From the IMG/VR virus record IMGVR_UViG_3300047316_000386, positions 1-23,882 of that record: a DNA stretch of 23,882 nt; one strand, 5' to 3'. Positions 1 through 23,882 of this stretch are shown piece after piece (the first letter of the stretch is position 1; each line of letters starts with the position of its first letter). The position numbers and the translations under genes are program-made. The notes below the pieces were generated by a model, which was given only the letters and a program-made list of their open reading frames with translations, did no database searches and was not told where the DNA came from. The stretch is from a virus.

Positions 1-226
1 CGCAGCAATTCATCTTGACGAGGTTCGCGAACGCCATCGCCCGGCTCACCGGCAGGTCGGACGCCTGGAAACCATCGAGCCAGCGCGACACCGTGCTCTC
101 GCTGGCATTCCATTCCCGGGCCAGGTCGCGTTGGCTCAACTTCGCGCGGGCGAGCGCATCGCGGGCCCATGCCATCTTGTCGCGGGAGTGGGGTGGGCGC
201 GTAGTGTCGGCCGTAGACGCAGGCAT
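1..226 (-). CDS. HTH-type transcriptional regulator, partial (phage repressor candidate)
   Basis: This leftward gene is cut by the left edge of the window; 75 codons are visible. The ATG at 226-224 is preceded, reading leftward, by AGGAG at 240-236 with nine bases between, so the start is well supported. Residues about 30-52 (from LSQRDLAREW through STVSRWLDG) read as a helix-turn-helix of the Cro/CI (XRE) kind, with the Ser-Thr-Val-Ser-Arg-Trp recognition helix near residues 44-49. The gene diverges from the replication operon across a repeat-rich control region, the usual place for a temperate-phage repressor or Cro-like protein. That role is inferred; the C-terminal half is not visible, so a CI-type oligomerisation or peptidase domain cannot be assessed. 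It could equally be a Cro-like or antitoxin-type regulator. Confidence 0.8.
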   Translation of the reverse strand, partial: MPASTADTTRPPHSRDKMAWARDALARAKLSQRDLAREWNASESTVSRWLDGFQASDLPVSRAMAFANLVKMNCC

Positions 227-258
227 GCAAACAAACTCCTCTGTGTCGTGTGCGCACC

Positions 259-273
259 TTGCGCCTGTTGCGC
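259..273 (+). repeat. Operator-like direct repeat, copy 1 (TTGCGC-N3-TTGCGC)
   Basis: Two TTGCGC hexamers separated by CTG. The same 15-base architecture recurs at 293-307 and 354-368, so the hexamer start-to-start distance is nine bases in all three copies. This suggests a regulator binding as a tandem dimer. Binding by the neighbouring HTH protein is inferred. Confidence 0.65.
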
Positions 274-292
274 GAACCGACACAAGACAATC

Positions 293-307
293 TTGCACTC
301 CTTGCGC
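293..307 (+). repeat. Operator-like direct repeat, copy 2 (TTGCAC-N3-TTGCGC)
   Basis: Hexamers TTGCAC and TTGCGC separated by TCC. It begins 34 bases after copy 1 and matches copy 3 at all 12 hexamer positions. Confidence 0.65.
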
Positions 308-322
308 GCACACGCACTGGTA

Positions 323-342
323 GCACAACCCCACGGTTGTGC
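323..342. repeat. Perfect inverted repeat GCACAACC-N4-GGTTGTGC
   Basis: Eight-base perfect arms (323-330 and 335-342) flank the four-base spacer CCAC. A closely related palindrome, with G in place of A at the third base and a five-base spacer, occurs at 8108-8128 at the far end of the early region. It may be an operator or a transcript hairpin; no T-tract follows, so a terminator is unlikely. Confidence 0.65.
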
Positions 343-353
343 GCTCAAAAGTA

Positions 354-368
354 TTGCACGCATTGCGC
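354..368 (+). repeat. Operator-like direct repeat, copy 3 (TTGCAC-N3-TTGCGC)
   Basis: Hexamers TTGCAC and TTGCGC separated by GCA. It ends 24 bases before the ATG of the first early gene, a position where a bound repressor would block transcription or elongation. The second hexamer is part of the palindrome TTGCGCAA (363-370). Confidence 0.65.
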
Positions 369-392
369 AACCGGGCGCAGGCTGGCCGGATC

Positions 393-662
393 ATGGTTAC
401 CGCGACACCTCAAACCGCGCAGCGTGAGCTCTTTCCCCGGGCGACCCTGACGGTCGCGCAGGCGGCGGAAATCCTCGGTATTCCCCGGCGAACCTTCTAT
501 CTCTATGTCGCGCAAGGGATCATTCCCTGCGTGCATGTCGGCCGGCGAAAAATTCTCATCCTCAGGGAGACGATCGACCAGCTGCTGTCGACCGGCGCCT
601 ACCCAGCCGGCGCCGAGGCGACGACGCCGGAAGGCTTCGCCCGGGACGACCGGGAGTGGTGA
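393..662 (+). CDS. Small helix-turn-helix DNA-binding protein (MerR/excisionase-like)
   Basis: An 89-residue protein that opens the rightward operon. Residues about 18-68 (TLTVAQAAEILGIP, then RRTFYLYVAQG, then VGRRKILILRETIDQLL) match the winged helix-turn-helix layout of the excisionase/MerR-like 'HTH_17' group: an AAEILG helix, a recognition helix, a GRRK wing turn and a closing helix. Such proteins act as excisionases or local regulators in phages; which applies here cannot be told. I chose ATG 393 over the in-frame GTG at 339 because the family domain begins well after 393 and the longer form would run through the control repeats. The ribosome site is weak. The stop overlaps the start of the next gene, indicating coupled translation. 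Confidence 0.8.
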   Translation: MVTATPQTAQRELFPRATLTVAQAAEILGIPRRTFYLYVAQGIIPCVHVGRRKILILRETIDQLLSTGAYPAGAEATTPEGFARDDREW

Positions 663-1996
663 CCGCCCTCTGGCCCCACCAGCGCCAGGTGCTGTCCGAT
701 CTGGTGATCGGGCACTGGCTGCTGCTGTGGGACCCGGGCTGCGGCAAGACCCTGGCCGCCGTCGAGGCCGGCCGTCTGGTCGGCGGCCGGCAGCTGTGGA
801 TCACGCTGGCGATCCTGATCCCGCAGACCGTGCAGGTGATCGAGGATCAACGGCCGGGTGTCCGGGTGCAGATGCTGCGCACCGGGAAGGCGACCGTCGA
901 CGCGCGTGCCGACGTCGTCGTCGTCAGCTACGACCTGATGCGCACCACCCCGATCTGGCGGCAGCTGTTCAAGCTGACCTGGGCGAGCTGCGTGTGCGAC
1001 GAGGGGCATGCCCTGGCGCACTCCAGCACTGTTCGCACGCGCGCTTTCTACGGCGCGCGCAGCACTAGCAAGGGCGCTCTGTTCCGCCGCTGCGAGCGTG
1101 TGTGGATACTGACCGGGTCGGTGGTCAGCAATTCGCCCGACGAGCTCTGGCCACACCTGAGCCGGCTATTCCCGCACACGTTGCCGGGGATCGACACTTT
1201 GCAACAATTCCTAGGAGAATTTTGCATCACCGCGCAACGCCCCTACGGGTTGCAGGCCACGGGCGGCAAAAACCTGCCCCGCCTGCACGCAATCCTGCGC
1301 GCGTGCAGCTCGCGCGCCGGCTTGCGCGACCTGCACGACCTGCCGCCCCTGACCGTCGACACCATCCCCCTCGAGATCAGCGACAAGCACCGCCGGGAGA
1401 TGGACGCCACGCTCACGCCCGAGCAGCGGCGCGAGGTCGATATCATCCTGACGCAAATCGACGGCGGCTCGGCCGCCGCCTGGCAGCGCCTGCAGGCAAT
1501 GCTGCTCCCCCTCGCGTCGATGCGGCGCGTGACTGCGTTAGCCAAAGCCGAGGGCTGCGCGGACCTGGTCGAGGCCGAGCTGACCGGCGGCGCCGATCGC
1601 ATTGTGGTGTTTGGCCTGCACCTCGACGCCCTGCGCCATGTCGCCGGGAGGCTTCGCACCTGGAACTGCAGCGTGATCACCGGGGATACGCCCGGCCCCA
1701 TGCGCACGGCGCTGATTGACCGTTTTCACCGAGGCGTGGATCGTGTGCTGGTTGCACAATCCAAGGTCGCCGGCCACGGGTTGAACCTGCAGGCCTGCCG
1801 GCGGGTGCTGCTGCTCGAGACCAGCTGGACACCCGCCGACGTCGAGCAGGCGATCGCGCGCTGCATGCGCGCCGGGCAGGAACGCCCGGTGCACGCTTCG
1901 ATCCTGGCGGTGTCACGTTCCATTGACGCCCGCGTCGCGTCGATCCTGCGCCGCAAGGAATATCTCGTTAACGAAATTATAAGGGGAGCTGCCTGA
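656..1996 (+). CDS. SNF2-type DEAD/DEAH-box DNA helicase/translocase
   Basis: A 446-residue superfamily 2 ATPase. Motif I (Walker A, DPGCGKT) is at residues 26-32, preceded by the WPHQRQ Q-motif-like segment at 6-11. Motif II is DEGH at 115-118. Motif III is ILTGSVVSNS, the usual LTGTP region. The second RecA-like lobe ends with GHGLNLQ and a clear motif VI, QAIARCMRAGQ, at 398-408, which is typical of SNF2 proteins. Phage SNF2-like helicases of this length accompany family A polymerases and probably unwind or remodel DNA during phage replication or recombination. DEGH in place of DEAH is common in this group. The start may be GTG 656 or GTG 659; the second gives a GTGA overlap with the upstream stop. 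Its stop overlaps the next ATG by one base (TGATG). Confidence 0.9.
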   Translation: MVTALWPHQRQVLSDLVIGHWLLLWDPGCGKTLAAVEAGRLVGGRQLWITLAILIPQTVQVIEDQRPGVRVQMLRTGKATVDARADVVVVSYDLMRTTPIWRQLFKLTWASCVCDEGHALAHSSTVRTRAFYGARSTSKGALFRRCERVWILTGSVVSNSPDELWPHLSRLFPHTLPGIDTLQQFLGEFCITAQRPYGLQATGGKNLPRLHAILRACSSRAGLRDLHDLPPLTVDTIPLEISDKHRREMDATLTPEQRREVDIILTQIDGGSAAAWQRLQAMLLPLASMRRVTALAKAEGCADLVEAELTGGADRIVVFGLHLDALRHVAGRLRTWNCSVITGDTPGPMRTALIDRFHRGVDRVLVAQSKVAGHGLNLQACRRVLLLETSWTPADVEQAIARCMRAGQERPVHASILAVSRSIDARVASILRRKEYLVNEIIRGAA

Positions 1997-2475
1997 TGCC
2001 GCGCGCGACGATCAATCTGCATGTGCAATTTGATACCGAGCTATCAGCGGACGTGCTGGCCGCCCTGCTGTTACGCGAGCAGGCGCAGGCGCACCCTGCC
2101 CTGCAGCGTGCCGTAGAAGAGGAAGATTTTCAGCGCGGCCTGGCGGACCCCGCCGACCCGGCACGGGTCGCGGCGGCCGAGGGGCCGCCGCCAAAGCCCG
2201 CGCCGAAACCACGGTCGGACAAGCGGCAAACATCCTCACGCACCGCCCCCGCAGCCGCCGGCAACGGAGCGGAGCGCAAGCCGCTCACCGAACCGGAGAT
2301 GCGCGCGCTGCTGAGCGATGTCTCGAGCGCGCATCCCCAAAAAGTGGCTGCGGTGGTCGCGTTGTTGCAAAAGCACGGCGGGTCGCCGCGCCTGCTCGAC
2401 TGCCCGCCGGAGCGGTGGATGGCGATCGAGGATGCCGCGCGCGGCGTCCTGGCCGAGCTGCAGGCGCCGGCCTGA
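1996..2475 (+). CDS. Conserved-looking phage protein of unknown function
   Basis: A 159-residue protein I do not recognise. It has a short N-terminal segment of alternating hydrophobic residues (RATINLHVQFD), a mostly helical middle, a Pro/Lys/Ala-rich linker around residues 55-95 that is probably disordered, and a C-terminal helical domain (about 97-155) with the segment VVALLQKHGG. Two separate domains are likely. The ribosome site AAGGGGAG is strong and lies within the end of the helicase gene, and the ATG shares a base with the helicase stop, so the two products are probably made together. Its place between a helicase and a nuclease suggests an accessory replication or recombination factor, but that is only context. 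Confidence 0.75.
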   Translation: MPRATINLHVQFDTELSADVLAALLLREQAQAHPALQRAVEEEDFQRGLADPADPARVAAAEGPPPKPAPKPRSDKRQTSSRTAPAAAGNGAERKPLTEPEMRALLSDVSSAHPQKVAAVVALLQKHGGSPRLLDCPPERWMAIEDAARGVLAELQAPA

Positions 2476-2483
2476 GCCCGGCC

Positions 2484-2741
2484 GTGGCCGCGCCCCCCGG
2501 CACCCTGGTCTGCGATCAGGACGGCCCCTGGCTGTGCGATTGCTGCGGGCGCGCTGTCTGGTATGTGCGCGGCTCAATGTGGCACGGCCAGGCTCGCATC
2601 TGCCGCGAGTGTTTTTACGTCTGGTATGAATACGGCTTTACCGATCCGGCGAAGATCAAGGCCGAGGTGCTCGCGTGCGAAGCGGCGGGCCGCTTCCCCT
2701 TCCCCTCCACCGGGATCGGCATCGCGAGGGCTGACGCATGA
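2484..2741 (+). CDS. Small zinc-ribbon-like protein
   Basis: An 85-residue protein (GTG start at 2484) with two Cys pairs, C18-x2-C21 (within CDCCG) and C40-x2-C43 (CREC), spaced as in a zinc ribbon or treble clef; C10 and C20 are extra cysteines. Aromatic residues between the pairs (Trp26, Tyr27, Trp33) fit a compact zinc fold. The role is unknown; small zinc-binding proteins in phage early operons often bind DNA or a partner enzyme. The start is uncertain: an in-frame ATG at 2415 exists but would overlap the upstream gene by 60 bases, so I prefer GTG 2484, although its ribosome site is poor. The stop overlaps the next start as ATGA. Confidence 0.6.
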   Translation: MAAPPGTLVCDQDGPWLCDCCGRAVWYVRGSMWHGQARICRECFYVWYEYGFTDPAKIKAEVLACEAAGRFPFPSTGIGIARADA

Positions 2742-3907
2742 GCGGCGGCCACAGCCCCCTCGGCATGTCCGTCCTCGAGCGGCGGTTCTGCTGCCCGGGC
2801 AGCTTGCGTCTCGAGCGCGACCGGCCCGGCACGGAGACGGAATACAGCCGACGCGGGACCGAACTGCACAGCGTCGCCGCTGCGGCCCTGTCAGAAGGCT
2901 GGGACGTGCTCGAGGCGACCCCGGATGATCTTGACGGGCAGGACATCCTGGCGCCCTGGCTGGCCACGGTGCGCCGCGCGTGGGACCACCTGCGCGGCGA
3001 GCTGATGGTGGAGCACCGGTTCAGCCTCGAGGCCCTACACGAACTCTACTGGGGCACGGCTGACGCGGTGGTGCTGGCGCCCCCGCACCTCTGGGTCGGT
3101 GACCTGAAGACCGGCGGCGGACACCCCGTGCCGGTGCGCCGTCCCGACGGCCGGCCGAATTTTCAGCTCGCCGGCTATGCCCTCGGTGTCCTGCAGTCCC
3201 TGCCGCCCGGCACCATCATCAACCAGATTACGCTCTGTGTCGTGCAGCCGCGCCGGAACAGCATCCAGACCACCGAGCTCACCCCGGACGAGGTCATGGA
3301 CCTGGCAGGCGACCTGGTCGAAATCGCCGAGCGGGCGCTGGCGCCCGACGCGCCCCTCGTCCCCGGCGAGCATTGTAGTTTTTGCAGGGGGGCGGTGGTC
3401 TGCCCGGCCCTGCACGAGAGGGCCCTGGCCGTGGCCGCATCCGAATTTGACGATGAGCGCCCGATCGAGGAGCGACGCCCGCGCCCCCCGGCGGACCTGA
3501 CGCCCGAGCAGCTGGCGCTCGTCCTCGACGCCGCGTCCCTGGTCAAGATTTGGATTGCTGCTGTCGAGGCGCACGCCCGGGGCGCGGCCGAGCGTGGCCT
3601 CGTCATTCCCGGCTGGAAGCTCGCTGCCAAGCGCTCCACCCGCAAATGGATCAGCGAGGATGAGGCGTCAGCTGCACTAACATTCCTTCTCGAGGAAAAT
3701 AGATTTGCGCCACCCGAGCTGCTGTCCCCGGCGCAAGCGGAGAAGGCGCTGAAACGCGCGAAGCTCAGCAAGCCGAATAACTGGGACGCGCTCATCACCT
3801 GGACCGACCCGGGAACCACGCTGGTCCCGGCCGACGACCCGCGCCCCGCCGTCGCACCGTCGGCGGTCGCGGCGCTTGAATTTGAAACTGAGAAAGCAAA
3901 GGACTGA
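2738..3907 (+). CDS. DUF2800 family protein, Cas4/AddB-like PD-(D/E)XK nuclease
   Basis: A 389-residue protein matching the phage DUF2800 family (PF10926). The nuclease core shows E42 (RGTELH), D109 (WGTAD), the D122-x-K124 motif (VGDLKTGGG) and Q143-x3-Y147 (QLAGY), the set expected for RecB/Cas4-type PD-(D/E)XK exonucleases. Cysteines 213, 216 and 222 form CX2CX5C and there is a CC pair at 18-19, the pattern that holds a 4Fe-4S cluster in Cas4 and AddB. This points to a metal-dependent DNA exonuclease acting on phage DNA ends, probably in recombination with the adjacent ssDNA-binding protein. The cluster itself is inferred. GAGGG seven bases before the ATG supports the start, which overlaps the upstream stop by four bases. 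The C-terminal 150 residues carry an acidic/Pro-rich linker and a helical region. Confidence 0.87.
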   Translation: MSGGHSPLGMSVLERRFCCPGSLRLERDRPGTETEYSRRGTELHSVAAAALSEGWDVLEATPDDLDGQDILAPWLATVRRAWDHLRGELMVEHRFSLEALHELYWGTADAVVLAPPHLWVGDLKTGGGHPVPVRRPDGRPNFQLAGYALGVLQSLPPGTIINQITLCVVQPRRNSIQTTELTPDEVMDLAGDLVEIAERALAPDAPLVPGEHCSFCRGAVVCPALHERALAVAASEFDDERPIEERRPRPPADLTPEQLALVLDAASLVKIWIAAVEAHARGAAERGLVIPGWKLAAKRSTRKWISEDEASAALTFLLEENRFAPPELLSPAQAEKALKRAKLSKPNNWDALITWTDPGTTLVPADDPRPAVAPSAVAALEFETEKAKD

Positions 3908-3912
3908 AACCG

Positions 3913-4467
3913 ATGGCAAGCACGCCCAAATATGACGGCCCGGTGCTGCGGGTTGGCCCTGGCCGGATTTCATTCCCCAGCATCTTCACTCCCAAGGAGA
4001 CGCCACGCGGTAATCGCTATGACCTGACGCTGCTGCTGCCGCCAGACTATGATTACGTATTCATCACCAAGGCTTTGATTGGCCTTGAGCAGCAGGCGTG
4101 GGGCACGGACCCTAAGAAGTGGCCGGCGCGCGCGCGCACGCACGAGCAGGTCGTGCGCGACTGCTCGGAGAAGCCCCACCTGGCCGGCTACGAGGACGGG
4201 TGGCACTTCGTGCACGCCTCATCGAGCGAGATGCCGAAGGTGGTGTCGTTCGACCCCAACGTGCTCATCACCGACGCGGCCGAGCTCTACGCCGGGCGCT
4301 GGGCGAAGATTTCCTGCCGGCCCTTCATCTACGAAATGAAGGAAGGGATCGGCGTCTCGTTAGGGTTGAATAACATCCAGCTGCTGAAGCGCGACGAAAC
4401 CTTCGGGCGCTCGAGCCCGTCAAAGGATTTCGACGTCGAAGCCGAAGAGATGGCCGAGGATTTCTGA
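3913..4467 (+). CDS. DUF2815 / Enc34-type single-stranded DNA-binding protein
   Basis: A 184-residue protein with the sequence character of the DUF2815 family (PF10991), whose phage Enc34 member is known to bind ssDNA through an OB-like fold. Recognisable parts are the N-terminal VGPGRISFPSIF strand region, the YDLTLLLPP segment near residues 36-44, and the central Trp/Tyr-rich GYEDGWHF region. The tail is acidic and ends in phenylalanine (EAEEMAEDF), like the tails of bacterial SSB and T7 gp2.5 that recruit partner enzymes. It should coat ssDNA made by the helicase, nuclease and polymerase. AAAGGA nine bases before the ATG supports the start. The DUF2800-DUF2815-polymerase neighbourhood is common in temperate phages of proteobacteria. 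Confidence 0.87.
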   Translation: MASTPKYDGPVLRVGPGRISFPSIFTPKETPRGNRYDLTLLLPPDYDYVFITKALIGLEQQAWGTDPKKWPARARTHEQVVRDCSEKPHLAGYEDGWHFVHASSSEMPKVVSFDPNVLITDAAELYAGRWAKISCRPFIYEMKEGIGVSLGLNNIQLLKRDETFGRSSPSKDFDVEAEEMAEDF

Positions 4468-4484
4468 CCCAGGCAGGGGGACGC

Positions 4485-4979
4485 GTGTCTCTGATAATCG
4501 TTCCATGTATGCTCGGAGAGGCAATCAGCTTTGTGCGCGCGTTTCATCGGCACAACAAAGCACCCCTCTCCGGGCTGTTTGCGTGTGGCGCGGCGGATGA
4601 CGGCAAACTGGTGGGTGTGGGCATCGTGGGGCGCCCGGCGGCGCGGGCGCTGCAGGACGGCGTGACCTGTGAGGTGACGAGATGTTGCGTCGCCGGTGAC
4701 GCGCCGAAGAACACGCCGAGCGCGATCTACGGCGCGTTGTGGCGGGCGGCGAAGGCGCTGGGTTGGCGCAGGCTGATCACCTACACGCTGCAGACAGAGA
4801 GCGGAGCGTCGCTGCGTGGAGCCGGGTGGACACTCATCGCTGAGCGCCCGGCGCGTGACCCCAAAGGTTGGCAGAGCCGTGCCGGGCGGGACGAACAAGC
4901 TGTGGTTGGGCACGCAAAATTCTTGTGGGGACGAACCAATGATGCAGTGCTGCACGCTGGCCGCCCGATGGACTGGTAA
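4485..4979 (+). CDS. XF1762-type phage protein (GNAT-like fold suspected)
   Basis: A 164-residue protein resembling the XF1762 group found next to phage family A polymerases. The middle (GLFACGAADDGKLVGVGIVG, then CEVTRCCVAGDAPKN) and the segment around residues 105-120 (LQTESGASLRGAGW) follow the strand-helix order of GNAT acyltransferases: a conserved core strand, a cofactor-loop-like region and a 'SLRAAGW' strand-turn. Acyl transfer is not shown and the biological role is unknown. The start is GTG 4485, with a GGGGG run four bases upstream. It ends three bases before the polymerase gene. Confidence 0.8.
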   Translation: MSLIIVPCMLGEAISFVRAFHRHNKAPLSGLFACGAADDGKLVGVGIVGRPAARALQDGVTCEVTRCCVAGDAPKNTPSAIYGALWRAAKALGWRRLITYTLQTESGASLRGAGWTLIAERPARDPKGWQSRAGRDEQAVVGHAKFLWGRTNDAVLHAGRPMDW

Positions 4980-4982
4980 GCG

Positions 4983-7064
4983 ATGACCCGGTCCCTCTAC
5001 TGGGACTGCGAAACGCGTTCGACCGTCGATCTGCGCAAGACCGGCGTTTACATCTACGCGAGCCACCCCTCCACCTCGGTGACGGTGGCTCGCTTCGCGC
5101 TCGACGGCGAGGCGCCGTGCGAATGGCGCCCCGGCCGCGATCTGCCCCGGCAATATCTCGACGCCCTCGCCGACCCCGACGTGCGCGTGGTCGCGCACAA
5201 TGCCGCGTTCGAACGGATCATCCTCGCCCTCGTCCTGCACCCGCGCTACGGCTGGCCGACGGTCCCGATCAGCCGGTGGCACTGCACCATGGCCCGCGCG
5301 CGGGCTCAGGCGCTGCCTGGCGGGCTTGACGCCGCCGCCAACGCCGCCGGCCTGGACGTGCGCAAAGACCTGCAGGGTCACGCCCTGATGCTGCGCATGT
5401 GCCGCCCGCGCGCGGTGCTCCCCGGCGGCAGCGTCACCTGGTGGGAGGACGAGGAGCGGATGACCCGCCTCTCGGATTATTGCGGCTTCGACGTCAAGGT
5501 GGAGCGCGCCCTCGATCGTAGCCTGCAGCCGCTGCTGCCCGACGAGGTCCATGTCTGGGTCGAGACTGAGATCATCAACGACCGGGGCGTGCGCTTCGAT
5601 CTTGATTTCGTGCGCCAGGCGCGCGTGGTCGGCGAGGAGACGCGCGAGCGCCTCGATGGTGAAATTAAGCGGCTCACTAACGGTGCCGTGGCCAAGGCCA
5701 GCAATGTCACGGATTTAAAGCGCTGGCTGGTCGATCGCGGCGTTGACCTGCGCCGTCCACCGATGGACGATCCGAAGCCGTTCGGGCTCGCGGAGCCAGC
5801 ACCACTGGAAGAGGACGACGAAGCGACCATCGGTGACGAGGATGTGCTGCTCGCCGAGGGCAAGCCTGACGCGCGCGACGAACTGCCCGAACTCCGGCGC
5901 CGGGACGTGCTGCGCCTGCTGGCGAACGAGGACGTCGACCAGCACAGCAAGAACGTCCTGCGGGTGCGCTACGAGGCCGGCATGATCAGCACCCGCAAGC
6001 TGGACGCGCTCCTGCACCGGGCTGATGACGAGGGCGTGGTGCGCGGCCTTTTTGGTTACCATGGGGCTAACACTGGCAGATATATTTCACACGGCCTGCA
6101 GGTGCAGAACCTGCCGCGCGAGACGGTCTCCGATTGGGAAGGGTGCCGCGACCTGCTCGACGGCGGACCTGACCTGGTAGACGCGTTGTGGGGTGCGCCG
6201 TTGCAGATGATCAGCCGCATGCTGCGCGGCGCGATCATCCCCCGCCCCGGCTGCGATATCGCCGCCTCGGATTTCAGCTCGGTCGAGGCCGTAGGCGTCG
6301 CCTGGCTGGCCGGTCAGACAGACCTGCTCGAGGCGTTCGCTCGCCGCGAAAAGATTTACGAGAAGATGGCGGCCGAGGTTTACGGCATTTCGCCCGAGCG
6401 CATCGCACCCGACAGCCGCGAGAGACACGTTGGCAAGACCCTTGTGTTAGGTGCGGGCTACCAGATGGGCTGGTATAAATTTCGTGAGACGGTGCTGGCC
6501 AACACCGGGATTTATCTGACCGAGGGCGAGGCGGTGAACGCGATCCACGTTTATCGCGAGACGTTCGAACGTATCCCGTTTCTGTGGCGCAGCATGAACA
6601 AAGCGGCGATCGACGCCGTGAAAATGCCGGGCGCGACGACACACATAGGCAAAATCCGTTTCCAGCGCGCAGGCAAGTGGTTGCGCATGCGCCTGCCGAG
6701 CGGTCGGTGCATTTGGTATTCGCAGCCCCTCATCGAGCCCGATAAATTCGGTGGCGAAATGCTCACCTACGTGGGCGTCAACCCGAAGACCAAGAAGTGG
6801 GAGCGCGGCCAGACCTACGGCGGGCGCCTGACCGAGAACGCAGTGCAGGGCCTGTGCCGCGACCTGCTCGTGCACGGCATGCTCGCCCTCGAGCGCGAAG
6901 ACTATCAGCCGATCGCCCTGGTGCACGACGAGATCATCTGCGAGCCGGGGGCCTGGCACGGGTCGATCGGCGAGCAGCTCGAGATCATGTGCGCTGCGCC
7001 GGATTGGGCGAAGGGGTTTCCGCTCAGCGCCAAGGGCAGTCGGGGGCTGCGTTATTCAAAATGA
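4983..7064 (+). CDS. Family A DNA polymerase with 3'-5' exonuclease domain
   Basis: A 693-residue replicative polymerase of the phage Pol I/T7 type. The proofreading domain is intact: Exo I D8-x-E10 (WDCE), Exo II N73 with F76-E77 (HNAAFE), Exo III Y166-x3-D170 (YCGFD). The polymerase domain has motif A D430-FSSVE, motif B R481-x3-K485-x7-Y493 and motif C H648-D649-E650 (VHDE). All catalytic residues are present, so it should be active. The position equivalent to E. coli Phe762 is Leu489. Residues about 259-300 form an acidic low-complexity insert (EEDDEATIGDED) between the two domains. The ribosome site (GGTAAG) is weak. It is the core of the phage replication module; its stop overlaps the next ATG (ATGA). 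Confidence 0.96.
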   Translation: MTRSLYWDCETRSTVDLRKTGVYIYASHPSTSVTVARFALDGEAPCEWRPGRDLPRQYLDALADPDVRVVAHNAAFERIILALVLHPRYGWPTVPISRWHCTMARARAQALPGGLDAAANAAGLDVRKDLQGHALMLRMCRPRAVLPGGSVTWWEDEERMTRLSDYCGFDVKVERALDRSLQPLLPDEVHVWVETEIINDRGVRFDLDFVRQARVVGEETRERLDGEIKRLTNGAVAKASNVTDLKRWLVDRGVDLRRPPMDDPKPFGLAEPAPLEEDDEATIGDEDVLLAEGKPDARDELPELRRRDVLRLLANEDVDQHSKNVLRVRYEAGMISTRKLDALLHRADDEGVVRGLFGYHGANTGRYISHGLQVQNLPRETVSDWEGCRDLLDGGPDLVDALWGAPLQMISRMLRGAIIPRPGCDIAASDFSSVEAVGVAWLAGQTDLLEAFARREKIYEKMAAEVYGISPERIAPDSRERHVGKTLVLGAGYQMGWYKFRETVLANTGIYLTEGEAVNAIHVYRETFERIPFLWRSMNKAAIDAVKMPGATTHIGKIRFQRAGKWLRMRLPSGRCIWYSQPLIEPDKFGGEMLTYVGVNPKTKKWERGQTYGGRLTENAVQGLCRDLLVHGMLALEREDYQPIALVHDEIICEPGAWHGSIGEQLEIMCAAPDWAKGFPLSAKGSRGLRYSK

Positions 7065-7252
7065 AGAGGCGACCGATCCGCGTGTTTTATTCTGTGCTCT
7101 CGCAACGGTTCTTCGCCACCCGGGCATGGAAAGAGGTGCGTCCTGGGCTCGTAGAATGCACTGGCGAGCGGTTCGACGTTACCGATGATGTCGCCAATCT
7201 CGTCAAGGAACACGGCATCGTCTTCAAAAAACGGGAGGAGCAGAAGGCATGA
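7061..7252 (+). CDS. Small basic protein of unknown function
   Basis: A 63-residue basic protein (begins MKRRPIRVFY, ends KKREEQKA). No domain is recognised. Alternating hydrophobic residues near VFYSVLSQRFFA and a short region GERFDVTDDVANLV suggest a small beta/alpha fold. It starts within the polymerase stop (ATGA overlap) and ends with the same overlap to the next gene, so it is translated as part of the early operon. Such polymerase-trailing small genes are common in phages and usually uncharacterised. Confidence 0.65.
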   Translation: MKRRPIRVFYSVLSQRFFATRAWKEVRPGLVECTGERFDVTDDVANLVKEHGIVFKKREEQKA

Positions 7253-7455
7253 CACCGACTGAAACCCGGCGCCTGACTTTGACGACCATCGAGCTCTGCG
7301 ACGCGGCGAGCATGCTGTCGTCGGCGGCCCTGGCCGCGAACGACGACCAATGCCGCCGCGAGATGGCGCGCGCCAGGCTGCATGTGGAAGCGGCGGTGCA
7401 GCGGCTGGGGGTGCTGATCGATGGCGACCAAACGGCGGCCGGGGGGCAGGCATGA
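7249..7455 (+). CDS. Small helical protein of unknown function
   Basis: A 68-residue Ala-rich, almost wholly helical protein with two cysteines. The first 60 residues look like two amphipathic helices and could form a coiled-coil or small bundle. A strong GGGAGGAG ribosome site precedes the ATG. The stop and start overlaps with both neighbours are ATGA. No function can be assigned; the start and frame are supported by the overlap chain. Confidence 0.65.
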   Translation: MTPTETRRLTLTTIELCDAASMLSSAALAANDDQCRREMARARLHVEAAVQRLGVLIDGDQTAAGGQA

Positions 7456-7718
7456 CAGAGCCAGAAATGGTTGACCGGGTGGCACGGGCTATGATGGCGC
7501 GAAGCATCCCGCAGACATGGAAAGAATGGCAGCTGCTTGCGCGTCATGTCATCGAAACGATGCACGAGCCGACGCCGATGATGTTCATGTGCGGTGGGAA
7601 TGCCGAGCCATATAACCGGACACAAACCGGCCGCATGCGGGGGCGACGGATTGGCGACAAGCCCGCCCGGGATTGCTGGAAGATCATGATCGCTACGGCG
7701 CTCGAGCGCCATCTCTGA
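7452..7718 (+). CDS. Small phage protein of unknown function
   Basis: An 88-residue protein with a pattern often seen in small proteins of alphaproteobacterial phages: an N-terminal helix EPEMVDRVARAMM, a segment ARHVIETMHEPTPMM, and a closing WKIMIATAL helix. This resembles the repeated 'VARA...ARAAIEAMREPT...W..MI.AAL' layout I associate with uncharacterised phage and prophage ORFs; the family name is not known to me. ATG 7452 overlaps the upstream stop by four bases, which selects this start over a longer GTG-initiated frame from 7350. Confidence 0.65.
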   Translation: MTEPEMVDRVARAMMARSIPQTWKEWQLLARHVIETMHEPTPMMFMCGGNAEPYNRTQTGRMRGRRIGDKPARDCWKIMIATALERHL

Positions 7719-7735
7719 ATGTTGGAGATCAGCTC

Positions 7736-7960
7736 ATGACCGAGCGCCAGGCGTGGCTCGAGGCCTATCGCGCCGAGTTCCGGCGCTTCGCCTGCGATCG
7801 CCAGGGGTGGGAGCAGATCGATGCCGGCGCCTGGGCGCAGATGCTCTCCGACCATGCGCTGGGGTCATACTACCAGCACGGGCTCTCGCCCGAGGAGGCG
7901 GCACAGACTGACGTGCTCGCGTGCGAAGAGGACAACACGCGTTGCACTAACAACCATTAA
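7736..7960 (+). CDS. Small protein, last gene of the early operon
   Basis: A 74-residue acidic protein, mostly helical (TERQAWLEAYRAEFRRFAC, then SPEEAAQTDVLACEED), with no recognised domain. ATG 7736 is chosen because GGAG lies nine bases upstream and because the longer frame from 7673 would overlap the previous gene. It is the last gene before the noncoding segment with the large inverted repeat. Confidence 0.6.
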   Translation: MTERQAWLEAYRAEFRRFACDRQGWEQIDAGAWAQMLSDHALGSYYQHGLSPEEAAQTDVLACEEDNTRCTNNH

Positions 7961-7966
7961 GTCAGC

Positions 7967-8006
7967 TTTGGACCCCGGGGTTCACTGGGGTCCACCGGGG
8001 TCCAAA
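7967..8006. repeat. Perfect 12-base inverted repeat (stem-loop) after the early operon
   Basis: Arms TTTGGACCCCGG (7967-7978) and CCGGGGTCCAAA (7995-8006) are exact complements around a 16-base loop that itself contains a further GGGGTCCA (7987-7994), allowing an alternative smaller hairpin. It begins six bases after the last early gene. It lacks the T-run of a classical intrinsic terminator on the plus strand (AAAAACC follows), so it may stop transcription by another route or bind protein. Confidence 0.7.
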
Positions 8007-8068
8007 AACCTCGCTGCAGGCCCCGGATTTTCTCGGGTTCGCTATTGTCTCGTAGAGTTTGCGGGGTG

Positions 8069-8083
8069 TTGCAACGTGCGCAA
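8069..8083 (-). repeat. Minus-strand copy of the operator-like repeat
   Basis: Read on the minus strand this is TTGCGC-ACG-TTGCAA, matching the TTGCRC-N3-TTGCGC layout of 259-273, 293-307 and 354-368 with the same nine-base spacing; the second hexamer differs at its last two bases. It is weaker evidence than the three left-hand copies. Confidence 0.4.
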
Positions 8084-8107
8084 AGAGCGCATAAACACTA
8101 CCTTCCT

Positions 8108-8128
8108 GCGCAACCAGTGCGGTTGCGC
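8108..8128. repeat. Perfect inverted repeat GCGCAACC-N5-GGTTGCGC
   Basis: Eight-base perfect arms (8108-8115, 8121-8128) around AGTGC. It is a near-copy of the palindrome at 323-342, sharing CAACC-spacer-GGTTG and the flanking GC. The arms include TTGCGC on both strands, linking it to the hexamers of the early control region. Confidence 0.6.
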
Positions 8129-8197
8129 GCATCAATTTCGAGTTCTCGTGGGGTCTAAAATGTTGACAATGGTGACGGGGGTCGTGGGGTCCAAACG

Positions 8198-8371
8198 TTA
8201 GAGGTAGCCCGTCAGCCAGAGCACCAGCAGGATCACCAGCAGGATGCCGATCACGCTGGTGCCGCCGTAATACCCCCCGGGGTAGCTCGACTGCCACCCG
8301 CCGTGATAGCCGAGCCCGCCGAACAGCAGCAGCACGACGAGCAGGATGACGATGATGGTTACGATGTTCAT
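8198..8371 (-). CDS. Small membrane protein, DUF3309-like
   Basis: A 57-residue protein made of two hydrophobic helices (about residues 3-22 and 38-56) joined by a Gly/Tyr-rich loop (GGLGYHGGWQ, then YPGGYYGG). This layout is that of the DUF3309 group of tiny membrane proteins found in many alpha- and betaproteobacteria. ATG 8371 is supported by GGAGG five bases upstream; longer frames add non-hydrophobic sequence without a ribosome site. It is the only leftward gene between two rightward operons, so it is transcribed on its own, and may be a gene expressed from the prophage or an acquired host gene. Function is unknown; a holin-like role is possible only by size and topology. Confidence 0.8.
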   Translation of the reverse strand: MNIVTIIVILLVVLLLFGGLGYHGGWQSSYPGGYYGGTSVIGILLVILLVLWLTGYL

Positions 8372-8417
8372 GACAACCTCCAGAAGACAGACCCCATGAC
8401 CGTGATGGATCGCCGAG

Positions 8418-8720
8418 ATGTATGACGCCCTGATCGAGGCCGGGGCAACTGAAGCGAAGGCGAGGAAGGCCGCCGAGGTCATCGCCGACTACGACAGCCG
8501 GCTGGCCGCCATCGACGCCAAGCTGTCGGTCGCCTTATGGGCCGGCGGGCTGCTGTTCGCCCTCCCGCGCCCCCGCTTCCTGACGTGGCTGACACGCTGC
8601 GACCTGTGGCTGGAGGCGCGGTTCCTGCCGAAGCTCGATGTGTCTGAGGCGGCGACGCTGTATCGTGCGGGGCTGAGCATCGATGAGGTGCTGGAGCGCC
8701 AGCAAGGAGAAAGGCCATGA
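8418..8720 (+). CDS. Small protein with DUF1640-like helix and hydrophobic segment
   Basis: A 100-residue protein opening the rightward accessory cassette. Residues 1-36 (DALIEAGATEAKARKAAE, then DSRLAAIDAKL) resemble the start of DUF1640-type coiled-coil membrane proteins. A short hydrophobic stretch (about 37-49, VALWAGGLLFAL) follows, then an amphipathic Trp/Arg-rich part and a C-terminal segment with SEAATLYRAGLSIDEVLE. It may associate with the membrane. The start has no clear ribosome site, and the gene diverges from 8371 over only 46 bases, so the promoter is unclear. The stop overlaps the next ATG (ATGA), which supports this strand over an opposing 88-codon frame. Confidence 0.6.
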   Translation: MYDALIEAGATEAKARKAAEVIADYDSRLAAIDAKLSVALWAGGLLFALPRPRFLTWLTRCDLWLEARFLPKLDVSEAATLYRAGLSIDEVLERQQGERP

Positions 8721-9127
8721 CCCCCGAGCGTGAACTGCTGGGCATCGAATGGGAACTTGAGCGGCGCCTTGGCCCCGAGTGGCGCGTTCAGTTCGGCAGC
8801 GCGCCAGATGCGCTAGATGCGCTGTTTCGTCATGAGCACGCGCTGGGACATATGCCGCGCTGTGGGCGCAAGTGGTTCGCCGATGCTGATTATGAGCGGC
8901 TGGTGAAAGCGGCGCAGCAAAGCCGGCTCGTTATGCAATTCATGCAGACTGTGGAGCATATCTACTCTGGGAAGGACTTTGTTGCCTTCGCGGCGCAGGC
9001 AATTCTCCAAGCAGCCACCGTGATTGAGCAGTACGAGAAGCACGCGCTGGATGTCCTGATGCGGCATCCCCTCCCGCAGGTTCTGGAAAAATCTACAGAG
9101 CGTGTGACTGCGCGGGAGGCGAAGTGA
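8717..9127 (+). CDS. Protein of unknown function (accessory cassette)
   Basis: A 136-residue, mostly helical protein without a recognised domain. The N-terminal part (TPERELLGIEWELERRLGPE) and the long helical C-terminal half suggest an all-alpha fold. AAGGAG with good spacing supports ATG 8717, which overlaps the upstream stop. Its stop shares a base with the next ATG (TGATG). Context places it in a chain of five coupled genes. Confidence 0.65.
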   Translation: MTPERELLGIEWELERRLGPEWRVQFGSAPDALDALFRHEHALGHMPRCGRKWFADADYERLVKAAQQSRLVMQFMQTVEHIYSGKDFVAFAAQAILQAATVIEQYEKHALDVLMRHPLPQVLEKSTERVTAREAK

Positions 9128-9450
9128 TGGCGAACCATGAGCCTATGCTCGGTTGGCATTTTTGTGCTAGCGCTCTTAGAGACGGTCGGCCCATTCCACC
9201 CGACGGGGAGACGCTGATCTACGACGGGCCGCTTGAAATGTGCGTCACCGGCCTGCACGCCAGCGAGCGAATTATCGACGCGCTGCAATACGCGCCCGGA
9301 AATACGATCTGCCGCGTCGAGTGTAGAGGCAAGATCGCCGCCGTGCTTGGCAGTCAGGCGCTGCTGTGGACGGGCATGGGCCGGATCGACGGCAACCTCG
9401 CCCAGATCAGCGGGCAGCTCGCCCACATCGAGCAGACGGTGGCGCGGTGA
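9127..9450 (+). CDS. DUF7666-like phage protein with C-terminal extension
   Basis: A 107-residue protein. Residues 7-68 (LGWHFCASALRDGRP, then DGETLIYDGPLEMC, GLHAS, DALQYAPG and ICRVEC) follow the consensus I associate with the phage DUF7666 domain: an initial W-H-F, a DG-P-x-x-C turn, GLHAS and DALxYAPG. The usual C-terminal part is missing; after residue 70 the chain turns into a helical extension ending in repeated hydrophobic-polar residues (NLAQISGQLAHIEQ) suited to a coiled coil. This may be a truncation and fusion. ATG 9127 has GGGAGG seven bases upstream and is preferred over GTG 9124. Function is unknown. Confidence 0.7.
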   Translation: MANHEPMLGWHFCASALRDGRPIPPDGETLIYDGPLEMCVTGLHASERIIDALQYAPGNTICRVECRGKIAAVLGSQALLWTGMGRIDGNLAQISGQLAHIEQTVAR

Positions 9451-9692
9451 GTGACATCCCCGCCGACTGGCGTGGCCAGCTTGATCTGCGGGCTGAGATT
9501 GCGCGCATCGACCGCGAGCGGGCTGAAACCGCCAAGCTCGCAGAAGAGGCGCGGAAGTTCGTCGCCGAGCACGACAAGCTGATCGCCGAGGGGCGCAAAT
9601 ATGAGCGCGACCGCTGGCTTGCCCCTCTGGTTCTGGCCGCGTCACTGCTGGGCGGCGTCCTCGTGGCCATCGTCAGCCACTTCTGGAGGTGA
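9447..9692 (+). CDS. Coiled-coil protein with C-terminal membrane anchor
   Basis: An 81-residue protein. Residues about 15-52 are charged and heptad-like (AEIARIDRERAETAKLAEEA), consistent with a coiled coil; residues 58-77 (LAPLVLAASLLGGVLVAIVS) form one membrane helix near the C-terminus. The topology is a soluble coil anchored by its tail. GTG 9447 overlaps the upstream stop as GTGA. The previous gene also ends in a coil-like segment, so the two products could pair. A lysis or exclusion role is possible but not shown. Confidence 0.7.
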   Translation: MSDIPADWRGQLDLRAEIARIDRERAETAKLAEEARKFVAEHDKLIAEGRKYERDRWLAPLVLAASLLGGVLVAIVSHFWR

Positions 9693-9699
9693 CACGGTG

Positions 9700-9945
9700 A
9701 TGCACATCCTGATCGGCGGCGCCTTGGCGGCGGTCCTCGGCTATTTCTGGCTCATCGGCCATTGGTATGCCCGCGTGCTGATGTTCCTGGTGGTGGGCGC
9801 GGCGTTCGCATTCACCCTCGGTGTCCTGTTCGCTCCGACAGGCGGCGCCGTCATTGGCGTGATCATCGGCTTGGTGATTGCGTGGTTCGTCGCCGGCATT
9901 CCGATCTATTATTGGCGCAACCGCATCCGGCAGATTTATGGCTGA
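9700..9945 (+). CDS. Small three-helix membrane protein
   Basis: An 81-residue hydrophobic protein with three probable membrane helices at about residues 2-20, 24-45 and 48-70, and a basic tail (WRNRIRQIY) likely cytoplasmic. Size and topology fit a class I holin or a superinfection-exclusion type protein, but no specific family is recognised. A GGAGG at 9685-9689 serves either ATG 9700 or an adjacent in-frame GTG at 9697. It ends three bases before the stop of the oppositely oriented late operon, with no visible terminator between them. Confidence 0.7.
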   Translation: MHILIGGALAAVLGYFWLIGHWYARVLMFLVVGAAFAFTLGVLFAPTGGAVIGVIIGLVIAWFVAGIPIYYWRNRIRQIYG

Positions 9946-9948
9946 TTG

Positions 9949-12156
9949 CTAGGGCGGGGCGTTCGGGTTGATCAGCGGGTTCGGTGGGTGCAACAACTCC
10001 TGCGCGCGAGCTCGCGTTCGCGCCTGCGCCCGGGCGGCCCGGGCTGGTTCAGCGGCACCCTGGAGCGCCTTCACGACTACGCTGCCCCAGCCCGGTGAGA
10101 TGTAGTTTGCCACCCCGTGCGCAGCCCACCCGGGACCGTGGCGCTTCAACATATCCATGACGTTCGGCAACGTATCGCTGCCGGGGGCGCGCGCCAGCTC
10201 CGACGCCGTCGCCACGCGGCGCAGATCATCGCGCACGTTCCACAGCCGTTGCATCTGCTCGTCGGTGATCGATTTGTAGGGGTTCAAATCGGTCGAGGGC
10301 GTCTTCCGCATGTCGACCACGTTTTTCATGAAACGCTGGAAGTCACTAAAGCGGACGGGCGTCGTGGTCTGGCTCAGCATGCCGCGCGTCTTATCTTGCA
10401 ACACCTGCATCGCCTCAATCTTCTGCGCGTGCGATCGGTAGGTGTTGACCATGTCCGCGTAGCCGGGCGCCATTTTCTCGATCTCGCCGTCGAGAACGTC
10501 CGAGATGGTGCGCAGCTGGTGCCCCTCGTAGTGCAGGTTGGGGTCTTCCGCCGCCATCCGTTTGTCGGTGAGCCGGTCGATGCTGCGGCGCAGCCCCCAC
10601 GCCTCCTGCGGGTGCATCTCTTTCGGGGTGCCATCGGGGTTGGTCAGCCGGTCGCGTAGATCGCCTAACACCTTCTGCAGCTGCGGGTTTTGACGGTTCT
10701 CGGGAATGGCGAGCGTTTTGTCGATCTGCTCGAGGAGCGGGCGCATGGAGACATCGCCCCGCACGTTGTCCTCGCCGAACACACGCGGCTTGGCTTCCTC
10801 GATAGCGGTCTTTTGCGCCTGCTCCTCGTTATGAACGCTGACCTCGTCGCCGGTCGTGTCCTTGAGGTGCCCACGCCGCAGCTCGTCGTTGCGCTGCGCC
10901 GTCGCCTTGATGTCCTGCGACACCGCCGTGTCCTCGCCCCCGGCAGATTTCAGCTCGCGCGCCAGCTCGGCCGTGAGCTCCTGCTCGGCAGCGCTGACGG
11001 TGACGCCCGAGATGTAGGCGTTGCGATCGGGCACGCCGATCTCGCTGTTCTCCATCAGCTTCCGGCCCTCGGCGGAAGCGCGATACGCTGCCGTCTCCTC
11101 GGGCGTGAACGTCGCCAGCTGCGGCGGCGTGACCATTGCCCCCGCCGGCTGTGGTTGGCCCGGCGCGCCGCCTGGCGCTGGCGCAGGGGCCCCCGGCGGC
11201 GGCTTACCCGCCGCAGCCGCCTCACGCTCGGCCAGCGGCACGGAGCTCAGGGGGCGGCTGAACCCTGTCGGCCTGGCGCCGAACGCCTGCGCCGCAGCGG
11301 AAACCTCCGGGGTGACCCCGAACGTGCCGGTGACGGGGTTGAGGGTCGCAGCTTCCGCGATCGGCTCCGTCGCGCCGTAGAGTGGCGTGCGCAGCATGTT
11401 CGGCATCGCCATCCGGATTTCGCCGGTCTTCGTGTCGCGGGCCAGCGGCAGCACGTCGCCATATTCTGTGTCTGGCGCCGGGGCCAGCCAATTGTGGAGC
11501 GAGCCCGCCGCGCGATAGCTCTCGCCGATCGCCTGCCCGGCCGCGACGTCGGGAGTGTCTGGGCCGATCGGGCGGCCGTAGTCGTCGAAGCGCGGTGTAG
11601 GACCCGGCGGCGGGGTCGCCGCCGCTGCCGGCGCGAGCCCCTCCATGCGGCGCAGCAGATCATCGCCAGACGGCCCTTCGCCCTGAGCGGGTGCCGGTGT
11701 CGCTCCCGCCGCTGCACCGCCCCCAGTGCCCGCCGCAGGGGCAAGACGGTCCATCCGCTTCTGGAGGTCGTCGGCGCTGGGTCCGGTATCGGCCACGGCG
11801 GGCTTCCCGCTCAGTTCGAAATGCATCGGGTCGCGCGTGTCGCCCGACCATGTGCCACCCCAGGTCAACCCGTGCGCGGCGGCGAGATCATTGACATTCG
11901 CCGGCAGGTCGCTGGTGGTCTTGGCGCCGCGCGCGTTGCTGGCCGGGTTGATGTCGATCGCATGCCCGAAGGAATGCTGTGACGGCGTGTCGGTGCCGGC
12001 GATGTTGCGCGGGTTGTAGCCGCCGCTGCTCTTCGCATCGATCTTGTATCCGGCACCCTCGAGGTCGGCGAGGAAGCCGCCGAACGCGTCCGCAGCATCC
12101 TTCGCGACGGTGAACTTGACGCCCGACGGCGAGGTGATCTGCGTGAGGTCCGGCAT
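9949..12156 (-). CDS. Virion ejection protein with N-terminal M15 peptidase domain
   Basis: A 735-residue protein, last gene of the late operon. Residues about 1-118 are a peptidase M15 (VanY/D-Ala-D-Ala carboxypeptidase-like) domain: SxGGYNxR at 43-50, S59-x-H61-SFGHAID68 (zinc ligands H61 and D68) and DPMH112-FE (third zinc ligand H112). The remainder has Pro/Ala/Gly-rich linkers (about 119-200 and 315-345), then a long helical region with many charged residues and a basic Ala/Arg-rich tail (ARAQARTRARAQ). This is the layout of a large internal virion protein that carries a peptidoglycan-cutting domain, used to open the cell wall during DNA entry. In position it corresponds to P22 gp16. A free endolysin role cannot be excluded. 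It starts one base after the upstream stop. Confidence 0.85.
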   Translation of the reverse strand: MPDLTQITSPSGVKFTVAKDAADAFGGFLADLEGAGYKIDAKSSGGYNPRNIAGTDTPSQHSFGHAIDINPASNARGAKTTSDLPANVNDLAAAHGLTWGGTWSGDTRDPMHFELSGKPAVADTGPSADDLQKRMDRLAPAAGTGGGAAAGATPAPAQGEGPSGDDLLRRMEGLAPAAAATPPPGPTPRFDDYGRPIGPDTPDVAAGQAIGESYRAAGSLHNWLAPAPDTEYGDVLPLARDTKTGEIRMAMPNMLRTPLYGATEPIAEAATLNPVTGTFGVTPEVSAAAQAFGARPTGFSRPLSSVPLAEREAAAAGKPPPGAPAPAPGGAPGQPQPAGAMVTPPQLATFTPEETAAYRASAEGRKLMENSEIGVPDRNAYISGVTVSAAEQELTAELARELKSAGGEDTAVSQDIKATAQRNDELRRGHLKDTTGDEVSVHNEEQAQKTAIEEAKPRVFGEDNVRGDVSMRPLLEQIDKTLAIPENRQNPQLQKVLGDLRDRLTNPDGTPKEMHPQEAWGLRRSIDRLTDKRMAAEDPNLHYEGHQLRTISDVLDGEIEKMAPGYADMVNTYRSHAQKIEAMQVLQDKTRGMLSQTTTPVRFSDFQRFMKNVVDMRKTPSTDLNPYKSITDEQMQRLWNVRDDLRRVATASELARAPGSDTLPNVMDMLKRHGPGWAAHGVANYISPGWGSVVVKALQGAAEPARAARAQARTRARAQELLHPPNPLINPNAPP

Positions 12157-12157
12157 G

Positions 12158-13684
12158 TCAGTGCGGCATCGCCGAGAGGGACATCAAGCCCGGCGTCTTC
12201 TCGACAAGGTCGAGCGTCTTGCCGAACCGGATGCGCTCGTCCTTGGTCATCCCGTTCACCATCTTGGTCCGCTGCTCCGGCGTCAGCATGTCGAACATGA
12301 ATGCGCGCGGATCGTGCGTGTTCTGCCAGTCATTCAGGAACCGGGTATAATTCTGCGGATGCCCGTCGGTCTGCTCGAAATCTGACATCGCCATCTGCTT
12401 CATCCGCTCCATGGCGATCAGCGGCTTGACGACGTCCTTGTTAGCGATCGTTGACAGGTGCGAGCTCGGGTTGCCGCTGATCGCCGACGCCAGCGCCTGG
12501 TCGGATCGACCGGACATCCCCTGAGCGTTGACATACTGCTGCATATATTTGGCGACCTTGTCATAGTCGGCCTGCTGGATCGTCTGCGCGTCCCAGCCCA
12601 TGCTCGTGGCTGCCGTCATCAGGAAGCTTTTCGCCCGGTTGAGGGCATCAGCCCCCTGACCGGTGGTGACATCTCCCGACGCAAGGATCGACTGCACCTG
12701 CGCGAGCGGGAAGAGCCGCTGCTGGAACGTCGTCGTGGCCTCCTTGTCCCGCGCGTAGAGGTCGCTGCTCGCCTTCCAGCGCGCCTCGTCATCCGGCCGG
12801 GGGCCGGTCAGCACCGGGGGCGTGGGGGTCGCGGCCGGGGCGCCTGGCGCGGGTGCTGCGGTGGCGCCTGACGTTGCAGCGGGGCCGGGAGGCGGCGCCC
12901 CCACACCGAAGTTGCCGGGCGGCGCCAGCTTGAGCCGCTGCAGCAGCTGCCCTTGTGTGATCGCCTCGGGCTGACCGGTGTCAGGGTTGCGGTAGCCTTG
13001 AACGGGCGCGTTCCACTGCTCGGCCGTCAGTCCGAGCGGGATCGCCGCCCCCGAGGGTGTCCGCAGCCCGCCGCCTTGATCCGGTGGAGCCTGCGTGGTG
13101 CCAACGATCTGACCACCCTGGTTGATCGTGGTGGGCGTGCCGACGCGCGTGTGAAACTGGTCCATGGCGCTGCTGGCCGCCAGGTTCATCTGTTTGACGT
13201 AGGCCGGAACGTCGGCATCGTTCTGCGGCACCGCCGCCATCTCTTCATCGACGCCGGGGGCGCCTGCCGCCTTCAGGCGGCCGAGCACCGCCATGACCTG
13301 GGCCCGCGTCGCGTTCTCCGGCAGTCCGCCGACGGCACCATAGGTCATGCCGAGGAGCGTATGCGCGCGGGCGAGCTGCTCGGTCGTGCGTGCCGACGCG
13401 CCCTCGGTCGCGCCGGCCATGCCCATCGGCATGCGCGGGTCCTTGGCGGCGAGCGCCGTCGCCTTTGAGTAGTCGACCGCGCCAGTGTTGGGGTCGGTCG
13501 ACTGCTGCAACGCCTCACCCCACGCCTGCTGCGATTGCAGCGCGCGCATGCGCATGACGCCCTGCGCCGCCTCGGTGGCGCGCGAGATCGAGCCCAGCAT
13601 GTTGACCTGCGGCGGGTTAGCGAGGCTGTCGATCACGCTGGCGTTGTGCTGCGCACCAATCAGGGCGTTGATGCTGTCGCTCAT
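12158..13684 (-). CDS. Putative internal virion / DNA-ejection protein
   Basis: A 508-residue protein, mainly helical and Ala/Met/Gln-rich, with a Pro/Ala/Gly-rich low-complexity linker at about residues 260-300 separating two helical halves. No catalytic motif is seen. It lies between a gp7-like gene and the M15-bearing ejection protein, which is the position of P22 gp20, so a role as an ejection protein passing from the capsid into the cell envelope is likely. Direct family assignment is not possible by eye. The start overlaps the upstream stop by one base (TAATG); the ribosome site is weak, consistent with translational coupling. Confidence 0.7.
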   Translation of the reverse strand: MSDSINALIGAQHNASVIDSLANPPQVNMLGSISRATEAAQGVMRMRALQSQQAWGEALQQSTDPNTGAVDYSKATALAAKDPRMPMGMAGATEGASARTTEQLARAHTLLGMTYGAVGGLPENATRAQVMAVLGRLKAAGAPGVDEEMAAVPQNDADVPAYVKQMNLAASSAMDQFHTRVGTPTTINQGGQIVGTTQAPPDQGGGLRTPSGAAIPLGLTAEQWNAPVQGYRNPDTGQPEAITQGQLLQRLKLAPPGNFGVGAPPPGPAATSGATAAPAPGAPAATPTPPVLTGPRPDDEARWKASSDLYARDKEATTTFQQRLFPLAQVQSILASGDVTTGQGADALNRAKSFLMTAATSMGWDAQTIQQADYDKVAKYMQQYVNAQGMSGRSDQALASAISGNPSSHLSTIANKDVVKPLIAMERMKQMAMSDFEQTDGHPQNYTRFLNDWQNTHDPRAFMFDMLTPEQRTKMVNGMTKDERIRFGKTLDLVEKTPGLMSLSAMPH

Positions 13685-14472
13685 TACACAGACCCACTGT
13701 TTGGATAAGCGCCCAACGGCGTATCGCCAGCGCCACCGCCCGCCGCCCTTGGCGAGTTCAGGTACTTCTGGAAATTGGTGTAATCGAGGTAGTTCTGCGC
13801 GGCCCCCGTGGCCGCGTTGCCGATGCCTTTGATGCCGGCCGCCGTGTCGATCCCCGCCTGGTTGATCATGCTGGCGGATGTGCCGGCCAGGCTGCTGCCG
13901 ATCGATCCGGTCTGCGCGCCCGCGTTCTCACCCAGCGAAGCAATATTGGATGCGCGGGCGAACTGGTTGGTGACGTTGCCCTGCTGCGCGGTGTTCAAAC
14001 CGAGGACGTCGCTGAACCGCTGCTGCGCGATGTTAAACTGATCCTTGTAGGTGCTGTTGGCCAACCCGGTCGCATATCCCGTGATCGCCTTGAGAGCACC
14101 GCCGCTGCTCACGCCTAAGCCCCGCGCGGCGGCGCTGCCGGTCGCCGCCTTGATGCCCTGGTCGAGCGTGAATTTATAGCCTGGCGTGGCCTCGAGCTCG
14201 GCCTGGGTCATCTGCCCCGGCATCATCGCGTCAGCGCGCGAGACGTAGTCGGGCCCGCCACCCGTGCGATCCATCGCCAGCGCATTCATCGTCGGCAGCG
14301 CGGCCTGGCCGGCCGTGTTGTATGGCTGCAGGTCTGAACGGGTTTGAATGTAGCGTTGCTGCGCCTGATTGGCGGCATCCTTGGCAGCGCTCGCCGCCTT
14401 GGAGCTGCCGAGCATCGAGGTGATGCCGCCGATCAGCGCGCTGCCGCCAATAGCTGCTGCTGTCCAAGGCAT
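13684..14472 (-). CDS. Ejection protein, P22 gp7-like
   Basis: A 262-residue protein. It has a short Gly/Ala-rich hydrophobic N-terminus (AAAIGGSALIGGITSMLG, residues 5-22) followed by an Ala/Gln-rich helix (SKAASAAKDAANQAQQ), then a Gly/Ala/Ser/Asn-rich remainder with repeated helical segments. This is the typical look of phage DNA-transfer proteins such as P22 gp7, which form part of the trans-envelope channel. GGAG eight bases before the ATG supports the start. It heads a block of three successive ejection-type genes reading leftward. Confidence 0.75.
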   Translation of the reverse strand: MPWTAAAIGGSALIGGITSMLGSSKAASAAKDAANQAQQRYIQTRSDLQPYNTAGQAALPTMNALAMDRTGGGPDYVSRADAMMPGQMTQAELEATPGYKFTLDQGIKAATGSAAARGLGVSSGGALKAITGYATGLANSTYKDQFNIAQQRFSDVLGLNTAQQGNVTNQFARASNIASLGENAGAQTGSIGSSLAGTSASMINQAGIDTAAGIKGIGNAATGAAQNYLDYTNFQKYLNSPRAAGGGAGDTPLGAYPNSGSV

Positions 14473-14474
14473 GG

Positions 14475-14816
14475 TTAGTTCTCCAACTCCAGCTCGTGCT
14501 CTTCGTCCACCTCGACGCTGTCGGTGCCATGCAGCGCATGAATACAGGCAAACACGACACCCGGCGTTAGCGTCGTCATAGTGTGTTTCACCCCGGCTCG
14601 GATCAGAATGCCCGCAGGCCCGGTATAATCTCCCAGCATCACATCTCCCGCCACCACCCGCATGCTGCCGTAGGCCAGCAGCGTAACGTGGTCATAACGA
14701 TGACTGTGTTGCGGGATGATGGTGCCGGCGTCTGCCACCACGGCGGTTTTGATGAACAGGTCATCAGTCAGCTTGATCTCGGTCGTGATTGGCTGTTGCG
14801 GCGCGCGTTTCATCAT
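14475..14816 (-). CDS. Cupin-fold protein
   Basis: A 113-residue single-domain cupin. The first cupin motif is H37-x-H39-x3-H43-x6-G50 (HSHRYDHVTLLAYG), with His at the usual Glu position; the second is around residues 65-80 (TGPAGILIRAGVKH) with H78. Four histidines could bind one metal ion. The N-terminus and the acidic tail (VEVDEEHELELEN) lie outside the barrel. It overlaps the upstream 2-oxoglutarate oxygenase gene as ATGA, so both are made together. Substrate is unknown; cupins in phage tail operons are uncommon and may have an enzymatic, sugar-binding or structural role. Confidence 0.8.
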   Translation of the reverse strand: MMKRAPQQPITTEIKLTDDLFIKTAVVADAGTIIPQHSHRYDHVTLLAYGSMRVVAGDVMLGDYTGPAGILIRAGVKHTMTTLTPGVVFACIHALHGTDSVEVDEEHELELEN

Positions 14817-15364
14817 TCCACCCGCATTGATATGATGACAGTGATCCTGTCGGTTTCGCCGTCGTTCACGGTGCTATGCGTCTTGAGGTTGTCGAATAAC
14901 CAAACCTCACCGATTTGCATTACCACCCGTTCCTCTTCGCAGGTGCTATAGCAAAGTGGATTGGTTGCCAGCGGCATATAGGCTTTGGTTTTGAAGAACT
15001 CCGGATGCCAGCGTCCTCGATCATCATGCGGCGCAACCTGCTGTCCCGGCGGCACGCGCGTAATCAATATCCCGCCGAGCTGCACTGCCTCCAGCCGAGC
15101 CATCAGCCCAAAAACCAACGGACGCAGGTGCGGAAGCGCATGCCACGCCGGGTAAAATACCGGCGTGAAGGGTTCATTGAACGAGGATGTGGAGGTCAGC
15201 TCCTGAGGATCGCGAAACCGCACCCAAATGTCGTCAGTGCCTTCGAACGACCCCTTGCCGCCCGTGCGCGCAGTATGTTGGTTCCACAGTTCCGGCTGGC
15301 GATAAAGCTCCAGCACCAACGGCAACACATCGATGCCGTTCGCAACTTGTTGGAAGTTTCGCAT
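14813..15364 (-). CDS. Aspartyl/asparaginyl beta-hydroxylase-like 2OG-Fe(II) oxygenase
   Basis: A 183-residue protein with the metal triad H113-x-D115 (APHDDRG) and H163, and the 2-oxoglutarate-binding R173 inside the segment GEVWLFDNLKTHS...NDGETDR, which is characteristic of Asp/Asn beta-hydroxylase-type dioxygenases. The catalytic set is complete, so it should be an active non-haem iron oxygenase, probably hydroxylating a protein side chain; the substrate is unknown. ATG 15364 is preceded by a G-rich ribosome site (GGGGG); a longer frame reaching 15790 has no support because it overlaps the upstream fibre gene. It sits between tail-fibre and ejection genes, overlapping both neighbours by 1-4 bases. 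Confidence 0.87.
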   Translation of the reverse strand: MRNFQQVANGIDVLPLVLELYRQPELWNQHTARTGGKGSFEGTDDIWVRFRDPQELTSTSSFNEPFTPVFYPAWHALPHLRPLVFGLMARLEAVQLGGILITRVPPGQQVAPHDDRGRWHPEFFKTKAYMPLATNPLCYSTCEEERVVMQIGEVWLFDNLKTHSTVNDGETDRITVIISMRVE

Positions 15365-15900
15365 CACACCCCCGCCACCGCGTTCCACACGCCGCCGCCC
15401 CGGCTGACGTAGAGCGTCGCCCCGACCGCCCCTGACGTGTCGCTGTAGAGGCTTCCGATGGGCCATGAGGCCGTTGGCGGCCCGGCTCCCGCCGTCCACG
15501 TCGGGCCGGTGCTGCCGCCCGTCTGCAGGCTCGTGAACGTCCCCACGGTGCCTGTGAGGGGCCCCGTCAGCGTGCCGCCGCTCAATGGCAGCATCGCCGC
15601 CCGGATGGCCGTGTCCTCGGCCGCACGCGCCGTCGCCTCGGTGCTGTCGGCAACCCGGCGGGCGACGGTCTCGGCGAGGATCGATGCCGCGAGCTGGTCG
15701 TCGCGGGTGGACAGCCCGTTGTCGGCTTCCACGAGCGACTGCGTGATGGCGTCGAGGTCGACGCCGTCCGCGTCGCCCGTGCGCGCCCACAGGGCCCTGA
15801 AGAAGCCGCGCCAGGCGGGGGTCAGCAGCCCGGTTACGTCATCCAGCAGGGGCGCCGACGGGAATGCTGCGCTGAACTGGGTTGCCTTAGGGGCTGCCAC
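15364..15900 (-). CDS. Tail fibre/structural protein with fibre-type repeats
   Basis: A 178-residue protein (GTG start at 15900). The N-terminal part (about 20-45) contains a TPAWRGFFRALW segment often found in phage tail proteins; residues 45-105 are helical with Ala/Thr/Glu; the C-terminus (from LSGGTLTGPLTG through IGSLYSDT and LYVSRGGGVWNAV) shows the LSGGTLTGPL fibre motif and the final GxLYxDTSG...LYVSxGGGVWxxV unit common in phage fibres. It probably forms part of a tail or head fibre. Start choice is limited by the upstream gene stop at 15903-15905; the ribosome site is weak. Its stop overlaps the oxygenase ATG. Confidence 0.75.
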   Translation of the reverse strand: MAAPKATQFSAAFPSAPLLDDVTGLLTPAWRGFFRALWARTGDADGVDLDAITQSLVEADNGLSTRDDQLAASILAETVARRVADSTEATARAAEDTAIRAAMLPLSGGTLTGPLTGTVGTFTSLQTGGSTGPTWTAGAGPPTASWPIGSLYSDTSGAVGATLYVSRGGGVWNAVAGV

Positions 15901-15902
15901 CT

Positions 15903-16724
15903 TTAGTGCCCGATCGCGATCCAGTTGAAATTGGCAGTGAACCCAAAGCCGCTCGGCGTCACAGGGGACGGGAATATAGCCACGATCGTGGCTTTCGTTT
16001 TGTCTACCGGAACAGCCGAATAGGTCATGATGTGCGGCGTGCCCTCGACACTGCTGTCGCTCGACGTCACCACGATCGCGTCGCACGCATTGGCAAACGC
16101 GCGCGGGAACGTGAGGGTGAGAACCGCGCTTGACCCGCCAGTGAAAGCGATTGTGGAGGCACCGCCCTGCATGTTGGTGACCGGCGCACCGGAAATCGTG
16201 TTAATCTGGCTTTGCAGATTGGCGTCTTCAATCTGCATGTAGGTCACCCAGTCGGTGACCGTTTGCGCAGCTAACGTATCATAGCTCTCCTGCGCCGTTA
16301 TGAAGGCGTCAAGGTTCGCCTGGATGGTGGTGTCTGCGTTGGCGCGAATGGTGGCTTCCGCCGCAACCGCGCCGCTGATTGCGCTTGTGACGCCCAGGTA
16401 ATTCAGCGCATCAGCCACGGTCGGCGCGGACACCGCCGGATACATCGCCGCCGACACCACGGTGGTGCTGGGAGCGCTCCAGATCAGAGTGCCGGCGGCG
16501 TCGTGCAGCTCGAGCTGGTAGTCGCCGTCGCCCCACATCGAGCACTGCCCGGCCGCGTCGAGCGTGATCGGGTTGGTGTTGACCGCCGCCTGATCCGGGT
16601 CCTTCCACGTCGTCTTCGGCGTGGTAGTGCCCTTCACGTAGGTGGTGATGGACCCACCCGCATAGGGCCTGCCGTTCGCATCGCAGAATTGCGGTAGCGG
16701 CTGCAGCAGGATCGGGGCGGTCAT
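15903..16724 (-). CDS. Tail fibre protein with virion-binding N-terminal domain
   Basis: A 273-residue protein. Residues about 12-75 (FCDANGRPYAGGSITTYVKG, then TTPKTTW, NTNPITLDAAGQ and WGDGDYQLEL) match the head/tail-binding domain shared by many podovirus fibres and tailspikes. A helical stalk (about 105-175) is followed by a C-terminal beta domain ending in FNWIAIGH, a motif common at the tips of receptor-binding proteins. It is probably a fibre or needle-like tail component; the position after the gp10-like gene corresponds to P22 gp26. AGGGAG seven bases before the ATG supports the start, which overlaps the upstream stop (ATGA). Confidence 0.8.
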   Translation of the reverse strand: MTAPILLQPLPQFCDANGRPYAGGSITTYVKGTTTPKTTWKDPDQAAVNTNPITLDAAGQCSMWGDGDYQLELHDAAGTLIWSAPSTTVVSAAMYPAVSAPTVADALNYLGVTSAISGAVAAEATIRANADTTIQANLDAFITAQESYDTLAAQTVTDWVTYMQIEDANLQSQINTISGAPVTNMQGGASTIAFTGGSSAVLTLTFPRAFANACDAIVVTSSDSSVEGTPHIMTYSAVPVDKTKATIVAIFPSPVTPSGFGFTANFNWIAIGH

Positions 16725-18223
16725 GCGGCGGCTCCCTGTTTCTTTGGTGCGGGATTGGGATCGTCGGCCAGGTCATATGTGATCCACGCGCCCTGCAGCG
16801 CGCACGGCGCCACGGTCGACCAGGTCAATTTGAAAATGCGATCGCGCGCCATGCCGAGCCGCTGCCATTGCAGGCTGGTGAGAGTATCGCCCAGGCCGCC
16901 GAGAGAGGTGGACACGGGGTTGCCGAAATGCCTGCCGCGATCGTCGGACCACGACAGCGAAACGAGGTTGTCACGCGCAGCAACCGACGGCCCGGTGCCG
17001 GTTTCCATATCCGCCAGGAACTCGCGATAGACTATGCGCCGCGCCTCCTGGATCAGGTGCGGAAAGCAGCGCTCGCGCTTGATCGGAAAGCCAGCATCGC
17101 TGCTCGCGTCCGGGTCGAGCGCGTAGAGGTTGGCAGCTTGCCGGTCGCCCGCGAGCAGCGTGCCGAAGCATGGATAGACGCACATGATCCTGTGCGCGTG
17201 ATCATTGCCGTTGCTGTCGGTAAACGCCCACTCGTGCCATTCCCCGGTGAGCAGGTCATAGACCCAGGTATGGTCGGCCGTCGGGAACGTCAGCACGTAA
17301 AAGATGTGGCCGCCGATTTGATAACAGAACCCGATCGCGTCATCGATGCGCGAATATTTGCGGATCGCATTTTCGATCGCGAAAGTGGAAATCCGTTTGC
17401 CCCGGTATCCCGCCACCATCATCACGATGCCCTTGCCGGTGCGATCGCGGCTCAGGAAAAATGCAGTGTTGTCATTGCCGGCGAGCGAGTATTTCGCCGC
17501 GCACCCGTAGTCGATGAACACACCCTGCACCGAAGCGAACTGGCTCAGCAGGAACCCGGTCGTGGGGTCGATGACGGCGGCGTCGTAAAAGACCTCGGTG
17601 GTGCGCTCGCCGACCAGAATGATCTCCTTGTTTGCCACGACCAGCGACACCAGCAGGTCGGCAGCGGCGCTCTTGCTGGCACGGTCCAGCTCGTCAAATG
17701 TCAGCGCCAGCGCGCCGCTCCAATACATCTGCTGCGTGCCAGGCCGGTTGAAGACGAAGTAGGTGTCGATGTAATCGACGCGATCGGCGCCGAAGAAGTT
17801 GGGATCATCGATCGACGCGAACGATGTGTCGTCGTCGAGGTGCACGCTCCAGCCGTTCGGGCTGCCATCGACCACGACCAGGTCGATGGTGTTGTCGGCC
17901 AGGCTGGCGGGCGTGACGAGCCCGGGCGTGATGTCGCCCAGGTGCACATAGTCCCAGTCGGCGATCCCTGCCGGTGGCGTGATGCGGTAGAGCCCCTTTC
18001 CGATGACGGCATAAATTTTCCCGTTGCTCGCCTGGCGCAGCGCACGCACCGGGAGCTCGGGCAGGTAGCGCAGCAGCACCAGCCCCGGCGTCGGGTAGTG
18101 CGCGGCCGGCGTGGGCTCGCCATCCTGCGGCGGCTGCGGCTCGATGAAAAGGTTCAAACAGCGCTGCGCGCTCGCGATGACGCTGCGCGCCTGATAGGCG
18201 CCGCCGGTCAGTGGTATCTTCAT
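16721..18223 (-). CDS. Packaged-DNA stabilisation / tail hub protein, P22 gp10-like
   Basis: A 500-residue protein. The N-terminus (MKIPLTGGAYQARSVIASAQ, then CLNLFIEP) and the C-terminal segment around residues 418-450 (LSWSDDRGRHFGNP, later LQWQRLGMARDRIFKL) match the phage stabilisation protein family (P22 gp10 and relatives): an N-terminal 'R...N.Y' region, beta-propeller-like repeats in the middle, and SDDxGRxF...WxRLGxARDRxF near the end. In P22 this protein sits under the portal and holds packaged DNA while receiving tailspikes. ATG 18223 is chosen because it overlaps the upstream stop by four bases; an upstream in-frame start at 18289 adds unrelated residues. Confidence 0.87.
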   Translation of the reverse strand: MKIPLTGGAYQARSVIASAQRCLNLFIEPQPPQDGEPTPAAHYPTPGLVLLRYLPELPVRALRQASNGKIYAVIGKGLYRITPPAGIADWDYVHLGDITPGLVTPASLADNTIDLVVVDGSPNGWSVHLDDDTSFASIDDPNFFGADRVDYIDTYFVFNRPGTQQMYWSGALALTFDELDRASKSAAADLLVSLVVANKEIILVGERTTEVFYDAAVIDPTTGFLLSQFASVQGVFIDYGCAAKYSLAGNDNTAFFLSRDRTGKGIVMMVAGYRGKRISTFAIENAIRKYSRIDDAIGFCYQIGGHIFYVLTFPTADHTWVYDLLTGEWHEWAFTDSNGNDHAHRIMCVYPCFGTLLAGDRQAANLYALDPDASSDAGFPIKRERCFPHLIQEARRIVYREFLADMETGTGPSVAARDNLVSLSWSDDRGRHFGNPVSTSLGGLGDTLTSLQWQRLGMARDRIFKLTWSTVAPCALQGAWITYDLADDPNPAPKKQGAAA

Positions 18224-19239
18224 GTCGTCGCCGCCTGCAGTTCGGCATTGGACAACGCGCGCGACCAGTAGCGAACCCGGCGCACCCACCCATTGAGATA
18301 TGCCGCTGCGCCCGGATAGTCGTTGCCTGCCGCCAGTGTGGTCAGCCCGGCCGGCATCCCGACGCTATAGGAAACGGTCGCGCCGGCGTTGAATGATCCT
18401 ACGGCCGTCGTCCCGTTCCAGGCCGAAGCAAATTTCGAGACAGCATTTGCTGCCGTGGTTCCCACAGCGCCCGAGAATGTCGTCGCACTGGCAACCGTTG
18501 TCCCGATTGTCGCAACGGCTGCGCTGACGCCTTGCGCCCGCAGGAACAGCCGATTGGCGGCGGAACCGTCCGAGATGCAGCACGCGTCGCGGACCAGAGC
18601 AGCGGAAGGGTTCGGCGATTGCCCGACCATGTATTCGATCGCCAGCGTGCTCGTCGCACTGTTGAGCCACCCCGCAGTTGACATGCTGCAAGCCTCGGCA
18701 GCACGGGCCACGCTGGCACCAGTTGTCGGTATCCAGCTCGTCGGGTAACCGTAATTGCTGGCCTCCAGCTGGGCATTGAGCACCGATCCGGTGACCGTTA
18801 GCGTAAGTGTCCCGCTGCTTGGCGTGAATACCAGCGACACGCGCGCCGGAAACGCTCCGGTGCCAGTCAACGGCCCCGCCGTCGATGCTCCGGTGAGCGT
18901 GATCGTTCCCGTGCCGTAGAACGACAGCACGTAAGCCTGCGCGGCGACAGCGACCGACTGGGTGCCCAGCGTCGCGCTGTTCAGTAGGATGTTAGTTCTG
19001 CCATCCTCGAGCAGCAGGCCCCTGGGGACATGCGTAACCGGATCGTAATCCCAGCGTGGCGTCCCGGATGTCGCCGTCTGCAGCGTGCCGGTGACGTCGA
19101 AATACGTCCCCACCGACGCACGAGTGAACGTGAGACGCGGGTCGAGCGTGCCCGGCGCCATGAAGTTAAGATCAAGCGCGGGCCGCCCCGTCTTGACTGC
19201 GACGGCCTGGCGACCCACGCATCCAAGCCCGAAAAACAT
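18220..19239 (-). CDS. Structural protein with lectin-like (LamG) domain
   Basis: A 339-residue protein. Residues about 22-85 (LDLNFMAPGTLDPRLTFTRASVGTYFD, PRWDYDPV and RGLLLEDGRTNIL in order) form a segment seen in many phage tail/fibre proteins. The rest looks all-beta and ends in a concanavalin A/LamG-like motif (WVRRVRYWSRALSNAELQA), a fold that binds carbohydrate. A role in adsorption to host surface sugars is likely. ATG 19239 overlaps the upstream stop by one base; an in-frame start at 19407 would lie inside the upstream gene and gives a non-family N-terminus. Confidence 0.8.
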   Translation of the reverse strand: MFFGLGCVGRQAVAVKTGRPALDLNFMAPGTLDPRLTFTRASVGTYFDVTGTLQTATSGTPRWDYDPVTHVPRGLLLEDGRTNILLNSATLGTQSVAVAAQAYVLSFYGTGTITLTGASTAGPLTGTGAFPARVSLVFTPSSGTLTLTVTGSVLNAQLEASNYGYPTSWIPTTGASVARAAEACSMSTAGWLNSATSTLAIEYMVGQSPNPSAALVRDACCISDGSAANRLFLRAQGVSAAVATIGTTVASATTFSGAVGTTAANAVSKFASAWNGTTAVGSFNAGATVSYSVGMPAGLTTLAAGNDYPGAAAYLNGWVRRVRYWSRALSNAELQAATT

Positions 19240-19604
19240 CAGGCGACCATTTCCGCGATATTCAGCGAACCCGCCGCCGCGTTCTGGATGACCGCCACCT
19301 TCTCGCCGGGATAGACCCAGAAGTATTCCGGCACCCCGGCAGGGAGGAAGATCGACGACGTTCCGCTTGCCACCGCCGTCGGCGCGGCGCCGAACGATAT
19401 CCAGCAATCGGATGTGGCGACCAGCCGAACATGCTGCGTCTGGTTCGTCGGCATGGCCACGCCGGTTCCCACATATGTCCGCTGATCAGGATTGGTGGCG
19501 AACGCGGCACTGGGCGCGCTTGCCGCTCCGATCGCCACCGTCTGCGAGAGATACGGCCTGGCGGCCTGCACGGCGCTGCCGCCGCTATCGCGTTGCACTG
19601 TCAC
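19239..19604 (-). CDS. Small phage structural protein
   Basis: A 121-residue, beta-rich protein with no catalytic motif. It has strands around HVRLVATSDCWISFG, a segment SSIFLPAGVPEYFWV and the turn YPGEKVAVIQN, a layout seen in small virion-associated proteins of podoviruses. GTG 19604 has a strong GAGGAG eight bases upstream that lies across the previous gene's stop. Its exact place in the virion is unknown; tail accessory or decoration protein is a reasonable guess. Confidence 0.65.
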   Translation of the reverse strand: MTVQRDSGGSAVQAARPYLSQTVAIGAASAPSAAFATNPDQRTYVGTGVAMPTNQTQHVRLVATSDCWISFGAAPTAVASGTSSIFLPAGVPEYFWVYPGEKVAVIQNAAAGSLNIAEMVA

Positions 19605-19616
19605 GGGTGCTGCTCC

Positions 19617-19868
19617 TCAATCTTTCGGTTTAGCTGCCGCTTCATCCTCGGCCTTCTGCTCCGCCTTGGCTTTGACGATGAGCGCCGCCTCGTGGTCCCT
19701 GGCCTGCGCCGCCTCGACCATCTGCATCTGCAATGCCTGGGCTTGTGAGAGCCAGCTCACGAGGCTCTGAGCCTGCGACGAGGGCATACAGAACGGCTGC
19801 GGCGAGGGCATCTGCTGCGCAGCGGCGCACATCGGGACGAACGCCAGCAGGGCAATCAGAGTGCGCAT
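19617..19868 (-). CDS. Small exported protein with signal peptide
   Basis: An 83-residue protein. Residues 1-18 (MRTLIALLAFVPMCAAAQ) form a Sec signal peptide with a positively charged start, a hydrophobic core and an AxA cleavage site near residue 17. The mature part is Gln/Ser/Ala-rich with a long Ala/Glu/Lys helix (QAQALQMQMVEAAQARDHEA, continuing to KPKD), suggesting a periplasmic coiled coil. No lipobox is seen, so it is not an obvious Rz1-type lipoprotein. ATG 19868 overlaps the upstream stop (TGATG); a TTG at 19874 is less likely. The following gene's ribosome site overlaps its stop. Confidence 0.65.
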   Translation of the reverse strand: MRTLIALLAFVPMCAAAQQMPSPQPFCMPSSQAQSLVSWLSQAQALQMQMVEAAQARDHEAALIVKAKAEQKAEDEAAAKPKD

Positions 19869-20956
19869 CAGCAATGGGTCACAATACCGCCGACGACCAC
19901 CATTGTCGCGGCGGTAACACCACCGGATGTGCAGCTAACCCCTGCCGTGCCCGCGCTACTCAACACCCCGGTGTCGGAGATGGCGAATTTCGTCACGCCG
20001 GACACCTGATAGGAGAGCGCGCTACCGGCGTAGAGCATGGTCCGCTGTGGCGCAGGGGAGAGCGTTGTGTCATCGCCCTTGAACTCGATGGCCTGTCCAG
20101 CATCCATATTGAGGCTATAAACGGGATTGGCTGAGGAGGTTGGGGCGATCACGCCGCGCGCATCGAGGACCGAATACGCCTGCGCGTTGATCATTGCCCC
20201 GATCATCGAGCCGTAGTTAGTGTGAGTGTCCGGGGCTGGCGTGCCTGTGATCGTGCTTGTGGTGAACCATAATCCGATTGCACCCTGTATTTGTGTAACA
20301 TCCGATGTGGTGGCACGATAGAGCACCAGATCAACGCCAACCCGCACACCGTGCCCCCCGATCATGGCCCCGTTATTGGCGTCGTCCGCTTTATTTGCGC
20401 CGAAATCAATCTCAGCGCCGACAACGCCCCGTCCCGCAGAACTTAGCTGATCTGTAGCATCGCGCGCTCCGAAAATACCTCCCCACACTTCTGAATTGCC
20501 GGCATTGCGAACCCCCTGTCCCGCAGCACCGATGCAGTTAGCCGAAACCGTGCTGATGGAAGTGCAGTTGCCTACCATAGCGTATTCATTCGTAGCGTCG
20601 TTCGCCCCGACATTGTTTTGCACGATGAAAGCCTGGATGATGTTAGCGAGCGAGCCGCCCGTGAAGTCCGTGTTTCTCTGGATCTGCAATATCGCGTAAT
20701 CAGTTGGCGCGCCCGGTGTGAGCGATTGCAGGATCAACCGGTTGGGTCCGGTGATGGTGAGGCCGTGACCGGAAGCCCCGATATTGGCCAGCGGCCCCAA
20801 TGCCTGCCCGGTGGATGTTCCGAAGCCGGTGATTGCGCCGCCGGTTGATCCCTGGAGCTGATTGAACGATGTGATCGTCGGCGGCGCATTGATCGCCTGC
20901 GCATGCGCCAGCCACGGCAGCATGAGAAACGTCAGCAGCAGCTTGCGCATGTACAT
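19868..20956 (-). CDS. Fibre-like protein with N-terminal signal peptide
   Basis: A 362-residue protein. Residues 3-18 (MRKLLLTFLMLPWLAHA) look like a Sec signal peptide with cleavage after AHA. The mature part is rich in Gly, Ala, Asn, Thr and Ile and appears all-beta (SFNQLQGSTGGAITGFGT, WGGIFGARDATDQ), like a fibre or beta-helix; the end (SGVTKFAISDTGVLSSAG through VVVGGIVTHC) is the C-terminal pattern of certain phage fibre proteins. It lies directly after the large tailspike and starts within its stop (TGATG). A signal peptide is unusual for a virion component, because virions assemble in the cytoplasm. This stretch and the following tailspike are visibly richer in A/T than the replication genes. 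Confidence 0.7.
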   Translation of the reverse strand: MYMRKLLLTFLMLPWLAHAQAINAPPTITSFNQLQGSTGGAITGFGTSTGQALGPLANIGASGHGLTITGPNRLILQSLTPGAPTDYAILQIQRNTDFTGGSLANIIQAFIVQNNVGANDATNEYAMVGNCTSISTVSANCIGAAGQGVRNAGNSEVWGGIFGARDATDQLSSAGRGVVGAEIDFGANKADDANNGAMIGGHGVRVGVDLVLYRATTSDVTQIQGAIGLWFTTSTITGTPAPDTHTNYGSMIGAMINAQAYSVLDARGVIAPTSSANPVYSLNMDAGQAIEFKGDDTTLSPAPQRTMLYAGSALSYQVSGVTKFAISDTGVLSSAGTAGVSCTSGGVTAATMVVVGGIVTHC

Positions 20957-23882
20957 CACCCGAATTTTGCGAGGATCGACCAGCCGCCGCCCAACACCTT
21001 GAGCGTGAGGTTGCCGTGCGCGCTCAGCGTCTGCCCGCTGAACACGCCACCATTGGGGAAAGACATCCACAGGTCATAACCATCTGCGAGCGTGCCGCTG
21101 CCGACCGTGAGCGTGTTCACCGGGTGGATGCTGTCCTGCACCACGACATAATTCGTGCCCGCAGGAACGCTGACGGTGTTGGTGGTGACGGTGGCGATGG
21201 TCTGGCTCACGATCGCAGCGGCAGCGCCAACCGCCGCCTGCACGAACGCGGTGGTGGCGACGCTGGTATCGGCATCGCCTGGAGCCTGTGTCACCGCGAC
21301 CGATGCGCTCGGCAGGCTGACCGGGACGTTGAAGTGCGCCACCGTGCTGTCGGCATACCACGCCTGCCCCATGACAACAGAGCCGCGCGCGGCGCTCGCA
21401 CCATTAACAGGGGTCGAGAACGTCACGCCCGGGAATGACGGATATGCCGAGCCATGGTTCGTTACCGTGACGCCTGTGCCGTCCTTGCGCACGCCCCAAT
21501 CCAGCGGGCTGACGACGAGCCCGGTGCCGTGGCCCCCCGTCATTGTCGCATTGATAGGTGGGTAGACAGAGTAACTCCCTGGAATGCGTCCGCCCAAAAG
21601 TGTGACGCCGCCGGAGCCGTTGATCCCGATCACCACACGCTGTGCGGCCTGGACGAAAGTGCCACCCTGGAGCGTAACCACATCACCGACGACATATCCG
21701 GTGCCGGGGGTGATGATGTGCGTATCACTGAGCCACTGCATCGCCGTGACGCTCGCCAGCGCAGTGCCACCGGGAGACGGATCGACCACGCAGGTAGGGT
21801 AATCAGGATTTATGTAGAGCCCGTATGTGGCGACATTGATCGACGCCACGGTTCCGTCCGAGACGCTGATCTGACCAGCCGTCTGCGTGCGGCCATTGAC
21901 CGAAAGCTGCCCGTTGATGGCGGTGTCTGTCTGCGCTACCAGATTGTAGACAAATAACTCCGGGGCATCCGCGCCGGTAAGGAGCGCGATGCCGGTCATA
22001 TCCGCCGGAACATTCTGCTGCCATCGACCGCTCACCCCGCCATCCGCGCCAACGATAATGGCGGAGTGCGTCACCATGCTCTCGTCGTCGAAGTATCCTG
22101 CGGTGGCGCTGCCAAATCCGACAGTGATGTCGCTGTTGAATATCCTTACATGGACGATGCCCGGCTCGGTGACGCCGAACAGGTTCTCGGTGACATAGCA
22201 GCTGCTGTCACTGAATACGAAACGGCTGAACAGCGGAACGCCATAGCCGCCCGTTGGCCCCTTGCGGAATACCACCCCCCGGCGAGCACCCTCGATATGG
22301 CAATTCGGGGCCTGCAGCCCCACCGCAACGGAAGTGAGAGAGGACACGATGATGACGAAGACATCTTGGGGGCAGAAAAAGTAGGAACTATCGTAGTTGT
22401 GGATTGAGCCGCCCAGCATCCAGACGCCGCAGCCGTTAGGGTGCTTGTTGATCAGCGATACCTGACCGGAATTGCCGCCCTCGAAAGGCTTGACCTGGTC
22501 AACAGTCATAGTGCTGGTGATGAAGTCGGACGTGACGTTCCAAAAGCTGGAATTGCAGGCGTCCTCGATGCGGCTGTAGGGAGCGGAGAAGCCACCGCGC
22601 ACTAGCCCTACGTTGATGCCTTCGGAACAGCAGTTGTAGTCGAAGCCTGCGTCGATGAATGTGCCCTCGATGATGAGCTGATCGAACGTATTGGCTGGAG
22701 CGGTGGTTACGTTGGAAACCCGCCCATACTGGAACGCCCAGCGTGGCGGGAACGTAGCGTCCCCGGTGATGACCATGTTGGTGAAGGCGACGTTGGCGCA
22801 GCCCAAACCATCAAACACCGGCTTGCCCGCCGCACACGAATATATGCGCGCCCGTTGGCCGTCGATATTCAACCGCGAGATGCCGGTGAAATTCAGCGGA
22901 CCACCGAAGAGATAATCCCCACCAGACGAGAAAAGCAGCGTGGAGTTCGCCGATGGTCTGCCCACTGCATCAACAAAGCCCTGCGCCACCATCGCAGCCC
23001 TGGCCGCATTGATTGCTGGCACGTTGTCGGTGCCGATCACCACGGTCGGCGCGACCCAACGCCCTGCCATGTGAAACTTCACGCCGCTCCCCGGCCCGGT
23101 CGCGCTGACGGGGTCGGCGGGGTAGGCCGAGTATCCGCCGGGAGTAGTGACCGTTGCTATCGATGACGGTTGGAATTGAATTTGCGCATTGTTCGCGCCC
23201 ATCACCAACGAAACACTCGCGCCCGTCAGCCCGCTGACGCCGCCAACATCGACAATCGGTTCGGCCCATAGCAGCGGCGGGTTCTTTTGGTAGGCCCCGG
23301 CCTGCGTCAAGACGAGGGTGTCTATGTTCAGGCTTCCGCTGGTGATCCGCGCGGTGAACTGGAATTTCGTTGCGCCAGGAGATGTGCCGGTGAATGTGTA
23401 GGTGCCGTCAATGCCGCCGCTCCCCGGCGCATTGCTGTTGAGGACCACCACCTTGGTGCTCTGCACCGTCACCTGGGCAGCCACCACAGATGTCCCGCCG
23501 GTCAGCGTGTAGACGTCCAGCGGGCTGACGCCGGTTCCAGCCCCGTCAACGCCATCAATGGCGACGGTGGCGATCGTAGGATTGCCGCTAGCCTGATACG
23601 CGATGCCTGAGAGCGCCGTCGCGACAGTGCCGGCCAGCGTGATGGAATTACCGCTGACCGACGCAACCGTCGCCTTGACGCCAGCGCCTGCCGCCCCGCC
23701 AAGAGGCAGGACCACCAACTGCCCGGGAACGGCGGAACTCAGATCGGCCCCGGCAATGGTCAGTGTTTGGTTGCTGCCAGCCGCCACGGTCAGCGCACCC
23801 GAATATTGTCGGCGATCCCCCTTCGCGCCATAAAAATCGACGGAGAACACCTTGGCGTAGGTGCCAGCAGCGATCGCGCTCG
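20956..23882 (-). CDS. Tailspike with pectate-lyase-like beta-helix (partial)
   Basis: A large leftward gene, open at the right edge: the frame continues without a stop from the GTG at 23850 to base 23882, so the true start is outside the window. At least 975 residues are visible. Near the visible start VDFYGAKGD is the signature that opens pectate-lyase-type beta-helices (usually DFGAxGDG). The middle (GTDNVPAINAARAAMV, about 272-287 from the GTG, then LNIDGQRARIYSC and FTNMVITGDA) is the body of a right-handed parallel beta-helix. Near residue 850, APGDADTSVATTAFV is the phage-fibre linker motif, followed by a C-terminal beta domain. It probably binds and may cleave a host surface polysaccharide; catalytic residues cannot be picked by eye. 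Confidence 0.85.
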   Translation of the reverse strand, partial: SAIAAGTYAKVFSVDFYGAKGDRRQYSGALTVAAGSNQTLTIAGADLSSAVPGQLVVLPLGGAAGAGVKATVASVSGNSITLAGTVATALSGIAYQASGNPTIATVAIDGVDGAGTGVSPLDVYTLTGGTSVVAAQVTVQSTKVVVLNSNAPGSGGIDGTYTFTGTSPGATKFQFTARITSGSLNIDTLVLTQAGAYQKNPPLLWAEPIVDVGGVSGLTGASVSLVMGANNAQIQFQPSSIATVTTPGGYSAYPADPVSATGPGSGVKFHMAGRWVAPTVVIGTDNVPAINAARAAMVAQGFVDAVGRPSANSTLLFSSGGDYLFGGPLNFTGISRLNIDGQRARIYSCAAGKPVFDGLGCANVAFTNMVITGDATFPPRWAFQYGRVSNVTTAPANTFDQLIIEGTFIDAGFDYNCCSEGINVGLVRGGFSAPYSRIEDACNSSFWNVTSDFITSTMTVDQVKPFEGGNSGQVSLINKHPNGCGVWMLGGSIHNYDSSYFFCPQDVFVIIVSSLTSVAVGLQAPNCHIEGARRGVVFRKGPTGGYGVPLFSRFVFSDSSCYVTENLFGVTEPGIVHVRIFNSDITVGFGSATAGYFDDESMVTHSAIIVGADGGVSGRWQQNVPADMTGIALLTGADAPELFVYNLVAQTDTAINGQLSVNGRTQTAGQISVSDGTVASINVATYGLYINPDYPTCVVDPSPGGTALASVTAMQWLSDTHIITPGTGYVVGDVVTLQGGTFVQAAQRVVIGINGSGGVTLLGGRIPGSYSVYPPINATMTGGHGTGLVVSPLDWGVRKDGTGVTVTNHGSAYPSFPGVTFSTPVNGASAARGSVVMGQAWYADSTVAHFNVPVSLPSASVAVTQAPGDADTSVATTAFVQAAVGAAAAIVSQTIATVTTNTVSVPAGTNYVVVQDSIHPVNTLTVGSGTLADGYDLWMSFPNGGVFSGQTLSAHGNLTLKVLGGGWSILAKFG

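Follow-up and report, generated by a model that had tools for sequence, protein, structure and literature searches.

A recurrent site for small membrane proteins that appear unrelated to each other lies beyond the ejection genes of P22-like phages. In the window, by which we mean the whole stretch of DNA analysed here, a linear virus record of 23,882 bases that is probably a fragment, this site is occupied by g5, an 81-residue protein with three predicted membrane helices. SieA of phage P22, whose gene has the same position, blocks DNA entry by rival phages. We consider that g5, perhaps with its neighbour g4, may block DNA entry like SieA, without homology to it, and judge the chance of this to be a little short of even. 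The recurrence of unrelated small membrane proteins at the site suggests a set of phage-entry blockers that had gone unrecognised.

Results

Genomic context of the cassette

The window phage is a P22-like short-tailed phage, whose near-complete relatives measure 40–42 kb each. The rightward early genes in the window encode an SNF2-type helicase, a DUF2800 protein, an Enc34-type single-stranded DNA-binding protein, and DNA polymerase A. The leftward late genes include those of the ejection module. The nearest annotated phage found with a related module is phiAX1 of Acetobacter, whose ejection protein has only 23.5% identity. The last ejection gene (9949..12156, minus strand), at the position of P22 gene 16, encodes a 735-residue protein with an N-terminal M15 peptidase domain (PF13539, 7.8e-14). 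The second ejection-module gene (12158..13684, minus strand) is assigned to the position of P22 gene 20 from its location and from its c16 relatives in six genomes, and matched no named family among the Pfam and PHROG profiles. It is followed by a gene for a gp7-like DNA ejection protein (13684..14472, minus strand; phrog_598, DNA ejection, 6e-18). Further leftward late genes encode a cupin-like protein (recognised by eye), an Asp/Arg hydroxylase, a tail-fiber protein, and a P22 gp10-like stabilisation protein, the match of the last (PF11134, 2e-4) being slightly below the cut-off. The cupin-like protein and the Asp/Arg β-hydroxylase (PF05118, 9e-12) are encoded at 14475–15388, between the tail-fiber and ejection genes, and the hydroxylase cluster is present in 9 of the 10 genomes compared.

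The cassette had been placed in the preliminary description between the replication and tail modules. Its location is rather between the early operon and the DNA-ejection genes, since the neighbour at 9949–12156 is an ejection-module protein.

Some other features of the relatives should be recorded. A 709-residue gene in G007 (L026, 17691–19820) resembles an IS110-type transposase with an intein-like Hint insertion, as judged by eye. Cluster c11 consists of secreted phage proteins of 178–280 residues in five genomes (G003, G010, G011, G012, and G013). PEP-CTERM, a sorting signal unusual among phage proteins, was matched by one protein in a Pfam scan of 76 proteins, and this protein may belong to c11.

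Gene structure of the cassette

All six genes first described for the cassette are confirmed, at about the same coordinates, by the open reading frames, the dicodon coding scores (37–59 for g1–g5) and a ribosome site, and the overlapping stops and starts among the rightward genes are confirmed by the coordinates of g1/g2, g2/g3, and g3/g4. The gene divergent from g1 (8198..8371, minus strand) encodes a two-helix miniprotein of the DUF3309 family (PF11752, 4.4e-7, above the gathering score). A longer frame reaching 8482 was rejected, as its start is too early and a GGAGG site backs the start at 8371.

g1 (8418..8720, plus strand) encodes 100 residues. It had been likened to DUF1640, but g1 has no match to that or any other Pfam family up to an E value of 1; its N-terminal half is related to a coil-plus-anchor protein encoded beyond the ejection genes of G013 (L017), its single relative. 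g2 (8717..9127, plus strand) encodes a 136-residue orphan without a family. g3 (9127..9450, plus strand, with an alternative GTG start at 9124) encodes a truncated DUF7666 protein with a helical tail, as originally proposed; its match to PF24703 (E value 1.3e-6) is above the gathering score and covers only positions 2–69 of the 95 in the profile. g4 (9447..9692, plus strand) encodes an 81-residue coil, modelled at low confidence as a single long helix; its C-terminal segment is hydrophobic. g5 (9700..9945, plus strand) is preceded by a GGAGG ribosome site. An AlphaFold2 model (pLDDT 89) and the charge pattern point to three membrane helices, as had been proposed, and additionally to a basic C-terminal helix.

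None of the six cassette proteins matched the PADLOC models. g4 and g5 weakly resembled some Pfam and NCBIfam families (ATP synthase b, DUF2232, and hydrogenase subunits), but these resemblances were rejected as compositional.

The intergenic stretch upstream of the cassette (7967..8195, no strand assigned) contains four copies of GGGGTCYAAA. All four exact copies in the window are clustered in this 240-bp gap before the cassette. The repeats could be repressor operators or integrase arm-type sites; as to the latter, no integrase was found in the window and no tRNA end in the gap.

Conservation of the cassette genes

The block was described as a unit on account of its overlapping starts and stops. 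As a whole it is not conserved; g1, g2, g3, and the DUF3309 gene are not kept together in relatives, whereas the position of g5 is kept and g4 and g5 recur together. g5 is the sole widely conserved gene of the cassette, with relatives in 15 viral contigs that share the motif WLxGHWFARVL...W...P in the alignment. Relatives of g4, recognised by tblastn and alignment, adjoin g5 in L053 and are beside or near it, at the same site, in L011, L012, and L018. g2 and g3 have no relatives in the fetched loci. Searches with g1, g2, and g4 singly in viral contigs, and with g2, g4, and g5 in phage records, gave no relatives; those of g1 and g4 surfaced only inside loci fetched via g5 or the ejection gene. 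DUF3309-like miniproteins are present in four genomes (G003, G009, G012, and G014), placed elsewhere. g1–g3 and the DUF3309 gene are variable passengers. Tiny predicted secreted and coiled-coil miniproteins also recur beside the membrane gene at the site in L006, L009, L054, L055, and L104.

Position and topology of g5

In the window, and in each of the nine near-complete relatives that carry it, g5 converges on the last ejection gene; it belongs to the early strand. The spacing between the two genes was measured in nine genomes including the window, leaving out G011, where the gene caller had missed g5 although the gene is plainly present (L015, 8001–8300). In G003, G007, G009, G010, and G012 the two genes overlap at their stops by 4 nt, and the stops are spaced by 3 bp in the window and 16 bp in G001. 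G013 and G014 have a small gene between g5 and the ejection gene, with gaps of 759–874 bp. In the window, no terminator-like site is found between g5 and the convergent ejection gene, and there is no promoter match upstream. The predicted topology of g5 is N-out/C-in, on the basis of the basic residues that loop 1 and the tail contain. Fold searches gave nothing significant, a three-helix bundle being uninformative.

Occupants of the slot beyond the ejection genes

The presence of g5 in all nine near-complete genomes might be taken to mean that it is a core or essential gene. This was rejected because g5 had itself been the bait, and for the same reason the search was repeated with the gp7-like ejection protein, a bait unbiased with respect to g5. 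Of the 80 loci thus obtained, 59 have a visible ejection-module end. The next gene after the module is small and on the opposite strand in 26 of them, large and on the opposite strand in one, and on the same strand in 32. g5 proper is found in only a few of the 59 loci, and other families occupy the position, hereafter called the slot.

After removal of near-duplicates, a membrane helix is predicted for 18 of the 24 products encoded in the slot, compared with 111 of 430 small genes (26%; Fisher p = 2.7e-7). Counted by family, with doubtful cases taken as non-membrane, the proportion is 11 of 18 (p = 0.0016). These values come from a home-made gene caller and a hydropathy threshold that signal peptides can pass as well, and the related phages sampled are not independent. 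The g5 family occupies the slot in L053 and L104/L107, and weakly in L093. The two-helix family MRKIFYVAFCSAGMIGF is found in L057, L063, L068, L069, L076, and L084, and the family RFARNLTIISALILAF in L058 and L059. Single cases with three, two, or one helix are found in L055, L056, L052, L083, and L126, and a coil-plus-anchor protein in L060.

Lysis genes in the window and its relatives

The preliminary description had pointed to the lack of a stand-alone endolysin in the window. This weighs little, because the window is a 23.9-kb fragment and the relatives measure 40–42 kb. Endolysins were searched for with PF00959, PF13539, PF05257, PF05838, and PF03330, together with the Pfam scan of 76 proteins from six genomes. 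No stand-alone endolysin of the families tested was found in eight of the nine near-complete genomes with g5 (G001, G003, G007, and G010–G014), phages of 40–42 kb. One weak CHAP match in the scan was dropped, as the genome search did not reproduce it.

In the ninth genome, G009, a membrane protein and a weak lysozyme match adjoin g5, both on the late strand, and an RlpA-like gene is present as well. L060 combines slot genes with a GH108 endolysin and a two-helix gene. The recognisable lysis genes of G009 and L060 are on the late strand and coexist with a slot gene. Late-strand small membrane proteins in the relatives are other candidates for holins. g5 itself departs from a late-strand holin–endolysin arrangement, being on the early strand with no adjoining endolysin in the window.

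tRNA halves and integrases

In G010, the integrase is separated from the coil and g5 genes by a 38-nt sequence identical to the 3′ half of an alphaproteobacterial tRNA-Gly(GCC). This sequence is present in at least 120 genome-contig stretches, nearly all alphaproteobacterial among the matches listed. A tRNA-Val(GAC)-like 3′ half, the isotype of which was assigned by eye, lies between the integrase and g5 in G001. ARAGORN found no whole tRNA. The two 3′ halves are likely attP sites, and if they are, g5 would be located at the end of the prophage after integration. Paired TTGGGCA repeats, seen by eye, flank the tRNA halves (L005, 7660–8010; L014, 7385–7770) and resemble integrase arm-type sites around attP.

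No tyrosine integrase was found in seven of the nine near-complete relatives or in the window fragment, and a search of bacterial genomes for copies integrated at the tRNA-Gly end found none. The tRNA and integrase evidence supports, short of proof, lysogenic expression for the window phage.

Solitary g5-like genes in bacterial genomes

Solitary g5-like genes are found in a few Acetobacterales genomes (G378, G260, G034, and G860), with coordinates 8840–9088 in L266, 6157–6432 in L271, and 361–558 in L272. The copy in G378 is beside metabolic genes, that in G260 is at a contig end, that in G034 is convergent with an integrase-like gene, and that in G860 is near a DUF3309-like gene. In L271, the g5-like gene convergently overlaps a tyrosine integrase-like gene. 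Chromosomal copies were found in 2 of 397, 0 of 385, and 4 of 397 genomes, these samples overlapping and having limited depth per genome; the sample without a copy was a broader alphaproteobacterial one. The patchy occurrence fits either exclusion genes that have been domesticated or a host membrane gene that phages have acquired.

Discussion

A possible block to DNA entry

We propose that the cassette is the local occupant of a "SieA slot". g5, perhaps with g4, would act as a small protein of the inner membrane, and its expression would probably come from the early strand or the prophage. The protein may disturb, in the membrane, the DNA-ejection conduit of incoming short-tailed phages of the same type, and the incoming DNA would then fail to reach the cytoplasm. 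That the protein resides in the membrane in vivo, that lysogens express it, and that it blocks entry are inferences. Several observed features favour this reading. g5 is convergent with the ejection gene, as P22 sieA is with gene 16, and is predicted to have three helices with the C-terminus inside. The slot holds unrelated membrane families, which fits the turnover expected of exclusion genes. In G010 and G001, the g5 cassette is separated from the integrase by a tRNA 3′ half. The early strand carries g5, and the recognisable lysis genes that coexist with slot genes are on the late strand. Superinfection exclusion at the membrane and a non-canonical lysis system had both been named as candidates for the cassette; position, orientation, topology, slot turnover, and the putative attP sites favour the former, and the latter is the weaker. 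Several observations speak against the exclusion reading: no sequence or profile similarity to SieA was detected and the fold searches gave no match, a tyrosine integrase is absent from most of the near-complete relatives and from the window, the solitary Acetobacterales genes could mean a host membrane function, about half of the intact loci have no opposite-strand slot gene, and no promoter was matched upstream.

The solitary genes lead to a different proposal, that g5 is a membrane protein of lysogenic conversion or host physiology, unrelated to exclusion and derived from or shared with Acetobacterales chromosomes. The copies by metabolic genes (G378) and by an integrase-like gene (G034) fit such a role, as does the adjacency of g5 to a putative attP in two relatives. 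However, it leaves the constant adjacency to the ejection gene and the unrelated membrane proteins at the same place unexplained, and the chromosomal copies are rare in the overlapping, limited-depth samples; we regard it as unlikely. A non-canonical lysis system, in which g5 would be a class I-like holin, g4 its partner or antiholin, and the M15 ejection domain or an unrecognised enzyme the agent that cuts the wall, would account for the predicted holin-like three-helix topology and for the eight of nine near-complete g5 genomes without a stand-alone endolysin of the families tested. On the other hand, g5 belongs to the early strand, where it faces the late operon and often runs into its end, and no terminator-like site separates the two; G009 and L060 possess late-strand or GH108 lysis candidates in addition to the slot genes, and the late-strand small membrane proteins of the relatives provide other holin candidates. 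Peptidoglycan-cutting domains of ejection proteins, moreover, are usually thought to act at entry. Lysis is therefore a distinctly unlikely function.

The close convergence of g5 with the ejection gene could also have a meaning within the phage itself: the slot gene might regulate, or protect against, the ejection proteins of its own phage, either through an antisense overlap of the 3′ ends or through shielding of the membrane in lytic growth. In seven of the nine genomes measured, the convergent stops overlap or nearly abut; this and the lack of a terminator-like site between the stops in the window are consistent with the idea, as is the finding that deletion of sieA ensures robust tailspike synthesis after induction (PMC10883804). 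Antisense action, however, would not call for a conserved membrane protein in which W, R, and P residues are invariant, and the gaps of 759–874 bp in G013 and G014 speak against the idea. We consider self-regulation or self-protection very unlikely.

More widely, the slot may be an exclusion site general to P22-like short-tailed phages. The undescribed and unrelated families in it (about 47–120 residues; g5, MRKIFYVAFCSAGMIGF, RFARNLTIISALILAF, and others) would be independent inventions of the SieA type, and some bacteria would keep stand-alone copies for defence. We offer this wider proposal tentatively, as possible but doubtful. If true, it would turn one example, SieA, into a class of mechanism in phages of Alphaproteobacteria and probably of others. 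It would also give a simple genomic rule for finding candidates, namely to look past the last ejection gene for a small membrane gene on the opposite strand, and would open to experiment how proteins so different could all obstruct the ejection conduit.

Comparison with known systems

g5 resembles class I holins in its small size, three helices, predicted N-out/C-in topology, and basic tail. It differs from them in being on the early strand without a neighbouring endolysin in the window, and in coexisting with recognisable lysis genes in G009. Among phage membrane proteins and lipoproteins that stop DNA entry, one account (PMC10883804) describes HK97 gp15, TP-J34 Ltp, and Tuc2009 Sie, and reports that escape from the HK97 and TP-J34 proteins maps to tape-measure or tail genes. 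These proteins act on long-tailed phages and are likened to g5 by description only.

The closest comparison is with SieA of P22. g5 has no sequence or profile similarity to it (hhalign probability 0.4% against P22 SieA), lacks the SieA motif FxRYPxEAxxFNK, and is half its length (81 versus 162–164 residues). It also differs in belonging to a multi-gene cassette with a coil and secreted miniproteins, and in coming from phages of Alphaproteobacteria, whereas SieA belongs to phages of enterobacteria, from which alone sieA has been reported (PMC10883804). We therefore do not file g5 as a SieA; the claim is that it may work like one. The initial statement that no system of this composition has been described holds for the protein families, but not for the position, which is that of P22 sieA. 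Both genes are on the opposite strand directly beyond the last ejection gene, at a distance of 3 bp for g5 and 22 bp beyond gene 16 for sieA, and both proteins have three helices with the C-terminus inside, by prediction. sieA is located between genes 16 and 9 and is known in three types that are only about 25% identical (PMC10883804), and g5 and its counterparts are similar in this respect, being sequence-diverse proteins that occupy one conserved slot.

Follow-up and report, generated by a model that had tools for sequence, protein, structure and literature searches.

Two enzyme-like genes, a putative oxygenase and a cupin, lie immediately before an ejection gene in the soil phage fragment analysed here (the window, that is, the whole stretch of 23,882 bases, with a G+C content of 64.8%), and may bear on how the insoluble, membrane-inserting ejection proteins of podophages stay competent and how they switch at infection. 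The order of minus-strand transcription is Hc3, Gp53-like fibre, second fibre-type protein, oxygenase, cupin, ejection protein, and the 508-aa and 735-aa proteins, with the following features:

16721..18289, minus strand: head closure protein Hc3 (P22 gp10-like; phrog_578, E 1.5e-96)
15903..16724, minus strand: fibre protein with a Gp53-like C-terminal domain (PF21882, Gp53-like_C, E 4e-7)
15364..15906, minus strand: fibre-type protein directly upstream of the oxygenase; relatives of the gene occur only in the closest loci
14813..15364, minus strand: 2OG-Fe(II) oxygenase, 183 aa, ATG start (PF05118; HxD...H...R active site)
14475..14816, minus strand: 113-aa cupin of the metal type with four His and, in addition, C91 and H93 (alignment and AlphaFold model)
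13684..14472, minus strand: small P22 gp7-like DNA-ejection protein, N-terminus Met-Pro-Trp (phrog_598, E 6e-18); proposed substrate
14467..14469, minus strand: Pro2 codon (CCT) of the ejection protein, read from the sequence; proposed modification site
12158..13684, minus strand: second ejection-module protein, 508 aa, in the position of P22 gp20; homologues detectable in relatives
9949..12156, minus strand: third ejection-module protein, 735 aa, in the position of P22 gp16 (phrog_1768, E 2.4e-12, residues 4-125)

The fibre-type gene ends 1 base inside the start of the oxygenase gene, the oxygenase stop and the cupin start share 4 bases (ATGA), and the cupin stop and the start of the ejection gene are 2 bases apart, so these four genes look translationally coupled. 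The initial annotation had placed a four-histidine cupin, overlapping the oxygenase, between fibre and ejection genes, and the reading frames and the Pfam and PHROG matches of the neighbours bear this out. The ejection gene matches phrog_598 but not the Pfam family P22_gp7, which the ejection protein of a related locus (L124) passes. The N-terminal domain of the 735-aa protein matches endolysin families, and searches of Pfam and PHROG gave no match for the 508-aa protein. On the plus strand of the same fragment, positions 2738-7064 carry a replication module with an exonuclease (phrog_69) and a DNA polymerase (phrog_17).

The oxygenase passes Pfam PF05118 (Asp_Arg_Hydrox) with E 8e-12 and 45.7 bits (cut-off 22.6). 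Its residues H113, D115, H163 and R173 are invariant in an alignment of 33 rows of relatives, confirming that the active site is complete, as first described. The AlphaFold model (pLDDT 92) and this conservation indicate the double-stranded beta-helix fold with the iron-binding residues and the 2OG-binding Arg of the family, and the protein is predicted to be a 2OG-dependent hydroxylase of PF05118. A profile search of solved structures with the oxygenase ranks L-proline cis-4-hydroxylase (E 1.3e-7) and proline 3-hydroxylase (6.8e-7) highest, both ahead of AspH (2.6e-4). L-proline cis-4-hydroxylase (4p7w) and L-proline 3-hydroxylase type II (1e5r) share with it the double-stranded beta-helix, the HxD...H motif and the C-terminal Arg, and the HxD, which gives the complete triad, aligns with theirs. 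The fold matches (Z 14.3 and 15.3, rmsd 2.8 and 2.5, 166 and 147 residues aligned, respectively) are among the best, not the sole best, and VIA-align Z values of 14-16 are common to many 2OG oxygenases and single out none. These proline hydroxylases have chains of 260-292 aa and act on free proline, whereas the oxygenase of the window has 183 aa, is phage-borne and is tied to an ejection gene; their extra C-terminal part is absent from it, the model aligning with chain residues ~1-178. AspH (5apa, 5jqy) shares the Pfam family and the fold (Z 14.2, rmsd 3.0, 154 aligned) at 16-17% identity, but it has no Asp in the triad, where the oxygenase of the window has HxD, and its larger entries have a TPR domain, for which 183 aa are too few; the features that mark AspH are thus not found here. 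Because AspH lacks the triad Asp and the nearest solved structures are L-proline hydroxylases, the Asp/Asn hydroxylation suggested initially is not favoured. Within a known enzyme family, the oxygenase forms a new branch. It did not match the NCBIfam equivalog model of the lipid A hydroxylase LpxO, and neither it nor the cupin matched the PADLOC models of anti-phage defence systems.

The cupin passed no Pfam cupin cut-off (best Cupin_7, E 0.028, 14.6 vs 27 bits), and the related cupin of L042 passes Cupin_2 (34.6 vs 27.2 bits). The AlphaFold model (pLDDT 88) resembles solved small cupins, and H37, H39, H43, H78, C91 and H93 are invariant in 34 of 34 alignment rows; the model matches together with the invariant H37, H39, H43 and H78 place the protein in the cupin superfamily by both fold and metal ligands. 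The four-His Mn cupins of the TM1459 type (1vj2, 5wsd) are found with profile E 0.005-0.007 and fold E ~4e-5, although TM1459 is cellular and the cupin of the window is 16-19% identical to them; like it, they are small cupins with four His ligands and a nearby Cys. All four His are intact in 82/82 distinct cupins of oxygenase loci, compared with 0/67 of the cupins found with a GNAT, 0/11 of those fused to SET and 2/69 of those standing alone. Since the site is intact in 82/82 against 0/78 at GNAT or SET loci, the metal chemistry of the cupin goes with the oxygenase. The two intact stand-alone cupins are taken to be those of Xanthomonas siphophages, which show the full motif: in phages Mallos and Elanor (L137 3453-3818, L138 3450-3815), full-His cupins lie beside a pyrophosphohydrolase gene and away from any ejection gene.

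In the closest loci the oxygenase is 70-82% identical to that of the window. In comparisons with 12 loci encoding a 72-82% identical protein, dN was 0.15-0.26 and dS 1.4-3.7 (undefined in one), with 38-52% of third positions identical, which speaks against a chance finding. Hc3 of the phages in these comparisons is typically 28-33% identical to that of the window, a contrast with the oxygenase that is biased, the loci having been found via the oxygenase. The saturated dS rules out a recent transfer as the cause of the oxygenase similarity. The oxygenase and the cupin are both old and under purifying selection. The initial annotation had named mobile cargo as one outcome that would speak against its reading; recent mobile cargo was rejected, because third positions are saturated and the ejection gene nearly always comes along.

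A cupin lies within 1.5 kb of the oxygenase in 109 of 125 oxygenase loci (89 of them distinct when keyed by 600 bases; from L056 on, some contigs of L001-L054 recur). Several of the remaining 16 loci end beside the oxygenase, and most of the others have a GNAT instead. Downstream, a profile search detected a gp7-like protein within 2.5 kb in 55 of the 89 distinct loci, and most of the other 34 have a different, similarly built small protein with a hydrophobic N-terminus (by eye and N-terminal call). In 102 loci, the genes upstream of the oxygenase fall into 27 sequence families (an approximate figure owing to simple ORF picking, some of the upstream genes being errors of frame choice), and the ejection proteins that follow fall into 6. 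Directly upstream stands a fibre gene in the window; in L041, L091 and L102 there are lysis genes, in L125 the terminase and in L039 a gene of connector type. By this gene order, the oxygenase-cupin pair is not linked to the fibre. The survey proposed initially, for the pair between fibre and gp7-like genes, had a divided outcome: in viral, phage and prophage loci alike, the gene that follows nearly always encodes a small gp7/gp14-like ejection protein, and the upstream gene is variable. The prophage hosts of oxygenase loci include Paraburkholderia, Cupriavidus and Sphingobium, as well as metagenome bins.

Some loci depart from the usual arrangement. About 600-800 extra bases with ORFs inside separate oxygenase and cupin in L017 (5446-6097), L087 (4887-5570) and L023 (2724-3525), possibly an inserted element, and a reading frame between oxygenase and GNAT after position 6558 of L052 and L053, absent from sister loci, is possibly an HNH-type insertion, judged by eye. 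The cupin precedes the oxygenase in L034 (4379-5271), L363 (5628-6537) and L548 (8989-9953); in the latter two the ejection gene is still next, with a Met-Pro start where readable. One 49-kb virus record (L538) has two oxygenase copies (30-569 and 37949-38488), nearly 38 kb apart, which may reflect an overlap of the termini or the presence of a second gene.

The slot before the ejection gene is occupied by other enzymes in other phages: by oxygenase and GNAT in Pseudomonas phage PfAn1, Limnohabitans phage DC33 and a Sphingobium prophage, by oxygenase alone in MW202665, by a cupin-SET fusion in Pseudoalteromonas phage PH1 and MW202744, by GNAT and cupin in Bordetella phage BPP-1 (bbp24-bbp23-bbp22) and MW202722, and by cupin alone in DSL-LC05, Amaethon, VvAW1 and H4/4. 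No recognised enzyme was found in the slot of KF-1, MW202475 and VSN-002. The unit moves together, since in BPP-1, MW202722, DC33 and H4/4 the whole of it, with a short ejection-type protein, precedes a portal or head-tail connector gene. The 'short tail fiber' cupins of PHROG 12032, 24280 and 34170, including bbp23 of BPP-1, stand in the same slot before a small ejection-type protein and are profile relatives of the cupin of the window, but nearly all are without metal ligands, and no oxygenase stands next to them. In P22 (gene 14 - gene 7) and T7 (gene 13 - gene 14), a small gene likewise directly precedes the small ejection protein; P22 gp14 (DUF2824) and T7 gp13 (PF11090) gave no match to oxygenase, cupin, GNAT or SET profiles. 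A relationship of T7 gp13 and P22 gp14 to GNATs was unsupported (hhalign E 0.21 and 0.45, respectively).

The type of enzyme in the slot covaries with residue 2 of the ejection protein. The sample comprised 393 loci, 390 of them with at least one module, found via oxygenase, cupin, GNAT or ejection protein; the enzymes served as the sampling anchors, apart from a few ejection-anchored phage records and an MPWAAA start pattern. For 358 of the 390 loci there is a call of residue 2 in the gene that follows, and 32 have no start call. The window itself (L055) was left out of the counts, as were the pattern loci L236-L355, which had been chosen for Pro; the siphophages L137 and L138 were removed for cluster counts, and L019 also for the ejection-body tree. 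Pro2 was found in 104 of 107 calls at loci with oxygenase and without GNAT and in 0/251 with all other enzyme sets, by a start-calling rule adopted after results had been seen in place of an ATG-preferring rule, under which 24 calls at the former loci were non-Pro. In the former class, Pro2 was called in 100 of 103 loci with oxygenase and cupin and in 4/4 with oxygenase alone, one of these (L019) being a doubtful call; the three calls other than Pro are artefacts of start calling, as L001 and the duplicate locus L056 read ATC-Pro-Trp and L359 reads GTG-Pro-Trp. Oxygenase with GNAT goes with Val2 (58/60, Pro2 0/60), as does GNAT alone (13/13, Pro2 0/13), and GNAT with cupin goes with Ser2 (67/72, Pro2 0/72). 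Examples are Pro2 at the oxygenase-cupin locus of a prophage in Paraburkholderia strain BL25I1N1, Val2 in PfAn1 and Ser2 in BPP-1. Where the cupin stands alone (n=94, one of them, L137, a siphophage gene), 83 proteins have Thr2, five Ser2, three Ala2 and none Pro2, and with cupin-SET (n=12) ten have Ser2, two Val2 and none Pro2. As a background, 41 of 323 other genes with an ATG start in these loci have Pro2. After clustering of the ejection proteins at 70% identity, Pro was found in 43/43 clusters with oxygenase and without GNAT vs 0/106 of the rest, and at 50% identity in 17/17 vs 0/54 (Fisher 1e-16), the 50% clusters being scored by majority state and five being mixed in enzyme class. In three of the mixed clusters, Pro proteins occur together with non-Pro ones, and there residue 2 follows the enzyme, the L001/L056 artefacts aside.

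Among 43 non-redundant N-termini of the Pro class, residue 3 is F or W in 41, and residues 4-5 and 7-16 vary (1.7-2.7 bits). Pro2 and F/W3 are kept even before apparent non-AUG starts. In L025 (6896 onward; L026-L028 are similar), L029 (6893) and L001 (6896), the ejection gene seemingly starts with ATA, ATT or ATC followed by Pro-Phe or Pro-Trp, and in L025 and L029 AAGGAG stands 8 bases ahead; from the sequence, non-AUG starts preserving Pro2 are possible in L025, L029 and L001. The MPWAAA search gave at least 120 viral loci, in which ejection-like genes were judged by ORF length, N-terminal composition and reading. Among the 120 matches listed, 12 were ejection-like, and ten of these have oxygenase and cupin upstream; of the other two, L288 has a four-His cupin only and L343 neither.

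A scan with the L288 cupin yielded 37 new loci (L515-L551), which were analysed apart. Oxygenase and Pro2 are both present in 23 of them, five are in cupin-oxygenase order (L548 reads MPMGWV), and in nine Pro2 stands without an oxygenase being found. Two of these nine end early upstream, and the rest represent five lineages (L515-517, L542, L543, L545 and L546) in which a four-His cupin accompanies MP[WFI]; a PF05118 search of the 38-kb record of L545 gave no match. A strict rule leading from oxygenase to Pro was therefore rejected, and by these lineages the partner of Pro2 is the oxygenase, the four-His cupin, or the two together. In the oxygenase tree (65 rows), the main split separates a cupin clade with Pro from a GNAT clade with Val (SH-aLRT 99), so that on this tree the association comes near to a single event that has long been retained. 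In the ejection-body tree, the two traits agree in 96/96 rows with 10 changes each, but only one independent pair lies on supported branches. Residue 2 could be co-inherited with the adjacent enzyme genes; in cupin-only phages, the first base of codon 2 has to be A because of the ATGA overlap.

The link of enzyme type with residue 2 suggests, at the level of sequence comparison, that the enzymes chemically finish the ejection protein. Cupin enzymes that act on protein N-termini include ADO and the cysteine oxidases of plants. Met can be removed when residue 2 is Pro, Val, Ser, Thr, Gly or Ala, so each class would expose a defined N-terminal residue. P22 gp7 loses its first 20 residues to host OpdA (a record note and PMC8402733), and ~60% of the burst remains when these residues are deleted (PMC8402733); this trimming is a precedent for processing of this N-terminus. 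The T7 counterpart of the ejection protein is insoluble alone, ejected first, and reaches the outer membrane (PMC8954989).

The tentative explanation that we propose, at somewhat short of even chances, is that the oxygenase and the metal cupin modify the adjacent ejection protein as dedicated maturation factors, most likely at its N-terminal Pro. Oxidation at the N-terminus is favoured because of the exposed residues, the precedent of gp7 processing and the existence of cupins acting on N-termini. Host methionine aminopeptidase would remove Met1, and the ejection protein would then begin with Pro, with an aromatic residue behind it. This Pro or a residue nearby might be hydroxylated by the Fe(II)/2OG oxygenase, while the four-His cupin might bind the N-terminus, complete the oxidation, or both. 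The modification would precede packing of the hydrophobic ejection protein and would presumably benefit infection. That the pair serves the ejection protein is likelier than the exact site. In related phages, other enzymes would be matched to other N-termini, GNAT with Ser or Val and cupin-SET with Ser. A broader and somewhat unlikely version is that, in short-tailed phages, the interchangeable enzymes of the slot form an N-terminal modification code for injected virion proteins, including an N-terminal-proline oxygenase; oxygenase and metal cupin would then correspond to Pro, oxygenase and GNAT to Val, and GNAT and cupin, as well as cupin-SET, to Ser. In the open-access literature, no account turned up of phage oxygenases or cupins modifying ejection proteins, and neither the enzyme slot nor its link to residue 2 was found in print there.

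The enzymes might also act on the ejection protein elsewhere than at residue 2, with Pro2, Val2 and Ser2 being passengers of the 5' end of the gene, which we consider rather unlikely. Residue 2 is a few bases from the cupin or GNAT stop, it tracks two oxygenase clades in what is essentially one split, and the single supported independent pair in the ejection-body tree fits such hitchhiking as well; yet the following residues vary while Pro2 and F/W3 persist, even where the start is non-AUG, and a change of enzyme is accompanied by a change of the residue in some homologous clusters. A structural or chaperone role in the virion for the cupin, and perhaps for the oxygenase, in place of a modifying one is improbable. 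Against PHROG 12032, 'short tail fiber protein', the cupin itself scores E 0.0027 and its relatives 1e-12 and 7e-8; relatives match the families labelled 'short tail fiber protein' and 'tail fiber adhesin', and profile-profile comparison by hhalign reaches E 1e-11. Most of the tail-fibre-labelled relatives have lost the metal site, which would suit a structural part, but the site is intact in every cupin at oxygenase loci, the active site of the oxygenase is invariant and its dN is low.

An action of the pair on the host, as LpxO-like hydroxylation of lipid A or the cell surface or as oxidation of free amino acids, has a small probability. PF05118 includes LpxO-like surface hydroxylases, the GNAT-clade oxygenase of L124 gives a weak LpxO match (21 bits vs a cut-off of 500), and the nearest solved structures act on free L-proline; against this, the pair is linked to the ejection gene and not to host-range or metabolic genes, and the enzyme type covaries with the ejection N-terminus. 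The tail fibre is hardly probable as the target and was rejected as a partner: a fibre gene does stand directly upstream in the window, but this neighbour changes between loci while the oxygenase stays 70-82% identical in the closest ones, and the 27 upstream families vs 6 downstream argue against it. Accordingly, of the initial suggestion that the pair acts during virion assembly on tail or ejection proteins, the ejection part is retained and the fibre part is not. The alternative enzymes of the slot, and how they relate to the N-terminus of the ejection protein, did not figure in the initial annotation.

Modification of the ejection protein by the oxygenase and the cupin, if true, would account for phage genes that currently carry the labels 'short tail fiber' cupin, 'acetyltransferase' or 'aspartyl hydroxylase'. 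The match of slot to residue, if true, would be readable directly and cheaply at the N-terminus of a virion protein, and an oxygen-requiring step would become part of virion maturation.
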